64,000 nt of DNA from Bordetella parapertussis (lineage in GTDB: Bacteria; Pseudomonadota; Gammaproteobacteria; Burkholderiales; SG8-39): positions 1-64,000 of the forward strand of contig CAMAWC010000006.1 in the NCBI GenBank assembly GCA_945861875.1. Reading direction: 5' to 3'. Positions 1 to 64,000 of the stretch are shown piece after piece. The notes beneath the pieces are model-generated. The model worked only from the letters and a program-made list of their open reading frames with translations, did not search any database and was not told where the DNA came from. A program made the translations under genes and the position numbers. Position 1 is the stretch's first letter. The number at the start of each line of letters is the position of its first letter.

Positions 1-477
1 GCGCACGACGACTACAACGCCATCATGCTCAAGGCCCTGGCCGACCGCATGGCCGAGGCCTTTGCCGAACTATTGCACCAGCGTGTGCGCCGCGAATTCT
101 GGGGCTATACCGCCGACGAATCGCTGTCGACCGAAGCGATGATCGCGGAACAATACCGCGGCATCCGCCCGGCCCCGGGCTATCCGGCCTGCCCGGAACA
201 CACCGAAAAAGGCACGCTGTTCAGCCTGCTCGATGCGCCGGCGCTGAACATCACGCTGACCGAAAGCTTTGCCATGTGGCCGGCCGCGGCGGTCAGCGGA
301 TTTTATTTCTCGCATCCGCAGTCGCAGTACTTCGCCCTCGGCAAAATCGGCCACGACCAGGTCGCCGACTACGCCCGGCGCAAGGGCATGAGCCTTGCCG
401 AAGCGGAACGCTGGCTTGCACCCAACCTCGGTTACGAGCCGCAAAAGCGCAAGGCCAGCGAGACCGCGGCGGCGTAA
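1..477 (+). CDS. metH: Methionine synthase (cobalamin-dependent), C-terminal fragment
   Basis: This is the 3' end of a gene whose start lies left of the window; the frame is open from base 1. The roughly 158 visible residues match the AdoMet-binding reactivation domain of cobalamin-dependent methionine synthase, which methylates homocysteine to methionine in the cytoplasm. The diagnostic stretch [15 protein letters not shown] is encoded near bases 166-210; it is the conserved loop that binds S-adenosylmethionine during reductive reactivation of the cobalamin. It is followed by the typical [20 protein letters not shown] block. The protein ends in a short alanine-rich tail, normal for the family. 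A REP-like hairpin begins four bases after the stop. Identity is certain; the substrate and cobalamin domains cannot be seen. Confidence 0.95.
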
Positions 478-480
478 ACA

Positions 481-554
481 GGCTGGAAAGCCGCGCCTGG
501 CCTGCCTTTCCAGCTGATTTGCCATAGCCAAACCATGCGTAGCGAAGGCAAATC
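481..554. repeat. REP-like inverted repeat, copy A
   Basis: Just after metH lie two nested inverted repeats. GGCTGGAAAG (481-490) is complementary to CTTTCCAGC (506-514), and GATTTGCC (516-523) is complementary to GGCAAATC (547-554). The core, a GGAAAG/CTTTCC stem followed by GATTTGC, recurs at 17585-17645 and 45988-46030. It may act as a transcription end for metH. Calling it a repeat family is my inference from three copies. Confidence 0.6.
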
Positions 555-614
555 AGCGATAATCGCCACGCCTTTTTAAGCCAATCAAACCACTTAACCA
601 AGGGAGAATCCCGC

Positions 615-962
615 ATGAACATCGTCCGTCAGAACCCGCACAAAATCCTGTCCGATGCCGTCGAGTACGGCAACCTGGTATTCCTTGCCGGCCAGGTTGC
701 GACCGACCTCGGTCAAGACATCAACGGCCAGACCCGGCAGGTGCTCAAGACCATCGACGAGGTACTGGCCAAGGCCGGCAGCAATAAATCGAAAATCCTC
801 TCCGCCAATATCTGGCTGACCGACATACGCAACCGCGACGGCATGAACGTCGAGTGGCTGGCCTGGGTTGATCCGGCGAACCTGCCGGCGCGCGCCACGG
901 TCGAAGCCAAGCTGGCCGACCCGAAAATGCTGGTGGAGATCGCGGTCATCGCCGCCAAGTAA
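615..962 (+). CDS. RidA/YjgF/YER057c family protein
   Basis: This 115-residue protein has the length and pattern of the RidA family, cytoplasmic trimers that hydrolyse reactive enamine/imine intermediates made by PLP enzymes such as threonine dehydratase. The motif PARATVE (residues 91-97) carries the conserved arginine (Arg93) that binds the substrate carboxylate. The C-terminal VEIAVIA strand also fits. A good ribosome site (GGGAGA) lies about ten bases before the ATG. The family is broad, so the exact substrate is not assignable. A biosynthetic threonine dehydratase, the classical source of the RidA substrate, is encoded at 52.0 kb, but the two genes are not linked. The next gene, a lipoprotein, follows after about 20 bases and may be cotranscribed. 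Confidence 0.9.
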   Translation: MNIVRQNPHKILSDAVEYGNLVFLAGQVATDLGQDINGQTRQVLKTIDEVLAKAGSNKSKILSANIWLTDIRNRDGMNVEWLAWVDPANLPARATVEAKLADPKMLVEIAVIAAK

Positions 963-981
963 GGCCGCATCCGGCGCGCAC

Positions 982-1521
982 GTGGCAAGAGTACGGGGCA
1001 GGGCATGGGTCAAGGCCGCCGTCACGGCGCTGGCCTGCCTGACCCTGACTTTAGCCGGCTGCTATAGCGAACTTGACTGGCGTGAAGTCCCCTCGGCGCA
1101 AGGCCGGTATAGCATCACCCTGCCGGCCAAGCCGCAGGAACACACGCGCACGCTCAACAGCAGCGCCGGCGAAGTAAGCATGACCATGACTTCGGCGCAG
1201 GCGGCGGGCTGGGTCTTCGGCGTCGGCTATGCCGACTACCCGTCCGGCACGAATACGGACAAGCACATTGACGAACAGCGCGACGCACTGCTGCGCAACA
1301 TCTCGGGCCGTGTCACCATCGAGAAACCGCTTGGCGTCGGCGGCAGGCCGGGACGCATGATCTTGGCGGAGGGCCGTCGCGGCGACAGCGTGATGGTGCT
1401 GCAGGTGCGCTTTGTCACCGACGGCCGCCGCCTCTACCAGATCGCCGCCGTGGGCAACCAGGGCGGGGTTGGCCAAACCGAACTCGATACCTTTCTCGAC
1501 TCCTTCAAATTGCAAAACTGA
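982..1521 (+). CDS. Putative lipoprotein of unknown function
   Basis: I do not recognise this protein. It starts with a basic, then hydrophobic signal (VKAAVTALACLTLTLAGC), and LAGC is a lipobox, so it is probably an envelope lipoprotein with the cysteine near residue 27. The mature part, about 150 residues, is soluble and contains a pattern seen in small proteins of unknown function: an RYSITLPAKP start, an alternating strand-rich middle, and a final FLDSFKL segment. The reading frame stays open upstream over ridA, but the GTG at 982 is the last start before the signal peptide and avoids overlap with ridA. Its ribosome site is weak, suggesting cotranscription with ridA. Confidence 0.7.
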   Translation: MARVRGRAWVKAAVTALACLTLTLAGCYSELDWREVPSAQGRYSITLPAKPQEHTRTLNSSAGEVSMTMTSAQAAGWVFGVGYADYPSGTNTDKHIDEQRDALLRNISGRVTIEKPLGVGGRPGRMILAEGRRGDSVMVLQVRFVTDGRRLYQIAAVGNQGGVGQTELDTFLDSFKLQN

Positions 1522-1628
1522 AGTATCCCGCCGGTAGTAGACTGGTCGGGGTTGTGCGCATAGAGCGCCCGGCCTTTTCGACAACCGCGCTGCTTTGTCG
1601 GCACGCGCCGCATACTAGGAGCAGCAAC

Positions 1629-1757
1629 ATGGCCAAAGGTCAGCTACGCAGCAACCGCGAACAAAAAAAACCCAAGCAACCGAAAAAGCCGGAGGTCCCC
1701 GCCTCGGGCCGTTCGGGCCTGGGCAAGATCATGACCCCACCGCCAGTAAAAAAATAG
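1629..1757 (+). CDS. Small, highly basic conserved-type protein (42 aa)
   Basis: This short ORF encodes 42 residues, about a quarter of them lysine, with a run KKPKQPKKPEVP in the middle and a proline-rich end (TPPPVKK). AGGAGC sits at an ideal distance before the ATG at 1629. Similar 40-60 residue lysine/proline-rich proteins beginning MAKGQ.RSN are familiar from betaproteobacterial genomes as hypothetical proteins. No domain, signal or membrane segment is visible. The composition suggests an intrinsically disordered, possibly nucleic-acid-associated protein, but that is inference. The longer in-frame extension to 1554 lacks a ribosome site, so I reject it. Confidence 0.65.
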   Translation: MAKGQLRSNREQKKPKQPKKPEVPASGRSGLGKIMTPPPVKK

Positions 1758-1904
1758 CGGCGAACGGTCCCGCTGGCGAGGCCGGCCGTGCCGCGGGAAA
1801 AGTGACAATTTAGTCACCCAAATCGACTCCAAAGCCTTGTCTGGCGCGGGTTTCCCATTTTGCTTTGATGGAAAATCAGGAGAAAGACCGGGGCCCGCTA
1901 CGCC

Positions 1905-2201
1905 TCAGTCCGGGCGCGCCTCGCGCCACCACCAAAACATGAACCAGAGTACGCCGAGGCCAAAACCAAACGGGCCGCCAAGCAAGGCTTCGCCCGGTAC
2001 GCAAGCGACACCGGGGACAAAATAACACCACGCGCCGCCGAGCAGGCCGCCCATCGTTCCGACCAGCACGCCGAACACGAATGCACCGGATAAAATTTCC
2101 GGCAGCGAGCGCCGCCCCTGGTGTACCAGCAAAGCCAGCAACAGAACCAGGGCGAGCGCAACGATTACCGCGGTGAGCATTGCGAATGGGTGCGTCAGCA
2201 T
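1905..2201 (-). CDS. Small hypothetical membrane protein (98 aa)
   Basis: The protein has three hydrophobic stretches: residues about 7-27 (MLTAVIVALALVLLLALLV), 39-66 (glycine-rich) and 75-90 (GGPFGFGLGVLWFMFWWW). They predict an inner-membrane protein with three transmembrane segments. Two cysteines flank the middle segment. I recognise no family. It lies on the minus strand just downstream of trkH (51 bases away) and could be the last gene of that operon, but a GC-rich palindrome (ccggcccgggccgg, 2216-2229) lies between them. The tryptophan-rich end makes chance coding unlikely in a frame with no other gene opposite. Confidence 0.55.
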   Translation of the reverse strand: MLTHPFAMLTAVIVALALVLLLALLVHQGRRSLPEILSGAFVFGVLVGTMGGLLGGAWCYFVPGVACVPGEALLGGPFGFGLGVLWFMFWWWREARPD

Positions 2202-2252
2202 AGTGATGTGTTCTCCGGCCCGGGCCGGGGTTGTGGTCGGTACGGCAGCCGT

Positions 2253-3710
2253 CTAGCGGCGCCAGAAACCCGGCGTGAATACAACGATAAGCGTGAATAA
2301 TTCCAGCCGACCGAGCAGCATGGCGATGGTACAGACCCAGGTTTGGAAGTCCGTGAGCACGGCATAGGTTGTCGCCGGCCCGACCAGGTTGAGGCCGGGA
2401 CCGGTGTTATTGATACAGGCGATCACCGCGGTAAAGGCGGTGATGATGTCGAGCCCGGATGCGGCCAGCAGCATGGTCATGGCAATTACGCTGCCGCCGT
2501 AAACCAGCATGAAGGCGAGGACGGCGAAAATAATCTTGTTTTCCACCGTTTCGCCACCCAGTTTGACCGACACCACCGCACGCGGGTGGATGATGCGCGT
2601 CAGTTCGCGCACCGCCTGGCGCGCCATCAGTTCCGCGCGGATCATTTTTATGCCGCCACCGGTGGAGCCGGAGCAACTGGCAAAACAGCACAGGAACAAC
2701 ATCCACACCGGCGCGAATATCGGCCACAGGTTGTAATCGGTGCTGGCAAAGCCAGTGGTGGTGGCAATCGAGACAAGGTTGAAGCTGGCAAAGCGCAAAG
2801 CCGTCCAGAAACTCGCGTAGACGCCGTGAAACCACAGGTAGAGCGCAATGCCGACACAACTGCCAAGCACCACCAGCAGGAACAATCCGGCTTCCGGATC
2901 GCGCACATACGGCGCGGTGCTGCGCCGGCGCAAGGCGATAAAGTGGGTGGCGAAATTGATGCCGGCGATCAACATGAACACAATCGTCACGCCTTCGATG
3001 GCCGGGGAATTCCAGAAACCAAAACTGTCGTCGTGGGAGGAAAAGCCGCCCAGCCCCATGGTCGAAAAGGTGTGCATCATGGCGTCAAGCCAGCTCATGC
3101 CGGCCATGCGCAGGCACAGAAAACAGGCGACGGTGATGAGCAAATACACCACCCACAGGCCCTTGGCGGTTTCGGTGATGCGCGGGGTCAGCTTGGTGTC
3201 CTTCATTGGTCCCGGCGTTTCAGCCTTGTAAATCTGGCTGCCGCCCACGCCCAACAACGGCAGGATGGCCACCGCCAGGACGATGATGCCCATGCCACCC
3301 AGCCACACCAGGAAAGTGCGCCATATATTGATCGAATGGGGCAACTGGTCGAGGCCGCTCAACACCGTCGCGCCGGTGGTGGTCAGCCCCGACACCGTTT
3401 CAAAATAGGCGTCGGTAAAGGACAGGGTGTCGAGATAGAGCATCAGCGGCAGCGTGGCAAAAGCCGGCAACACGGTCCAGACAAGCGCTACCAGCAAGAA
3501 GCCGTCGCGCGTCTGCAGTTCGCGCCGCTGCCCCTTGGTGGCGACGCGCAACAGCGCCCCGGCCGCGGCCGTGATCAGCATGCTCTGCTCGAACACCAGC
3601 CGGGTGCCATCGTCAAGGTACACGGCAAACGCGAGGGGGAAAGCCATGCACAACGCGAACAGCATGATGACCACGCTGAGGACGTTAAGGACGGCAGGCA
3701 GGCGGACCAC
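2253..3710 (-). CDS. trkH: Trk potassium uptake channel subunit TrkH/TrkG
   Basis: TrkH is the membrane channel of the Trk K+ uptake system and works with the cytosolic gate TrkA, encoded immediately upstream. Its 485 residues match the family's usual length. Four selectivity-filter hairpins can be seen, one in each M1-P-M2 repeat: TTTGATV, STMGLGGF, ATTTGFAS and NNTGPGLN. Each carries the glycine that replaces GYG in these channels. The start is a GTG with a good ribosome site (GAGGGAAC), 18 bases after trkA. The KFDL... type cytoplasmic linkers are normal. The gene ends the def-to-trk run. Identity is certain; whether it corresponds to TrkH or TrkG cannot be told. Confidence 0.95.
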   Translation of the reverse strand: MVRLPAVLNVLSVVIMLFALCMAFPLAFAVYLDDGTRLVFEQSMLITAAAGALLRVATKGQRRELQTRDGFLLVALVWTVLPAFATLPLMLYLDTLSFTDAYFETVSGLTTTGATVLSGLDQLPHSINIWRTFLVWLGGMGIIVLAVAILPLLGVGGSQIYKAETPGPMKDTKLTPRITETAKGLWVVYLLITVACFLCLRMAGMSWLDAMMHTFSTMGLGGFSSHDDSFGFWNSPAIEGVTIVFMLIAGINFATHFIALRRRSTAPYVRDPEAGLFLLVVLGSCVGIALYLWFHGVYASFWTALRFASFNLVSIATTTGFASTDYNLWPIFAPVWMLFLCCFASCSGSTGGGIKMIRAELMARQAVRELTRIIHPRAVVSVKLGGETVENKIIFAVLAFMLVYGGSVIAMTMLLAASGLDIITAFTAVIACINNTGPGLNLVGPATTYAVLTDFQTWVCTIAMLLGRLELFTLIVVFTPGFWRR

Positions 3711-3728
3711 GTTCCCTCGTCGCCCCGG

Positions 3729-5102
3729 TCAGAGAAAGCCGGCGCTGACCTGGAACAGCTTTTCGACCTTGGGCACCATTTTCTTCTCGGTCACGAACAC
3801 AATCACATGGTCCCCGGTCTCCACAACGGTGTCGTGGTGGGCCATGATCACCTCCTCGCCGCGCACCAGCGCAGCGATGGTGGCGCCTTTGGGCAATTCG
3901 ATGTCCTCGAGCTTACGCCCGACCATGCGACAGGAACCGGCATCGCCGTGCACCACCGCCTCCAGCGCCTCGGCCGCGCCGCGCCGCAGGCTGTGCACCT
4001 GCGCCACGTCGCCACGGCGCACATGGGCGAGCAGCGATCCTATGGTGGCCAGGGCCGGCGATATGGCAATATCAATGCGCCCGTCCTGCAGCAGATCGAC
4101 GTAGGCACGCCGGTTGATCAGGGCCACCACGCGGCGCGCGCCCATGCGCTTGGCCAGCAGCGTCGACATGATGTTGTTCTCGTCATCGTTGGTCACCGCG
4201 ATGAAAAGGTCCATCTCGTCGACGTTTTCCGATTCGAGCAATGTCTCGTCGGTAACATCACCGTTGAGCACCAGCGCATTGTCGAGAACGTTTGACAGCC
4301 GCTCGCAGCGCGGTTTGTTGCGGTCGATGATTTTTACCAGGTAATCCCCGTCCAGGGCGCGCGCCAGGCGTTCACCGATGTTGCCGCCGCCGGCGATCAT
4401 CACGCGCTTGACCGGCCGGTCCATGCGGCGCAATTCCTGCATCACGGTGCGGATATCCTTGGTCGCCGCCATGCAAAATACTTCGTCGCCCGCCTGCACC
4501 ACGGTGTCGCCCTCGGGCACGATCGGGCTGTCACCGCGGAATATGGCGGCGATGCGCGCATCGACATTCGGAATGTGCTTGCGAAGGTCCTTCAGCGGGT
4601 GGCCGACCAGCGGTCCGCCCTTGAACGCGCGCACCGCAATCAGGCTCACCAAGCCGCCGGCAAACTCCACCACCTGCAGCGCTTCGGGAAATTCGACCAG
4701 TTTGACGATGTAGTCGGTGAGTATCTGTTCGGGGCAGATGGCGTGATCGACGGCAAAACACTCGGGGGAAAACACCGCCTCGTTATTGAGGTAGGAGCTC
4801 GAGCGGATGCGCGCGATGCGCGTCGGCAGGTTGAACATCTGCGCCGCGATCTTGCAAGCGACCAGGTTAACCTCGTCACTCTGGGTGACCGCAATCAGCA
4901 GGTCGGCGTCCTCGACGCCGGCCTCGACCAGCGTCGCCGGATGGGCGGCGCTGCCGACCAGCGTGCGCAGGTCCAGACGGTCCTGCAGCGCGTGCAGTCG
5001 CGGACCGTCGGTATCGACAACGGTAATGTCGTTGGCCTCGGAGACCAGGCTTTCGGCGACCGTGCTGCCGACCTGTCCCGCGCCGAGAATGATTATTTTC
5101 AA
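3729..5102 (-). CDS. trkA: Trk system potassium transport regulatory protein TrkA
   Basis: TrkA is the peripheral NAD(H)-binding gate of the Trk K+ channel. The 457-residue protein has the family's duplicated layout: an N-terminal Rossmann fold (GAGQVGSTVAE, residues 7-17), a TrkA-C domain, a second Rossmann fold beginning around residue 236 (AGGGNIGERLA), and a second TrkA-C domain ending in the HDTVVETGDHVIVFV pattern. It lies directly before trkH with an 18-base gap, so the two form one transcription unit. The nearest upstream gene is the NtrX-like regulator, 66 bases away. The ATG is unambiguous because the first strand of the Rossmann fold starts at residue 2. Confidence 0.96.
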   Translation of the reverse strand: MKIIILGAGQVGSTVAESLVSEANDITVVDTDGPRLHALQDRLDLRTLVGSAAHPATLVEAGVEDADLLIAVTQSDEVNLVACKIAAQMFNLPTRIARIRSSSYLNNEAVFSPECFAVDHAICPEQILTDYIVKLVEFPEALQVVEFAGGLVSLIAVRAFKGGPLVGHPLKDLRKHIPNVDARIAAIFRGDSPIVPEGDTVVQAGDEVFCMAATKDIRTVMQELRRMDRPVKRVMIAGGGNIGERLARALDGDYLVKIIDRNKPRCERLSNVLDNALVLNGDVTDETLLESENVDEMDLFIAVTNDDENNIMSTLLAKRMGARRVVALINRRAYVDLLQDGRIDIAISPALATIGSLLAHVRRGDVAQVHSLRRGAAEALEAVVHGDAGSCRMVGRKLEDIELPKGATIAALVRGEEVIMAHHDTVVETGDHVIVFVTEKKMVPKVEKLFQVSAGFL

Positions 5103-5168
5103 AAGGCAGTTTCGTTATTGTTCGGGTTCGCCCGATATTGTATGCCTTTTGGCGGCGCACGGACCGGG

Positions 5169-6428
5169 CTAATCCTTGTCATCCTTGCGCGAGGCGGCGA
5201 TACCGAGGGTCTTCAACTTGCGGTAAAGATGGGTGCGTTCCAGTCCGCTTTTTTCGGCCACGCGGATGATTGAGCCTTGTTCGCGGCCGAGGTGGTGCTC
5301 AAAATAGGCGCGCTCGAACGCTTCGCGCGCCTCACGCAGGGGAAGGTCGAGAAAGAGGGTCGCGGAGTCTGGCGCATCACCATTTAGCTGGGCCAGTGCC
5401 TGTTCCACTTCGTCGGGGCCGATTTCGTCGCCAAGCGCGGTAATGGCGATGCTTTTCACCGCCTGCTGCAACTCTTCAAGGTTACGTGGCCAGGCAAAAT
5501 TACGCAGAGAGTTGAGCGCGGCGGTGGAAAAGCGGCGCGGCGGGCAAAACTTCGTCTCAACCAGCTGCGCCAGCACCACGGCGGCGATGTCGGGAATGTC
5601 TTCGGCGTGCTGGCGCAGCGCCGGCAGCGCAAAACTGAGCTCGCCCAGCCGTGCCAGCAGGCCGGCATCGAAAGCATGCCCGCCAACCAGCACCGCCGGA
5701 TCGACGGCGGTAAACGATACCAGCCGGACATTATGGCGATCTGAGCGCGTGGCCAGGGTTGCCAAATGTTTTTGCTGGTTGCGGTTAAGCAGCAACAGCT
5801 CCTCGACAAAAAGTATGCCGCCCGCGGCCTCTTGCAGCAGGTCATGCGCGGGATCGTCGAGCCGTGCCGTCGCAACGACAAAGGGCGCATTACCCGCAAG
5901 CAGCGCCCTGGCGTACAACTCGGGCATGGCGCCGGCTTCACCGCGCAACAGCAGCGGCGCACCCACCCCGGCAAGTTGTGCCAGGCGGCGCCGCAAATCG
6001 TTGATCAGGGTCGAGCGGCCGAGGTTGGCCAGTACGAGGCCCGCCCCGGGCAGCGCTGTGCCTTCCTGCAGGCGCAGCGCGCGCTTTACCGTGGCCAGCA
6101 GTTTTTGCAGGGCGATGGGTTTTTCCAGGAAATCGAGGGCGCCGATGCGCGTGGCCTCGACCGCAGTGTCTATGGTGGCGTGTCCGGACATCATCACCAC
6201 CGGCATGGTGAGCTGGCCGCCAGCGGCCCATTCCTTGAGCAGCGAAATACCATCGGTATCGGGCATCCAGATATCGAGCAGGACCAGGTCGGGCCGCGCT
6301 TTTGCCCGCTGCGCGCGCGCGACGGTGGCGTTCTCGGCAAGGCACACGTCATGGCCCTCGTCGGAGAGAATCTCCGAGAGCAGTTCGCGTATGCCCATTT
6401 CGTCGTCAACTACCAGTATTTGTGCCAT
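5169..6428 (-). CDS. NtrX-like response regulator with degenerate sigma-54 AAA+ domain
   Basis: This 419-residue regulator is the partner of the NtrY-like kinase encoded just upstream. Residues 1-120 form a receiver domain with the acidic pocket (DDE, 8-10), phosphoacceptor Asp52 and Lys103. The last 50 residues form a Fis-type helix-turn-helix (SIIRVAEKSGLERTHLYRKLKTLGI). Between them is a shortened AAA+ domain. The Walker A position reads GEAGAMPE (163-170) with no lysine, the GAFTGA loop that contacts sigma-54 is absent, and the Walker B region reads ILFVEE. It therefore probably binds DNA and responds to phosphorylation but cannot drive sigma-54 by ATP hydrolysis. In family terms it resembles the alphaproteobacterial NtrX proteins that have lost GAFTGA. 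Confidence 0.85.
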   Translation of the reverse strand: MAQILVVDDEMGIRELLSEILSDEGHDVCLAENATVARAQRAKARPDLVLLDIWMPDTDGISLLKEWAAGGQLTMPVVMMSGHATIDTAVEATRIGALDFLEKPIALQKLLATVKRALRLQEGTALPGAGLVLANLGRSTLINDLRRRLAQLAGVGAPLLLRGEAGAMPELYARALLAGNAPFVVATARLDDPAHDLLQEAAGGILFVEELLLLNRNQQKHLATLATRSDRHNVRLVSFTAVDPAVLVGGHAFDAGLLARLGELSFALPALRQHAEDIPDIAAVVLAQLVETKFCPPRRFSTAALNSLRNFAWPRNLEELQQAVKSIAITALGDEIGPDEVEQALAQLNGDAPDSATLFLDLPLREAREAFERAYFEHHLGREQGSIIRVAEKSGLERTHLYRKLKTLGIAASRKDDKD

Positions 6429-6457
6429 GTTTTTGCGTCAGCTTTGGTGTGCCCGGA

Positions 6458-8569
6458 TCACGCCGCCTGAGCCAGCGGCAGCACAATCCGTATTTGTGCG
6501 CCAAGGACGGTCGCGCCCTCGGTGCGGTTTTCGATGCTGATGGTGCCGTGGTGCTCATCGACGATCTTTTTAACGATCGCCAGGCCAAGCCCGGTACCTT
6601 TGGGCTTGGTCGTCACATAGGGCTCAAAGGCGCGTTGCATGATGTTCTCGGGGAAGCCGCTGCCGTTGTCGCCGATCACCAGCAACACCTTGTTGCCTAC
6701 GAGTTCGGTGCGCAGCTCGATGCGGGCGTCGGGTATGCCGACCAGCGCGTCCTGGGCGTTTTGCAGCAGGTTGTGGATCACCTGGCGCATCTGGTTGGTG
6801 TCGCCGGACACCGCCGGCAGTCCCAGCGCAAGACGCGCGTCTATGGCCGGACCGGTGTGGCCGTACAAGCCCAGCACTTCGCCGACAAGGCGGTTGAGGT
6901 CGAGCGGGCCGAGCACCGGTGTGGGCATGCGCGCATAGTCGCGAAAATCGTCGACCATGTTCTTCATCGAGGTGACCTGGTTGACGATGGTCTCGGTGGC
7001 GCGGTCGAGCACGGCCATGTCATCGGGCGCCAGTTTGCCGGCAAGCTTCATCTGCAACCGTTCCGCCGAGAGCTGGATCGGCGTGAGCGGATTCTTGATT
7101 TCGTGCGCGAGGCGGCGCGCCACCTCGCCCCAGGCCGAGGCGCGCTGCGCCTGCACCAGCTGCGAAATATCGTCGAACACCACGATATAGCCGCCGCCCG
7201 CAGTGGGCAGTTGCGATCCGCGCAACAGCAACACCTGGCCGCGCCCGGGCAGTTCGAGCTGCTGCTGCCAGGCTGCCTCGCCGCGCTTGCGAAACTCATC
7301 GCGTATGGTCGCGGCCAGCTCGGGGTGTTGGGTCCACTCGTCCAGAGTGCGACCGGATAACTGGCTGATGTCCTGTCCGAGAATGGTCCCGGCGCTGTGA
7401 TTAGCGGTTGCAAGAGCGAATGCGGCGTCAAATACCAGCACCCCGGCGGAAAGGTTGGCGAGGATGTTTTCAAGATAGGTCTTGGTCGTTTCCAGCTCGG
7501 CACGGCTCGCCTCGGTAACGGTACGCGCGTCCTCAAGCTGGCTGGTCATGCTGTTGAATGATTTGGTGAGGATGCCCAGTTCGTCCCGGCTTTGCACCAG
7601 CACGCGCCGGCTGAAGTCGCCGCGCGCCACGGCCTGGGTGCCCTGCGCCAGTTCGGCCAGCGGCCCGGACAGCCGGCGCGACAGCACAAAGGCCAGTGCA
7701 ATGGCCGAAAAAAGCGCCAGCAGCAGCGTCAGCGTCAGGGTAAGCAGATAGATATCGCGCAGCCCGTCGCGCGACAAGGACAGTTCCTTGTAGGCGCGGT
7801 ACACGCTTTGCACGCTCTCGGCATTGGCGGCGAGCGCTCCGGGCACCGGCTGCGTGAGTTGCAAAAAGCGCAATTCCTCGCCGAGACTGCCCGGCGCAAG
7901 GGGCACGATTACGCGCAATGAAAGGGCGCGCTCGGCGCCCTCGACCGCACCGTAGCTGCGCGCCTGGCGCGCCTGGCGCAATTGCGCCTGGGTGGGCAGC
8001 TCGGGCAGCAGTTTGCCCAGGTCGCGGCTGGAAGTGGCGATCACTTTCCCGCTGCCGCTGACCAGCAGCGCGTCGCTGACGCCCGATTGCTCGCGCATGC
8101 GATTGAGCATGAACGACTGCTGCGGCAAAGGTTGGTCAGACAGTTCAAGGGCCATGCTGGTGGCTTTGCCGCGCAAATCGACCAGCAGGTTATCGAGCGC
8201 GGCGCGGCCAAGATTTATGCCACCTTCAAGCGCGTTTTCCACGCGCACGTCAAACCAGGACTCAATGCTCTTGGCGAGGAACTGCAGCGACACGGTGTAG
8301 ACCAGGGCGCCGGGGACCAGCGCGACCAGGGCAAACATCAGCACCAGCCGGAAGGTAAGCAGCGAACCGAACACCTTGGCGCGACGCGCGTGCCAGAGCG
8401 TAACCAGCTGGTAGCCGACCAGGGCCAGCAATCCGAGCACCAGCACCGCATTGAGGCCCAGCAACAGCGGGTAATGCTGCGCGAACAACGGCGTATTGGC
8501 GCTCGCCGCCGCCAAAAGAAACAGCAGCACCGCGCCGACGCCGACACTGACCAGCAGCAGGTAGCTCAT
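6458..8569 (-). CDS. NtrY-like membrane sensor histidine kinase
   Basis: The 703-residue protein is an inner-membrane histidine kinase. Two or three transmembrane segments lie at residues about 3-22, 37-58 and 72-95. They are followed by a periplasmic region, another membrane segment (272-297), a HAMP domain, a PAS domain (about 365-480), an H-box with phosphoacceptor His489 (RRLAHEIKNPLTP), and a C-terminal ATPase domain with GDNGSGFP and GTGLGLAIVKKI. I place the start at 8569 because this ATG overlaps the stop of the DUF4390 gene as ATGA; the open frame extends to 8635 without a better start. The partner regulator follows after 29 bases. The pair is usually linked to nitrogen or redox sensing, but the signal is not shown here. 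Confidence 0.9.
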   Translation of the reverse strand: MSYLLLVSVGVGAVLLFLLAAASANTPLFAQHYPLLLGLNAVLVLGLLALVGYQLVTLWHARRAKVFGSLLTFRLVLMFALVALVPGALVYTVSLQFLAKSIESWFDVRVENALEGGINLGRAALDNLLVDLRGKATSMALELSDQPLPQQSFMLNRMREQSGVSDALLVSGSGKVIATSSRDLGKLLPELPTQAQLRQARQARSYGAVEGAERALSLRVIVPLAPGSLGEELRFLQLTQPVPGALAANAESVQSVYRAYKELSLSRDGLRDIYLLTLTLTLLLALFSAIALAFVLSRRLSGPLAELAQGTQAVARGDFSRRVLVQSRDELGILTKSFNSMTSQLEDARTVTEASRAELETTKTYLENILANLSAGVLVFDAAFALATANHSAGTILGQDISQLSGRTLDEWTQHPELAATIRDEFRKRGEAAWQQQLELPGRGQVLLLRGSQLPTAGGGYIVVFDDISQLVQAQRASAWGEVARRLAHEIKNPLTPIQLSAERLQMKLAGKLAPDDMAVLDRATETIVNQVTSMKNMVDDFRDYARMPTPVLGPLDLNRLVGEVLGLYGHTGPAIDARLALGLPAVSGDTNQMRQVIHNLLQNAQDALVGIPDARIELRTELVGNKVLLVIGDNGSGFPENIMQRAFEPYVTTKPKGTGLGLAIVKKIVDEHHGTISIENRTEGATVLGAQIRIVLPLAQAA

Positions 8570-9159
8570 CGCGCGACACCCCCGGTCGGCTTGCCCACCG
8601 CTTCCTCGACCGGCGCGGACAAGGTAAACGGCCAACGCTTCCAGTCAGACGAAAGATTCCAGTCGCGGCTGGTAAGCGCATCGACCTGAAACGGCTTGGG
8701 CAGCTGCGTCAGGTCAAGCCGCATGCGCAAGGCGCCGGTATAGCTGTCGCCGGTCTTGAACTGGGGGGTGCCGGAAATAAGCCAGCTGCGCACGCGCGAA
8801 AGCGCGCGCATCGCCTCGTCCAGTGAAGTGAAGTTCTGGTGCAGGACTCCGCTGGACAAGCGGTACTGCCTTGTCAACGGCTGGTAGGTAAGGCGCAGCC
8901 TTTGTTGTTGTGAAACGACTTTTTCGTCCAGCCAGTACCAGCGCGCGCGGGTGGCTTCAAATTCAACCAAAAAATACAGCGACAAGCCCTTGTCGATGGC
9001 CTCTTCCTGTCGCGGCCGCAATTCAATGTCGAAATCGGCGTTGACCACATAGCCTTCGTCGCCAAGGTCGACGCTGGCGCGGCGCACCTCGATGCCCTCG
9101 GCGACGGCGACTGCGGCGTGCGTGACAAGCACCAGCAGCAACAGAATGCGTTTGAGCAT
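8566..9159 (-). CDS. DUF4390 domain protein, probable envelope protein
   Basis: This 197-residue protein has a signal peptide (residues 1-21, ending AVAVA before EG) and a strand-rich mature part with the blocks LYFLVEFEATRARWYWLDEK and WKRWPFTLS. They match the DUF4390 family, which in betaproteobacteria sits between rsmB and an ntrY-like kinase. The function is unknown; export to the periplasm or envelope is likely. Its ATG overlaps the rsmB stop (TGATG), and its stop overlaps the kinase start (ATGA), so translation of the three genes is coupled. That arrangement suggests the protein may work with the kinase, for example as a periplasmic input, but this is inference. Confidence 0.85.
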   Translation of the reverse strand: MLKRILLLLVLVTHAAVAVAEGIEVRRASVDLGDEGYVVNADFDIELRPRQEEAIDKGLSLYFLVEFEATRARWYWLDEKVVSQQQRLRLTYQPLTRQYRLSSGVLHQNFTSLDEAMRALSRVRSWLISGTPQFKTGDSYTGALRMRLDLTQLPKPFQVDALTSRDWNLSSDWKRWPFTLSAPVEEAVGKPTGGVAR

Positions 9160-10466
9160 CAGTTGGTCTTTTCCAGCGTGGCGTAAAAAAATCCGTCGTG
9201 CTGCTCGTCCGGCAGCAACTGGCCGTCCGCGGGCAATGCCATTTCCGGTGCAAACGGACTACGCTTCGCATCCGCATGCCGCGCAAGGAAAGCGGTGACC
9301 TGCCCGCTGTTTTCCTCGGGAAACACCGAACAAGTAGCGTAAAGCAGTTTTCCGCCCGGGGCGAGCAGCGGCCACAATGCGTCCAGCATGTCGCGCTGTA
9401 CGGCGGCAAACCCGCCAATGTCCTTGGCGCGGCGCAGCCACTTGATATCCGGGTGGCGGCGCACCACACCCGAGGCGGAGCACGGAGCATCGAGCAGTAT
9501 CCGCTCAAACAGCCTGCCATCCCACCAGGCTTGCGGGACCAGGCAGTCGCCCGTCACCACCTCTGCGGCAAGCCCCAGGCGGGCAAGATTCTGTCCAATC
9601 CTGACTGCGCGCAGGCCGTCGTTCTCGAGCGCGACAAGCGCGCAATCGGCATTTTCAAGAATATGCCCGGTCTTGCCGCCGGGGGCCGCACAGGCATCGA
9701 GCACGCGCATGCCCTGGCGCACATCCAGGAGCAGCGCCGCCAGTTGTGCGCCGGCATCCTGCACCGAGGCCTCGCCCTGCGCGAATCCGGGGATCTGGCC
9801 CACCGGTACGGGACGCTCGAGTAGCAGCGCAGTTGCGGAGAGCACTGTTGCCGGGATGCCGCTGGCGCGCAGCCTGTCGGCAAAATCGGGCAGCGTCGTC
9901 TTGCGCAGGTTGACGCGCAGGCACATTGGCGGATGGTTGTTCGATTGCGCCAGCACCCCCCGCCACTGGTCGGGGTAGGCTCGCCGCAACCGGTCGACCC
10001 ACCATTGTGGATGGCGCCAAAGAACGGCCTCGCTCTCCTCAGCCGTGCGCTGCAGGGATTCGCTATTGCGCAAAAAATTCCGCAGTACCGCATTGGCCAG
10101 CCCGACCGCGGCATCAAGGCCCGCCTGACGCGCCGCCTCTACCGCCTGGTCTACGGTGGTGTGGGCAAACTGGGGAGCAGAGCGCAGCTCGTTCAGGGCA
10201 ACCAGCAACAAGGCGCGCAGCTCCGGACTGGCGAGGGGTTTATGCAGCAGGGCATCAAGCAGCGCTGCGTTTATGCCGTACTCGCGCAAGGTGCGGTAGG
10301 ACAGATCGCGGATCGCCGCCCTCAGCGCCTCACCATTCTCCGGGCGGTCGGCGATACGCAGCAAAGCTTTGCCAAGACTCTCGCCGCCGGCCACGGCCGC
10401 AACCACGCTGGCGGAAGCGCGCATGGATTGGGCAAGGGAGTGGGCGAAAACGGGCGGGGCTGACAT
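9159..10466 (-). CDS. rsmB: 16S rRNA m5C967 methyltransferase RsmB
   Basis: RsmB methylates cytosine 967 of 16S rRNA using S-adenosylmethionine. The N-terminal 140 residues form the NusB-like RNA-binding domain. The C-terminal domain has the SAM motif LDACAAPGGKTGHIL (residues 256-270) and the two catalytic cysteines of the m5C methyltransferases: Cys329 in LLDAPCSASGV and Cys379 in ATCSVFPEENSGQV. The 435-residue length is normal. The gene lies 107 bases downstream of fmt in the usual def-fmt-rsmB order and overlaps the DUF4390 gene by one base. The ATG at 10466 is supported because the NusB-like domain starts shortly afterwards. Confidence 0.95.
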   Translation of the reverse strand: MSAPPVFAHSLAQSMRASASVVAAVAGGESLGKALLRIADRPENGEALRAAIRDLSYRTLREYGINAALLDALLHKPLASPELRALLLVALNELRSAPQFAHTTVDQAVEAARQAGLDAAVGLANAVLRNFLRNSESLQRTAEESEAVLWRHPQWWVDRLRRAYPDQWRGVLAQSNNHPPMCLRVNLRKTTLPDFADRLRASGIPATVLSATALLLERPVPVGQIPGFAQGEASVQDAGAQLAALLLDVRQGMRVLDACAAPGGKTGHILENADCALVALENDGLRAVRIGQNLARLGLAAEVVTGDCLVPQAWWDGRLFERILLDAPCSASGVVRRHPDIKWLRRAKDIGGFAAVQRDMLDALWPLLAPGGKLLYATCSVFPEENSGQVTAFLARHADAKRSPFAPEMALPADGQLLPDEQHDGFFYATLEKTN

Positions 10467-10573
10467 GGCGCGCCCATTCTATCCGCTTGGCCGCCGCTGT
10501 TGCGCCGCGCCGGCACAAGAACCCACCGTAAGCCGGGTCGTGCGGCGGCTAGCCCCCCTTTTTTGCTCCGGTG

Positions 10574-11521
10574 CTAGCCCGGTGAAGGCGCTTCGAAGCG
10601 ATCGCCGCTTTGTAGCACGATACCGCGCACGAATTCGTCTGCCCCCTGGCGCTTGCCACCAGCCCGTTGCAGTTCAAGTAATTGCAACGCGCCTTGCCCG
10701 CAGGCCACGCGCACCACACCATTGCCGAGCGACAGAATCTCGCCGGGAACGCCGGCGCCGTCGCACGACAGGGCGCGCCAGATTTTTACCTCGGCACCCT
10801 TGATGCGCGTCACCGCGCCGGGGGCTGGATTGAAGGCGCGGATTTTACGCGCGACAAGCTGTGCCGGCTCATCCCAATCGAGTCTTGCTTCGTGCTTCTG
10901 AACCTTGGCCGCATAGGTAACGCCCTCCACCGGCTGCGCCAAAGCAATGACGGGATTTTTCCCGGGAATATTGAGGGTGGCGATCACTTCGACGATGAGA
11001 CGCGCGCCCATCGCCGTCAACCGCTCGAGCAGGGTTCCTGCGGTGTCGGCTGTCGCAATCGGCAGAGACTGGCTTTTCAGCACCGCCCCGGTATCAAGGC
11101 CGGCGTCCATTTGCATGATGCAAACGCCGGTTTCGCTGTCCCCGGCGAGGATAGCGCGCTGCACCGGTGCCGCGCCGCGCCAGCGCGGCAGCAGCGAGGC
11201 ATGGATATTGAGCGCGCCGCGCGGCGCGATATCAAGAACGTTTTGCGGCAGGATAAGACCGTATGCGGCGACCACCAGAAGCTCCGGTACGGTCTCCGTA
11301 ATCCGCGCCACAACTGCCGTATCTTTGAGGGTTTCAGGCTGGAATATTGGCAGGCCATGCGCCAAAGCAATCGACTTCACGGGGCTTGGCTTTACCTGCA
11401 ACCCTCGTCCACTAGCGCGATCAGGCTGAGTGAGCACTAACACAATTTCGTGCCCGGCGGCCAGCAGCGCAGCCAGTGCGGCGGCCGCAAACTGCGGTGT
11501 CCCGGCAAATACAATTTTCAT
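10574..11521 (-). CDS. fmt: Methionyl-tRNA formyltransferase
   Basis: Fmt transfers a formyl group from 10-formyltetrahydrofolate to initiator Met-tRNA. The protein starts MKIVFAGTPQFAAAALAAL at 11521; an in-frame extension to 11563 is open but runs into def. The active-site triad is visible: Asn105 and His107 in LNIHASLLPRWRGAAP, and Asp143 in MDAGLDTGAVL. The C-terminal OB-like tRNA-binding domain begins around residue 207 with TYAAKVQKHEARLDW. The length is 315 residues, as expected. It lies 13 bases after def, in the classical deformylase-formyltransferase pair that adds and removes the formyl group of nascent proteins. Confidence 0.97.
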   Translation of the reverse strand: MKIVFAGTPQFAAAALAALLAAGHEIVLVLTQPDRASGRGLQVKPSPVKSIALAHGLPIFQPETLKDTAVVARITETVPELLVVAAYGLILPQNVLDIAPRGALNIHASLLPRWRGAAPVQRAILAGDSETGVCIMQMDAGLDTGAVLKSQSLPIATADTAGTLLERLTAMGARLIVEVIATLNIPGKNPVIALAQPVEGVTYAAKVQKHEARLDWDEPAQLVARKIRAFNPAPGAVTRIKGAEVKIWRALSCDGAGVPGEILSLGNGVVRVACGQGALQLLELQRAGGKRQGADEFVRGIVLQSGDRFEAPSPG

Positions 11522-11534
11522 GAAATCCTGCGAA

Positions 11535-12035
11535 TCAGACTGCGGTTTTTCGCTGCTTTTCAAGCTTGGCGCGGATACGGGCCTGCTTTAGCCGCGACAG
11601 GTATTCGACGAACACCTTGCCCATGAGATGATCCATCTCATGCTGCACGCAAACCGCCAGCAAACCGCTGGCTTCGAGGACAAACGGCTTGCCCTCGCGA
11701 TCGAGCGCACGCACCGCGACGGTTTCGGCGCGTTCCACCGGCTCGTAAAATCCCGGCACGGATAGACAACCTTCTTCACAAAACTGCACGCCGGAACGGG
11801 CGGTAATTACCGGATTTATCAGGGTAAGCAACCGATCACGCGATTCGGAAACGTCGATCACGATAACTTGCTTGTGTGCGTTGACCTGAGTTGCTGCAAG
11901 ACCGATTCCCGGCGCCGCGTAGATAGTCTCCGCCATGTCGCTGACCAGGCGGCGAATGGCCTCGTCCACACGCTCCACGGGTTGGGCGACCGTGTGCAGG
12001 CGGGGGTCGGGATAGCGGAGAATCTCTAGAAGCAT
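11535..12035 (-). CDS. def: Peptide deformylase
   Basis: The enzyme removes the formyl group from the N-terminal methionine of new proteins. All three signature motifs are intact in 166 residues: GIGLAATQ (43-50), EGCLS (88-92, metal ligand Cys90) and HEMDH (132-136, metal ligands His132 and His136, catalytic Glu133). These make it an active iron-dependent deformylase of type 1. It is the first gene of the leftward block def-fmt-rsmB-DUF4390-ntrY-ntrX-trkA-trkH, and its promoter must lie in the AT-rich 170-base gap that it shares with the divergent LysM gene. Nothing is unusual. Confidence 0.97.
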
Positions 12036-12205
12036 AAAAACTTGCTAATTGAATGTATTAGGTGCTAAATTTAACCTAGACTGTAAGATCTTGCCAGTCA
12101 TCCGTTATGGTCTCACCGTGGCCGCGTCGCCGATCTTTGTCGATGATGTGCGCGAAATCACGTGAATTGAGCCTGCCGGGTGCGAAAATGGGGGCCGATA
12201 ATTCT

Positions 12206-13267
12206 ATGCACAAGCCAATTATGCCGCGTTCGACCATAGCCGCGCTGATATTCGCGCTGTGCATGCCGGCCTTTGCCCAACAAGCCCCACCGATTCAGGT
12301 CAAGGAAAACGCCCCGGACCGTTACATTGTTGAAAAGGGTGACACGCTCTGGGGTATTTCCGGAAAATTCCTCAAGGAACCCTGGCGCTGGGCGGAAATC
12401 TGGAAATTAAACCAGGATCAGATCAAGAACCCGAATCGCATCTATCCGGGCGATGTAATCGTGCTCGATCGCTCCGGCGCCGAGGCACGACTCAGGCTCG
12501 CCGGCGCGGGCGAAACCGTGCGGCTGCTGCCGCGCGTACGCGGCGAAGTGATCAGCGCCGCCATCCCGTCGATTCCTGCGCTGGCAATCGAGCCCTTCCT
12601 GTCAAAACCCCTGGTGATAGAACAGGACGGCTTAGACCGCGCACCACGGGTTATCTCCACCGGGCTCACCAACGTCTACCTCGGTGCCGGCGACATCGCT
12701 TATGTGCGCGGCATTGGCGACAGCAAGGCCAGCACCTGGCTGTTGTATCGTCCCGGCAAGGCCCTGATTGATCCGGAGAGCAAAAAGACGCTCGGCTACG
12801 AAGCGGTCTATCTCGGAACCGGAACCATTGAACAGCCCGGCGAACCGGCGATCTTGCGCATTACCACGTCTACACAGGAAATCGGTTTGAGCGCCCGCCT
12901 AGTCGCCGCCGGCGCTCCGCCATCGAATGATTATCTTCCGCACCCGCCGAAAACTGCGGTAAGCGGGCGCGTGATGGGCGTATACGGCGGACTGACCTCG
13001 GCCGGGCGTAACTCGATCATCATCCTCAACCGGGGTGCGCGCGATGGCATTGATAACGGCGCCGTCCTCGCCGTTTACCGTCTTGGCGAGACGGTGATTG
13101 AAAAAGCACCGGAACTGGGCGGCGAGCGTGTCGTCGCGACCACCAAGCTGCCTGATGTGCGCTATGGGCTGGTTTTCGTTTTTCGTACTTTCGACCAGGT
13201 GTCGTACGCGCTGGTAATGGAAAGTTCGCGGGCGGTAGATATCAACGACGTCGTGAAATCCCCCTGA
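12206..13267 (+). CDS. LysM domain protein, secreted
   Basis: The protein has 353 residues. A signal peptide covers residues 1-24 (MHKPIMPRSTIAALIFAL..., cleavage near AFA/QQ). A LysM domain follows at residues about 38-88, with YIVEKGDTLWGISGKFL and the closing NPNRIYPGDVIVL. LysM domains bind peptidoglycan, so it should act in the periplasm. The remaining 260 residues hold repeated strand-rich blocks (VYLGAGDIAYVRG, VYGGLTSAGRNSIIILNRG) and no catalytic motif I recognise. The same gene lies between def and dprA in many betaproteobacteria. I start it at 12206 because the signal peptide begins there and a G-rich ribosome site precedes it; the frame is open back to 12107. Confidence 0.88.
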   Translation: MHKPIMPRSTIAALIFALCMPAFAQQAPPIQVKENAPDRYIVEKGDTLWGISGKFLKEPWRWAEIWKLNQDQIKNPNRIYPGDVIVLDRSGAEARLRLAGAGETVRLLPRVRGEVISAAIPSIPALAIEPFLSKPLVIEQDGLDRAPRVISTGLTNVYLGAGDIAYVRGIGDSKASTWLLYRPGKALIDPESKKTLGYEAVYLGTGTIEQPGEPAILRITTSTQEIGLSARLVAAGAPPSNDYLPHPPKTAVSGRVMGVYGGLTSAGRNSIIILNRGARDGIDNGAVLAVYRLGETVIEKAPELGGERVVATTKLPDVRYGLVFVFRTFDQVSYALVMESSRAVDINDVVKSP

Positions 13268-13277
13268 TTACCCGCGC

Positions 13278-14357
13278 ATGAAGCCCGATCCCGGACTGGC
13301 TTCCTGGGTCCGGCTCAGTCTGGTCGACGGACTGGGGCCGGCAACGTTTCGCAAACTGCTTTCCGCTTTCGGCCTGCCCGAGCACATTCTTGGCGCAAGT
13401 CACGCCAGCCTGTGCCGTGCCGTACCCTCGGACATGGCCAGGCGCATCCTCGACCAACACCGCAACACTGAAGTCGCCGCAGCTCTCGAATGGGCGGCGC
13501 ACGAGGGCAACACCATTCTCTCCCTGGCTGATGCAGCCTATCCGCGCCTGCTGCTGGAAATTGCCGATCCGCCGCCGCTGCTTTACCTGCGCGGCCGCCT
13601 TGAATTGCTCGAATCGCAAGCCCTGGCGATCGTCGGCAGCCGCAACGCCACGCCGCAAGGCCTCGCCAATGCGGAGAGTTTCGCGCGCGCGTTCAGCGAC
13701 GCCGGCCTGACCATAGTGAGCGGTCTCGCCCTGGGCATTGACGCCGCAGCACATCGCGGCGGACTGGCAGGCCGCGGTTCAACCGTTGCGGTGCTTGGAA
13801 CCGGTGCCGATGCCTTGTATCCAGCCAGCAACCGCGCCTTGGGCGAGGATATTGCCACCCGCGGATTGCTGGTTTCTGAATTTCCAGTCGCTACTCCGCC
13901 CAATGCCGGCAACTTTCCACGGCGCAACCGCCTTATTGCCGGGCTCACGCGGGGTTGCCTCGTCATTGAGGCCGCGGTCTCCAGCGGCTCGCTCATTACC
14001 GCCCGCCAGGCAGCAGAGCAGGGGCGCGAGGTGTTTGCCATCCCCGGCTCCATCCATTCACCGCTATCGCGCGGCTGCCACCGGCTGATAAAACAGGGGG
14101 CGAAACTGGTCGAAAGCGCCGCCGACGTGCTTGAGGAGCTCGGCGCCTCACTGCCGGCGCGCAATGCCCCAATCCCCAAAATATCGGGGCAGGAAAGCGG
14201 TCTGCTACTACATATGGGGTACGATAGCTGCGGCATCAATACCCTGGTAGAGCGTTCGGGCTTGACGGCGGCGGTAGTATCGGCGATGCTGCTCGAACTG
14301 GAGCTCGAAGGAAAAATAGCCAGCCTCCCCGGAGGCCGTTATCAACGACTATCCTAA
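13278..14357 (+). CDS. dprA: DNA-processing protein DprA
   Basis: DprA (Smf) loads RecA onto incoming single-stranded DNA during natural transformation and protects that DNA. The 359-residue protein has an N-terminal SAM-like helical region, the Rossmann-like core with GSRNAT (120-125), SGLALGIDAAAHRGGL (148-163) and RRNRLIAGL (215-223), and a C-terminal winged-helix domain ending in LEGKIASLPGGRYQRL. All conserved binding motifs are present. It follows the LysM gene after 10 bases and precedes smg after 22, so the three are probably cotranscribed. No competence genes flank it, so natural competence cannot be claimed from this window alone. Confidence 0.96.
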   Translation: MKPDPGLASWVRLSLVDGLGPATFRKLLSAFGLPEHILGASHASLCRAVPSDMARRILDQHRNTEVAAALEWAAHEGNTILSLADAAYPRLLLEIADPPPLLYLRGRLELLESQALAIVGSRNATPQGLANAESFARAFSDAGLTIVSGLALGIDAAAHRGGLAGRGSTVAVLGTGADALYPASNRALGEDIATRGLLVSEFPVATPPNAGNFPRRNRLIAGLTRGCLVIEAAVSSGSLITARQAAEQGREVFAIPGSIHSPLSRGCHRLIKQGAKLVESAADVLEELGASLPARNAPIPKISGQESGLLLHMGYDSCGINTLVERSGLTAAVVSAMLLELELEGKIASLPGGRYQRLS

Positions 14358-14379
14358 GACTTGAGGTCCTACGCACGCC

Positions 14380-14838
14380 ATGTATGAAGTCCTCGTTTAT
14401 CTGTTTGAAAATTTTTATCAGGCCGATCTCTCGCCCGATCACGGTTCTCTACAGCGCAAACTGGCGGCGGCGGGATTCGAAAACGAGGATGTGCACGACG
14501 CCCTCGACTGGCTGAAAAGCCTTACCGACGTTCCACAGACGGCGCTCCCCGAAGCAATCGACCTTTCGGACGCCTTTCGCGGCTATTCCCCAAAGGAGCT
14601 GGACAAGCTGTCCGCCGATAGCCGCGGCTTCATCGTATTCCTTGAAAGCGCCGGCGTGCTCACGCCCATCTTGCGCGAAATCATCATTGAGCGCGCCATG
14701 GCGGTCGCCGATGATTCAGTCGGTCTCGACAAGCTCCGGGTAATCGTGTTGATGGTGCTGTGGACGCAGCACGGCAACGTCGACACGCTTGTTCTGGATG
14801 AACTTCTGCCCGACGGATCCCAGCGGCAAGTACACTAA
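14380..14838 (+). CDS. smg: Smg family protein (DUF494)
   Basis: This 152-residue acidic protein matches the Smg/DUF494 family, usually found next to dprA and topoisomerase genes in beta- and gammaproteobacteria. Family features visible are the start MYEVLVYLFENFY, the central FSDAFRGYSPKELDKL-type block, and the LDKLRVIVLMVLWTQ helix near the C terminus. The function is unknown. There is no signal peptide or transmembrane segment, so it is cytoplasmic. Its position 22 bases after dprA suggests one operon with it. The 163 bases to topB are enough for a separate promoter there. Confidence 0.92.
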   Translation: MYEVLVYLFENFYQADLSPDHGSLQRKLAAAGFENEDVHDALDWLKSLTDVPQTALPEAIDLSDAFRGYSPKELDKLSADSRGFIVFLESAGVLTPILREIIIERAMAVADDSVGLDKLRVIVLMVLWTQHGNVDTLVLDELLPDGSQRQVH

Positions 14839-15001
14839 ACCGGTACTTAGCCTCGCCGGTAAATAACCAGCGTTTGAGCATTTCGCTTGCCTTTTGGTGC
14901 GGGCCGCTCTTATCATGCTGCGCTTTTACCGTGCCGCCGGTTCTCTGGCGGGCGTATCCCCCCTGGCATGACCATCATAACCCTTTGCGGCCCATGCATT
15001 C

Positions 15002-17560
15002 ATGAGTAAGAAACTCATCATCGCCGAGAAACCATCGGTAGCCGGAGACATCGCCAAGGCGCTGGGCGGATTTACCCGCCACGGCGACTACTACGAAAGC
15101 GACGATATGGTCCTTTCCTCGGCGGTGGGGCATCTGCTTGAACTGGTGGCACCGGAAACACATGAGGTCAAGCGTGGCAAATGGTCTTTTGCCAACCTGC
15201 CGGTAATCCCGCCGCATTTCGACCTGAAACCGATCGAACGCTCGGAAGACCGCCTCAAGGTGCTGGTAAAACTGCTCAAGCGCAAGGACGTAAGTGGCAT
15301 CGTCAATGCCTGCGACGCGGGCCGCGAAGGCGAGCTGATTTTCCGTTACATCATTCAGCACGCCGGGGTAAAAAAGCCGATTGAGCGCCTGTGGCTGCAG
15401 TCCATGACCCAGGCGTCGATTTGCGCTGGTTTTGACGCCTTGCGCAAGGACAAGGACATGCTCCCGCTTGCCGACGCCGCAGTGTGCCGCTCCGAATCGG
15501 ACTGGCTTATAGGCATCAACGGCACACGGGCGATGACCGCCTTCAATTCCAAGGAGGGCGGTTTTTACAAGACCACGGTGGGTCGCGTACAAACGCCGAC
15601 GCTTGCGGTGCTGGTGGAGCGTGAGCAGCGCATCCGCAGTTTCGTGCCGCGCGACTACTGGGAAGTGCACGGCACCTTCAACGGCAAGGGCGGTGAGTAC
15701 AAAGGCCGCTGGCTCGACGAATCCTTTTCCAAGGAGGCCAAGGCCGAGAACGCCGAACTGCGGCCCGAACGCATCTGGGAGGCTTCGCGGGCCGAGGAAT
15801 TGCGCGCCAATTGCGAGGGCCAGCCGGGCATTGTCGAGGAAGACAGCAAACCCACAACCCAGGCGGCTCCGGCGTTGTTCGACCTGACCAGCCTGCAACG
15901 CGAAGCCAACGGCCGCTTCGGCTTTTCGGCCAAGACCACCTTGTCGCTCGCCCAAGCGCTTTACGAGAAACACAAGGTGCTGACCTACCCGCGAACCGAT
16001 TCCAAGGCGCTGCCCGAGGACTACATCCCGACGGTCATGGGCACGATGAAGATGCTCAGCAGCGGTGCTTACGCGCCCTTCGCCAAGGAAGTGATCAAGA
16101 GCAAGTGGGTAAAACCGAACAAGCGGATTTTTAACAACGCCAAGATTTCCGACCACCACGCAATCATCCCGACGCTGCAGGCGCCCAAGGCGTTGTCGGA
16201 AATTGAAACCAAGCTCTACGACCTGGTGGTCAAGCGTTTTCTCGCGGTGTTTTTCCCGTCGGCCGAGTTTCTGGTCACCACGCGCATTACCCGGGTCAAG
16301 GGCGAGCCCTTCCGCAGCGAAGGTCGGGTGATGGTCGCGGCCGGTTGGCTGGCCATTTACGGCAAGGAGGCCGATACGGGCGAGGCTCCCATGCTTGCCG
16401 CCGTGCCCGAGGGCAAGGTATCAACGAGCGCCGTCGAGGTGCTGGCGACACAGACCAAACCGCCGGCACGCTTCAGTGAAGCCACCCTGCTGTCGGCGAT
16501 GGAGGGCGCGGGAAAGTTGATCGACGACGAGGAGTTGCGCGAAGCCATGAGCGAAAAAGGCCTTGGTACGCCGGCGACGCGCGCTTCAATTATTGAGGGC
16601 CTTATTTACGAGGATTACGTCCACCGCAACGGCCGTGAGTTGGTGCCATCGCCCAAGGCGTTCTCGCTGTTGTTTGCGCTCGGACACCTGGGTATTACCG
16701 AGCTGGCCTCACCCGAACTGACCGGCGATTGGGAATTCAAGCTGCGGCAGATCGAGCAGGGCAAGCTGGACCGCTCCGAGTTCATGGAACATATCGTCGA
16801 CACGGCGCGCGACATGGTCGCGCGCATCAAGGGCGGCAATATTCCCGACGATGCGTTTCTGACGCTCACGGCGCCCTGCCCGAAGTGCGGCGGCAAGGTG
16901 GTGGAAAATTACCGCAAATTCCAATGCCAGAAATGCGACTTCACCATCTGGAAGGTGATGTCCAGCCGCGAGTTCGCGCCCGAAGAAATCGAAACCCTTA
17001 TAACCGAAAAAGCGGTCGGCCCGCTACAGGGCTTCCGCAGCCGCCTCGGTCGTCCCTTTGCCGCCGCAATGAAACTGTCGCCGGAATTCAAGGCGGAGTT
17101 CGATTTCGGCTCGGATGGCGCCGACGGCGAGGAGGTGGATTTTTCCGGAATGGAGCCCCTCGGCGCGTGCCCGAAGTGCAGCAACCGCGTGTTCGAACTT
17201 CCGATGGCTTACGCCTGCGAGAAAAGCACGGGACCGGCGAAGAATTGTGATTTCCGCTCAGGCAAGATCATCCTGCAACAAACGGTAAGCCGCGAACAAA
17301 TGCAAAAACTACTGGAGACGGGCGGCACGGATTTGTTGACGGATTTTATCTCCAACAAGAACCGCCGCAAGTTTTCCGCCTTCCTGGTGCGTGACCCCTC
17401 GGGAAAGGTGGTATTCAAGTTCCAGGACAAGAAACCCAAAGTGATCGAGACACCGGCAAAAGCAGTAGGCGCCAAGGCGCCACCAGCCAAAAAAACGCCG
17501 GCTGCGGCAAAGAAAAAACCGTCCCGCCCGAGCGCCACAGCGAAACGCAAGGCCGCGTGA
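15002..17560 (+). CDS. topB: DNA topoisomerase III (type IA)
   Basis: The enzyme decatenates and relaxes DNA by passing a strand through a transient single-strand break. The 852-residue protein opens with the Toprim domain (KLIIAEKPSVAGDIAKALGG) including the acidic NACDAGREGELIFRY motif. The catalytic tyrosine is Tyr329 in LTYPRTDSKALPEDY. A C-terminal region from about residue 625 has zinc-ribbon cysteine pairs (CPKCGG, CQKCDF, CPKCSN). The last 45 residues are a lysine/alanine/proline tail that may add nonspecific DNA binding. It is longer than the roughly 650-residue E. coli TopB, mainly because of the zinc ribbons and the tail, as is common in betaproteobacteria. It converges on gyrB. 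Confidence 0.95.
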   Translation: MSKKLIIAEKPSVAGDIAKALGGFTRHGDYYESDDMVLSSAVGHLLELVAPETHEVKRGKWSFANLPVIPPHFDLKPIERSEDRLKVLVKLLKRKDVSGIVNACDAGREGELIFRYIIQHAGVKKPIERLWLQSMTQASICAGFDALRKDKDMLPLADAAVCRSESDWLIGINGTRAMTAFNSKEGGFYKTTVGRVQTPTLAVLVEREQRIRSFVPRDYWEVHGTFNGKGGEYKGRWLDESFSKEAKAENAELRPERIWEASRAEELRANCEGQPGIVEEDSKPTTQAAPALFDLTSLQREANGRFGFSAKTTLSLAQALYEKHKVLTYPRTDSKALPEDYIPTVMGTMKMLSSGAYAPFAKEVIKSKWVKPNKRIFNNAKISDHHAIIPTLQAPKALSEIETKLYDLVVKRFLAVFFPSAEFLVTTRITRVKGEPFRSEGRVMVAAGWLAIYGKEADTGEAPMLAAVPEGKVSTSAVEVLATQTKPPARFSEATLLSAMEGAGKLIDDEELREAMSEKGLGTPATRASIIEGLIYEDYVHRNGRELVPSPKAFSLLFALGHLGITELASPELTGDWEFKLRQIEQGKLDRSEFMEHIVDTARDMVARIKGGNIPDDAFLTLTAPCPKCGGKVVENYRKFQCQKCDFTIWKVMSSREFAPEEIETLITEKAVGPLQGFRSRLGRPFAAAMKLSPEFKAEFDFGSDGADGEEVDFSGMEPLGACPKCSNRVFELPMAYACEKSTGPAKNCDFRSGKIILQQTVSREQMQKLLETGGTDLLTDFISNKNRRKFSAFLVRDPSGKVVFKFQDKKPKVIETPAKAVGAKAPPAKKTPAAAKKKPSRPSATAKRKAA

Positions 17561-17584
17561 TCCGGTCGGAACAGGAATCCCCGG

Positions 17585-17645
17585 CCAGATGCAAATCGCC
17601 CGGAAAGCCGCTACTGGTGCGGCTTTCCGGGCGATTTGCATCTGG
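17585..17645. terminator. Perfect 27-bp hairpin between convergent topB and gyrB (REP-like copy B)
   Basis: Two 27-base arms (17585-17611 and 17619-17645) are perfectly complementary around a seven-base loop (tactggt). The hairpin lies between the converging topB and gyrB stops, so it is probably a bidirectional terminator, although no long T-run follows either arm. Its inner part, GGAAAGCC...GGCTTTCC followed by GATTTGC, is shared with the elements at 481-554 and 45988-46030. Confidence 0.7.
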
Positions 17646-17679
17646 CGATAAGTTAATTCAGCGGTAGCGATGCCCCGCT

Positions 17680-21217
<3,538 letters not shown>

Positions 21218-21408
21218 GTCTTTATTTACCCCTGGTAATGATGATAAAGGGCGCTCTTTTTCGGGATAACCCCGAATTATTCTTTTAACTTAGTGGTTTG
21301 CGTTGCATAAACCATGTGCGTGTTCGGTTTGAGTACTCTGTATGAATGGGGAGAAAAAGTGTTTTTTTTGGTGCCCGGTTGGTTTATCCACAATCCACTC
21401 ACACCTGT
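21218..21408. other. dnaA-dnaN spacer with a perfect DnaA box; possible origin element
   Basis: This 191-base gap is clearly more AT-rich than its surroundings (runs such as gaattattcttttaac and gtgttttttttgg). It contains one perfect DnaA box, TTATCCACA, at 21384-21392, just downstream of dnaA. I see no second perfect box here, so a full origin cannot be proved. The spacer should also carry the dnaN promoter. Confidence 0.4.
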
Positions 21409-22776
21409 TCAACCTTTTAATACCTGCTCCAATACGTGAAAGTCGCGATTTATCATGGTGTCTTTCTCCCGTAAGGAGGCAATCGTTCTGCAGGCATGCA
21501 GAACGGTCGTATGGTCGCGGTTGCCAAAAGCCTCTCCGATCTCGGGAAAGCTCATTGAGGTGAGTTCCTTTGCCAGGGCCATGGCCACCTGTCGCGGGCG
21601 CGCAATATTGCGGCTGCGTTTTTTTGAGTGCATGTCCGACATTTTGAGTTTGTAATAGTCGGCGACGGTTTTCTGAATATTCTCGATGGAGATCTGTCTG
21701 TGCTGCAGGGACAGCAAATCCTTGAGCGCCTCCTTGGCAAGCTCGAGGGTTATGTCCTTGCCGGTAAATCGGGAGAAAGCGATGACACTCTTTAGCGCTC
21801 CCTCCAGTTCGCGCACGTTGGAGCGGATGTGCTTGGCGACGAAGAAGGCCACCTCCTCGGGCAGGGATAACCCAACGACCTCGGCTTTTTTTAGGATGAT
21901 GGCAACGCGCATTTCCTGTTCGGGCGGTTCTATTGCAACCGTAAGCCCCCATGAAAAGCGCGATTTGAGCCGTTCGCCCAGCCCGGCGATGTCGCGCGGG
22001 TAGGTGTCGCAGGTGATGATGACTTGCTTGCGCGACTCTATTAGCGCGTTAAACGCGTAGAAAAACTCCTCCTGTGTGCGGTCCTTGCCGGTAAAAAACT
22101 GGATGTCGTCGATCAATAACACGTCAAGCGAGTGGTAATAGCGTTTGAATTCGTCAAACGATTTTTGCTGATAGGCTTTTACAACATCGGAGATGTATTG
22201 CGCGGCATGCAGATAGCGTACACGCGATCCCGGAAAGCGAGCTGAAACATGGTTGCCGACCGCGTGCATCAGGTGGGTTTTACCCAGGCCCACGCCGCCG
22301 TAAATGAATAAGGGGTTATAGGAAGTTCCCGGGTTGTCCGCGACCTGCATGGCCGCCGCGCGGGCGAGTTGGTTGGCTTTGCCCGGAACAAAGTTGTCGA
22401 ATGTAAATTCGCCTATCAGGCTGGACCGCTCGGGGGCCGGCTTTGTCGCCGGCGCCCGCGTCGTTGCGGGAAGGGCGCTGTTTGGGGATGGGGCCGGCGT
22501 CGTCGGGGTTGTGGTGCCGGTTTCTTCGGCGGGGGGAAGCGTCATGCAAAGACGCATTGGCGCGCCAAAAAACTCTCCCGCGAGTTGTTCAATTCTGGCC
22601 GCGACGCGCTCATTAATCCACTGCAACACATAACGGTTTGGCGCGAGCAGCGTCAGCTCTCCGCCGGCGGGGTTTGCCACCCCCTCGCGCAGCGGCCGGA
22701 TCCAGGTATTAAACTGTTGATTTGGAAGCTCTTTTTCAAGCTGGGCAACGCAGGAGGACCAGAAACCATCAATCAT
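21409..22776 (-). CDS. dnaA: Chromosomal replication initiator DnaA
   Basis: DnaA binds DnaA boxes at the origin, melts DNA and loads the replicative helicase. Counting from an upstream TTG at 22788, the P-loop GGVGLGKT is residues 164-171; from the chosen ATG at 22776, numbers drop by four and the protein has 455 residues. Domain I ([22 protein letters not shown]) is followed by a proline/threonine-rich linker, the AAA+ domain with Walker B LLIDDIQF, and domain IV with the DnaA signature ([15 protein letters not shown]). I prefer the ATG because the family usually begins just before this domain I sequence. Neither start has a clear ribosome site. A DnaA box in the upstream region suggests autoregulation. 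Confidence 0.96.
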
Positions 22777-22846
22777 TTTTTTGGGCAATGTGCGGCGGCA
22801 AAAGAGGCATCAAACAGAGTATGGATTTTACCCCTTCCGGGGTAAG

Positions 22847-22855
22847 TTATCCACA
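22847..22855 (+). promoter_or_regulatory. Perfect DnaA box upstream of dnaA
   Basis: TTATCCACA lies in the 161-base divergent region between dnaA and rpmH. Its position, about 70 bases before the dnaA start, fits DnaA autoregulation and possibly origin function. An AT-rich tract (ggttaaaaattaacc) follows directly. Confidence 0.7.
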
Positions 22856-22875
22856 GGGTTGGTTAAAAATTAACC

Positions 22876-22905
22876 TTGACGCGACGGGGGCTTAGCACGT
22901 CTAAT
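22876..22905 (+). promoter_or_regulatory. Predicted sigma-70 promoter of the rpmH-rnpA-yidD-yidC operon
   Basis: A -35 box TTGACG (22876-22881) is separated by 18 bases from a -10 box TCTAAT (22900-22905), each one base from consensus. The start point would be near 22912, about 25 bases before rpmH. This is a prediction from sequence alone. Confidence 0.55.
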
Positions 22906-22937
22906 AACGGGTTTGATTCAGGTAAGAAAGCAGAATT

Positions 22938-23072
22938 ATGAAACGCACCTACCAACCCTCAGTTGTGCGCCGCAAGCGTACCCACGGTTTTCTCGTTCGC
23001 ATGAAGACCAAAAGTGGTCGCGCGGTAATTCGCGCCCGCCGCGCCAAAGGCCGAGCCAGCCTGGCTGTTTGA
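22938..23072 (+). CDS. rpmH: 50S ribosomal protein L34
   Basis: The 44-residue, strongly basic protein reads [20 protein letters not shown] at its start and continues with the invariant [19 protein letters not shown] pattern of L34, a small protein of the large ribosomal subunit. The length is typical. It is the first gene of the rightward ribosomal/RNase P/membrane-insertion operon, divergent from dnaA, a layout conserved across most bacteria. A ribosome site is weak (AAGAAAGCAG), but the identity is certain. Its stop codon overlaps the TTG start proposed for rnpA. Confidence 0.98.
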
Positions 23073-23410
23073 ACGGGCGGCTGTTCTATCCCAAGAGCAG
23101 ACGGCTCGATGAGGCGCGCGTAGCCGCTGCGTTTCGTAACAAGCCGGTAGCACGGTCACGGTATTTTCTCGCGTATCGAAGCGGTAACGGACGGATGTAC
23201 GCACGCCTTGGCATGGTCGTTCCCAAACGCTTGCTGGGTCGCGCCGTGGATCGCAATCGCGTCAAGCGCCTGGTCAGGGAGCGGTTCCGCATCGCCCAGG
23301 CCGCCATCGCGGGACACGATTGGCTGATTAGGCTGGTCAAAGCCCCGGTCGGGCGCGCCGAAGTTCCCGCCGACGTAGACGCACTGTTTCGTGAAGCCAA
23401 TGCTGACTAA
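23069..23410 (+). CDS. rnpA: Ribonuclease P protein component
   Basis: RnpA binds the RNase P RNA and assists 5' maturation of tRNAs. The conserved basic motif [18 protein letters not shown], the family signature, lies about halfway along. The [12 protein letters not shown] block near the N terminus matches the usual RRL...F start. I propose the TTG at 23069, overlapping the rpmH stop as TTGA and giving 113 residues, because no ATG or GTG lies between the rpmH stop and the conserved domain. The frame is also open back across all of rpmH to 22913. A CTG at 23081 is an alternative. Confidence 0.85.
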
Positions 23411-23612
23411 GTTCTTGGTGCTACTTATTCGCGCCTACCAATACACGATCAGCCCGATGCTGGGAAATCGCTGCCGTTTTGCACCATCCTGCTCGGCGTA
23501 TGCCGAGGAGGCGATCGTACGTTATGGCTTGGCGAGGGGCGTCTGGTTCGCCTTGCGCCGCATTGCACGATGCCATCCCTGGAACCCCGGCGGCTACGAC
23601 CCCGTCCCGTAA
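23400..23612 (+). CDS. yidD: Membrane protein insertion efficiency factor YidD
   Basis: YidD is a small peripheral inner-membrane protein that helps YidC insert membrane proteins. The 70-residue protein has the amphipathic N-terminal helix ([18 protein letters not shown]) and the family signature [15 protein letters not shown] with conserved cysteines, ending in [13 protein letters not shown]. It overlaps the rnpA end by 11 bases; an in-frame GTG at 23391 would add three residues. It precedes yidC by 16 bases in the conserved rpmH-rnpA-yidD-yidC operon. Confidence 0.96.
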
Positions 23613-23628
23613 GAAGACTGCTCCCGCA

Positions 23629-25317
23629 ATGGATACCCAGAGACTGATTCTGTTTTTTGTTTTCTCCTTCTCGCTCCTGATGCTTTGGGAGGCGTGGCAA
23701 AAGGAGAATCGTCCGGTTGTACAGGCGGTGTCGCAAAGCGCGACCTCGGCCGTGCCGAGCGCCGCTCCCGTGGCGAGTCCTGCTGTCGGCGGGACGGCGG
23801 CAACGGTGCCTTCGGCGTCGGCGATTGCGCCTGCAGCGCGGCCGGAAACCGTACCCGGCGCTGTTGCCGCCCCCGCATCTGCGACGCGCGAAAAGCTGCG
23901 CGTGCGCACCGACGTGCTGGTTGCGGAGATCGACTCGCAAGGCGGCGATCTGGTTTATCTGGAATTCCTCGACCAAAAGGACATCGTCGACCCGAAAAAG
24001 AACCTTGTTCTTCTTTCGCCGGCGTACCAGTACGCGGTGCAAAGCGGGCTGATCGGGATCAACCTGCCCAATCACCGCACGCTGTTTTCAGCACAGGCGA
24101 AAAGCGTTGAACTGGCGGATGGCCAGGAAAAAGCAGAATTGAAACTGGAGGCCACCTCCCCCGACGGAGTAAAGGTCACTAAGACGTATGTTTTTCATCG
24201 CGCCAGCCACCTGATCGAAATACGCCAGGACATCACCAATGGCAGCGCCAATCCGTTGCTGAGCCAGGCTTATTTTCAGATTACGCGTGACAGCAATTCG
24301 CCCCCCGGCGACTCGGCGATGATGCAGACCTACACCGGTGCGGCCGTCTACACCGAGAAGGAAAAATTCCAGAAAATTGCCTTCAGCGATATCGAGAAGG
24401 GCAAGGCGGCCTTTCCCAAAACGCCCGACAACGGCTGGATTGCGATCATCCAGCACTATTTCACGACGGCCTTGTTGCCGAGCCAAAAGCAGCGTGAAAT
24501 CTATATGGACAAGCTGGATGGCAATCTTTACCGTATAGGCGTAAAACTGCCGCTTCCGGTCATTGCGCCCGGCACCGCGGCAAGCGTGACAGTCCCGCTG
24601 TATTCCGGCCCCAATGACCAGGACAAGCTCATGGCCATAGCCCCGGGACTCGAGTTGGTGGTTGATTACGGCTGGTTGACGGTCATTGCTGCGCCGCTGT
24701 TCTGGGTGTTGCAGCTTTTCCACGGTTGGGTCGGCAACTGGGGTGTGGCGATTATCCTGCTCACCCTTGCGCTCAAGCTGTTGTTCTACCCGCTGTCGGC
24801 TGCCAGCTACCGTTCCATGGCCAAGATGAAAATGGTCACGCCGCGCCTGACGAAACTGCGCGAACAATACGGCGACGATCGCATGAAGCTCAATCAGGCG
24901 ATGATGGAAATGTACAAGCAGGAGAAGATCAATCCGCTGGGCGGTTGTTTGCCCATCGTCGTGCAGATTCCAGTGTTCATTTCGCTCTACTGGGTGCTGC
25001 TGGCGAGCGTGGAGCTGCGCCAGGCGCCGTTCTACGGCTGGATCCAGGACCTGTCGGCGCAGGACCCGTATTACGTCCTGCCGGTGCTGATGATGATTTC
25101 GATGGTATTCCAGACCAAGATGAATCCGGTGCCGCCCGACCCCGTCCAGGCCAAGGTGATGATGATCATGCCGTTCGTATTTGGCGTGATGTTCTTCTTT
25201 TTTCCCGCCGGCCTGGTGTTGTACTGGCTGGTCAACAACGTTCTTTCCATCGCCCAGCAATACCAGATCACCCGCATGGTCGAGGGCGCGAAGAAACCCA
25301 CGGTCGCCAAGCGCTGA
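23629..25317 (+). CDS. yidC: Membrane protein insertase YidC
   Basis: YidC inserts proteins into the inner membrane, alone or with the Sec translocon. The 562-residue protein has an N-terminal signal anchor ([19 protein letters not shown]), an alanine/proline-rich linker, a large periplasmic domain up to about residue 340, and the C-terminal Oxa1-like part with hydrophobic segments ([28 protein letters not shown] and later ones). The cytoplasmic helical hairpin contains the [15 protein letters not shown] stretch. It starts [10 protein letters not shown] at 23629; the upstream open frame belongs to yidD. It ends the ribosomal operon and is 20 bases before mnmE. Confidence 0.97.
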
Positions 25318-25337
25318 CCGGGACACCTGATGTCGCC

Positions 25338-26678
25338 ATGACGCGCGCCGACATCATCGCGGCAGTGGCGACGGCACCGGGTCGCGGCGGCATTGGTGTG
25401 GTGCGGGTTTCCGGCCCGGAATTGGGCGCGTACGCTTTTGCGCTCCTGGGGAAAGAGCCGGTGCCGCGTCACGTTATGCGGACGGCGTTTCTTGCCGCAG
25501 ACAAAAAACGCATCGATGACGGCGTCGCTCTTTATTTTCCGGGCCCCGCATCCTTTACCGGTGAAGACGTGCTTGAATTGCACGGGCACGGCGGGCAGGT
25601 GGTGCTGAACATGCTGCTAAAGCGCTGCCTGGAACTCGGGGCGCGCCTGGCGGAACCGGGTGAATTTACCCGCCGCGCCTTTCTCAATGACAAAATCGAC
25701 TTGGCGCAGGCTGAGGCGGTCGCAGACCTCATTGATGCCTCATCGGAGCGTGCGGTTCGCAGTGCGCAACGCTCTTTGAGCGGGGAGTTTTCTGCGCAGA
25801 TCATGGCGCTGTCGCGCCAGATCGTGGATTCGCGCATGCTGGTGGAGGCGATGCTCGACTTTCCGGAAGAGGAAATCGACGGACTCGACCGGGGAAGGGC
25901 GGCGGAACAACTCGCGGCATTACGCCAAGGCCTTGCGGCCATTCTTGCAAAAGCACGGCAGGGCAGTGTTTTGCGCAGGGGTCTCAAGGTGGTGCTGGCG
26001 GGCCGGCCAAACGTGGGCAAATCAAGCCTGCTCAATATCCTGGCAGGCCAGGATCTGGCTATTGTCACGGCCATTCCGGGTACTACACGGGACAGCGTGC
26101 GCGAAACAATTGTTATCGATGGCATCCCGCTCGACATAGTCGACACCGCCGGCCTGCGGGAAACCGATGACGAAGTGGAAAAACTCGGCATAGCACGCAG
26201 CTGGAAGGAGATTGGCGAAGCCGATATGCTTCTCCTGGTGTGCGATGCGCGCGACGGTCTTACTGAACAGGACCGGACCATACTGGCACAGGCGCCCCAG
26301 CGTTTGAAACGGGTTGTTGTGCATAACAAGATTGACCTTGCCGGGCTCTGCGCAAAGGCAGAGCAGATGGAGGATTGCAAGCAGATATGGTTGTCGGCCA
26401 AAACGGCCGAAGGTGTGGCGCAATTGCGCCAGGCGATGCTCGCCATTGCCGGCTGGGAAATACCCGGCGAGGATATTTTTCTTGCCCGTGAGCGGCATAT
26501 TTCGGCCTTACTGGCGGCGCAAACTTGTCTGGGTGCTGCCGCGGACCAGCTGTCACGGCCGGAGTTGTTTGCCGAAGAGTTGCGGCTCGCGCACAATCAA
26601 CTTGCCAGTATTACGGGCGAATTTACCGCCGATGACTTGCTGGGCGAAATCTTTGCCCGCTTTTGCATCGGCAAGTAG
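25338..26678 (+). CDS. mnmE: tRNA modification GTPase MnmE
   Basis: MnmE works with MnmG to place the carboxymethylaminomethyl group on the wobble uridine of several tRNAs. The 446-residue protein has the N-terminal folate-binding domain ([29 protein letters not shown]), a G domain inserted in the helical domain with GRPNVGKSS (222-230), [10 protein letters not shown] and NKID, and the C-terminal CIGK ending whose cysteine is catalytic. All key residues are present. The start at 25338 lies 20 bases after yidC. Its partner mnmG is 5.7 kb downstream at 32379, as usual near betaproteobacterial origins. Confidence 0.97.
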
Positions 26679-26735
26679 ACTGGGGTTCCAGGTTTAAAGT
26701 TGCAGTCCCGAAATGTTCAAATCAGGGGTTAACGA

Positions 26736-27698
26736 ATGAAACAGACACTGCGTTGCGCACTCTTCGCGTTTATTGCGCTCGCGGCCGGGTTCGCGCAAGG
26801 CCAGCAATACCCGACCAAGCCCATCCGCATCATCGTGCCGTTTGCACCCGGTGGCGGCAGCGACTTGATCGGCCGCTTGATTGCACAAAAACTTACCGGG
26901 CGGCTGGGTCAACAAGTCATTGTCGAGAACAAGCCGGGCGCGGGCGGCAATCTGGGCGCTGAACAGGCCGTCAAGGCGCCAGCAGACGGCTATACCTTGT
27001 TGTTGGTCGCTGGTAGCTACACGGTAAACCCCAGCCTCTACAAGTTGTCCTGGGATTCGGCCAATGACATTTCCCCGATCATTCAGCTGTCTCAAGGACC
27101 GTTTCTTGTCGCCGTTCATCCCTCAGTCCCGGCAAAAACTTTGAAGGAATTTATCGAGCTGGCGAAAAAGCAACCGGACAAATTCTCCTATGCCTCTTCA
27201 GGCTCGGGCAGCATTACCCATCTGGCAACCGAGTTGTTTCTCGACATGGCAAAAATAAAAGCGGTGCATGTGCCTTACAAGGGAACCGGGCCGGCGCTTA
27301 ACGACGCGATTGCGGGCAATGTACAGCTGATTTTTGGCAGTGTCTCGACCACGCTCCAGCACGTAAAGTCCGGCCGCTTGCGCGCCCTCGCGGTGACCAC
27401 CGCCAAGCGCATTCCTGCCGCGCCTGAGGTGCCAACGGTCGCCGAGGCCGGTGTGCCAGGTTACGATGTGGTGTTGTGGCACGGATTGGTGGCGCCCAAA
27501 GGGGTTCCGAAGGCGATCATCGACAAGCTGAACGCGGCGGCGAATGAAGCGCTCACCGCCAAGGATACGGCCGACCTGCTTGCCTCGGATGGCGTTTCCC
27601 CCGCAGGCGGTACGCCGGAGCAGTTCCAAGCAACCATCAAGACTGATATAGAGCGCTGGCGCAAAGTGGTGCAGCAAGCCAACGTCAAAGTCGAATAG
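26736..27698 (+). CDS. Bug/TctC-family periplasmic solute-binding protein (1 of 3)
   Basis: The 320-residue protein has a signal peptide (residues 1-22, ending FAQG) and the Bug/TctC signature QYPTKPIRIIVPFAPGGGSDLIGRLIAQKL, which binds carboxylate-bearing solutes in the periplasm. GQQVIVENKPGAGGNLGAE and VPYKGTGPALNDAIAG follow, matching the ligand-loop regions. Such proteins feed tripartite tricarboxylate transporters or are orphans; many occur in Burkholderiales. No TctA or TctB gene lies in this window. A membrane protein of the AbrB family follows after 86 bases and could be a functional partner. The substrate is unknown. Confidence 0.92.
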   Translation: MKQTLRCALFAFIALAAGFAQGQQYPTKPIRIIVPFAPGGGSDLIGRLIAQKLTGRLGQQVIVENKPGAGGNLGAEQAVKAPADGYTLLLVAGSYTVNPSLYKLSWDSANDISPIIQLSQGPFLVAVHPSVPAKTLKEFIELAKKQPDKFSYASSGSGSITHLATELFLDMAKIKAVHVPYKGTGPALNDAIAGNVQLIFGSVSTTLQHVKSGRLRALAVTTAKRIPAAPEVPTVAEAGVPGYDVVLWHGLVAPKGVPKAIIDKLNAAANEALTAKDTADLLASDGVSPAGGTPEQFQATIKTDIERWRKVVQQANVKVE

Positions 27699-27784
27699 CA
27701 CCGACAGCAAATGCAAGCGGCCAGAAATCTCCACCACGGAGCCTGTGTCAAGGGTCTTATCCGTCTTCGCCCCGCCCAGGCCGC

Positions 27785-28834
27785 GTGAAGCGCGCCTTCG
27801 CGGCCCCGCTCAAGGCGCTGTTTGCCTGTGCCGCAGGCGGGGCACTTTGTCAGGTATTGCATACGCCCCTGCCGTGGATGATCGGCCCGCTGCTGGCTAT
27901 GGCGATTCTGAAGTTTCGCGGTGTTGATTTGGCTGCCCCAGCGGGAGGGCGCGAGGCCGGGCAGGTGATCATCGGCAGTGCGCTGGGCTTGTACTTTACC
28001 CCTGTGGTGGCGCATGAAGTGCTGGCCAGCTGGTACCTGTTGGTGGCGGCGGCGGTATTTGCTACCGCACTGGCCTACGGCGGGGCTTTTTTCCTTTGGC
28101 GGTTTGCCGGGGTCGACCGTACCACGGCATTTTTTGCCAGCGTTCCCGGTGGCGCGGCGGAAATGTCGAACCTCGGAGAGCGCTATGGCGCCAAGATCGA
28201 CCGCATCGTGGTTGCGCAGTCCTTGCGCATAGTTTTCGTCGTGGTACTTGTGCCCGTTGCGATGACGCTGCTCGACAGCCATGGCAGCGATATTTACCAA
28301 CCATCGACCCAGGCTGTCGATTTACGCGGATTGCTCATGCTGATCGCGTGTGGTGCGGCCGGCGGATTGGCAATGCGCGTGTTGCGGATGCCGAGCCCGT
28401 GGTTTCTGGGCGCACTTGCGCCGGCCATCGCGCTTACGGTGCAGGAGGTGCATCTGTCCGCCATGCCCGGGCCGTTAAGCAATCTGGCGCAGTTGTTAAT
28501 CGGTTGCTCACTGGGCGCGCGTTTCGACCCTCGGTTTTTGCGCAGTGCCCCGCGATTTGTTCTTGTGGTCAGTGCAAGCATCCTCGGGGCAATTTGCGTT
28601 TCCGCGTTGTTCGGGGTGCTGCTGGCCAAGTTCGGCGGTTTGTCGCTGCCGACCATGGTGCTGGCGACCGCACCCGGCGGGGTCGCGGAAATGTGCATAA
28701 CGGCGAAGGTGTTGCAATTGGGCGTACCACTGGTCACCGCAGCACAGGTCACGCGGGTAATCATTCTTGTCACCACAACGGGGCCGTTATTTCGCCTTGC
28801 ACGCCATATCACGGCCCGGCTGCCTTCACGTTAG
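27785..28834 (+). CDS. AbrB-family membrane protein
   Basis: This 349-residue protein is almost entirely hydrophobic, with about ten predicted membrane segments in two similar halves. The repeated motif, GGALCQVLHTPLPWMIGPLLA in the first half and GGLAMRVLRMPSPWFLGALAP in the second, is characteristic of the AbrB membrane family (PF05145), often annotated as putative ammonia monooxygenase. The motif SVPGGAAEMSNLGERYG recurs as TAPGGVAEMCITAKVLQ. The true function is unsettled; E. coli AbrB was reported to affect aidB expression. Transport is plausible. It begins with a GTG at 27785 after the Bug gene and may be expressed with it. Confidence 0.85.
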   Translation: MKRAFAAPLKALFACAAGGALCQVLHTPLPWMIGPLLAMAILKFRGVDLAAPAGGREAGQVIIGSALGLYFTPVVAHEVLASWYLLVAAAVFATALAYGGAFFLWRFAGVDRTTAFFASVPGGAAEMSNLGERYGAKIDRIVVAQSLRIVFVVVLVPVAMTLLDSHGSDIYQPSTQAVDLRGLLMLIACGAAGGLAMRVLRMPSPWFLGALAPAIALTVQEVHLSAMPGPLSNLAQLLIGCSLGARFDPRFLRSAPRFVLVVSASILGAICVSALFGVLLAKFGGLSLPTMVLATAPGGVAEMCITAKVLQLGVPLVTAAQVTRVIILVTTTGPLFRLARHITARLPSR

Positions 28835-28985
28835 GCAATGATATTCAGGTAGTTAGCGACATGTGCGATGTCGTATTTCCGTGCCCTGACCTTCGGCGTA
28901 AAATAGCCTCCACAATAAAGCGGCTCTTGCGCAGGTAGCGTATCCATCAGTAGGGCCGAACAAATTCCCTTTCAAGCGAGGATCC

Positions 28986-30821
28986 ATGAATCAGCCACGT
29001 ACTCCCCACGCCATCGATGTCGCCGCGCCGACGTATGTTCGTCACCGGCGTCTCAAGGAATGGGTGGCGCAGATTGCCTCGCTTACCAAACCGGAGCGCA
29101 TCGTCTGGTGTGACGGTAGCGACGCCGAGTACGACCGCTTGTGTGCGGAAATGGTCGCGACCGGGATGATGAAGAGGCTCAATCCGAAATTACGCCCGAA
29201 CAGTTATCTTGCGCTGTCTGATCCTGCGGACGTGGCGCGCGTCGAAGAGCGGACATTTATAAGTTGTGAAAACCAAGACGACGCCGGCCCGACCAATAAC
29301 TGGGTGGCCCCGGTCGAGATGCGTGCCACCATGAGCCGTTTGTTCGACGGGTGCATGCGCGGCCGTACGCTTTATGTGATCCCGTTTTCGATGGGGCCGC
29401 TGGGTTCCCACATCGCGCACGTGGGTGTTGAACTGACAGACTCGCCCTATGTGGTGGTGAGTATGAAAATCATGACCCGCATGGGCAAGGCTGTTTATGA
29501 CGTTCTTGGCGCAGACGGCTATTTTGTCCCTTGCGTGCATTCGGTTGGCATGCCGCTGAAGCCGGGGCAGGCCGATGTGCGCTGGCCCTCCAACAAGGAA
29601 GAAAAATGGATTGTCCATTTTCCTGAAACGCGCGAAATCTGGTCCTATGGATCCGGCTACGGCGGTAATGCCTTGCTGGGCAAGAAATGCCTGGCCTTGC
29701 GAATTGCTTCGATCATGGCCAGGGACGAAGGTTGGTTGGCCGAGCACATGCTGATCCTTGGCATCACCAGCCCGCAGGGTAAAAAGGCCTATGTGGCGGC
29801 GGCATTCCCCAGTGCCTGCGGCAAGACCAATCTGGCCATGCTGGTGCCGCCCAAGGGCTTTGACGGCTGGAAGGTCGAGACCGTCGGCGAGGATATCGCC
29901 TGGATCAAACCAAGCAAGGACGGTCATTTTTATGCCATCAATCCCGAGGCCGGATACTTTGGTGTCGCGCCGGGGACCAGCATCAAGTCCAACCCCAATT
30001 GCATGAAGGCGATCGAGAGCAATACGATTTTCACCAACGTTGCTGAAACGCCGGATGGCGACGTCTGGTGGGAGGGCATGACCGATGTGCCGCCGGCCAG
30101 GCTTACCGACTGGACGGGGCAGGCGTGGACCCCCGACTGCGGACGCAACGCGGCGCACGCCAACGCACGCTTTACCGTGGCTTCGACACAATGTCCCTCG
30201 CTTGACCCCAAATGGGATGACCCGAACGGCGTTCCCATTGCGGCGTTTTTGTTCGGTGGCAGGCGTACCAATACTGTACCGTTGGTGGTGGAAGCATTCA
30301 ATTGGGAGGACGGTGTTTACAAGGCGGCGACCATGGGATCCGAGACGACGGCGGCAATCGTCGGCCAGGTCGGTGTGGTGCGGCGCGACCCGTTTGCGAT
30401 GATCGCGTTTTGCGGCTACAACATCGGCGACTATTTCAAGCACTGGCTGAATATGGGCAAGACGGTGAAACACGCGCCGCATATTTTCCAGGTCAACTGG
30501 TTTCGCAAGGACGCCAACGGAAAGTTTGTCTGGCCGGGTTTTGGCGAGAACATGCGGGTCCTGCGCTGGGTGGTGGAGCGTTGCCAGGGTCAGGCGCACG
30601 CGCGCGAAACGGCCATTGGCTGGGTACCGGAATTCGACGACATGTCCTGGCAGGGGCTGGATTTCGGTTCCGATAAATACGCGGCCGTCAGCGACATTAA
30701 CGCTGCAGACTGGGCGAAAGAGCTGAGCTTGCACGACGAGCTGTTTGCGAAAATCAAGGATCGTTTGCCCAAGCAGCTTGCGCTTAGCCGGCAATTGCTG
30801 GGAATGCGTCTCGACAGCTGA
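28986..30821 (+). CDS. pckG: Phosphoenolpyruvate carboxykinase (GTP)
   Basis: PckG converts oxaloacetate and GTP to phosphoenolpyruvate, GDP and CO2, feeding gluconeogenesis. The 611-residue length and the motif [10 protein letters not shown], with the hyperreactive Cys278 and P-loop Lys280, are diagnostic of the GTP-dependent class, unrelated in detail to the ATP-dependent E. coli enzyme. [28 protein letters not shown] and [18 protein letters not shown] blocks also fit. It starts with an ATG preceded by GCGAGG. A strong hairpin follows the stop. A role in growth on organic acids is consistent with the Bug transport proteins nearby, but that link is inference. Confidence 0.96.
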
Positions 30822-30840
30822 ATGGGTTGAAACGCTGCAC

Positions 30841-30870
30841 AAAGGCCGCCGCAGGGCGGCCTTTGCGTTT
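30841..30870 (+). terminator. Rho-independent-like terminator after pckG
   Basis: AAAGGCCGCC (30841-30850) pairs perfectly with GGCGGCCTTT (30855-30864) around a GCAG loop. The right arm's T's and the following GCGTTTGT give a short T-rich tail. It lies 19 bases after the pckG stop. Confidence 0.75.
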
Positions 30871-30921
30871 GTACTCCTTGACGTGGCAGGGCAAGGCTCC
30901 CGCCTTGGTTAGAATGCGCGT

Positions 30922-32244
30922 ATGAGCCACGTATTTCACCGCAATCCCGCGCATGTCTATCCGATGGCGGTAGCCGGCGACGGCGCATATCTGATTGACA
31001 GCAGCGGCAGGCGTTACCTCGATGCCTCCGGCGGGGCTGCCGTCTCGTGTCTCGGCCATAGCGATCACGACGTCACGGCGGCGATCAAGGCGCAACTTGA
31101 CCGGCTAGCGTTTGCGCACACCTCGTTTTTCACCAATTCGCCTATGGAGATGCTCGCCACCGAGCTGGTAGGGCGGGCGCCCAAAGGCATCGGTTACGCC
31201 TATTTTGTTTCCGGCGGCTCCGAGGCCGTCGAGTCGGCGCTGAAACTCGCGCGCCAGTACTTCCTGGAATTGGGCGAACCGCAGCGTGACCGGGTGATTG
31301 CGCGACGGCAGAGTTATCACGGCAATACGCTTGGCGCTCTTGCTGCCGGGGGAAACCCGTTCCGTCGCAAGCAATATGAACCACTCCTTGTCGACGTCAG
31401 CCATGTGTCTCCCTGTTATCCATATCGTGACCAGCGCGCGGACGAATCACCCAACACCTACGGCGCACGACTCGCAGTCGAACTCGAGGACGAGATTCTC
31501 CGTCTTGGCGCTGATCGGGTTATCGCCTTCATTGCCGAGACCGTGTGCGGCGCCACGCTTGGCGCGGTTCCGCCGGTGCCCGGGTATTTCGCCAGGGTCA
31601 GGGAAGTCTGTGACCGCCATGGTGTATTGCTGATCCTCGATGAGGTGATGTGCGGCATGGGGCGCACCGGAACGCTATTCGCGAGCGAGCAGGAAGGGGT
31701 TATCCCGGACATTATTACGATTGGAAAAGGCCTGGGGGCAGGCTACCAGCCGATAGGTGCGATGTTGTGCCAAAGGAAAATTTATGATGTTGTCATAAAT
31801 GGTTCGGGTTATTTCCAGCACGGCCATACCTACAGCGGGCACGCGGTGGCGTGTGCAGCAGCGCTTGCGGTCCAGCAAGTCATCAGCAAGCGGGGGCTGC
31901 TGGAGCATGTCCAGATTCTTGGACGGGACATGGGTGCGCGGCTGAGTGAGCGATTTGGCGATCATCCTCATGTGGGCGATATTCGCGGGCGCGGTTTCTT
32001 TTGGGCAATAGAGATGGTTGCGGATCGCGCCAGCAAGAAGCCGTTCCCTCCGGAACGGCGATTGCACGCAGCGATCAAGCAACGGGCGCTGGACAATGGC
32101 TTGCTCTGTTACCCGATGGGCGGGACCATAGATGGGCGGCTGGGCGATCATGTCCTGCTTGCGCCGCCATATATCCTGACATCCGCCCAACTCGACGAAA
32201 TGCTGGAAAAGCTGGGACGAAGTTTGGATGAGGTCCTCGGCTAG
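30922..32244 (+). CDS. Class III PLP-dependent aminotransferase
   Basis: The 440-residue protein belongs to class III (omega) aminotransferases. GRRYLDASGGAAVSCLGH (30-46) lies at the start, the phosphate-binding SGGSEAVESALKLA at 98-111, the PLP pyridine-binding Asp240 in ILDEVMCGMGRTG, and the Schiff-base Lys269 in IITIGKGLGAGYQ. Substrates in this class include beta-alanine, GABA, taurine and adenosylmethionine; the sequence does not identify which. It is monocistronic, between the pckG terminator and the parS sites. There is no ribosome site, and a TAGAAT box ends seven bases before the ATG, so the mRNA may be leaderless. Confidence 0.9.
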   Translation: MSHVFHRNPAHVYPMAVAGDGAYLIDSSGRRYLDASGGAAVSCLGHSDHDVTAAIKAQLDRLAFAHTSFFTNSPMEMLATELVGRAPKGIGYAYFVSGGSEAVESALKLARQYFLELGEPQRDRVIARRQSYHGNTLGALAAGGNPFRRKQYEPLLVDVSHVSPCYPYRDQRADESPNTYGARLAVELEDEILRLGADRVIAFIAETVCGATLGAVPPVPGYFARVREVCDRHGVLLILDEVMCGMGRTGTLFASEQEGVIPDIITIGKGLGAGYQPIGAMLCQRKIYDVVINGSGYFQHGHTYSGHAVACAAALAVQQVISKRGLLEHVQILGRDMGARLSERFGDHPHVGDIRGRGFFWAIEMVADRASKKPFPPERRLHAAIKQRALDNGLLCYPMGGTIDGRLGDHVLLAPPYILTSAQLDEMLEKLGRSLDEVLG

Positions 32245-32259
32245 CATCGTTCTGTGGGG

Positions 32260-32275
32260 TGTTTCACGTGGAACA
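32260..32275. promoter_or_regulatory. parS centromere site 1 (one mismatch)
   Basis: The sequence TGTTTCACGTGGAACA differs at one base from the 16-base parS consensus to which ParB binds. It lies 22 bases before a perfect copy, in the gap between the aminotransferase and mnmG. The parA-parB genes are 2.6 kb downstream. The single mismatch breaks the palindrome, and a lower affinity is likely. Confidence 0.88.
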
Positions 32276-32297
32276 TCCAACCCGGGGCCTAAGCACC

Positions 32298-32313
32298 TGT
32301 TTCACGTGAAACA
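32298..32313. promoter_or_regulatory. parS centromere site 2 (perfect)
   Basis: TGTTTCACGTGAAACA is the perfect palindromic parS consensus of chromosomal ParB proteins. It lies 66 bases upstream of mnmG and about 9.5 kb from the dnaA boxes, within the usual distance of parS from the origin. ParB spreading from here would cover mnmG, rsmG, parA and parB. Confidence 0.97.
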
Positions 32314-32378
32314 TTGGTCTGGCCAGACGAAACCGGCTAAACTTCGCCTCCTCTCCGGATTGCATTTTTCGAGAAGCG

Positions 32379-34277
32379 ATGCAGTTTCCAACCCATTTTG
32401 AAGTCATTGTGATCGGTGGCGGCCACGCTGGTACCGAGGCCGCCCTTGCGGCTGCCCGTGCCGGTTGCCGCACCCTGCTGCTGACGCACAATTTGGAAAC
32501 GCTGGGACAGATGTCCTGCAATCCCTCGATTGGCGGCATCGGCAAGGGCCACTTGGTGCGCGAGGTCGACGCCTTGGGCGGAGCGATGGCCATTGCCACG
32601 GATGAGGCTGGAATCCAGTTTCGCACCCTCAACGGCAGCAAAGGTCCGGCGGTTCGCGCCACTCGTGCCCAGGCCGACCGCGTGCTTTACCGCAAGGCCA
32701 TTCGCCGGCGCCTCGAAAACCAGCCGAATCTGACCCTGTTCCAGCAAGCGGTAGATGACCTTGTTTTGGAGGGCGACCGCGTTGTCGGGGTGCTGACCCA
32801 GCTCGGAATTCGATTCTCCGGAAGCACGGTGATCCTGACTGCGGGGACTTTCCTTGCCGGGCTCGTACATGTCGGCCTGTCGAACTACCAGGCGGGCAGG
32901 GCGGGTGATCCTCCGGCGACCAGCCTTGCGGCCCGATTGCGCGAACTGAAGCTGCCGGTTGGACGCTTGAAAACGGGAACACCGCCGCGCATTGACGGAC
33001 GGACCATTGATTTTTCCGTGATGGAGCAGCAACTGGGAGATGTCCCCGAGCCGGTGTTTTCCTTTGTTGGCCGTCGGGAAATGCACCCCAGGCAACTGCC
33101 GTGCTGGATTACCCACACCAACGCGCGGACGCACGAGATCATCCGCGGCGGACTGGACCGCTCGCCGATGTACACCGGTGTTATTGAGGGTATCGGTCCG
33201 CGCTACTGTCCTTCGATCGAAGACAAGATCCACCGCTTTGCGGCCAAGTCCAGCCATCAGATCTTTCTTGAGCCTGAGGGTCTGGATACGCACGAAATCT
33301 ATCCCAACGGCATATCCACCAGCCTGCCCTTTGATGTGCAGCTTGAACTGGTGCGCAGCATTCGCGGCATGGAAAATGCGCATATCCTGCGCCCGGGCTA
33401 TGCCATCGAATACGACTATTTTGACCCGCGCGAACTGAAATCCTCGCTTGAGACCAAATCTATCCGTGGCTTGTTCTTTGCCGGCCAGATCAACGGCACT
33501 ACCGGCTACGAGGAGGCGGCGGCCCAGGGCTTGCTCGCCGGGATCAACGCGGCATTGCAGGTTCGTGGACAGCCGGCGTGGTGCCCACGCCGCGACGAAG
33601 CCTATCTTGGCGTCCTGGTCGATGACTTGATTACCCGCGGCGTGACCGAACCCTATCGGATGTTTACCAGCCGCGCCGAATACCGGCTGATGCTGCGCGA
33701 GGACAACGCCGATCTTCGGCTGACCGAAATTGGCTTCAAGCTCGGCCTTATTGATGCTGCACGCTGGGAGATGTTTGCTTGCAAGCGCGATGCCATTGCC
33801 AGTGAAATGGAGCGTCTAAAGTCCACCTGGGTCAACCCCAAAACGCTTTTGGCTGCAGACTCGGAACGGCTTCTTGGCAAGGCGATTGAGCGCGAATACT
33901 CGCTCGCCGATCTTCTACGGCGCCCGGCCGTGTCGTACGAGGCTTTGATGACCTTGCCAGGTCTGGCCGCAGGCGTCGCTGATGCGGAGGTTTCGCAGCA
34001 GGTTGAAATCCAGACCAAGTACCAAGGCTATATTGATCGCCAGCATGACGAGGTGGCGCGACACGAACACAACGAGACGACCCGGCTCCCGCAAGACCTT
34101 GACTATCGCGCGGTGCACGGGCTTTCGGTCGAGGTGCAACAAAAGCTCAATCAACACAAACCCGAAACCGTGGGCCAGGCATCGCGCATCCAGGGAATGA
34201 CCCCGGCGGCCATTTCCCTGCTGCTTGTCCATCTCAAACGCGGCCTGAAAAACCCACAACAAAAATCTGCCGCATGA
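32379..34277 (+). CDS. mnmG: tRNA uridine-5-carboxymethylaminomethyl synthase MnmG
   Basis: MnmG (GidA) is the FAD- and NADH-binding partner of MnmE in wobble-uridine modification. The 632-residue protein starts with the FAD-binding [15 protein letters not shown] (13-27). It contains the conserved TGTFLAG-like block, here [12 protein letters not shown], then [29 protein letters not shown], the G-rich [22 protein letters not shown], and the C-terminal helical domain that contacts MnmE. Everything is intact. It is the first gene of a four-gene unit: its stop overlaps rsmG by four bases, and rsmG in turn overlaps parA. parS sites lie in its upstream region. Confidence 0.97.
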
Positions 34278-34927
34278 ATACGCCTTCCGCGCAATCCTCG
34301 CCTGATCTCGGCAGCGCTCTTGCCAACGGCCTGTCCGAAATGGGCATGGTGCTTGACGCCACGACCCAGACACGCCTGCTGCAATACCTCGACCTGCTGG
34401 AGAAATGGAACCGCGTCTACAACTTGACGGCGATTCGCGACCGAGAACAAATGGTGAGCAATCACTTGCTAGATAGCCTAGTATTGGCGCCATATATCAC
34501 GGGCCAACAGATTCTTGATGTGGGCAGCGGAGCAGGACTACCAGGGATTCCGCTGGCGCTTGCGCGGCCGCAACTTGAGGTAACTCTGCTGGACAGTAAT
34601 CACAAGAAGACCGCCTTTTTACGTCAGGCGGCAGCAGAGTTAGCGCTGGCTAACATCACTGTTGCTGCGGAACGGGTGGAAACCTGGCAACCAGCACGTA
34701 AGTTCGACTGCATCGTTTCGCGGGCGTTTGCCGAGCTTTCTGAGTTCGTCAATCTGGCAAAGCACCTGCTGGTACCAGGGGGCTACTTTGCCGCCATGAA
34801 AGGTCTCCATCCTTATGAGGAAATCGAAAAACTTCCAGCCGGCTGGCGTGCGAGGGAAGTAATTGACCTGAAGGTTCCCGGATTGAATGCGGTACGACAC
34901 TTGGTGTTGATAGAGGCAGTCCAATGA
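34274..34927 (+). CDS. rsmG: 16S rRNA m7G527 methyltransferase RsmG
   Basis: RsmG (GidB) methylates guanine 527 in the 530 loop of 16S rRNA using S-adenosylmethionine; loss gives low-level streptomycin resistance in many bacteria. The 217-residue protein has the N-terminal [20 protein letters not shown], the SAM-binding motif [17 protein letters not shown] (81-97), and the later [11 protein letters not shown] block. It starts with an ATG overlapping the mnmG stop (ATGA) and ends overlapping the parA start in the same way, so the three are translationally coupled. The codon use looks slightly less GC-biased in its middle part than in its neighbours. Confidence 0.96.
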
Positions 34928-35718
34928 CCCGCGTTCTTGCCATCACCAACCAGAAAGGTGGCGTTGGCAAAACCACCACCACAGTCAATCTGGCGGCAGG
35001 CCTGGCCGAGACGGGGAAACGCGTGTTGCTGGTCGATCTTGACCCGCAGGCCAACGCCACAATGGGCAGCGGCATAGACAAGCGCTCGCTAACCGCGACG
35101 ATATATGAAGTGCTGCTGGGCCTTTCGGCGCCAGAATCGGTTCGTAGACGGGCCGGCGCAGGAGGCTACGACGTCCTCCCGGCCAATCGCGAGCTCGCCG
35201 GTGCAGAAGTCGAAATGGTCGGACTGGAACATCGCGAAATCCGCCTCAGATCGGCCTTGATGACGGTCGCCGACCAGTACGACTTCATTCTTATCGACTG
35301 TCCCCCGGCGCTCAGCCTGCTCACGCTTAACGGACTGGTCGCTGCGCAGGCGGTGATGATCCCGATGCAGTGCGAGTATTACGCCCTCGAAGGCCTCTCC
35401 GACCTGGTCAACACAATCAAAAAAGTGCGCGCCCACCTAAACCCCGCCCTTGAGATCGAAGGCTTGTTGCGCACCATGTTTGACCCGCGCAACACCCTCG
35501 CAATCCAGGTCTCGGACCAGCTAAAGGAGCACTTCGGTAACAAGGTCTATGCAACCATCATTCCGCGCAACATCCGTCTTGCCGAGGCCCCCAGTTACGG
35601 CGCCCCGGCGATTAATTTCGATCGTGCCTGCAAAGGCTCGCAGGCCTATATCGCCCTGGTCGCGGAAATTCTCGCGCGACAGGGTGCCGTGACGGCGGGC
35701 GCAGGCGCGTCGGTCTGA
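34924..35718 (+). CDS. parA: Chromosome partitioning ATPase ParA
   Basis: ParA (Soj type) is a DNA-binding ATPase that works with ParB-parS to move newly replicated origins apart. The 264-residue protein opens with the deviant Walker A motif KGGVGKTTTT (11-20) containing the signature lysine, followed by LLVDLDPQANATMG and the Walker B-like FILIDCPPALSLLTLNGL. There is no N-terminal DNA-binding domain, so it is the chromosomal class Ib-like type rather than a plasmid P1-type ParA. It overlaps rsmG by four bases and precedes parB by 19. Confidence 0.97.
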   Translation: MTRVLAITNQKGGVGKTTTTVNLAAGLAETGKRVLLVDLDPQANATMGSGIDKRSLTATIYEVLLGLSAPESVRRRAGAGGYDVLPANRELAGAEVEMVGLEHREIRLRSALMTVADQYDFILIDCPPALSLLTLNGLVAAQAVMIPMQCEYYALEGLSDLVNTIKKVRAHLNPALEIEGLLRTMFDPRNTLAIQVSDQLKEHFGNKVYATIIPRNIRLAEAPSYGAPAINFDRACKGSQAYIALVAEILARQGAVTAGAGASV

Positions 35719-35737
35719 AAGGAACAAGGGCCAAACA

Positions 35738-36604
35738 ATGAAATCCAAGGGTCTCGGGCGCGGGCTTAGCGCTTTGCTGGAGCAAGACGAAACCGGCGCT
35801 TCGGGTGCCGAAACACAGGCGACCGCCAGGCTCGACCAGCTGCGCCCCGGCAAATACCAGCCACGCACGCGCATGGACGATGCCTCGCTCGCCGAACTGG
35901 CGGCGTCGATAAAAGAGCAGGGCCTGATGCAGCCCATTCTGGTCCGTCCGGTAGCGACCGATGGCGGCAAAAACCGTTACGAAATTATCGCCGGCGAGCG
36001 GCGCTGGCGGGCGGCAAAAATTGCCGGATTGGACGAGGTGCCGGTGCTGGTGCGCGAAGTAGCCGACAAGGCTGCGCTGGCCATGGCGCTGATCGAGAAT
36101 ATCCAGCGCGAGGATCTCAATCCACTGGAAGAAGCCGCCGGCATCCACCGGCTGGTTACGGAATTCAAACTGACGCATCAGCAGGCGGCCGAAGCCCTGG
36201 GCCGTTCGCGCACCGCAACCACCAATTTGTTGCGCCTGCTACAGCTGACCGAGCCGGTGCAACGATTGATGTTCGACGGCAAGCTGGATATGGGGCACGC
36301 TCGGGCCTTGTTATCGCTGGATGTGGCTCGCCAGGAGGCGCTTGCGCGCAAGATCGCCGACGAAGTGCTTTCGGTTCGTCAGACCGAGCAACTGGTGCAT
36401 AGCCTGCTTCACCCAAAGAAACTCCAGCCATCACGTTCTGCAGTGCGTAGCAATCGCGATATCCAGCGCCTTGAAGAGGAGCTTTCCGAAACGCTGGGAA
36501 CAACCGTCAACATCAAGGCGGGCAAAAAGGGATCGGGAACGCTGGTAATTCACTACGCCAACGCCGAACATCTCGAAACGGTGCTGGCGAAAGTGCGCCG
36601 CTAG
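35738..36604 (+). CDS. parB: Chromosome partitioning CTPase ParB
   Basis: ParB binds parS and, using CTP, slides along and clamps DNA, making the partition complex that ParA moves. In 288 residues it has the short N-terminal peptide (KGLGRGLSALL, the ParA-interacting segment), the CTP-binding domain with GERRWRA (86-92) and ENIQREDLN (120-128), the helix-turn-helix LTHQQAAEALGRSRTATTN (145-163), and the C-terminal dimerisation domain ending in a leucine-rich helix. All motifs are intact. Two parS sites are 3.4 kb upstream. It ends the mnmG operon. Confidence 0.97.
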   Translation: MKSKGLGRGLSALLEQDETGASGAETQATARLDQLRPGKYQPRTRMDDASLAELAASIKEQGLMQPILVRPVATDGGKNRYEIIAGERRWRAAKIAGLDEVPVLVREVADKAALAMALIENIQREDLNPLEEAAGIHRLVTEFKLTHQQAAEALGRSRTATTNLLRLLQLTEPVQRLMFDGKLDMGHARALLSLDVARQEALARKIADEVLSVRQTEQLVHSLLHPKKLQPSRSAVRSNRDIQRLEEELSETLGTTVNIKAGKKGSGTLVIHYANAEHLETVLAKVRR

Positions 36605-36734
36605 GCCTGACTTTTCGTTTCCCCCTGCGCAATTGCCGGGCAAGGTTCTGCGGATTTCCCCTTTTGCGCCCGGGTGGGGCACTTTCGTTTTCCCCCGAGA
36701 GGACGCACCCGCCCGGATATATTCGCTCCCGTCC
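36605..36734. other. Intergenic region parB-nadC, upstream part
   Basis: No gene is visible here. Two similar pyrimidine-rich stretches occur (ttttcgtttccccctg near 36609 and ctttcgttttcccccga near 36682), separated by GC-rich sequence. I see no clear hairpin terminator for parB. Confidence 0.4.
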
Positions 36735-36765
36735 TTGACACGGCGTTTTGTTAAGTATTTACTTA
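36735..36765 (+). promoter_or_regulatory. Predicted nadC promoter with overlapping palindromic operator
   Basis: A perfect -35 hexamer TTGACA (36735-36740) is followed after 17 bases by TTTACT (36758-36763), a poor -10. The -10 lies inside the palindrome TAAGTA-TT-TACTTA (36752-36765), whose six-base arms are perfectly complementary. A repressor bound there would block RNA polymerase. The regulator is not identified; nadC is about 30 bases downstream. Confidence 0.45.
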
Positions 36766-36794
36766 CATAACTTCTGACCCTGGAGTCTGTTGAA

Positions 36795-37637
36795 ATGATT
36801 GATCCGCTTATCGTAGAACACATCATCGACCAAGCATTGGCCGAGGACATTGGCTTTGTCGACCTGACCAGCGAACTGGTTATTCCCGCCGCCGCCACCG
36901 CAAGACTGGCGATCAACGCGCGCGAGCCAATGGTTGTTGCCGGCGTCGACATTGCGGGCCAGGTGTTTCGTCGCCGTGTCCCCAACTGTAGTTATGAGAG
37001 TAAGGTGACCGATGGCACCAAGGTGGCTGCAGGCGCGGTGCTGGCGGTTGTTTCCGGACCGGCGCGCGGCCTACTCACGGCCGAGCGCACCGCGCTAAAT
37101 ATGCTGCAGCATCTGTCGGGAATTGCAACGCTTACGGCGCAGTACGCCGACAAGATCAAGGGCACCAAGGCGGTGCTCATCGACACGCGCAAAACCATTC
37201 CCGGCCTGCGCGCGCTGGCCAAGCATGCCGCCCAGGTCGGCGGCGCGCGCAATCACCGCCTGCGCCTTGACGACGGGGTGCTGATAAAAGACAACCATAT
37301 CGCCGTTTGCGGCGGCATACAGGCGGCGGTGGCGCGGGCTCGCGCCGGCACGCCGACCCTGACCAAAATCGAGGTCGAATGCGACACTCTCGAACAGGTG
37401 CGCGAGGCACTGGCGGCCGGAGCCGATTGCCTGCTGCTCGATAACATGACGCTGGAACAATTGCGTGAGGCGGTAACGCTCACCAACGGGCGCGTCCCAC
37501 TGGAGGCCTCCGGCGGCGTTCGCCTGGACACCATTCGCGGCATCGCCGAAACCGGCGTTGATTTTGTCTCGGTGGGACGCATCACCCAGTCGGCACCGGC
37601 GGTTGATATCGGACTGGATGTTGCCATTGACGTATGA
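36795..37637 (+). CDS. nadC: Nicotinate-nucleotide diphosphorylase (carboxylating)
   Basis: NadC joins quinolinate and phosphoribosyl pyrophosphate to give nicotinate mononucleotide in de novo NAD synthesis. The 280-residue protein has the N-terminal EDIGFVDLTSE block, the PRPP- and quinolinate-binding TRKTIPGLRALAKHAA (131-146), the GGARNHRLRLDDGVLIKDNHI segment (149-169), and the C-terminal FVSVGRITQSAPAVDIGLD. All binding residues appear present. NadA and NadB are not in the window. It overlaps the LOG-family gene by four bases, so the two are cotranscribed. A palindrome overlaps the likely promoter. Confidence 0.97.
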   Translation: MIDPLIVEHIIDQALAEDIGFVDLTSELVIPAAATARLAINAREPMVVAGVDIAGQVFRRRVPNCSYESKVTDGTKVAAGAVLAVVSGPARGLLTAERTALNMLQHLSGIATLTAQYADKIKGTKAVLIDTRKTIPGLRALAKHAAQVGGARNHRLRLDDGVLIKDNHIAVCGGIQAAVARARAGTPTLTKIEVECDTLEQVREALAAGADCLLLDNMTLEQLREAVTLTNGRVPLEASGGVRLDTIRGIAETGVDFVSVGRITQSAPAVDIGLDVAIDV

Positions 37638-38212
37638 CAGTCAAGGCGAGCATAGGACTGTTCTGTTCCGCCTCGGACGCCCTGCCTGACAACACTAAAT
37701 GGCTGGCGCGGCAGTTCGGCGAGCGTTGCGCCAACAATAATTATCGCCTGGTCTATGGCGGTGGCTCGCGCGGGCTGATGGGCGAGGCTTCACGCGCCGC
37801 ATTTGCCGCCGGCGGCAAGCTGCATGGTGTAATACCGGCCTCGTTGATGAAGCGGGAGCAAGCCCGTGGTGCGAGCATCGGTGAAATAGAGGTTGTCGAC
37901 ACCCTGTCCGAGCGCAAGAGTCGCATGGCGGCAGAATCCGACGCCTTTGTCGCGCTGCCCGGCGGCGTCGGGACCCTCGATGAGTTGTTTGAAATGATCA
38001 CCTGGAATGATCTTGGTCTTCACGACAAGCCGGTCATCTTGTGTGATGAAGGTGGTTTTTGGGAGCCGCTGCTGGCGTGGTTTGCCGGTGCCAATGCGGC
38101 AGGCGTAATCCGGCCGGGCGCAGTGCGGCGGTTTCATAGCGTTGCCTCACTGGATGAACTTTTTGCCCTGCTCGAAACCGAACTACAATCCGGGCACACC
38201 GCGACGACATGA
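37634..38212 (+). CDS. LOG family protein, TIGR00730 Rossmann-fold phosphoribohydrolase-type
   Basis: The protein has 192 residues and the two signature motifs of the LOG family: PGGVGTLDE (109-117) and the GGGSRGLMG (42-50) segment, with the ERKSRM block (93-98) between them. Family members cleave cytokinin nucleoside monophosphates or other nucleoside monophosphates to a base and ribose 5-phosphate; bacterial members probably act in nucleotide salvage or cleanup. The ATG overlaps the nadC stop (ATGA), which places it in a nucleotide-related operon. There is no signal peptide, so it is cytoplasmic. The exact substrate is not established from sequence. Confidence 0.9.
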   Translation: MTVKASIGLFCSASDALPDNTKWLARQFGERCANNNYRLVYGGGSRGLMGEASRAAFAAGGKLHGVIPASLMKREQARGASIGEIEVVDTLSERKSRMAAESDAFVALPGGVGTLDELFEMITWNDLGLHDKPVILCDEGGFWEPLLAWFAGANAAGVIRPGAVRRFHSVASLDELFALLETELQSGHTATT

Positions 38213-38237
38213 GCGCTCACCGTACAAGGACACGATC

Positions 38238-39206
38238 GTGATCACTGGAAAAAATCTGCGTTTCGCATTTCTCCTCGCCGCACTGCTGGCTGCGCTCCCG
38301 GTGTTTGCGCAGACTTTTCCCTCCAAACCGATCCGACTGGTCGTCACCTTTCCCCCCGGCGGCGGCACGGACGCCATCGCCCGCCTGCTTTCGGTGCCCT
38401 TGTCCGAGGCGCTGGGACAGCAGGTGGTGGTGGATAACCGGCCGGGTGCGAGCGGCAACATCGGCGCGGACATTGTCGCCAAGTCTCCGGCCGATGGTTA
38501 CACCTGGCTGATCGTCAATAGCACCTATGCCATGAACGCAGGCCTTTTTCCGAACATGCCTTTTGACTCGGAAAAGGACCTGCTTGGTCTTGCCACGATC
38601 GCTTCCACACCCATTATGCTGGTGGTGCCGGCAACCTCCCCGGCTAAAGGGGTAAGCGACTTGATCGCGCTGGCGAAGTCCAAACCCGGACAGTTGACGT
38701 ACGCCTCTTGCGGAAACGGCACACCGCAGCATCTTGGCGGCGAGTTGTTCAAGCGCATGGCCGGCGTAGACATCGTGCATGTGCCTTACAAGGGCTGTGC
38801 CCCGGCGCTTCAGGACGGGCTGGCGGGAAGAGTTGACGCCTTGTTCAACACCGTGCCCAACACCGTGCCCCAGCACAAGGCTGGGCGCTTGCGCGCGATC
38901 GGGGTTGGTTCGAAAAAACGCACCGCCGCGGCACCGGATGTGCCGACCATTAACGAGACCCTGCCCGGATTCGATGTGGACCAGTGGTACGTGATTCTTG
39001 TCCCGAACGGCACGCCGCGCGAAGTGGTTCAACGCATCAACCGCGAGATCGACCGTGCCGTTGCACGTCCGGACATTCGCGAACGCCTGATTGCACAAAG
39101 CTTCGATCCGCTGAGCATGCCGCTCGATGAAATCCAACCGATGATACGCAGCGATATAGCCCGCTGGAGCAAGCTGATCCGCGAATTGGGTGTGAAGGTC
39201 GATTAA
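38238..39206 (+). CDS. Bug/TctC-family periplasmic solute-binding protein (2 of 3)
   Basis: The 322-residue protein has a signal peptide (residues 1-24, leucine/alanine-rich, cleaved near FA/QT) and the Bug signature FPSKPIRLVVTFPPGGGTDAIARLL, then QQVVVDNRPGASGNIGADIVAKSP and VPYKGCAPALQDGLAGRVDALF. It should bind a carboxylate-type solute in the periplasm. I start it at the GTG at 38238, preceded by ACAAGGA; the open frame begins at 38142, inside the LOG gene. No membrane components of a tripartite tricarboxylate transporter are nearby, so it is an orphan. It lies 25 bases after the LOG gene and could be cotranscribed with it. Confidence 0.92.
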   Translation: MITGKNLRFAFLLAALLAALPVFAQTFPSKPIRLVVTFPPGGGTDAIARLLSVPLSEALGQQVVVDNRPGASGNIGADIVAKSPADGYTWLIVNSTYAMNAGLFPNMPFDSEKDLLGLATIASTPIMLVVPATSPAKGVSDLIALAKSKPGQLTYASCGNGTPQHLGGELFKRMAGVDIVHVPYKGCAPALQDGLAGRVDALFNTVPNTVPQHKAGRLRAIGVGSKKRTAAAPDVPTINETLPGFDVDQWYVILVPNGTPREVVQRINREIDRAVARPDIRERLIAQSFDPLSMPLDEIQPMIRSDIARWSKLIRELGVKVD

Positions 39207-39272
39207 ATCCCGCTTGCCGGCGGGAAGCCGCAACGGCCGAACCGCGCCTGTCTCAAGACCGGCTTTGGTACT

Positions 39273-40541
39273 TTAGGTCCGGATCTCGCCGTGCCCGAAG
39301 ACGATGTACTTGAGCGAAGTCAGGCCTTCCAGGCCGACCGGACCGCGCGCGTGCAATTTGTCGGTTGAAATGCCGATCTCCGCACCGAGGCCATATTCAA
39401 AGCCGTCGGCAAAACGCGTCGAGGCGTTGACAATCACCGAGCTCGAGTCGACCTCGCGTAAAAACCGCTGCGCCCGGTCCTCATTTTCGGTAATGATCGC
39501 ATCGGTATGCTGCGAACCGTAGCGCGCAATGTGGTCCATGGCGGCATCGAGGTCTTTGACCAGGCGCACGGCCAGCACCGGGGCAAGGTATTCGGCATAC
39601 CAGTCTTCGTCGGACGCCGGATGCATGCCCGCAACGAGCCGCCGCGCGCCCTCATCGCCGCGTAATTCCACACCCTTGTCGGCGTAGATTTTTGCCAGTC
39701 CGGGCAACACCCTGGGCGCAATCGCTTCGTGTATGAGCAGGGTTTCCATGGTGTTGCAGGTGCCGTAACGCTGCGTCTTGGCGTTGTCGGCGATACGCAC
39801 GGCTTTTACCGGATCGGCGGCCTCGTCAATATAGACGTGGCACACCCCGTCAAGGTGCTTGATCATGGGAATGCGAGATTCGGCCATGATGCGCGCGATC
39901 AGGCTCTTGCCGCCGCGCGGCACGATGATGTCGACATACTCGGTCATCGAAAGTAGTACGCCGACGGCTTCCCGGTCGGCGGTCGCCACCACTTGCACCG
40001 CATCTTCGGGCAGGCCGGCCGCTTTCAGGCCTTCGTGTACGCAGGTGGCAATCGCCAGGTTTGAACGAACCGACTCCGAGCCGCCGCGAAGAATACAGGC
40101 GTTGCCCGATTTCAGGCACAGCGCAGCCGCATCTGCGGTTACATTCGGACGTGATTCGTAAATTATGCCTATTACCCCCAGCGGTACGCGCATACGCGCC
40201 ACTTCAATGCCCGATGCCTGGACGCTACGCTCGCTGATTTGGCCGATCGGATCGGCCAGCGCAGCCACCTGCTCAATACCCTCGGCCATGACTTCCACAG
40301 AATCGGGCGAAAGTGTCAGGCGGTCAATGAATGCGGCGTCCTTGCCCGCGGATCTCGCCGACTGGATGTCTGCGGCATTGGCTTCCAGCAGTTTGTCCCG
40401 GCTGCGGCGAATGGCTGCTGCCATCGCCAGCAGGGCGCGGTTCTTGGTCGCGCCATCGGTGCGTGCCAGTACACGGGCCACCGCGCGGGCGCGCCGGCCG
40501 ATGTCGTGCATGTAGGACTTGATGTTGTTGACGGCATTCAT
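39273..40541 (-). CDS. proA: Gamma-glutamyl phosphate reductase
   Basis: ProA reduces gamma-glutamyl phosphate to the semialdehyde, the second step of proline synthesis, with NADPH. The 422-residue protein follows the aldehyde-dehydrogenase-like fold. [25 protein letters not shown] (residues 124-148) is the cofactor region, the catalytic cysteine is Cys262 in [13 protein letters not shown], and the C-terminal [15 protein letters not shown] block, here [15 protein letters not shown], is intact. It is the last gene of the leftward leuS-lptE-holA-proA group, 63 bases after holA. ProB is not in the window. Nothing is unusual. Confidence 0.97.
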
Positions 40542-40604
40542 GGAATCGGGATTTTACTACTATGGTGCGCCGGCCGATCCTGCGGCCGGCCCGGCAGGCG
40601 GACC

Positions 40605-41609
40605 TTAACGGGCGAAACGCATGCCAAGCTGCAGCAATTCGGTCCACGGATCGCCCTCGGCGACGCCTTTTGCCATGCGGTCTATGCGCGCGGCATGACG
40701 CAGCGCATTGCGTACGGTTGCGGCCGGCACGGCCCTGGCCGCTTTTGGCACCAGGGTTTTTCTCGGCTCGTACCAGACCCTGGCCGTTTTGAGCGCATCG
40801 GGAATCGCCTGACCTTCGGACATGGCGGTCTGCACCCGGGCAAGGGCGCGAATATCCTCGGCTACGATCCACAGCACGCGCGGCAGGGCTTCGCCTTCGC
40901 CCTCCAGCCCTTCGAGCATGCGCGCCAGGCGTGCAATGTCGCCGGCGAGCAGCGCCGAGGACAGGTCGGCGACGTCGTAGCGCGCCACGTTCAGTACCGC
41001 GGCGCGTATCGCCTCATCGGCAATTTCGCCCGGCGGATGCAGCAAGCCTAGTTTCTGGATCTCCTGGTGCGCCGCGAGCAGGTTGCCTTCCACGCAATCG
41101 GCGATGAACTCGAGGCTCGCGCGTGCCGCCTTTTGCTTTTGCGCGGCCAGGCGCAGCGCAATCCAGTCGGGCAGGCGTGCCCGGTCCACTGCGGCGACGC
41201 TGACCACGACGGCCGCTGCACTGAGCGCGCGATACCAGGCCGTGTCCTGTGATTTGCGATCCAGCGCCGGCAGCATGACCAGGGTGAGCGTATCGGGTAT
41301 GGTCCTCGCGCAATACGCTTCGATGGCCTTGGCCCCATCGATGCCGGGTTTGCCGCCGGGAATGCGCAGCTCGATCAAGCGCTTTTCGGCAAACAGCGAC
41401 ATGCTTGCTCCGGTCGCACCAAGCTGGCTCCAGTCGAAGTACCGTTCCACCGTGAGGACGTCACGCTCGCTAAACCCTTCGCTTCGCGCCTTGGCGCGAA
41501 TGGCGTCGGCCGCTTCCAGGGTCAGTAGCGGCTCGTCGCCCTGCACAACATAAAGCGGCGTGAGCGCTCGGGTGAGATGCTGGGCGAGCTGCTCGGACTT
41601 GAGCTGCAT
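40605..41609 (-). CDS. holA: DNA polymerase III subunit delta
   Basis: HolA is the delta subunit of the clamp loader and opens the DnaN ring. The 334-residue protein begins MQLKSEQLAQHLTRALTPLYVVQGDEPLL, the usual N-terminal nucleotide-fold start of HolA, with the family's loose AAA+ fold lacking a working P-loop. The VVQGDEPLLTLEAADAIRAKA segment is diagnostic, and the C-terminal helical collar region (about residues 215-325) fits. It overlaps lptE by one base (TAATG), the order seen in most beta- and gammaproteobacteria. Together with dnaN it places replication-elongation genes on both arms near the origin. Confidence 0.93.
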   Translation of the reverse strand: MQLKSEQLAQHLTRALTPLYVVQGDEPLLTLEAADAIRAKARSEGFSERDVLTVERYFDWSQLGATGASMSLFAEKRLIELRIPGGKPGIDGAKAIEAYCARTIPDTLTLVMLPALDRKSQDTAWYRALSAAAVVVSVAAVDRARLPDWIALRLAAQKQKAARASLEFIADCVEGNLLAAHQEIQKLGLLHPPGEIADEAIRAAVLNVARYDVADLSSALLAGDIARLARMLEGLEGEGEALPRVLWIVAEDIRALARVQTAMSEGQAIPDALKTARVWYEPRKTLVPKAARAVPAATVRNALRHAARIDRMAKGVAEGDPWTELLQLGMRFAR

Positions 41610-42175
41610 TATTCCGCAGGTGGTACGGGTTTTTTGGCCACCGACAGGCGGCGCAGCACCTGCTGCACCATGTCCGTCTGCATGTCGCGGTAGAGCAAGG
41701 CCTCCTCCGACTCCTTGGCCAGCACCTGAGAATCGTTGTAGGTGATATCCCGGGTAAGGAAAATTTCCGTCGGCGGCAGGAAGTCCAGCCCCTTGAGGTC
41801 GGCGACGCGAAAACTATAGCGATAGCCGAGTCGGTATTCGCGTACCCGCCCGGCCGAATTCAAGCTGAGGATGGACTTTTCCTGCGCTTCGGCCAGCACC
41901 GTCAGCACTGCCTGCGCTTGTTTCGCATCATCAACCAGGCGCGTATTTTTGCCGGCGATGATATTGCGCTTTAGATCTGTGGCCACGGGGCCGGAGGATG
42001 CGACGTAAAGCGTTTCAAAGGGCAGCGGGCCACTCAGCGTGCCATGGCCGCGCAGCTGGAAGCCACAGGCGCAAAGCGCGCCGCAGAGCAGCGCCGCGAT
42101 AAGCGGCGCAGTACGGGAACCCCGCCGCGTATCGGCTTGCCCGCCCACATCCGTCCTGCCGACCTGTTGCATCAT
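41609..42175 (-). CDS. lptE: LPS-assembly lipoprotein LptE
   Basis: LptE is the outer-membrane lipoprotein that plugs the LptD barrel and delivers lipopolysaccharide to the cell surface. The 188-residue protein has a hydrophobic signal ending in the lipobox LCAC, with the lipidated Cys37. GFQLRGHG follows directly, the standard LptE start after the cysteine. The rest is strand-rich with the characteristic FLTRDITYNDSQVLAKESEEALLYRDMQTDMVQQVLRRL close. I start it at the ATG at 42175, which has a good AGGA site; an upstream TTG at 42208 is the alternative. LptD is not in the window. It sits between leuS and holA as usual. Confidence 0.93.
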   Translation of the reverse strand: MMQQVGRTDVGGQADTRRGSRTAPLIAALLCGALCACGFQLRGHGTLSGPLPFETLYVASSGPVATDLKRNIIAGKNTRLVDDAKQAQAVLTVLAEAQEKSILSLNSAGRVREYRLGYRYSFRVADLKGLDFLPPTEIFLTRDITYNDSQVLAKESEEALLYRDMQTDMVQQVLRRLSVAKKPVPPAE

Positions 42176-42224
42176 TTCCGTGTCCTTTACCGCCTGTTGC
42201 AAAGGCAATATCAGTAGAGCGTTA

Positions 42225-44873
42225 TTACACTACCACGTTGATCAGCCGCCCGGGCACCACCACCACCTTTTTCGGCGCCTGCCCGTTGGTGTGTTTCAAC
42301 ACGATTTCATGCACCAGGGCGAGCCGTTCCAGTGCCGCCTTGTCGGCGTTGTGCGGTGCACGCAGGTGGCCGCGCAGTTTGCCGTTGATCTGCAAAACCA
42401 GCTCGATCTCGTCCTGGACCAGCGCCGTTTCATCCACTTGTGGCCAGGGCGCATCGAGAATGTCCCCCTCGCTTGCGGCATAGCCAAGTTCGGTCCACAG
42501 CGCGTGGGCGATGTGCGGCACCACCGGGTAAAGCACGCGGATCAGGATGGACAGGCTTTCGCGCATCACCGCCGCCGTCGCCGGCCCCTCCGGCAGCTTT
42601 GCCGCCTCCAGGGTGTTGAGCATTTTCATGCCGGCCGAAACCACGGTGTTGTACTGGATGCGTTTCAGGTCATAGTCGGCCTGGCGCAGTCCGAGATGGA
42701 CTTCGCGGCGCAGCGCCTTGTGCGCTTCCGTAAGTGGGCCGCCTTGGCCGCCCGCGGAGGCGACCAGCGCCTGCTGCTTTTGCGCAAACACCCAGACCCG
42801 CTTGAGGAAGCGATACGCGCCATCCACTCCCGAATCCGACCACTCCAGCGTCTGCTCCGGCGGGCTGGTGAACATGACAAACAGGCGCGCCGTGTCGGCG
42901 CCCATCTCGTCGATCAGCGCCTGCGGGTCGATGCCGTTGCGCTTGGACTTGGACATGGTGCCGACGCCGCCGTAATCGACCGGCTGGCCGTCACTGGCAA
43001 GGATGGCGCCGCTGACCTTGCCGTCTTCGTCGTGCGCCAGCGTCACTTCCTCGGGCGCGTAATAGGTGATGCCGCCCATGGCGCCGCGGCGCGAGAATAT
43101 GTGGTTGAGCACCATGCCTTGCGTGAGCAGCTTGGTAAAAGGCTCGTCAAAGGTTACCAATCCCATGTCGCGCATGACCTTGGTCCAGAAGCGCGCGTAC
43201 AACAGGTGCAGCACCGCGTGCTCGATGCCGCCGATGTACTGGTCCATGGGCATCCAGTAATCGGTGCGCGCATCGGTCATCGCGCCGGCGCTGTCGGGCG
43301 AGCAGTAGCGCATGAAATACCAGGCCGAATCGACAAAGGTGTCCATGGTGTCGGTTTCGCGCCGTGCCGGCTTGCCGCACTTCGGGCAGGCGCATTTGAG
43401 AAAACGCTCGTCTTTGGCCAGGGGATTGCCGGAGCCATCGGGAATCAGGTCTTCGGGCAACACCACCGGCAGGTCTTTTTCCGGCACCGGCACTGCGCCG
43501 CAGTCCGGGCAATGGATGATGGGGATGGGCGTACCCCAGTAGCGCTGGCGCGAAACACCCCAGTCGCGCAGGCGGAAAGTCGTGCGTTTTTCACCCAGAT
43601 TCTTCGCGCCAAGGTCGGCGGCGATGGCATTGACCGCGGCCTTGAAGTCCAGCCCGTCGTATTTGCCGCTGTTGACGCACCGGCCGACCTGCTTGTTCGC
43701 GTACCACTCGTCCCAGGCGTCGGTGGTGAAGGTTTTGCCCTCCAGCGCGACCACCTGCTTGATGGGCAGCCGGTATTTCTTTGCAAAGGCGAAATCGCGT
43801 TCGTCGTGCGCCGGTACGCCCATGACCGCGCCGTCGCCGTAACTCATCAAGACGTAGTTGCCTATCCAGACCTCGACTTTTTCACCGGTGAGCGGATGCG
43901 TGACAAACAAGCCAGTCGGCATGCCGGCTTTTTCCCGCAGCGCGAGTTCGGCCTCGGTGGTGCCGCCCTTTTTGCACTCTTCGATAAACGCGGCGAGTTG
44001 CGCATTGCCCGCCGCAGCATGCTCGGCTATGGGATGCTCTGGTGCGACGGCGCAAAAGGTCACGCCCATGATGGTGTCGGGGCGCGTGGTGAACACATAC
44101 ATGCGACCGTCCTGTATGGGTTTTCCGTCCCCGCCCTTGATGTCATGCGGGAAGGCGAAACGCACGCCTTCGCTCTTGCCTATCCAGTTTTCCTGCATCA
44201 GGCGCACGCGCTCGGGCCAGCCGGGCAGCTTGTTGGCGACCGAGTCGAGCAATTCGTCGGCGTACTTGGTGATGGCCAGGTAATAGCCGGGAATTTCGCG
44301 TTTTTCCACCGGCGCGCCGGTGCGCCAGCCGCGACCGTCTATCACCTGCTCGTTGGCCAGCACCGTCTGGTCGACCGGATCCCAGTTCACCACCTGGGTT
44401 TTACGGTAGGCGATGCCTTTTTCCAGCATTTTCAGGAACAGCCACTGGTTCCACTTGTAGTAGTTCGGGTCACAGGCGGCAATTTCACGCGACCAGTCGA
44501 TGGCCAGCCCCATCGCCTGCATCTGCTTTTTCATGTGGGCGATGTTGTCGTAAGTCCACTTCGCCGGCGCCACCTTGTTGGCCATGGCGGCGTTTTCGGC
44601 CGGCAGGCCGAAGGCATCCCAGCCCATGGGCTGCAGCACGTTGTAGCCGTTCATGCGCAGATAACGGTACATCACGTCGTTGATGGTGTAATTGCGCACA
44701 TGACCCATGTGCAACTTGCCCGAGGGGTAGGGCAGCATCGAGCAGGCGTAATACTTGGGTTTTTCCTTGCCCGATTTGTCGCGGGCGTGCTCCACGGCGC
44801 GGTAGGCGTCGGTGGCGCGCCAGTGTTGCTGCGCTTCGCGCTCTATTTCGGTCGGGCTATACTGGGCTTGCAT
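42225..44873 (-). CDS. leuS: Leucyl-tRNA synthetase
   Basis: LeuS charges leucine tRNAs. The 882-residue protein starts [18 protein letters not shown] at 44873; an in-frame upstream extension to 44906 is less likely. The class I motifs are visible: HMGH (55-58) as HIGH, and a KMSKS-type motif reading TMSKSKRNG near residue 640, with threonine at the first position. The editing domain inserted about residues 220-420 includes a [20 protein letters not shown] stretch (the conserved T-rich peptide and the D-containing loop). Zinc-binding cysteine pairs (CPDCG, CACPKCG) lie after the editing domain. It heads the leuS-lptE-holA-proA group, in the conserved betaproteobacterial order. Confidence 0.96.
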
Positions 44874-45008
44874 TGTTGTTTTGGCAGCGTAAAGTGAAGC
44901 TGGCAATTATAGCCTGCGGGTGGTTCTTGCCCGAATCCGGGTTCCCGCTTGTGCCGCAATATGGCGGCGTCTGAATCTCAATCCGGCAACCAGGAGAGGG
45001 GCGTCAAA

Positions 45009-45902
45009 ATGACAGGCAAATCCCGATTTTTACCCTTTACGCAGGTGTTTGTCGGTCTAAGCCTTGCGCTGGGGATGGTGCAATTGAGCCACGCCGCGCC
45101 CAATGCCACGGTCGAGGCGGTGCAAATGCCGGCCTGGGTGGAGCGCGGCAGCGCGCGACTGCCGCTTGCGCCCGGCATGGAGTTGCAAAACGGCGACGAC
45201 ATACGCACCGGCGCCAATTCGCGCCTGCTGCTCAAGACCGCCGACGGCAGTTCGGTGAAGCTCGGAGAGAACGCCAAACTCAAATTGAGCGACATGGCGC
45301 AGCAAAAAGACGGCGTATTCGCTGCCGCACTGGATGTCGGTGAAGGCGCGTTTCGCTTTACCACCGATATTTTCAAAAAGCTGCGCGGAAAACGGCTGGT
45401 GAACATCAGGGTCGCAAACGTGACCGCCGGCGTGCGCGGCACCGATTTGTGGGGCAAGTCTGCCACGGACAAACAGATCGTCTGCCTGATCGAGGGCCGA
45501 ATCGATGTCACGCCGCCGGGCGAACAGCCCATTGTCATGGACCAGGCCTTGCAGTTCTTCATACGCGAGAACGGCAAATCCCTGCCGGTCGGTCTGGTCG
45601 ATCCCAAACAACTCGCCCAGTGGGCGACCGAGACCGAAGTGGCCGGTGGTGCCGGCGCAGCGCGCCGCGGCGGTAAGTGGAAAGTTGTTCTGGCAAGCGT
45701 CGACACCCAGGCTGCGGCGCTCAAGGTCTATGACGATGTGCGCAACGCCGGATATGCGGCAACAATCCAGCCTTTGCGCGAGGGCGAGAAGCGCAGTTAC
45801 AACATTCGCATCGCCAACCTTCCCTCACAGGCCGAGGCGCAGGCGCTGGCCGCCAGCCTCAAGGGCAAGCTGGGCGTAGCCGATCCCAGGGTATCGATGT
45901 AG
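45009..45902 (+). CDS. FecR-domain plus SPOR-domain periplasmic protein
   Basis: This 297-residue exported protein combines two domains. After the signal peptide (about residues 1-29, ending SHA), a FecR domain (about 42-160) shows LQNGDDIRTGANSRLLLKTADGSSVKLGEN and GVRGTDLWGKS, the pattern of ligand-sensing or beta-structural FecR folds. The last 75 residues form a SPOR domain (KWKVVLASVDTQAAALKVYDDVRNAGYAATIQPL... and ...IRIANLPSQAEAQALAASLKGKLG), which binds septal peptidoglycan lacking stem peptides. It may therefore localise at division sites. The start at 45009 has a GAGAGGGG site. A strong terminator follows the stop. The specific role is unknown. Confidence 0.85.
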   Translation: MTGKSRFLPFTQVFVGLSLALGMVQLSHAAPNATVEAVQMPAWVERGSARLPLAPGMELQNGDDIRTGANSRLLLKTADGSSVKLGENAKLKLSDMAQQKDGVFAAALDVGEGAFRFTTDIFKKLRGKRLVNIRVANVTAGVRGTDLWGKSATDKQIVCLIEGRIDVTPPGEQPIVMDQALQFFIRENGKSLPVGLVDPKQLAQWATETEVAGGAGAARRGGKWKVVLASVDTQAAALKVYDDVRNAGYAATIQPLREGEKRSYNIRIANLPSQAEAQALAASLKGKLGVADPRVSM

Positions 45903-45924
45903 CTTTCGCTGCCGGCCGGGTGGT

Positions 45925-45956
45925 AAAAAACGCGGGCGTGGGGCCGCGTTTTTTTT
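45925..45956 (+). terminator. Rho-independent terminator after the FecR/SPOR gene
   Basis: AAAAAACGCG (45925-45934) pairs with CGCGTTTTTT (45945-45954), followed by more T's. The stem, loop and T-run form a classical intrinsic terminator 23 bases after the stop; the A-run on the left also allows termination on the other strand. Confidence 0.85.
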
Positions 45957-45987
45957 AATCGTCGCGCGTCCTGGCATAAAGCACACC

Positions 45988-46030
45988 GGCTGGAAAGCCG
46001 TGCCAGATATGGCTTTCCAGCCGATTTGCC
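45988..46030. repeat. REP-like inverted repeat, copy C
   Basis: GGCTGGAAAGCC (45988-45999) and GGCTTTCCAGCC (46011-46022) are perfect complements around an 11-base loop, followed by GATTTGCC (46023-46030). This matches copy A at 481-554 in sequence and order, and the core of copy B at 17585-17645. No coding function is seen between 45903 and 46178. Confidence 0.65.
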
Positions 46031-46178
46031 TATCCAGACCCTGCCCGCCCGTCGACGGAAAATTTCCTTTTGCCAGTGCGACCGAGCTTTCCGTACGCGT
46101 CCCAGTTTGCGTCGTGAAGGGGCCGGTCAGCCGAGGGTCCTGCGGTAGAATGCGCGCAGCCCACTGTCTGCAATTGCA

Positions 46179-48473
46179 ATGCCTTCCCTCCTAGACAATC
46201 TCAACCCCGAACAACTCGCCGCGGTCACCCTTCCCAACCAGTCCGCGCTCATTCTTGCCGGCGCCGGGTCGGGCAAGACGCGGGTGCTGACAACGCGTAT
46301 CGCCTGGCTGATCCAGACCGGCAACATCAGCCCCAACGGCCTGCTCGCCGTGACATTCACCAACAAAGCGGCGAAGGAAATGCTGCTACGCCTGTCGGCG
46401 ATGATGCCGATCAACACGCGCGGCATGTGGGTGGGCACCTTCCACGGCCTGTGCAACCGCATGTTGCGCGCGCATTACCGCGATGCCGGCCTGCCGCAGA
46501 CCTTCCAGATACTCGACACCCAGGACCAGTTCTCGGCGGTGAAACGGGTGCTAAAGGCGCTCAATGTCGACGAGGACCGCTTCCCGCCGCGCCAGGTGCA
46601 GTGGTTCATCAATGGCGCCAAGGAGGCCGGCGACCGCGCCGACAAGGTTGAGGTGTCCGACGAGTTTTCGCGCCGCGCGGTGGAGTTGTACGCCGCCTAT
46701 GACGCGCAATGCCAGCGCGAGGGCTCGGTCGATTTTTCCGAATTGCTGTTGCGTTGCTTTGAGTTGTTGTCGCGCAATGAAATCCTGCGCGAGCATTACC
46801 AGGGCCGATTCCGCCATATCCTGGTCGACGAATTCCAGGACACCAACCGGCTGCAATACCGCTGGCTGAAGCTGCTCGCCGGGCACGGCGTCAACCGTGC
46901 CGACGGGGGCAACGCGATTTTCGCCGTTGGCGATGACGACCAGTCGATATACGCTTTTCGCGGGGCCAATGTAGGCAACATGGCCGACTTTGAGCGTGAC
47001 TTTAACGTCGCCAACATCATTCGCCTGGAACAGAACTACCGCTCGCACGGCCATATCCTCGACGCCGCCAATGCGCTGATTTCCAATAACAGCAAACGCC
47101 TTGGCAAGAACTTGTGGACCGCGGCCGGCCATGGTGAACCCCTGCGCGTGTATGAGGCGCAGTCCGACGGTTATGAGGCGCACTGGATCGCCGAGGAAGT
47201 GCAGACGCTGGCGCGAGAAGGCATGACGCGGCGCGATATGGCGGTGCTCTATCGCTCCAATGCGCAGTCGCGCATCATCGAGCACGCCTTGTTCTCGGCC
47301 GGCATTCCCTACCGCGTCTACGGCGGGTTGCGTTTTTTCGAGCGTCTGGAAATCAAGCATGCCCTGGCGTATTTGCGCCTGCTCGCCACGCCAGAGGATG
47401 ACGGCGCCTTCCTGCGCGTGGTGAACTTTCCGACCCGTGGTATTGGGGCACGGTCGCTTGAACTGCTGCAGGACACCGCCAAGTCGCGCGGCACCGCGCT
47501 TTACGCCACGGTGGCCGCGCTCGACGGCAAGGCCGGGGCGGTACTGGCGGCCTTCACCCGCCTGATCGACACCCTGCGCAGCGAGACGCAAGGCCTGCCG
47601 CTGCCGGAAACTGTCGAACACATGCTCGAGCGCAGCGGCCTGCGTGCGCACTACCAAAAAGAAAAGGACGGCGCGGATCGCGTCGAGAACCTCAACGAAC
47701 TGGTCAACGCCGCCGCCGGATTCTTGCAGGAGGAGGGCTTGTCCTCAATCATGGTTGATACGCTGGTCCAGCCACCTGTCGCAGCAACCCCGGCGGAAGC
47801 GCAGGCGGGACTGGACCTGGATGCTGCGGCGACCGCGCCCTCTGCTGAAACGCGCGAGCGCATCGACCCGCTGGCGAATTTTCTTGCCCATGCCGCGCTC
47901 GAAGCCGGCGAACACCAAGCCGGCGAAGGCAGCGACGCGTTGCAGTTGATGACCGTGCATTCAGCCAAGGGGCTGGAATTCAACGCCGTATTCATCACCG
48001 GCCTGGAAGAGGGCTTGTTCCCGCACGAGCAGAGTACCGCGGCTGACGACGGCCTGGAGGAAGAGCGGCGCCTGATGTACGTGGCCATTACCCGCGCGCG
48101 CCACCGCCTGTACCTCACGTTTGCACAAACGCGCATGCTGCACGGCCAGACGCGCTATAACGTCGCCAGTCGCTTTCTCGAAGAAATTCCGCCCGCGCTG
48201 CTGAAGTGGCTGTCACCGCGCATCGGCGCCGGCATGAGCGCGCGTGACAGCGCACAGGCAAGCGCATGGCCGGTTTCGCCTTCGCGACAGGCCGTCGTTG
48301 CATCAAACGATTCGCCCTGGCGCATCGGCCAGAATGTGGTCCACGCCAAATTCGGCCAGGGCGTCATCGTCAACGCCGAAGGCCGTGGCGCCGAAGCGCG
48401 GGTGCAAATCAATTTTGGCCGCTATGGCATGAAGTGGCTGGCGCTCGAATACGCCAAACTCACGGCCGCCTAG
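46179..48473 (+). CDS. uvrD: ATP-dependent DNA helicase, UvrD/PcrA type
   Basis: The enzyme is a superfamily 1A helicase that unwinds DNA 3' to 5' in mismatch and excision repair. In 764 residues it has the Q-motif (LNPEQLAAV), Walker A AGAGSGKT (27-34), the DEFQDTN Walker B, motif III (GDDDQSIYAFRGAN), motif IV (QNYRS), motif V (HSAKGLEFNAVFITGLEEG), and motif VI (RRLMYVAITRAR). The C-terminal tail (GQNVVHAKFGQGVIVNAEG...) is the Tudor-like RNA-polymerase-binding domain of UvrD/PcrA, which supports UvrD rather than Rep. A TAGAAT box at 46146-46151 may be its -10. A three-fold 12-base repeat follows the stop. Confidence 0.95.
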   Translation: MPSLLDNLNPEQLAAVTLPNQSALILAGAGSGKTRVLTTRIAWLIQTGNISPNGLLAVTFTNKAAKEMLLRLSAMMPINTRGMWVGTFHGLCNRMLRAHYRDAGLPQTFQILDTQDQFSAVKRVLKALNVDEDRFPPRQVQWFINGAKEAGDRADKVEVSDEFSRRAVELYAAYDAQCQREGSVDFSELLLRCFELLSRNEILREHYQGRFRHILVDEFQDTNRLQYRWLKLLAGHGVNRADGGNAIFAVGDDDQSIYAFRGANVGNMADFERDFNVANIIRLEQNYRSHGHILDAANALISNNSKRLGKNLWTAAGHGEPLRVYEAQSDGYEAHWIAEEVQTLAREGMTRRDMAVLYRSNAQSRIIEHALFSAGIPYRVYGGLRFFERLEIKHALAYLRLLATPEDDGAFLRVVNFPTRGIGARSLELLQDTAKSRGTALYATVAALDGKAGAVLAAFTRLIDTLRSETQGLPLPETVEHMLERSGLRAHYQKEKDGADRVENLNELVNAAAGFLQEEGLSSIMVDTLVQPPVAATPAEAQAGLDLDAAATAPSAETRERIDPLANFLAHAALEAGEHQAGEGSDALQLMTVHSAKGLEFNAVFITGLEEGLFPHEQSTAADDGLEEERRLMYVAITRARHRLYLTFAQTRMLHGQTRYNVASRFLEEIPPALLKWLSPRIGAGMSARDSAQASAWPVSPSRQAVVASNDSPWRIGQNVVHAKFGQGVIVNAEGRGAEARVQINFGRYGMKWLALEYAKLTAA

Positions 48474-48491
48474 TGGCGGCGGGGCACATTT

Positions 48492-48527
48492 AGGAACGCA
48501 ATCAGGAACGCAATCAGGGACGCAATC
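48492..48527. repeat. Three-fold 12-bp tandem repeat
   Basis: The unit AGGAACGCAATC occurs three times in a row (48492-48503, 48504-48515, 48516-48527), the third with one change (AGGGACGCAATC). It lies between the convergent uvrD gene and the small minus-strand gene, and its end overlaps that gene's stop codon. It probably arose by slippage. No function is evident. Confidence 0.8.
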
Positions 48528-48777
48528 AGTCCTCGAACAAGCCGAGCTGGCGCACGCCTTGCTCACTCAGCGTTTCGACCTTGCGCTTGGCGTCGAGCAG
48601 CGTTGTGGCCTCGCCGGTGCGATTGCCGGCCTGCCAGAGGTAGTGGTTTTCCGCCTCGTCCTTGTCTTTGGGCGCGAGGCGCACTTCGCCGAGTTTTTCC
48701 TTGCCCAGCCAGTAGCCGTGCGAACTGTAACCGCGCTCCCACTGGGCTTTTTTGAGCGATTGTTTGGTTTTCGCCAT
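48526..48777 (-). CDS. Hypothetical charged protein (83 aa)
   Basis: I do not recognise this protein. It has 83 residues, starts MAKTKQSLKKAQWERGYSSHGYWLGKEK, is rich in lysine, glutamate and glutamine, and ends in LSEQGVRQLGLFED. There is no signal peptide or membrane segment, and secondary structure should be mainly helical. The frame remains open to 48861, but the ATG at 48777 has a GGGGACGGCA site and starts the compositionally consistent part. It follows the YqaA gene on the same strand after 10 bases and is probably cotranscribed. Its stop codon lies inside the 12-base tandem repeat. Confidence 0.65.
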   Translation of the reverse strand: MAKTKQSLKKAQWERGYSSHGYWLGKEKLGEVRLAPKDKDEAENHYLWQAGNRTGEATTLLDAKRKVETLSEQGVRQLGLFED

Positions 48778-48787
48778 TGCCGTCCCC

Positions 48788-49198
48788 TTACAGGCTTGCC
48801 CCCTGTGCCACCACCCAGTAGCGGGCAAGACGCCCCGCCGCCTGGAATGCCGCCACCGCAAGCCAGTTCAGTTTAAGCCATCCGGCGGCAACACACAGCG
48901 CATCGCCGACCACCGGCAGCCAGGCCAGCAGCATCGCCGGCGCGCCCCAGCGGCGTATGCGTTCGAGCTGGGTCAGCGGTTTTTTTTGCGCGATAAAGCG
49001 CCCGATCAGGTAGGAGCTCATGCCCCCGAGGGTGTTGCCCAGCGTGGCCACGGCAATGGCTGGCAGCAACAATTCCGGATGGACCTTGAGCACGGCAAAC
49101 AACACCGCTTCGGAGGAAAGGGGGACCAGCGTCGACGCGATGAACGACGCAGCGAACAATGACCAAAGGCTGGCCTCGGGGGTGAACCATTCGAGCAT
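48788..49198 (-). CDS. YqaA-like membrane protein (SNARE-associated/DedA-related)
   Basis: The 136-residue protein has four hydrophobic segments (about residues 10-30, 44-62, 86-104 and 110-128), so it is an inner-membrane protein. The start FAASFIASTLVPLSSEAVLFAVLK and the middle ATLGNTLGGMSSYLIGRF match YqaA, a family related to DedA/VTT proteins with a re-entrant amphipathic stretch. Family relatives are linked to lipid scrambling or envelope integrity, but YqaA itself has no firm function. WLPVVGDALCVAAGW is a well-conserved family block. It is followed on the same strand by an 83-residue protein. Confidence 0.85.
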   Translation of the reverse strand: MLEWFTPEASLWSLFAASFIASTLVPLSSEAVLFAVLKVHPELLLPAIAVATLGNTLGGMSSYLIGRFIAQKKPLTQLERIRRWGAPAMLLAWLPVVGDALCVAAGWLKLNWLAVAAFQAAGRLARYWVVAQGASL

Positions 49199-49429
49199 GG
49201 GGGGAAGAATAGAGGGAAAACGCTTGGCCGTGTAGGGTGGCCGGCCGGGCGGTGAAAGGCATGCGCCGCAGCCTCACGACAAGATCACGGCAAAGGACAA
49301 ACTGCCGCAGCTTTGTACCCGTACAGGCGCCCTGGGTTATCCTCGCCTTGAAGAAAGTACCCAAACTGCCCCGGCCGATATTCGGTGTGTGCAGCGCGGG
49401 CAATTTATTCCACTGTAAGGAGGGCGGTA

Positions 49430-50389
49430 ATGTTTCGGTTCAGGTCATTATTTGCGGCAGTTGCTTTGCTTGCTGCTTCGGCGGTGTTTGCGCAGCAATA
49501 TCCCACCCACGCGGTACGGGTCATTGTCGGCTTTGCCGCCGGCAGCGGACCCGACATCCAGGCACGCACGGTCGCCCAGCAATTGTCTGTCGCGCTTGGG
49601 CAATCGTTCTATGTCGAGAACAGGCTGGGCGCCAACGGCATGATTGCCGCGCGCGCGCTCACGCAATCCAACCCGGACGGCCACACCCTGCTTTTCTCCA
49701 GCTCATCGATCACGCCATCGCCTTATATTTACAAGTCACTCGGCTTTGACATGCTTGCCGATCTCAAGCCGGTGGCTACTGTGGGCATCCTCGACGGCTT
49801 GCTCATGCTGGTTGACGCCAAATCCCCGATCAAAAACGTGCCCGAATTCATCGCCTACGCAAAAAAGGAGCCGGTGATGTACGGCTCCCCGGGAATCGGC
49901 AATATCCTGCACCTGGCAACCGAGATGTTCAACCAGAAGGCCGGCATCTCGATGGATCACATCCCTTACAAGGGTGCATCGGAAGTCATGACTGCGTTGC
50001 TTGGCGGCAGCGTACAAGTGATGTTTGTGACGCCGCCATCGGTGATGGGCCTGATCAAGGAAGGGCGCGTGCGGCCGCTGGCATTCACAGGCAGCAAGCC
50101 TTTTGCACCGCTGCCTGATGTGCCCTTATTGAAAGATCTTTTGCCGGGCTATGAGCCGATGGGCTCCTGGGGTATGTTTTTTGCGCCCGGCAAGACGCCT
50201 GGCGCCATTGTCGAAAAGCTCAACGCCGCGATTCGCGAGTCCCTCCAGGTGCCGGCGGTTTCAGCCATCATGCAGCGCGATGGCTATTTTCCCGACAACC
50301 GCAACGCCCGTGATACGGCTGATTTTTTTCGCGGCGAAGTCCGGCGCATGAAAGAGGCGGTTAGCGCCGCAAAAATCGAGCCGATCTGA
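49430..50389 (+). CDS. Bug/TctC-family periplasmic solute-binding protein (3 of 3)
   Basis: The 319-residue protein has a signal peptide (residues 1-21, cleaved near FA/QQ) and the Bug-type start QYPTHAVRVIVGFAAGSGPDIQARTVAQQL, a variant with GSGPD in place of the usual GGGSD loop. Then come FYVENRLGANGMIAARALTQSNPDGHTLLFSSSS and DHIPYKGASEVMTALLGG, both family blocks. It should bind a carboxylate or similar solute in the periplasm. Start at the ATG at 49430 with a good AAGGAGGG site. It converges with a cupin gene 12 bases away on the other strand. No transporter membrane component is nearby. Confidence 0.92.
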   Translation: MFRFRSLFAAVALLAASAVFAQQYPTHAVRVIVGFAAGSGPDIQARTVAQQLSVALGQSFYVENRLGANGMIAARALTQSNPDGHTLLFSSSSITPSPYIYKSLGFDMLADLKPVATVGILDGLLMLVDAKSPIKNVPEFIAYAKKEPVMYGSPGIGNILHLATEMFNQKAGISMDHIPYKGASEVMTALLGGSVQVMFVTPPSVMGLIKEGRVRPLAFTGSKPFAPLPDVPLLKDLLPGYEPMGSWGMFFAPGKTPGAIVEKLNAAIRESLQVPAVSAIMQRDGYFPDNRNARDTADFFRGEVRRMKEAVSAAKIEPI

Positions 50390-50400
50390 CCGCGTGGGTA

Positions 50401-50880
50401 TTAACCGATAGCATCCAAAGGCTTGCCGGCAACGCGCACGGGATCGGCGCTGACCAGCACAAAGGCGATGACGCAGACGTCCTTGCCGCGGTTCACCCAG
50501 TTGTGGATGGTCCCGCGCTGGACCAAAAGATCGCCCGCGCGCAGCTTGACGATCACGCCGTCATCGAGCTCCATTTCAATTTCGCCGGATATCACCACGG
50601 CATAGTCGATTGAATCGGTACGGTGGTTGCGCGGGGTCACGCCCGGCTCGTAGCGAACGACGCGAAATACGCTGCCGTTTTCCTCGGTGGTCTTGAATGA
50701 CGACTTGGTCGGGTCCGAAAATCCGTCATTGCTTACCGGAAATCCCTTGGTCGCCCAGATAACGGTCGAAGAAGCTCCAGTGCGGTTGGAGATCACGTTT
50801 GTTGCCAGCTCGTCGATTTCGACCTTGGCATGACCACGGTCATCATGCCCGGTGACAACGCGGCGAATTTTCAAACTCAT
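50401..50880 (-). CDS. Cupin-domain protein
   Basis: This 159-residue protein shows one cupin barrel. Cupin motif 1 is around residues 83-105 (RNHRTDSIDYAVVISGEIEME, His86 and Glu100) and motif 2 around 115-132 (GDLLVQRGTIHNWVNRG, His126). Only two histidines and one glutamate are in ligand positions, so a metal site is possible but not certain. No signal peptide or membrane segment is present. It follows the alpha/beta hydrolase on the minus strand after 29 bases, so the two probably act in one catabolic step sequence. The reaction is not known; cupins include dioxygenases, decarboxylases and regulators. Confidence 0.8.
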   Translation of the reverse strand: MSLKIRRVVTGHDDRGHAKVEIDELATNVISNRTGASSTVIWATKGFPVSNDGFSDPTKSSFKTTEENGSVFRVVRYEPGVTPRNHRTDSIDYAVVISGEIEMELDDGVIVKLRAGDLLVQRGTIHNWVNRGKDVCVIAFVLVSADPVRVAGKPLDAIG

Positions 50881-50909
50881 TTGCGATTCCTTTTGTCGGT
50901 GAAACCTGA

Positions 50910-51764
50910 TTAACGGATTTGTTTGCTTTGCAGAAATGCCGTGAAAATCTTCGCGATGCGCGGTTCCGCATCACGCCATTCCTTGCGATCCCATTCTTCA
51001 AGCAACTGGTCGTCTGCGCGCTTTCGCACAACATCATCGTGCAGTTCGCATTGGGGGATCAGACCGGCTGCCTTGCGTGCGGTAACCGGCGTGTGGATGA
51101 CGTCGTTGCCGGCAATCAGGCAGGCGGGCGCGACGATGGACCGCAAATCGGCCTCGGTCGCGCCAACAATGGGCAGGCGCGCCGACTCCAGGAAACGGTC
51201 GCGCCAAAAGCTCATGACCTTGATAAATTGCCCCAGATCCTGCGCCATCAACCGTTCGCGGTTGGCGGGCCTTGATGCGATGCACTCCTTGAAGTGCTCG
51301 CTTTCACAAATGGCGGCCATGCCTCCTTGGTTTGCCAGCTTGATGAACTGCCCGTAGTAGCTTTCCGCCAGTTTGTCGACCGCTTCCTGCCCGCCCGTCA
51401 GACGCCACAGCAACAGCCCGTTCAGTGCGTCCGGATGCCTTATCGCAAACAAAATGGCGAGGCGCGCCCCTGCGGAAGAGCCGCCAACGACCAGGCGATC
51501 CGCACCGAGTTGCCGTCCCAGGTCATAAAGGTCATCGGCCCAGACCTCGTGTTCCGAAGCCGACCCGTCAAACGCGACTTCGGATGCGCCGCAATTACGG
51601 CGGTCATGCAGCAATACGCGATATCCCGAAGCGGCGATATCCTTGGCCAGGTTGGCGAGCTCACCGTAAGCGCGCCGGCTGCCGGGGGTCAGGGCAATCC
51701 AGGGTCCGGAATGCCCGATCACTTCGTAATTAATCCGGATATTGCGAACAACCGCTTCGGTCAT
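50910..51764 (-). CDS. Alpha/beta hydrolase
   Basis: The 284-residue protein has the alpha/beta hydrolase pattern. The nucleophile elbow is GSSAG with Ser97, preceded by the strand LVVGG. The oxyanion-hole region reads LTPGSRR near residue 25, in place of the usual HG. The acid is probably Asp in LIAGNDVIHTP; the catalytic histidine is uncertain, a candidate being in ELHDD. There is no signal peptide, so it is cytoplasmic. It starts at the ATG at 51764 with GGAG seven bases upstream. It precedes a cupin gene on the same strand, and both are divergent from ilvA. The substrate is unknown; C-C or ester hydrolysis in a degradation pathway is plausible. Confidence 0.85.
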   Translation of the reverse strand: MTEAVVRNIRINYEVIGHSGPWIALTPGSRRAYGELANLAKDIAASGYRVLLHDRRNCGASEVAFDGSASEHEVWADDLYDLGRQLGADRLVVGGSSAGARLAILFAIRHPDALNGLLLWRLTGGQEAVDKLAESYYGQFIKLANQGGMAAICESEHFKECIASRPANRERLMAQDLGQFIKVMSFWRDRFLESARLPIVGATEADLRSIVAPACLIAGNDVIHTPVTARKAAGLIPQCELHDDVVRKRADDQLLEEWDRKEWRDAEPRIAKIFTAFLQSKQIR

Positions 51765-51841
51765 TGCCACTCCAATTTTTTTCGGCAAACATGACAACCG
51801 GACGCTAAAACTTGTTCCGCCAGCTGGCTGGTTAGGGAGTA

Positions 51842-51861
51842 CGAGGGGATTCGTTCCCTCG
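51842..51861. other. UUCG-capped stem-loop between the hydrolase and ilvA
   Basis: CGAGGGGA and TTCCCTCG pair over eight positions (one G-T wobble on the plus strand) around a TTCG tetraloop, an unusually stable loop type. CTTTAAA follows on the plus strand, but the T-run is too short for a confident terminator. It may sit in the ilvA leader. No other gene or clear promoter is seen in 51765-52031. Confidence 0.45.
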
Positions 51862-52031
51862 CCTTTAAACGGGCCATAAGTCTAACAGCAAGCCCAAGGC
51901 GTTCGCCTGTGCCCGGGGTAAAACCACAGCAAGCGTGCGGGGAGAATAGAGGGAATCCGGCTGCTCGTGTAGAGTAGCAGGCTTGGCTCGTGCGGCGTAC
52001 GCACCGGGCATACCGCTGTAAAGACGACATC

Positions 52032-53558
52032 ATGACCATCGACTATCTCGAAAAAATCCTTACCGCCCGCGTTTATGACGTGGCCATCGAGACGCCGCTT
52101 GACCTCGCGCCCAACCTGTCGGCGCGCCTGGGCAACAACATCATGCTAAAGCGCGAAGACATGCAGCCGGTGTTCTCGTTCAAGTTGCGCGGTGCCTACA
52201 ACAAGATGGCCTTGCTGCCCACCGCGGTGCTAAAGCGCGGCGTGATCGCCGCCTCGGCCGGCAATCATGCCCAGGGTGTGGCGCTGGCGGCGCAAAAGCT
52301 CGGCTGCCGCGCCGTCATCGTGATGCCGGTCACCACGCCGCGCATCAAGGTCGATGCGGTGGCGGCGCGCGGCGCCGAAGTGGTGCTGGTCGGCGACTCG
52401 TATTCGGAAGCCTACGAACACGCGCGCAAACTGGAAAAGCGCGGCAAGCTGACCTTTGTCCACCCCTACGACGATCCGGACGTCATCGCCGGTCAGGGCA
52501 CCGTTGGCATGGAAATCCTGCGCCAGACCAAGCGGCCCATCCACGCGGTCTTTGTCGCCATCGGCGGCGGCGGCCTGATCTCGGGCATCGCTTCCTATGT
52601 CAAACGCCTGCAGCCGGGTGTCAAGGTGATAGGCGTGCAGCCGGTCGATTCGGACGCCATGGCGCGTTCGCTCAAGGCCGGCCGTCGCGTTACGCTGGAT
52701 CAGGTCGGGCTGTTTGCCGACGGCGTTGCGGTGAAACAGGTCGGTGTCGAAACCTTCCGCATCTGCCGCGAGCTGGTGGACGACATCATCCTCGTCGACA
52801 CCGACGAAATCTGCGCTGCAATGAAAGACGTGTTCGAGGACACGCGCTCCATCCTCGAACCGGCCGGCGCGCTGGCGGTCGCCGGCGCCAAGGTCTATGT
52901 CGAAAAGACCGGCGTGCGCGGCAAGGACCTTGTCACCATCGCCTGTGGCGCCAACACCAATTTCGACCGCCTGCGCTTTGTCGCCGAGCGTGCCGAGGTG
53001 GGCGAGCAGCGCGAAGCCATTCTCGCCGTGACCATCCCCGAGCAACCGGGCAGCTTCAAGAAGTTCTGCGCCACGCTGGGCGCGCGCAGTATCACCGAAT
53101 TCAATTACCGCATCGCCGACCCGAAAGAGGCGCATGTCTTTGTCGGCGTGCAGGTACGCGACCGCGCCGAAAAAGCCAGGCTGGTGCGCAGCCTGGTTCG
53201 CCACGGCTTGAAGACCCTCGACTTGTCCGACAACGAAATGGCCAAGCTGCACGTGCGCCACCTCGTCGGCGGCCATGCGCCGCAGGTCACAGGCAAGGCG
53301 GCTAAAAACGAGCTGCTCTACCGCTTCGAGTTCCCCGAGCGCCCCGGTGCGCTGATGAAGTTTTTGTCGAACATGCGCAGCGACTGGAACATCAGCCTGT
53401 TCCACTACCGTAACCACGGTGCCGACAACGGCCGCGTGCTGGTGGGCATGCAGGTGCCGAAAAAGGAAATGCCGCAGTTCCGCAAATTCCTCGACACCCT
53501 GGGCTACCCCTGTGTCGACGAAAGCGCCAACCCGGCCTACCGGCTGTTTCTCGGCTGA
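52032..53558 (+). CDS. ilvA: Threonine ammonia-lyase, biosynthetic
   Basis: IlvA deaminates threonine to 2-oxobutanoate, the first step of isoleucine synthesis. The PLP lysine is Lys51 in SFKLRGAYNKM, near residues 49-59. The glycine-rich cofactor loop reads VAIGGGGLISG. The C-terminal third holds two ACT-like regulatory domains (EQREAILAVTIPEQPGSFKKFCATLG and NELLYRFEFPERPGALMKFLSNM), which mark the long, isoleucine-inhibited biosynthetic form of 508 residues, not the catabolic TdcB. The start at 52032 gives MTIDYLEKILTARVYDVA. It is monocistronic, divergent from the alpha/beta hydrolase. Its enamine product is the classical substrate of RidA. Confidence 0.95.
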   Translation: MTIDYLEKILTARVYDVAIETPLDLAPNLSARLGNNIMLKREDMQPVFSFKLRGAYNKMALLPTAVLKRGVIAASAGNHAQGVALAAQKLGCRAVIVMPVTTPRIKVDAVAARGAEVVLVGDSYSEAYEHARKLEKRGKLTFVHPYDDPDVIAGQGTVGMEILRQTKRPIHAVFVAIGGGGLISGIASYVKRLQPGVKVIGVQPVDSDAMARSLKAGRRVTLDQVGLFADGVAVKQVGVETFRICRELVDDIILVDTDEICAAMKDVFEDTRSILEPAGALAVAGAKVYVEKTGVRGKDLVTIACGANTNFDRLRFVAERAEVGEQREAILAVTIPEQPGSFKKFCATLGARSITEFNYRIADPKEAHVFVGVQVRDRAEKARLVRSLVRHGLKTLDLSDNEMAKLHVRHLVGGHAPQVTGKAAKNELLYRFEFPERPGALMKFLSNMRSDWNISLFHYRNHGADNGRVLVGMQVPKKEMPQFRKFLDTLGYPCVDESANPAYRLFLG

Positions 53559-53692
53559 AAATGACCCATGGACCGCAAAGCCATGCTCAGCCTGCCTTTT
53601 CAGGGAATGGCCGCTGCGGCGAGCGCTGTCGGTAATCTTCAGCGTGACACCGTGTGCTCATCCTCCGAAAAACGTTACTGGGAAAATTGAAT

Positions 53693-54301
53693 ATGGATAT
53701 CGACGAGGCAATACGCATCCTCAGAACGCTTCCTGTATCAACTGTTTATGAGTCGGCGGGAAAGCTGGGTGACGTCGCGCCGTCCATCCGCGCGATGGCG
53801 CCGGGAATGCGCCTGGCCGGCCCGGCCTTCACGCTCAAAACGATGCCCGGCGACAACCTTTCCGTGTTTCGCGCGATCCATGAGGCCCCCGCCGGCAGCG
53901 TGCTCGTGATCGATGGCGGTGACACCGAACGCGTGACGATCTGGGGCGGCACTTCGACCACCGCGGCGCAGGCCAAGGGTCTTGCGGGCTGCGTCACTAA
54001 TGCTTCGGTGCGCGATCTCGATGAGATACTTGAATCGGGATTCCCGGTTTTCGCGCCGGGCACCAGTATCCGGGGAACGACAAAGAGCCATCCCGGCTGG
54101 ATCGGGGTGCCGGTGGCGATCGGTGGCGCGATCGTTCGTCCCGGCGATATCATGCTGGGTGATTCGGATGGAGTCATGGTGCTGGCCGTCGAGCGTATCG
54201 ACGAGGTGGTGCCGGCCGCCGTGGAACGGAGAAAGAAGGAGCAGGAAAAGGAACGCCGGCTGCGTGCCGGCGAGTCGGTCAAGAGCGTTCAGGGTTTTTA
54301 G
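53693..54301 (+). CDS. RraA-like protein, 4-hydroxy-4-methyl-2-oxoglutarate aldolase type
   Basis: The 202-residue protein has the RraA fold, shared by the RNase E inhibitor RraA and by class II aldolases that cleave 4-hydroxy-4-methyl-2-oxoglutarate or related keto acids. The conserved motif region reads GCVTNASVRDLDEI (residues 99-112): Arg107 and Asp108 match the substrate arginine and metal aspartate of the aldolases, while the family's usual DG before it is TN here. WGGTSTTAAQAKG provides the GG...A loop. A basic, glutamate-rich C-terminal helix follows. It begins an accessory cluster, 11 bases before the LeuC-like gene. An aldolase role in breakdown of a branched hydroxy acid is likely. 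Confidence 0.8.
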   Translation: MDIDEAIRILRTLPVSTVYESAGKLGDVAPSIRAMAPGMRLAGPAFTLKTMPGDNLSVFRAIHEAPAGSVLVIDGGDTERVTIWGGTSTTAAQAKGLAGCVTNASVRDLDEILESGFPVFAPGTSIRGTTKSHPGWIGVPVAIGGAIVRPGDIMLGDSDGVMVLAVERIDEVVPAAVERRKKEQEKERRLRAGESVKSVQGF

Positions 54302-54312
54302 CCGGAGGGGCA

Positions 54313-55578
54313 ATGTCGTCACCGCAAACCATCACCCAGAAGATACTGTCGCGCGTCGTCGGGCGTCCGGTTACTGAGGGAGAGACCATCTATCCAGAGC
54401 CGGACCTGGTCACCACGCACGACCTGTACGTGGTGAATTTCGACCAGGCCCTTCGTGGGCTTGGGGCTTCAAAGTTGCACAATCCGGACAAGGTGCTGAT
54501 CTCGACCGACCACGAGCCGGTCGCGGCAAACAAGGTGGCGGCCGAGAGGCAGAAGTCCATACGGGAAATCGTGGGCCGCTACGGCATAAAGCGCTTTTTC
54601 GACACCGGGCGGGGTGGCCACGGGCACGTATTTCCCATGGAACAGGGCATTGTCCGCCCTGGCATGCTGGTGATCGCCTACGACACGCACGTGACCAACT
54701 ATGGTGCGGTGGGTTGCCTCGGGTTTGCCGTTGTTACCGAGATCAGCGAGGTACTGGCCTGCGGTTCGGTGTGGATCAGGGTGCCGGAGACCGTGCGCAT
54801 CAACCTCAAAGGGCGCCTGCGAAGGGGCACGGCCATGCGCGACGTGGCGCAGCGTCTCAGCGCGGACCTTGATCCGGACGTGGTCGATTATTGCGTGGTC
54901 GAGTATGGTGGCCCGGCTCTTGCAGATATCGGCTTCGGCGGCCGGATGACCCTGTGCAACACACCGCTTGAGATCGGCGCGAAGTCTGCCATCATCGAGC
55001 CGGACCAGGCGATGATTGACTGGGTCTCTTCGCGTACCAAAGAACCGTTCACGCCTGTATCCAGTGATCCGGGTGCCAAGTACAAGCTCGTGATCGATTA
55101 CGACATGAGCAAGCTCGAGCCTCAGGTGGCGATACCGCCGCGGCCGGATACCGTGGTCAACGTGTCCGAAGTCGAGGGCGTAGAGATCAACCATGCATTT
55201 ATTGGATCCTGCGCCAACTGCTCGATCGAGGACATGCGCGATGCGGCTAGCGTTCTCCGTGGGCGCACCGTGCACCCCAGAGTGCGCATGTTCATCACGC
55301 CGGGAACGCAGGAGATCGCCAGCAAGGCTGCGCAGGAGGGCCTGCTGCAGGTGTTCATCGAGGCCGGAGTCAGCATCACATCTCCGGGTTGCGGCCCCTG
55401 CGCGGGTGGCCGCGTGGGCACGATCGCACTGGGCGAAAAATCCATCAATACCGGTACGCGCAATGACCCCAACCGGCTTGGCCCGGGCGATGCAGGCATC
55501 TACCTGGCGAGTCCTTTTACGGTGGCAGCGTCAGCGGTGGCGGGGCAGATCACCGACCCGCGCGCCTTCCTGCCCTGA
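54313..55578 (+). CDS. LeuC-like aconitase-family hydro-lyase, large subunit
   Basis: The 421-residue protein belongs to the aconitase superfamily, near 3-isopropylmalate dehydratase (LeuC) and dimethylmalate dehydratase large subunits. Iron-sulfur ligand positions can be seen: Cys300 in FIGSCANCS, and Cys360 and Cys363 in GCGPCAGG. Cys303 is an additional cysteine; the usual sequence there is GSCTN. The N-terminal part has the DTHVTNYGAVGCLGFAV block corresponding to the substrate-binding DSHT of LeuC, with threonine for serine. A 4Fe-4S enzyme that moves a hydroxyl group in a branched hydroxy acid is likely. The small subunit follows after 31 bases. The gene pair is next to a RraA-like aldolase, not leucine genes. 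Confidence 0.82.
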   Translation: MSSPQTITQKILSRVVGRPVTEGETIYPEPDLVTTHDLYVVNFDQALRGLGASKLHNPDKVLISTDHEPVAANKVAAERQKSIREIVGRYGIKRFFDTGRGGHGHVFPMEQGIVRPGMLVIAYDTHVTNYGAVGCLGFAVVTEISEVLACGSVWIRVPETVRINLKGRLRRGTAMRDVAQRLSADLDPDVVDYCVVEYGGPALADIGFGGRMTLCNTPLEIGAKSAIIEPDQAMIDWVSSRTKEPFTPVSSDPGAKYKLVIDYDMSKLEPQVAIPPRPDTVVNVSEVEGVEINHAFIGSCANCSIEDMRDAASVLRGRTVHPRVRMFITPGTQEIASKAAQEGLLQVFIEAGVSITSPGCGPCAGGRVGTIALGEKSINTGTRNDPNRLGPGDAGIYLASPFTVAASAVAGQITDPRAFLP

Positions 55579-55609
55579 TCTGCGACGAACAAGAGGAGTC
55601 CACAACACC

Positions 55610-56128
55610 ATGAACTGGATATACAGCGGCAAGTGCTGGAAGTTTGGCGACAATATTTCCTGCGACGCCGACCTCATGAAAAAGGAATTCGCCTCGACGC
55701 GTGAAACGCGTGGTGAGATCCTGCGCGAGCACGTCATGTGCGGGATCGACCCCGACTTCCCCAAGAAAGTATCCCCGCACGACATCATCGTTGCCGGAAA
55801 GCGTTTCGCACAGGGCAATCCGCATATTCAGGGGTTGCTCGGCATTGCCGCATTGGAGCTCGGGCTGGTCGTAGAGTCGATTCCCCGCGGCAGTTATCGC
55901 AACGCAATCAACGCGGGACTGCCCTTCCTGACCCGCTGCGAGAACGTGACGACCGACTGCGAGACGGGCGATTCGCTGCGGGTCGATTTCAGCACCGGTG
56001 AATTTGAGAACCTGACCCGCGGTATCCGCCGCCGGTTCGAGCCGCTGCCGCCGTCCATGCTCGAAATTATTGCCGCCGGCGGCTGGGGTCCGATGCTCAA
56101 ACGCAGGTTGGCGGCGATGGCCGCTTGA
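55610..56128 (+). CDS. LeuD-like aconitase-family hydro-lyase, small subunit
   Basis: This 172-residue protein matches LeuD-type small subunits: GKCWKFGDNISCD near the start, HDIIVAGKRF (57-66), YRNAINAGLPFL (96-107), and a C-terminal swivel end. The signature substrate loop that in LeuD reads G-S-S-R-E is GNPHI here (residues 69-73), lacking the conserved serine and arginine that hold the substrate carboxylate. That suggests a different substrate from isopropylmalate. It starts at 55610 with AAGAGGAG upstream and follows the large subunit by 31 bases. Its own function is an inference from the pair. Confidence 0.8.
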   Translation: MNWIYSGKCWKFGDNISCDADLMKKEFASTRETRGEILREHVMCGIDPDFPKKVSPHDIIVAGKRFAQGNPHIQGLLGIAALELGLVVESIPRGSYRNAINAGLPFLTRCENVTTDCETGDSLRVDFSTGEFENLTRGIRRRFEPLPPSMLEIIAAGGWGPMLKRRLAAMAA

Positions 56129-56369
56129 CTGGGAGCGTCGTGGAAACATGATTCTGGAATTACCAGCCTGCGAATGAAACATTTGCCCGTCGGACAAGCC
56201 TTTTTTGTTTGTTTCGGCTTGTCTAACCCGATAGTCTGATTGCGGTCAGCAGGCTCCGGAATGCTCTTCTCCAAGGGGGGAGTTGCGCTCGAGTATTGGC
56301 GTCGGTGCGCGACTGATCCCGATGACGGCTTGCGTTATATTTAGGCTGTTTCGGGAACCGAGGAGAATT
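56129..56369. other. Intergenic region before the ABC transporter genes
   Basis: No gene longer than the small ORF at its right end is seen. GACAAGCC (56193-56200) pairs with GGCTTGTC (56216-56223) around a 15-base T-rich loop; it may be a weak terminator for the LeuD-like gene or an operator. An AT-rich region (gttatatttaggctg, 56334-56348) may carry the promoter of the transporter operon. The boundary suggests the metabolic and transport genes can be transcribed separately. Confidence 0.35.
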
Positions 56370-56444
56370 ATGGCCCGTTCGCTCGGGTTGGATCGAATTC
56401 TGCAATTTGCGCTGCGGGCAATGTCGGCACGGGGAAAGGCGTGA
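56370..56444 (+). CDS. Candidate 24-aa leader ORF coupled to the ABC permease
   Basis: An ATG preceded by a strong ribosome site (GAGGAG, five or six bases away) opens a 24-codon frame, MARSLGLDRILQFALRAMSA followed by RGKA. Its TGA overlaps the GTG start of the permease as GTGA. The peptide is basic and amphipathic. Such an arrangement couples translation of the permease to the short ORF. It could also be a chance ORF that only serves to deliver ribosomes. I cannot verify translation from sequence alone. Confidence 0.4.
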   Translation: MARSLGLDRILQFALRAMSARGKA

Positions 56445-57325
56445 CTGCAAATTCCAGCGGAGTTCTTCGGTCCAACAGGTGGATTGGCGGCCTGCTGGTG
56501 TTGCCGGCTGTTCTTTGGTTATTGTGCTTTGCCATCGCCCCCATGATTTACCTTGCGTGCCTTTCTCTCTGGACGTCCACTGCGTTTGGCATCACATCGG
56601 ATTGGACGCTCAAGAACTTTGAGACCATATTCAGCGAGCCAGTTTACCTGCGAGCCCTGCTGCGGACGCTAAGGATCGCGGCCCTGACCACGCTGCTTTC
56701 GCTGCTGGCGGCTTTTCCGATTGCCCTGTTCCTTTCCCGGGCACGGGCAAGGACAAAGGCGATTCTCGTGATGCTGATCTTCCTGCCTTTTTGGACGAGC
56801 TACGTGGTTCGCAGCTTTCTATGGTTGCCCATGCTTGGCCGTAACGGGTTGATCAACCAGGGGCTGATGGCCCTGGGCGTGACAGATGCACCAGTGGACT
56901 GGCTTTTGTACAACGAGGGCGCAATTTACATCGGCTTGGTCTACGTTTACATGTTGTTTATGACATTGCCGATATACCAGTCGCTTGACCGGCTTGATGC
57001 AAAATTGATTGAGGCGGCCGGAGACTTGGGGGCTACGCCGCTGCAGGTATTCCATAGGGTGATCATCCCCCTGAGTCTGCCCGGCGTATCTTCGGGCTGC
57101 ACCATGGTTTTCCTGCTGTCGTGCGGAGCCTACGTTACCCCGCAGCTGCTGGGCGGCGCATCGGGCTTGATGATGGGTAATGTCATCGCAACGCAGTTTC
57201 AAAATTCCAATAATTGGGCGCTCGGGGCCGCACTATCAATCGTGCTGGTGGCCGTGGTGCTGCTCGCGCTTGTGTTCGCAGCCCGCCGGCTCGGACTCAT
57301 GAACATATTCATGGGGGCGCGTTGA
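56441..57325 (+). CDS. ABC transporter permease, PotB-like
   Basis: This 294-residue inner-membrane protein has about six hydrophobic helices. Its permease signature (EAA loop) reads EAAGDLGATPLQVFHRVIIPLSLPG, the site that contacts the ATPase. The overall pattern matches the PotB type of the polyamine/opine importer subfamily. The start is a GTG at 56441, overlapping a short upstream ORF. Its stop overlaps the ATG of the second permease by one base. Transported solute cannot be told from the permease alone; polyamines, opines and small organic cations are known for the subfamily. Confidence 0.88.
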   Translation: MTANSSGVLRSNRWIGGLLVLPAVLWLLCFAIAPMIYLACLSLWTSTAFGITSDWTLKNFETIFSEPVYLRALLRTLRIAALTTLLSLLAAFPIALFLSRARARTKAILVMLIFLPFWTSYVVRSFLWLPMLGRNGLINQGLMALGVTDAPVDWLLYNEGAIYIGLVYVYMLFMTLPIYQSLDRLDAKLIEAAGDLGATPLQVFHRVIIPLSLPGVSSGCTMVFLLSCGAYVTPQLLGGASGLMMGNVIATQFQNSNNWALGAALSIVLVAVVLLALVFAARRLGLMNIFMGAR

Positions 57326-58170
57326 TGGTCGGTGCTTCACCCAAGATCCGGCAAAGTGCATGGAAGGGCGCCATGTATGTCTATGCGCTGCTGTTCTATG
57401 CTTTTCTTTATGTTCCTATCATTGTGCTCGTACTTCTTTCCTTCAACGACGCACAGGTAATGGGGTTCCCGTTGAAGGGTTTCACCCTGCGTTGGTACGG
57501 CGAAGCTTTCTCTGGCGGCAGGTTTATGGTGGCCATTGGCAACAGCCTCCTCATCGGAGTCGCGAGCGCGATATTGGGAACCCTGCTTGGCCTTTCTGTT
57601 TGCATGGGCCTGCGGTACCGGCTTCCGGGACGCGGTGTGCTCATCCCGTTGCTGTTGCTGCCGATCATCACGCCGGGCATTGTCGCGGGCGTAATCCTAT
57701 TCGTCTTTTTCGGGTCGGCAGGAGTGCGTTACGGCCTGTGGCCTGCAGTACTGGTTGCACATGTGACATGGGTGTTGCCCTTCGCATTCCTGACCCTCTA
57801 TCCCCGACTTCACCGATTTGACCAGTCCTTGGAAGAGGCGGCGATGGACCTTGGGGCAACGCCCTTCGTCGTGTTCCGCCGGGTTGTGTTCCCATTGATC
57901 AGGCCCGGCGTTGTTGCGACCTTCCTTTTCGCATTCACTTTATCTTTTGACGAGTTCATCAGAACCCTGTTCCTGGTGGGGTCGCAAAGAACCATGCCAG
58001 TTCAGTTGTGGATACTCATTCAGGAGGAGGTTGCACCGTTCCTGCCGGCTGTTGGGGTGGTAATCATGATCTTCACGGTTTCGGCAGCAGCACTGGGTTT
58101 CGTGGTTTCCAGCAGGGCGGGCAGGTTGGTAGCAAGAAGCGAGGCGGGGCGGCCGTTGGTCAATAACTGA
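57325..58170 (+). CDS. ABC transporter permease, PotC-like
   Basis: The 281-residue protein is the second permease, with about six transmembrane helices. Its EAA loop is EAAMDLGATPFVVFRRVVFPLIRPG, nearly the same form as in the first permease, and the FAFTLSFDEFIRTLF block that follows resembles the PotC-type SFDDFVVS motif. An in-frame extension to 57214 overlaps the preceding permease; the ATG at 57325 overlaps the preceding stop by one base (TGATG), so translation is coupled. Together with the first permease it forms the membrane channel. The binding protein follows after 35 bases. Confidence 0.88.
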   Translation: MVGASPKIRQSAWKGAMYVYALLFYAFLYVPIIVLVLLSFNDAQVMGFPLKGFTLRWYGEAFSGGRFMVAIGNSLLIGVASAILGTLLGLSVCMGLRYRLPGRGVLIPLLLLPIITPGIVAGVILFVFFGSAGVRYGLWPAVLVAHVTWVLPFAFLTLYPRLHRFDQSLEEAAMDLGATPFVVFRRVVFPLIRPGVVATFLFAFTLSFDEFIRTLFLVGSQRTMPVQLWILIQEEVAPFLPAVGVVIMIFTVSAAALGFVVSSRAGRLVARSEAGRPLVNN

Positions 58171-58205
58171 GCGACAGGGTGTCGCGATACCAGAGGAGTC
58201 AAGTA

Positions 58206-59336
58206 ATGAACGCAGACACGGGAAGCAAAAGGGATTTCAGGGGCGCGCCCTCAAACGGTGGTCGGCGCTGCGTGTTGCGTGCCGGGATTGCGGCGGGCGC
58301 GCTGGCTGTGGTGCCGGGCTATGTGAGGGCGCAGTCGCCAACTACGTTGGACGTCCTGATGACGAACAGGCTGGTGTTCGGGGAGCTGCGTGAGGTGGTG
58401 GAGCGCGAAGCGAATATCAAGGTCAATGATGCCCCGTTCCAATCCGTTGCTGATACGTTATCGCGGATACTTGCGCCCGGCGGCACCTCCCGATACAGCA
58501 TGATCGTCACGCAGACAGGAGTTGCACGCAAGCCGCTGCTTGGCGAGAATGCGGGCGCCGAAAAGGTTTCGCCGCTCGACTTGAGCAAGATCCCCAATGC
58601 TGCGTCGGTCGCGGAGATATTCAAGGAATATGCGATTTCGCGTGATGGAAAAATGTATGCGATCCCGGTTACCGCAGGCTATGACAGCGTTGTTTACAAC
58701 GCCAGCGTTGTTCCCGAGAAGGATGAATACACTCAGTCCTGGGGAATGCTGTTTGAGGACAAGTACGCGGGACGCATCGCCTGGTTTGATTCGGCGCTAC
58801 ATATGATCTTGATCGCCGGACTGTATCTGGGCAAACCGCGCCCGGAGCTGATAAGCGCCGCGGAATTGTCCGATATCACCAAGTTCCTGATCTCAAAGAA
58901 GAAGAACGTGCGCACGCTGTACACGAGCTTTGCGCAGGGTGCAAACCAGATCGCGAGCGGCGAGGTCGTGTGTACATATGGTCCGATCCCGCTCCGGTCT
59001 GCGCTGCAACAGCAGGGGGTGAACGTCAAGAATTCCTGGTGCAAGGAGGGTGTCCTTTCGTTCGTGTCCGGGGCGGCGATCCCCAAGGACTCGCCCAACC
59101 AGGATCGGGTCCACGCGTTCATCAATTCCATGCTTGGGGCTGCGTATGCAAGCCGCCTGACCCGGATATCGGGCTACCTTTCGACGTCCACCAATGCGGC
59201 GAAGAACCTTTCGGCCGCCGAAGCCCGGCAGGCGGGTTATGGGATTCTTGACGGTTCAGTGAAGCACTATCCGAACAGCCTCCCGCCGAACCTGAACACA
59301 TGGATTGAGGCCTGGAGTCGCGTAAAGAGCGCCTAG
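58206..59336 (+). CDS. Extracellular solute-binding protein of ABC importer, Tat-exported
   Basis: The 376-residue protein begins with a twin-arginine signal: RRCVLRAG (Arg20-Arg21) followed by a hydrophobic stretch (IAAGALAVVPGYV), with cleavage near VRA/QS at about residue 42. The mature part has the periplasmic binding fold of the PotD/PotF or Fe-binding type (family 1), with ITKFLISKKKNVRTLYTSFAQGANQIASGEVVCTYG in the C-terminal lobe. Tat export means it is folded, perhaps with a cofactor, before crossing. It sits between the permeases and the ATPase gene. The ligand is not identifiable; YDSVVYNAS and YGPIPLRS may be ligand loops. Confidence 0.85.
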   Translation: MNADTGSKRDFRGAPSNGGRRCVLRAGIAAGALAVVPGYVRAQSPTTLDVLMTNRLVFGELREVVEREANIKVNDAPFQSVADTLSRILAPGGTSRYSMIVTQTGVARKPLLGENAGAEKVSPLDLSKIPNAASVAEIFKEYAISRDGKMYAIPVTAGYDSVVYNASVVPEKDEYTQSWGMLFEDKYAGRIAWFDSALHMILIAGLYLGKPRPELISAAELSDITKFLISKKKNVRTLYTSFAQGANQIASGEVVCTYGPIPLRSALQQQGVNVKNSWCKEGVLSFVSGAAIPKDSPNQDRVHAFINSMLGAAYASRLTRISGYLSTSTNAAKNLSAAEARQAGYGILDGSVKHYPNSLPPNLNTWIEAWSRVKSA

Positions 59337-59454
59337 CGTCGCCGGCAACGGCACCCCAGACAGGGGGCCGGTTTCTGGCGACAAATTACCGGATGCGACG
59401 GTCGTCTGTCCGGCCATTTTTTGGTAAGGTCATGTTGATACTACGGAGCACGTT

Positions 59455-60531
59455 GTGACCGAAATTGCCGTTTGCGCAAAGGGAATAAGCAAGCGATTTG
59501 GAGAGACCCTGGCGCTTGATGGCGTGTCGGTTGACGTCTGTCGCGGGGAATTCTTCTCGTTGCTCGGTTCAAGCGGGTGCGGCAAGACGACGTTGCTGCG
59601 CATAATCGGGGGCTTCGAAAGTCCGGATTCAGGCGACATTCTCATAGAGGGGAAAAGCGTCCTTCGGGTGCCGCCATACCAGCGAAGCACCAATATGATC
59701 TTCCAGCACCTTGCGCTCTTCCCGCACCTGTCGGTGGCACAGAACATTGCCTTCGGGATGGAAGTAAAAAAACGGCCTGCGGATGAAATTGCCCGCAAGA
59801 CCAGCCAGATGCTCGATCTGGTTCGTCTTGGAGGATACGAGAACCGGGGGATCGACATGCTCAGCGGGGGGCAGAAGCAACGAGTCGCTATTGCGCGCGC
59901 ATTGGTCAACGAACCGGATGTGCTGCTTCTTGATGAACCCCTGGGGGCGCTGGATCTGCAGTTGAGATTGCAGATGCATGAGGAACTGAAACGCATCCAT
60001 CGTGAAATCGGCAGCACCTTCATTTTTGTCACCCACGATCAGGGTGAGGCAATTACGCTTTCCGACCGCATTGCTGTGATGGAGGGCGGGAAAATAGTCC
60101 AACTTGGAACACCGAGGGAAATCTACGAGCGACCGCAGGTCCGGTTCGTGGCCGAGTTTGTCGGGCATGCCAACTTCATCTTTGGCGAAGTTGTCAGTCC
60201 GGGAGACGGCAACGGTTGCTTCATCTCTGCGAACGGCATTACGTACGAAGGTATCGCAACGAGCCAACTGGACGCTGGCAGCAAGGTGTTGGCGATAATC
60301 CGCTACGAGAAGGTGGAATTGCTGATGCCCGGCGAGCCAGGCGATGGTTTGCCATGCCGGGTGGTTGACGCGATCTACCGAGGTTCGATCGTGAGAATAT
60401 CGCTTCGCGCGGATTCAGGGTTGGACCTTATTTGCGAACTGCCGAGTACCCAAGCCAACAGTGCGATCGAAAGCGGGCAGAACGTAAGGGCAAAGTGGGC
60501 ACGTGACCACTTGGTCGTCATGCCGGCATAG
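59455..60531 (+). CDS. ABC transporter ATP-binding protein, PotA-like
   Basis: The 358-residue protein drives the importer. Walker A GSSGCGKT (38-45), the Q-loop around Gln84, the signature LSGGQKQR (136-143), Walker B LLLDEPLGALD (157-167) and the H-loop VTHDQGEA are all present. The C-terminal 120 residues form the TOBE-type regulatory domain (VLAIIRYEKVEL, VVDAIYRGSIVRISLRADSG) typical of PotA and related ATPases. The start is a GTG with GGAG at a good distance. It lies 118 bases after the binding-protein gene, with no clear terminator between. The order permease, permease, binding protein, ATPase differs from E. coli potABCD, but such order varies. Confidence 0.93.
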   Translation: MTEIAVCAKGISKRFGETLALDGVSVDVCRGEFFSLLGSSGCGKTTLLRIIGGFESPDSGDILIEGKSVLRVPPYQRSTNMIFQHLALFPHLSVAQNIAFGMEVKKRPADEIARKTSQMLDLVRLGGYENRGIDMLSGGQKQRVAIARALVNEPDVLLLDEPLGALDLQLRLQMHEELKRIHREIGSTFIFVTHDQGEAITLSDRIAVMEGGKIVQLGTPREIYERPQVRFVAEFVGHANFIFGEVVSPGDGNGCFISANGITYEGIATSQLDAGSKVLAIIRYEKVELLMPGEPGDGLPCRVVDAIYRGSIVRISLRADSGLDLICELPSTQANSAIESGQNVRAKWARDHLVVMPA

Positions 60532-60648
60532 TGGCGGCGCCGGGTCGATGCGGGCTTGCCCGGACGCCAAAAAATTCTCGTTTGCGGGCCGGGCGGGCGG
60601 CGTCTAGCCTGTGAAACTTGGTTTTCTTTCTATTTAGGAATCTGTGCA

Positions 60649-62721
60649 ATGGACGACCGAGCAGCATCCATCGATCCGGTAACGCTTGAGATCATTCGGG
60701 AGGGCGTTATCACCATTGTTCGCGAGATGCGAGGCAACATGCTGCGTGCGGCATATTCGTCCGCGGTCTGCGAAATGCACGACATGTCATGCGCGGTGCT
60801 TGACCATGAAGGGCAGCTCATCGCGCTTTCCGAGGGGGATAACCCGCAGCACATCTTCCCGATCCTCTGGTCAGTGGCGGGCGTGATGGAGAAGTTCAAG
60901 GGCGACATCAATCCGGGCGACATTTTCCTCCATAACGACCCGTTGACGGGCGGGACCCACCTGAACGACATAGGCATGATCGCGCCCCTGTTCCTGGACG
61001 GGAAGCTGGCATTTTTTCCCGTTGTGCGAGTCCATTTTGAGGACGTGGGGGGGATGTCCCCGGGGAGCATCACCGCCGCAGCGACTGAGACAATGCAGGA
61101 GGGTTTGCGAATCCCGGTTGTGCGGGCATTCTCTCGGGGCGTGATCAATCAGGACCTGTTTGATGTATTCCTGAGCAACATGCGGGTCCCAAATGAGCGG
61201 GAGGGAGACTTCGAGGCGATGCTGGGGACCTGCCGGGTCGCGCAGCGCAGGCTTGAGGCGCTGGTCGCCGAGCACGGACGCGATACACAGGTCAGGGCGG
61301 TCAACGAAATGATTCGTCATGCCGAGCGCAGGATGCGCGATCGCATCTCGCAACTGCCGGACGGCACCTACAGCTACGAGACGGCCATGGACCCGCGAGG
61401 CGCGCAGCTGGAGCCTCTGGTCATCAGAACCACTGTGACGATCTCCGGATCGAGCCTCAAAGTTGACTTTACGGGAACCGCACCGCAGAACGCAGGCCCT
61501 TGGAACCTCGGGCCTTCGGGCGCGCCCACCGGAGTGTTCATGGTGCTCAAGGCGCTGCTTGATCGGAACGGCCCGGTCAATTCCGGTACGTTCAGGCCGC
61601 TGGTGGTTCACACGCCGCCCGGCTCCATCCTCAATCCCACCGAGCCTGTGGGGTTCGGCGGGATGGGGGACATCCGCCGGAACCTCGAAATGTCGATCAT
61701 GGGGGCACTGGCGCCCATCATGCCCGGCCATGTGACTGGCGAGACCAAGAGCACGGCGAATCAGGTGATTGTTTCAGGCATCAATCCAGCGACGGATCGC
61801 CCATTCATTTTTTATGAGGCGCCAACTGGTGGCACAGGCGGCTTCCTCGAGCATGACGGGAACTCCGCGTTGCGGACTTTTCTCGAAGGTGATTTCGGAT
61901 CGTTGCAGTCTATCGAGTCATTCGAGGCGAAATTCCCGCTGCGCGCCGAACGCCTTTCGCTGAGGGCTGATTCCGGCGGAGCCGGGACCAACCGCGGTGG
62001 GCTGGGGTTCGACCGTTACATCAGGTTTCTCGGGCCACGTGGACGGCTCACTGTTTTGTCCGATCGCAACGTGCTTCCGCCCTATGGCGTCGAGGGGGGC
62101 TTCGCGGGTGCGCCCAACCAGTTTTCAGTTCTCCGGGGTGGCAGGGAAATCGCGCCATCCAATCTGCCTGGCAAGGTTGCCGGATTCGAGTTGCAGCCGG
62201 ATGACGTCGTCATCGCGCGGAGCAGCGGAGGAGGTGGTTTCGGGGATCCATTGCTGCGCGAGCCCTCACGCGTCATGCACGACGTTGAATTTGGCTACGT
62301 GTCTCCCGGGCATGCCGGGGAGCGCTACGGGGTGGTCGTGAAGGATGGCCGGCTTGATGAGGGCGAGACGAGCCGGGCCCGTAAGAAAATCGCCGAAACA
62401 AGAGTGAAGGGCACTGTCGAACTCGAGCCGGAACTGCGGGATGTCGGGGGGATGCGGCCCTGCTATGTCTCGGAGTGGGATGCCAATGCGCTCCGGTTGT
62501 CCACTGGCGATGTGGCGGAGTTGGTGTCCGGCCATGGCGCGCCGTTTCGGTGCTGGGTTCGCGTAATGAAGGATCGGCGCAAGGGCGTATTCGGTTTGTC
62601 GGCCGATAGCCTGCAGATTTTCGGGGTTCCTCAAGACACGGATCTCGAGTTGCGATCGCTTGGGGTGGATAGCGGCGCGGCGCGGGAGGTATGGCGCCGC
62701 AAACTGGAGGCGCTGTCGTGA
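60649..62721 (+). CDS. Hydantoinase/oxoprolinase subunit B-family protein
   Basis: The 690-residue protein matches HyuB/N-methylhydantoinase B and the C-terminal half of 5-oxoprolinase, ATP-dependent amide-ring hydrolases. MDDRAASIDPVTLEIIREGVITIVREMRGNMLRAAYSSAV is the family N terminus, here started at the ATG at 60649. The glycine-rich GGTHLNDIGMIAP block and the ADSGGAGTNRGGLGFDR motif also fit. It is longer than the usual 520-600 residues because of about 100 extra residues at the C terminus, a size also seen in some relatives. Its partner gene overlaps by four bases. The cluster context suggests opening of a cyclic amide or a related compound. Confidence 0.88.
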   Translation: MDDRAASIDPVTLEIIREGVITIVREMRGNMLRAAYSSAVCEMHDMSCAVLDHEGQLIALSEGDNPQHIFPILWSVAGVMEKFKGDINPGDIFLHNDPLTGGTHLNDIGMIAPLFLDGKLAFFPVVRVHFEDVGGMSPGSITAAATETMQEGLRIPVVRAFSRGVINQDLFDVFLSNMRVPNEREGDFEAMLGTCRVAQRRLEALVAEHGRDTQVRAVNEMIRHAERRMRDRISQLPDGTYSYETAMDPRGAQLEPLVIRTTVTISGSSLKVDFTGTAPQNAGPWNLGPSGAPTGVFMVLKALLDRNGPVNSGTFRPLVVHTPPGSILNPTEPVGFGGMGDIRRNLEMSIMGALAPIMPGHVTGETKSTANQVIVSGINPATDRPFIFYEAPTGGTGGFLEHDGNSALRTFLEGDFGSLQSIESFEAKFPLRAERLSLRADSGGAGTNRGGLGFDRYIRFLGPRGRLTVLSDRNVLPPYGVEGGFAGAPNQFSVLRGGREIAPSNLPGKVAGFELQPDDVVIARSSGGGGFGDPLLREPSRVMHDVEFGYVSPGHAGERYGVVVKDGRLDEGETSRARKKIAETRVKGTVELEPELRDVGGMRPCYVSEWDANALRLSTGDVAELVSGHGAPFRCWVRVMKDRRKGVFGLSADSLQIFGVPQDTDLELRSLGVDSGAAREVWRRKLEALS

Positions 62722-64000
62722 TTCGAATCGGCATCGACGTTGGCGGGACGTTTACCGATCTGGTTTGCTGGGACGAGGCGACCGGCCGGATGACGGCGCT
62801 GAAAGTGCCCTCGACTACGGGGGCTGAGCACCAGGGGTTCGCACAGGGAATTGCGGCACTGGGAATGCCCGGAGAGAGCATTTCGCAGATAGTCCACGGG
62901 ACGACTGTCGCCACCAACACACTTTTGCAGCGGGTTGGAATTCGCGTGGCGTTGCTGACGACCGAGGGCTTCCGGGACGTGCTGGAGATTGGTCGCTCCA
63001 TGCGGTATTCAGCCAACAGTCTGTTCGATTCGAAGTTCGTCAAGCCGGCTCCGTTGGTGGAGCGTCCGATGCGCGCGGAAATCAGGGAGAGGGTTTCGTC
63101 CTCAGGCGAAGTACTGGTGCCGCTGGATGCGCAATCGTTTGCGCAAGCGGAAGCTGCGGTTCGCCGTCTGAAGCCGGAATCAGTCGCAGTTTGTTTTCTC
63201 AATTCCTATGCCAGTGATGTAAACGAGCAGGCAATCAAGGAGCATCTGCAGAAGGTGTTCCCCGGCATGTTGATATGCACTTCCCGCGAGGTTTTCCCGG
63301 GGTTTCAGGAGTTCGAGCGGTTTTCGACTGCAGCCCTCAACGCCTACCTCATGCCAAGCATGGCAAGGTACCTGGACGTTCTTGGCGCCGAGTTGAAATC
63401 AGCCGGCGTTGTACGGCCCATATTGCTGATGGGATCGGGCGGCGGTGCAATGACTCCCAAGATGGCGGCGCAGCTTCCGGTCAGGACCATCCTTTCGGGG
63501 CCCGTCGGTGGAGTGAATGCGTCACTGCGTGTCATGCGAACGCTTGAAGTTGCGGACGCGATTTCCTATGACATGGGGGGGACGTCCACCGACGTGTCTG
63601 TGATCCGCAATTATGAGGCGGTAAGCACCCAGCAGACCGTGTATGGGGGAATGCCGGTCCGGGGCTCAATGATCGAGATAAACACCGTAGGCGCCGGAGC
63701 CGGCAGCATTGCCTTTCTGAGCGAGGACGGCATGCTTCAGGTCGGCCCCGAGAGTGCCGGAGGAGTTCCCGGGCCGGCGTGTTACGGCGCCGGCGGACAG
63801 GCGGTCACGGTGAGCGACGCAAATCTGCTGTTAGGCAGACTTAATGCGGACCGCGCCCTGGGCGGCAGGATCAGGCTCAACCGGCAGCTAGCGGAGCACG
63901 CGCTGTGCGCCCTCGCCGTCAAAATGTCCGGCATGACGGCAATCGACCTTGCCGAAGGCATCATCAGAATCGCGGTGGCGAAAATGGTTGGCGCAATTCG
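62718..64000 (+). CDS. Hydantoinase/oxoprolinase subunit A-family protein (partial)
   Basis: The gene begins with a GTG that overlaps the HyuB stop (GTGA) and runs off the window, showing 427 residues. It is the HyuA type, an ASKHA-fold ATP-binding subunit. The phosphate-1 motif reads IRIGIDVGGTFTDLV (residues about 2-16), then VHGTTVATNTLLQR, and the later phosphate-2 type motif YDMGGTSTDVSVI. ILSGPVGGVNAS and the SAGGVPGPACYG block also match. It should act with the preceding subunit as one ATP-dependent enzyme. The usual length is about 680-700 residues, so roughly 260 residues are missing. The substrate is unknown. Confidence 0.92.
   Translation, partial: MIRIGIDVGGTFTDLVCWDEATGRMTALKVPSTTGAEHQGFAQGIAALGMPGESISQIVHGTTVATNTLLQRVGIRVALLTTEGFRDVLEIGRSMRYSANSLFDSKFVKPAPLVERPMRAEIRERVSSSGEVLVPLDAQSFAQAEAAVRRLKPESVAVCFLNSYASDVNEQAIKEHLQKVFPGMLICTSREVFPGFQEFERFSTAALNAYLMPSMARYLDVLGAELKSAGVVRPILLMGSGGGAMTPKMAAQLPVRTILSGPVGGVNASLRVMRTLEVADAISYDMGGTSTDVSVIRNYEAVSTQQTVYGGMPVRGSMIEINTVGAGAGSIAFLSEDGMLQVGPESAGGVPGPACYGAGGQAVTVSDANLLLGRLNADRALGGRIRLNRQLAEHALCALAVKMSGMTAIDLAEGIIRIAVAKMVGAI

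Follow-up and report, generated by a model that had tools for sequence, protein, structure and literature searches.

A catalytically dead AAA+ domain is the normal state of NtrX-type response regulators in the order Burkholderiales, and not a local oddity of the protein encoded in the window (the whole 64,000-nucleotide stretch of DNA analysed here). The window protein has lost the motifs on which ATP use and contact with sigma-54 depend, and the domain that carried them is kept as a folded remnant in most family codes sampled across the genomes of the order, while other lineages have no such domain.

Gene cluster and domain layout of the window NtrX

The features assigned in the window, with coordinates given on the forward strand, were as follows.

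5169..6428 (read 6428..5169), minus strand: NtrX/PlrR-type response regulator gene, 419 aa, ATG start, ATPase-dead AAA+ domain
6069..6422, minus strand: receiver domain, residues 3-120, with phospho-acceptor D52 (Pfam and invariant columns)
5373..6050, minus strand: degenerate AAA+ domain with lid, residues 127-352 (Pfam, motif columns and model)
5919..5942, minus strand: Walker A remnant GEAGAMPE, residues 163-170 (alignment)
5796..5822, minus strand: Walker B remnant GGILFVEEL, residues 203-211 (alignment)
5199..5342, minus strand: Fis-type helix-turn-helix (HTH), residues 363-410 (Pfam HTH_8 at 368-406 and invariant columns)
6458..8569, minus strand: NtrY/PlrS-like sensor kinase, ATG at 8569 in an ORF that opens at 8635, HEIKN at the phospho-histidine site
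8566..9159, minus strand: PlrP-like DUF4390 protein (Pfam), overlapping ntrY by ATGA at 8566-8569
9159..10466, minus strand: RsmB-type 16S rRNA methyltransferase, 5' neighbour of the cluster (PF01189, PF22458 and PF01029 over cut-off)
3729..5102, minus strand: TrkA potassium transporter subunit, 3' neighbour (NCBIfam NF007032, 736.7 bits, cut-off 309)
2253..3710, minus strand: TrkH-like potassium transporter subunit (best NCBIfam matches under their cut-offs)

The cluster reads 5' to 3' on one strand as rsmB-plrP(DUF4390)-ntrY-ntrX-trkA-trkH. The window ntrX lies 3' of rsmB, plrP and the NtrY-like kinase gene, and its product joins a receiver aspartate to a Fis-type HTH, as in the PlrSR/NtrYX family of beta- and gamma-proteobacteria. 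The corresponding cluster of Bordetella is given as rsmB-plrP-plrS-plrR-trkA-trkH, with PlrSR assigned to the NtrYX family (PMC13001219). Among the fetched ntrX loci of at least 6.4 kb, a DUF4390 gene and ntrY were found beside ntrX in 77 of 84 using phmmer, and rsmB was also in view in 57 of these 77; two of the seven loci without the phmmer pair (L184 and L212) hold a diverged DUF4390 gene detected by Pfam, and L211, described below, is a third of the seven.

Two loci depart further from this arrangement. In genome G389 (L138/L184) the NtrX is a diverged long form (408 aa, 36% identical) with an unrecognisable Walker A, and the adjacent plrP has also diverged, though it is still a DUF4390 gene by Pfam. 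In genome G204 of family f41 (L211:3470-6957), rsmB nearly abuts ntrY with no plrP between them; the NtrX there has 196 aa, with receiver and HTH (Pfam) joined by a very short linker, and no end branch listed for the NtrY tree is longer than that of its NtrY. The AAA+ domain was possibly lost here for a fourth time, along with plrP.

Matches over the Pfam cut-offs in the window protein were Response_reg (4-114), Sigma54_activ_2 (PF14532, 136-271), AAA_lid_14 (PF25601, 272-353) and HTH_8 (368-406); no PF00158 match was listed for it at E<=1e-3. Receiver residues D8, D9, D52, S81 and K103 were invariant in all 53 aligned sequences, so that the original prediction of an intact receiver and Fis-type HTH was borne out. 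The best NCBIfam model was the NtrX equivalog NF051870, at 240.3 bits and under its curated cut-off of 600, a threshold also missed (479.3 bits) by an orthologue from another order with an intact P-loop (L075). The original prediction gave no strand; on the plus strand, frame 1 of 5169-6428 is not open and contains stops, and an antisense ORF of 365 aa (plus strand, window 5443-6540) overlies ntrX and is taken as a chance ORF, of a kind common in GC-rich genomes.

Loss of the AAA+ motifs in the window protein and its orthologues

The P-loop of the window NtrX reads GEAGAMPE, against GESGSGKE in NtrC of the same genome (L001), the sixth-position glycine and the seventh-position lysine being replaced by M and P. 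Alignment with Brucella NtrX and with two enhancer-binding proteins (bEBPs) of the same genome showed that the stretch holding GAFTGA is deleted and that about 20 residues are missing between Walker A and Walker B. The Walker B aspartate is replaced by glutamate, the arginine finger by aspartate and the sensor II arginine by glutamate. Of the features that mark a sigma-54 activator, the P-loop GxxxxGK, GAFTGA, the arginine finger and the sensor II arginine are thus all absent, and the AAA+ fold with its lid is still present (Pfam and domain model). As controls, both paralogues from the same genome (L001 and L002) keep the lysine, GAFTGA, the arginine finger and sensor II, with a Walker A-B span of 73 residues, and Brucella NtrX has the P-loop lysine and a span of 69.

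L001 was identified as NtrC by NCBIfam TIGR01818 (702.7 bits against a cut-off of 558.6), and rpoN is present in the genome. Since rpoN is present and NtrC and the second paralogue have intact motifs, the loss is specific to the window NtrX, and a host-wide loss of sigma-54 was ruled out; sigma-54 control therefore exists in the cell, but the window NtrX has left it. Because the P-loop lysine, GAFTGA, the arginine finger and the sensor II arginine have all been lost, the conclusion from sequence that the protein would not be able to activate sigma-54, as had originally been proposed, is well supported. Annotation of such proteins as sigma-54-dependent is probably wrong.

The orthologues compared comprised 160 long and 35 short distinct proteins of the order, an uneven sample drawn from loci chosen or supplied; 75 of the 160 long ones came from named records whose place in the order was judged from title and similarity. 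The Walker A-B span was 46-51 residues in all 160 long orthologues, against 73 in the paralogues, so the shortened segment and the loss of the Walker A lysine and GAFTGA that had been predicted for the window protein were confirmed by alignment, and the shortening extends to every long orthologue of the order that was compared. The same shortening in 160 of 160 proteins rules out a sequencing error or a loop displaced by one, an outcome that would have overturned the original prediction. The idea that the window protein stands apart in having lost its ATP site did not hold, for the same state is found in 159 of the 160.

Scored in aligned columns (a looser pattern count, 6 of 160, is superseded), the P-loop lysine position was K in two of the 160 proteins, of which L068 is genuine and L212 reads as a misalignment. 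L068, from genome G105, is the sole long orthologue of the order with a genuine P-loop lysine (GEPGVGKS), yet its core is as short as the rest. The arginine-finger column held D in 131 and E in 17 (acidic in 148) and R in one, and the sensor II arginine was kept in one of 160. No GAFTGA pattern was found in 198 distinct long orthologues, made up of the 160 from the order and 38 from other orders of the class. Among those 38, the P-loop lysine was kept in 29, and the Walker A-B span was 62-68 residues in 29 and 44-55 in nine. The nine shortened proteins (L082, L104-L110 and L114) are spread over five family codes, and shortening outside the order is likely to be parallel.

Named records with the long form included Nitrosomonas, Nitrosospira, Thiobacillus, Dechloromonas, Azospira, Chromobacterium, Snodgrassella and Methylophilus, among others. 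Four metagenome-assembled records titled Klebsiella pneumoniae or Bordetella parapertussis (L221, L222, L225 and L274) carry long-form NtrX proteins 52-58% identical to that of the window, and look like mislabelled environmental betaproteobacteria. The window genome is itself judged betaproteobacterial from its nearest named records.

Spread, history and constraint of the remnant

An NtrX match at E<=1e-40 was obtained in 383 of 399 genomes of the order; seven of the 16 genomes without one were searched again at E<=1e-30, and three matched. The best E value was above 1e-60 in 123 of the 383 matching genomes (a hand count that leaves out G389 and the contig-edge case G415). Of these 123, 58 were searched again, and in all 58 the best match covered the receiver and nothing else. 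The 35 distinct short orthologues are 193-266 aa long; all have the HTH pattern and 33 a crude receiver pattern, and in 11 examined cases the linker consists to 49-75% of A, P, S, T, Q or G. Three of them scanned with Pfam gave receiver and HTH with no AAA+ match; in L044 HTH_8 fell just under cut-off, and a single weak hit to an unrelated family also appeared there below threshold. Three short proteins (L041-L043) come from viral-contig records with no established host, and a contig-edge short row (L177) was left out of the counts. Within one genus (g58) long and short NtrX coexist, and the adjoining NtrY proteins are 76% identical.

The history of the domain was followed on trees of the neighbouring NtrY, so that the columns of the long/short trait itself stayed unused. 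On the tree of 87 rows (86 with a state) long and short forms need four changes. Well supported branches force three of these, and one of the four rests on the single long-branched row L211, whose placement is unsure. With long branches left out (48 rows), three changes are needed, and a single clade of short forms is rejected (p-AU 2.9e-72). The tree of the domains shared by all NtrX forms, with 172 columns, which are too few, also gave three changes but is compatible with one common origin of the short forms (p-AU 0.309). A single origin is thus rejected on the NtrY tree, though not by the NtrX alignment alone; a short ntrX may have spread by gene transfer and replaced the long one. Because the outgroup is long, the changes are read as losses, and on the NtrY tree we read at least three losses of the AAA+ domain: one in a large clade that takes in eight family codes and adjoins the family of the window, one in family f24 and one inside genus g58.

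Domain search and structure prediction, both proposed with the original prediction, gave a folded AAA+ remnant without its catalytic motifs. AlphaFold2, run with the 53-sequence alignment, returned a pLDDT of 91.8 for the whole protein and 95.4 for residues 127-352 modelled alone. The domain model superposed on NtrC1 (1ny5) with Z 22.1 and an rmsd of 2.4 over 216 residues; the matches to Brucella NtrX (5m7n) and to VpsR (7v2b), both at Z 21.4, count as ties with it. In rough estimates, from pairs that share genomes and in some of which dS is near saturation, dN/dS of the remnant was 0.07-0.43 in 12 pairs of the order and that of the receiver 0.01-0.13, lower in each pair; outside the order the AAA+ domain gave 0.03-0.09 in five pairs, in one of which the receiver was above the domain. 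We read this as relaxed but real purifying constraint on the remnant, and three signs, the confident model, the structural matches and this constraint, indicate that it is a real folded domain.

These data bear directly on the view that the remnant is merely decaying, kept only for want of a deletion so far and with no role other than not misfolding. Its dN/dS lies mostly above that of the domain outside the order, and several lineages have dispensed with the domain altogether, but dN/dS is well under 1 in all 12 pairs and the Walker A-B core is nearly constant in length over all 160 long orthologues, and we regard simple decay as unlikely.

It is doubtful, too, that the remnant has acquired a new job, binding a protein partner or a small ligand, such as the cyclic dinucleotides bound by VpsR and FleQ, and so tuning DNA binding. 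The constraint on the domain and its confidently modelled fold would suit such a role, as would the acidic residue that stands, as if newly selected, at the arginine-finger position of 148 of the 160 long orthologues. VpsR, whose entry title refers to binding of c-di-GMP, is also one of the structures tied as best match (Foldseek rank 1). However, many enhancer-binding domains match at similar Z, so that VpsR is not singled out, and the domain is missing from whole families. A full course of events in which loss of GAFTGA was followed by loss of the P-loop with the deletion of about 20 residues, and then by at least three independent removals of the whole domain, the surviving dead domain having gained a ligand or partner role of which the acidic residue at the arginine-finger position is the mark, would in our judgement be improbable.

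Proposed mode of action and comparison with known systems

With good confidence we favour a PlrSR/NtrYX-type regulator in which phosphorylation of D52 would lead to a dimer that binds sigma-70 promoters through its HTH, the dead AAA+ remnant being a dispensable spacer or scaffold. NtrY would both phosphorylate and dephosphorylate D52, and the periplasmic DUF4390 protein probably tunes NtrY, by homology to Bordetella PlrP, for which a role in restraining the phosphatase activity of PlrS has been proposed (PMC13001219). The phosphorylated regulator would then dimerise and bind DNA by its C-terminal Fis-type HTH, acting at sigma-70 promoters as activator or repressor. The remnant itself would neither hydrolyse ATP nor contact sigma-54, and may serve as a spacer or dimer scaffold.

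Phosphorylation control of the window NtrX is likely because the receiver is intact and ntrY adjoins its gene. By analogy, the protein could plausibly work with sigma-70 or as a repressor: regulation of sigma-70 promoters is described for some bEBPs without GAFTGA (PMC10274813), which supports, and does not prove, such an output here. That the remnant may be dispensable follows from the related lineages that have no domain; against a spacer-only role, it is constrained and widely kept, beyond what a mere spacer would require. Aromatoleum (L266) and Cognatazoarcus (L291), which we take to be relatives of Azoarcus olearius, carry the long form. The ntrX gene is putatively essential in A. olearius (PMC9769520), and data indicate that PlrR phosphorylated at D52 is essential in culture in Bordetella (PMC13001219); if both architectures are indeed essential, this fits a common core function residing in the receiver and HTH. 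A conserved cell-envelope target was unsupported: GCAN9TGC, a candidate NtrX site derived from alpha-proteobacteria and Neisseria (PMC7240162), occurred upstream of mraZ in three of 30 loci of the order, no enrichment over the mean of 2.6 given by shuffling.

The arginine finger, sensor II and P-loop form the interface between AAA+ subunits. It is accordingly very improbable that the window protein joins the rings of other enhancer-binding proteins such as NtrC as a dead subunit that poisons or modulates them, for although its lid and general AAA+ fold survive and the genome has both rpoN and NtrC, those interface elements are lost and the domain-less orthologues would be incapable of such a role.

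Regulators of the RegA/PrrA/ActR type consist of a receiver, a linker and a Fis-type HTH. The short NtrX orthologues match them in layout, and the window NtrX differs from them in keeping a central domain, its AAA+ remnant. Among bEBPs without GAFTGA, NtrC of Caulobacter and of Rhodobacter capsulatus and VspR have likewise lost the sigma-54 loop and regulate sigma-70 promoters; Caulobacter NtrC is nevertheless predicted to use ATP (PMC10274813), whereas the ATP site of the window protein is gone. Brucella abortus NtrX (5m7n, 5m7o and 5m7p) is its best Foldseek match, aligns over nearly the full length (E 1.6e-56) and also has no GAFTGA, but it keeps GPSGAGKE and, by the entry titles, was solved with ATP and with ADP, whereas the window protein has neither the P-loop nor the roughly 20 residues.

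PlrR of Bordetella is alike in gene order, in the 4-bp overlap of plrP with the kinase gene, in receiver D52 and in the DNA-binding C-terminus, but it is described as a receiver and a DNA-binding domain only, (PMC13001219); the window NtrX has a folded AAA+ remnant, some 220 residues long, between the two. None of the literature passages covered describes a dead AAA+ remnant, and we do not claim it to be unpublished. The PlrR/NtrX family, of which the window NtrX is a member, and beta-proteobacterial NtrX without an AAA+ domain are already known. The statement, made in 2026, that NtrX proteins of beta-proteobacteria "lack the AAA+ domain" (PMC13001219) needs qualifying, as many lineages keep a dead, folded remnant. 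Because forms with and without the domain coexist beside similar kinases, even in one genus, the order offers a natural experiment on the role of the remnant. To the known systems our comparison adds a modest new point, a graded series from a P-loop-bearing domain through a dead remnant to no domain at all.

Follow-up and report, generated by a model that had tools for sequence, protein, structure and literature searches.

Gene content of the locus

The window, that is, the whole 64,000-nucleotide stretch that was analysed, ends in a set of genes in the order RraA-like lyase, LeuC-like and LeuD-like subunits, PotBCDA-type importer, HyuB and HyuA:

53693..54301, + strand: RraA-like class II lyase/aldolase (Pfam RraA-like, E = 3e-41; 3NOJ, E = 2e-30)
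54313..55578, + strand: LeuC-like large subunit (Aconitase, E = 9e-80; PDB 4KP2, E = 2e-84; invariant columns; tree)
55610..56128, + strand: LeuD-like small subunit (NCBIfam LEUD_arch, E = 4e-28; model fold)
56129..56440, no strand: leuD–potB gap of 312 bp
56441..57325, + strand: PotB-like ABC permease (family profiles)
57325..58170, + strand: PotC-like ABC permease (family profiles)
58179..59336, + strand: PotD/PotF-like solute-binding protein with a twin-arginine-type leader (family profile)
59455..60531, + strand: PotA-like ABC ATPase (family profiles)
60649..62721, + strand: HyuB, hydantoinase B/oxoprolinase (E = 1e-150; metal tetrad)
62718..64000, + strand: HyuA, partial in the window (ATP motifs; stop at contig position 64802)

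All open reading frames lie on the + strand and their families were confirmed by profile searches, as the original prediction had it. The extent of the cluster was described correctly as regards the genes, but not as regards its end at the window edge: HyuA runs past this edge and is complete on the contig, and it is followed by a LysR gene, a cupin gene and then a second PotB-PotC-HyuB-HyuA-PotD-PotA unit, whose proteins are 37–56% identical to those of the first. The operon may be split by the leuD–potB gap. A promoter scan of this gap gave one weak match (56125–56152), with a regional total no higher than in shuffles, and promoter and terminator scans gave a signal at or near shuffle level.

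A LeuD-like subunit without the general-base serine

The best NCBIfam match of the LeuC-like protein is PRK00402, and its cluster-ligand cysteines (C300, C360 and C363) are invariant in seven aligned orthologues. The LeuD-like protein gave no Pfam hit at 1e-3; its AlphaFold model (loop 61–70 of modest confidence) matches 3VBA with a TM score of 0.87 and has the LeuD-type domain fold. The pair resembles methanogen isopropylmalate/citramalate isomerase LeuCD (3VBA, 4NQY and 4KP2) in fold, subunit split and cluster cysteines, with ~40% identity between the LeuD proteins in the structure alignment. However, it differs in its catabolic setting, in the presence of a canonical pair elsewhere in the same genome (leuC and leuD together on C4, with GSSREH) and in the active site itself, where the LeuD-like protein reads GNPHIQG in place of the GSSREH(A) of isopropylmalate isomerases. 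GN[P/A]HIQG is found in 14 of 14 LeuD from window-type loci (see below), and the general base equivalent to Ser642 is therefore missing; Arg644 of the same motif is replaced as well, which sets the protein apart from the isomerases. The alteration of LeuCD that had been predicted is thus real and more striking than was claimed, Ser642 being conserved superfamily-wide, AcnX (aconitase X) included (PMC8184944).

LeuD identity across the 14 loci, which belong to two classes, is 51–67%; the frames are open, the cluster cysteines of LeuC are kept and the altered motif is invariant or nearly so, which argues for conservation under selection rather than decay. Hydro-lyase activity of the variant LeuCD on a substituted malate is predicted. 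Loss of the serine could mean that isomerase activity has been lost rather than that new chemistry has been gained.

Conservation of the gene neighborhood

Genome searches located the same LeuCD clade (tree support 98/91) at loci of uncultured Alpha- and Betaproteobacteria, and LeuCD-centred neighborhoods were compared for 14 window-type and 17 sister-clade loci. HyuAB lies near (within ~10 kb) 10 of the former and two of the latter (Fisher p = 0.001), where the 14 window-type loci are related to one another and their counts are not independent. Gene densities (six genomes each) predict HyuB within 21 kb at ~7% of loci and an RraA/ICL-type lyase at ~5% by chance, against 10/14 and 13/14 observed, relatedness being ignored in both comparisons; the clustering therefore exceeds chance. 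The combination is thus not peculiar to this window, and the grouping that was originally proposed is conserved elsewhere. The lyase/LeuCD/HyuAB trio also recurs at more distant loci, as ICL-LeuC-LeuC-LeuD-HyuB-HyuA in L052 and as RraA-LeuD-LeuC...HyuA-HyuB in L093. In the HyuB tree, at least five separate lineages adjoin LeuCD; HyuB has thus become associated with LeuCD several times. The open-access literature searched contained no description of HyuAB together with LeuCD and an aldolase.

Exchange of the lyase

The RraA-like protein carries G-X20-R-D-X2-E at residues 86–111, matching the metal/enolate motif of RraA-like class II pyruvate lyases that Mazurkewich (2014, cited in PMC5065237) reportedly gave as D-X20-R-D or G-X20-R-D-X2-E/D. 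This metal/substrate motif is present in all seven complete orthologues tested (the window and six others) and absent from the more distant L093 RraA. The closest solved structure, 3NOJ, is an HMG/CHA aldolase, with which the protein and other RraA-like lyases (PF03737) share fold and motif. By contrast with that enzyme, it scores 122 bits against the LigK/HMG aldolase NCBIfam equivalog (cut-off 304.5), and no genes for gallate/protocatechuate 4,5-cleavage were recognised alongside it in the window.

At the 14 window-type LeuCD loci, the lyase is RraA-like in eight and ICL/PEPM-type (isocitrate-lyase/methylisocitrate-lyase) in five, never both; the window itself carries RraA, and the ICL/PEPM-type gene adjoins LeuCD in five other loci. 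The places where LeuCD occurs together with an ICL/methylisocitrate-lyase-type gene include L063, L064, L086–L088 and L052, C146 of this genome, and plasmids. RraA-type enzymes release pyruvate enolate and thus call for a 4-hydroxy-2-oxo acid; what ICL-type enzymes cleave, by contrast, are substituted malates. The two lyases may accordingly act on different compounds, and the LeuCD clade may have more than a single function.

Importer and amide hydrolase

All four importer components are present and belong to the Pot subunit families, so that the importer is polyamine-type by family, as predicted, and shares its full four-component set with PotABCD/PotFGHI; the functional part of that label is not supported. 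In the PotD-like protein, which has an N-terminal RR motif, the polyamine-contacting acids of PotF (positions 247 and 278, which we take to be the acidic residues that bind the amine) are replaced by Ile/Ser, with an invariant Arg nearby, and the binding site is therefore not polyamine-like. Copies of PotB (62–65% identical) and PotC (60–67%) adjoin LeuCD in L045, L046, L056 and L089, where PotBCD as a whole stays orthologous (54–67%) while HyuAB has been exchanged.

HyuB has the metal tetrad D-H-D-H (D47, H106, D109 and H131, in a numbering that begins two codons before the ATG at 60649), as in CapB (PMC8453981). HyuA has the ATP motifs DVGGTFTDL, DMGGTS and GGVPGP, corresponding to the DxGGT, D(M/I)GGT and GxxPGP of the hydantoinase/oxoprolinase family. 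These features are shared with caprolactamase CapBA, N-methylhydantoinase and 5-oxoprolinase. However, scores lie far under the equivalog cut-offs for caprolactamase (HyuB 282 bits, partial HyuA 314 bits, cut-off 1000) and acetophenone carboxylase, and HyuB has an extra ~108-residue C-terminal extension without a Pfam match.

A candidate catabolic module

In agreement with the catabolic role first suggested, the genes read as an importer, an ATP-dependent amide hydrolase, a hydro-lyase and a C–C lyase. We propose, with moderate confidence, a horizontally spread catabolic module whose substrate would be the carboxylate of a cyclic amide, either a lactam or an imide. A cyclic compound would be taken up by the PotBCDA-type importer with its twin-arginine binding protein and opened by HyuBA at the cost of ATP, HyuA phosphorylating and the HyuB metal site hydrolysing, as the family mechanism and the residues present suggest. 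The variant LeuCD, as an iron–sulphur hydro-lyase, would then add water to, or remove it from, the resulting unsaturated di- or tricarboxylate, and the RraA-like metal-dependent lyase would split the hydroxy acid to pyruvate or oxaloacetate and a small acid; in sister loci an ICL/methylisocitrate-lyase-type enzyme would take this last place. Gene content, conservation, lyase swapping, repeated recruitment of HyuAB and active-site residues were observed, whereas substrate, order of steps, products and co-expression are inferred. Tentatively, LeuCD might represent an aconitase-superfamily branch, so far undescribed, that dispenses with the serine base (using another residue instead, for example the invariant His or Ser of the GN[P/A]HIQG...GS segment) and serves a new cyclic-amide pathway with interchangeable RraA-type and isocitrate-lyase-type enzymes.

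It is possible, if rather doubtful, that two independent modules are merely neighbors in a catabolic island, RraA-LeuCD for a branched unsaturated dicarboxylate and Pot-HyuBA for a lactam or hydantoin. The 312-bp gap between leuD and potB would fit this arrangement, as would the two Pot-HyuBA units but single RraA-LeuCD on this contig, and HyuAB occurs without LeuCD elsewhere (L106 and many plasmids). Conversely, RraA-LeuCD was found without HyuAB in L043 (in ~27 kb on its upstream side and 8 kb on its downstream side) and likewise in L085, which makes HyuAB a usual rather than an obligatory partner. Separate modules are, however, difficult to reconcile with the presence of HyuAB, from several HyuB lineages, at 10/14 window-type loci where ~7% is expected, and with the orthology of PotBCD next to LeuCD at four loci despite the exchange of HyuAB.

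The alternation of RraA-like and ICL/PEP-mutase-type enzymes beside LeuCD recalls the end of nicotinate fermentation in Eubacterium barkeri, where dimethylmaleate hydratase (DmdAB) and dimethylmalate lyase (Dml) act. That pathway likewise combines a LeuCD-type hydro-lyase with a C–C lyase, after an earlier ring-opening amide hydrolase. An aerobic relative, in which HyuBA opens a substituted maleimide, LeuCD hydrates the dialkylmaleate, and the lyase splits the dialkylmalate so formed into pyruvate and a fatty acid, would suit the LeuCD-ICL loci listed above, several of which have HyuAB adjacent, but seems improbable for the window. Here the lyase is RraA, whose chemistry does not cleave malate directly, the ring-opening candidate is the ATP-dependent HyuBA, and LeuD lacks the Ser/Arg motif; the comparison, DmdB included, is one of described function rather than of sequence. 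Very unlikely indeed is a degenerate isopropylmalate isomerase duplicate in a neighborhood without a coherent pathway: the missing catalytic Ser and Arg and the canonical pair on C4 would be in keeping with it, but the same altered motif, open frames and cluster cysteines persist over 14 loci in two classes.

Four other assignments were rejected. Gallate/protocatechuate 4,5-cleavage was set aside because the LigK score misses its cut-off and the window shows no recognised ring-cleavage genes next to RraA, and leucine biosynthesis because canonical leuC and leuD lie on C4. Polyamine use is at odds with the lack of binding-site acids in the PotD-like protein, and for AcnX-type dehydratases of hydroxyproline or mevalonate the Pfam AcnX score is weak and falls short of the cut-off.

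If correct, the proposed module would mean that uncultured proteobacteria have a further catabolic route, one for cyclic amide acids, and would give a first functional frame to a group of LeuCD-like proteins labelled isopropylmalate dehydratase in databases. A LeuD without the serine makes the textbook mechanism testable (which base acts in an iron–sulphur hydro-lyase?), and the RraA-like/methylisocitrate-lyase-like swap offers a straightforward way of finding the class of substrate.

Distribution

Among 398 genomes across the phylum, the window-type LeuCD clade was found only in this one, and it is therefore rare; among 98 genomes of the same family it occurs in two others. In plasmids, the PotD-like protein has almost no relatives and LeuC no close one (best 40%). 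LeuCD-ICL operons do occur there, with annotated examples on plasmids of Azospirillum, Variovorax and Ancylobacter.

Organization of the cluster

Checks of open reading frames and family profiles located every gene of the original prediction where it had been placed and in the family named, all on one strand. The first three (each confirmed as an open reading frame with a family-profile match, on the same strand as the rest of the cluster) are:

53693-54301, + strand, RraA-like gene
54313-55578, + strand, LeuC
55610-56128, + strand, LeuD

Only 11 bases separate the RraA-like gene from LeuC, and 31 bases separate LeuC from LeuD; a 312-base gap then leads to PotB-PotC-PotD-PotA-HyuB-HyuA, with HyuA overrunning the window edge and being whole on the contig. 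Further 3' the contig holds genes for a LysR regulator of GcvA type and for a cupin, and also a second Pot-HyuBA unit (order PotB-PotC-HyuB-HyuA-PotD-PotA), with 37-56% identity to the first unit. This second unit, whose gene order differs from that of the first, is outside the window at contig positions 66504-74582 (4504-12582 of locus L009). The window lies on contig C6; the host assembly comprises 4.07 Mb in 208 contigs and carries 11 HyuB genes. Elsewhere in the window, positions 20001-22000 have a G+C content of 51%, against about 60% around them, and are possibly an acquired segment.

The cluster is real and recurrent and, as far as the literature could be searched, undescribed. Every gene family in it is already known; what is new is their combination and a LeuD lacking the motif serine.

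Recurrence in other genomes

When genomes were scanned with LeuC, six close relatives (62-68%) came from metagenome-assembled genomes of Alpha- and Betaproteobacteria; further LeuCD loci were collected by family- and order-level searches, and all loci were mapped. Fourteen loci form the clade that contains the window pair (tree support 98/91). RraA is present in eight of these and a gene of the isocitrate lyase/PEP mutase (ICL/PEPM) family, for which methylisocitrate lyase is the best model, in five, while the locus maps show no window-type locus (0/14) with both; the remaining locus, L089, has neither and instead carries a fumarylacetoacetate-hydrolase-family gene. HyuAB genes lie nearby in 10/14 window-type loci versus 2/17 loci of the sister clade. 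Set against background densities of 3.6 (HyuB), 0.9 (RraA) and 1.3 (ICL) genes per Mb, each measured in six genomes, the observed frequencies of HyuAB (10/14) and of an RraA or ICL lyase (13/14) far exceed expectation, in counts drawn from related, and hence non-independent, loci and from contigs some of which are short. The neighbourhood search called for by the original prediction thus shows the grouping to recur in other genomes above chance expectation.

The HyuB tree is a stronger argument against chance than these counts: because the HyuBs adjoining LeuCD fall into at least five lineages, the pairing arose repeatedly. PotBCD are still orthologous across L045, L046, L056 and L089 while their HyuB lineages vary, and at the distant loci L052 and L093 the same trio is rebuilt from other genes.

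Several loci also differ in composition. L049 (8646-14131) holds three LeuC genes and one LeuD with a Bug receptor interposed, and in each of L052, L053 and L066 a single LeuD is accompanied by two LeuC genes. Beside the HyuAB-LeuCD-ICL genes of L064 (14066-18311) lies an M20-type hydrolase gene; inspection by eye adds Rieske oxygenase and LigB-like dioxygenase genes. These neighbours may hint at a substrate that is aromatic or heterocyclic.

Active-site residues

The definition of the RraA-like lyase motif is said to come from Mazurkewich 2014. The motif, G-X20-R-D-X2-E, is found in all seven complete RraA sequences tested, and the more distant RraA of L093 does not match it; two motifs in RraA-like lyases are attributed to the same source in PMC5065237. 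The D-H-D-H tetrad described in CapB, the HyuB-type subunit of caprolactamase (PMC8453981), is present in the window HyuB, and in the L064 HyuB one tetrad histidine is replaced by glutamine. ATP motifs are present in HyuA. The window HyuB also bears a C-terminal extension of about 108 amino acids (62395-62718) with no Pfam match; the HyuB of the second Pot-HyuBA unit and that of L106 are of similar extended length.

The pair had been predicted to be an altered LeuCD, and the alteration proved to reside in LeuD, where the motif serine is replaced, with all three cluster cysteines of LeuC retained in the alignment. LeuD aligns without gaps to 3VBA across the motif stretch and reads GNPHIQG where GSSREH is expected. 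GN[P/A]HIQG occurs in LeuD of all 14 window-type loci, sister-clade proteins read GK[P/A/S]H, G-PKMNG or the like, and GSSREH is found in the canonical LeuD encoded elsewhere in the same genome. In this superfamily the general base is that serine, and AcnX retains it too (PMC8184944). The structure model of the window protein has the LeuD fold, with modest confidence in the motif loop.

Two other LeuCD-like pairs of this genome were noted. On contig C146 (1-6157, L105), LeuC and LeuD form an operon with a lyase of ICL/PEPM type, to which inspection by eye adds one Asp/Glu-racemase-like and one MmgE/PrpD-like gene; a serine motif (GSSREQ) is retained in this LeuD, making it a natural comparison for the serine-less window copy. 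A third pair, with GKAHVQG, adjoins a Bug-type receptor gene on contig C63 (7361-9226, L062).

Importer ligand and proposed pathway

The importer had been described as polyamine-type, and its PotD-type binding protein can indeed be aligned to PotF and SpuE. Two acids in that alignment, polyamine contacts in PotF, are however replaced, both positions being non-acidic in the window protein, and an arginine near the binding-site positions is invariant in nine homologues. Together, these residues suggest that the ligand is anionic. All nine homologues also carry an RR pair at the N terminus.

What stays constant across the loci is a pair of enzymes, hydro-lyase and C-C lyase, that an ATP-dependent amide hydrolase usually accompanies, plus an importer. 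In the simplest scheme, the substrate would be imported, its ring opened, and the product hydrated and then cleaved. Nicotinate fermentation uses dimethylmaleate hydratase and dimethylmalate lyase, and the exchange of RraA- and ICL-type lyases beside LeuCD recalls this enzyme pair. The main weakness of the scheme is the differing bond specificity of the two lyase types: they cleave different bonds in the reactions known for them, and one locus may therefore act on another substrate than the next. Compatible substrates would include substituted maleimides, lactam acids and ring products derived from pyridines.
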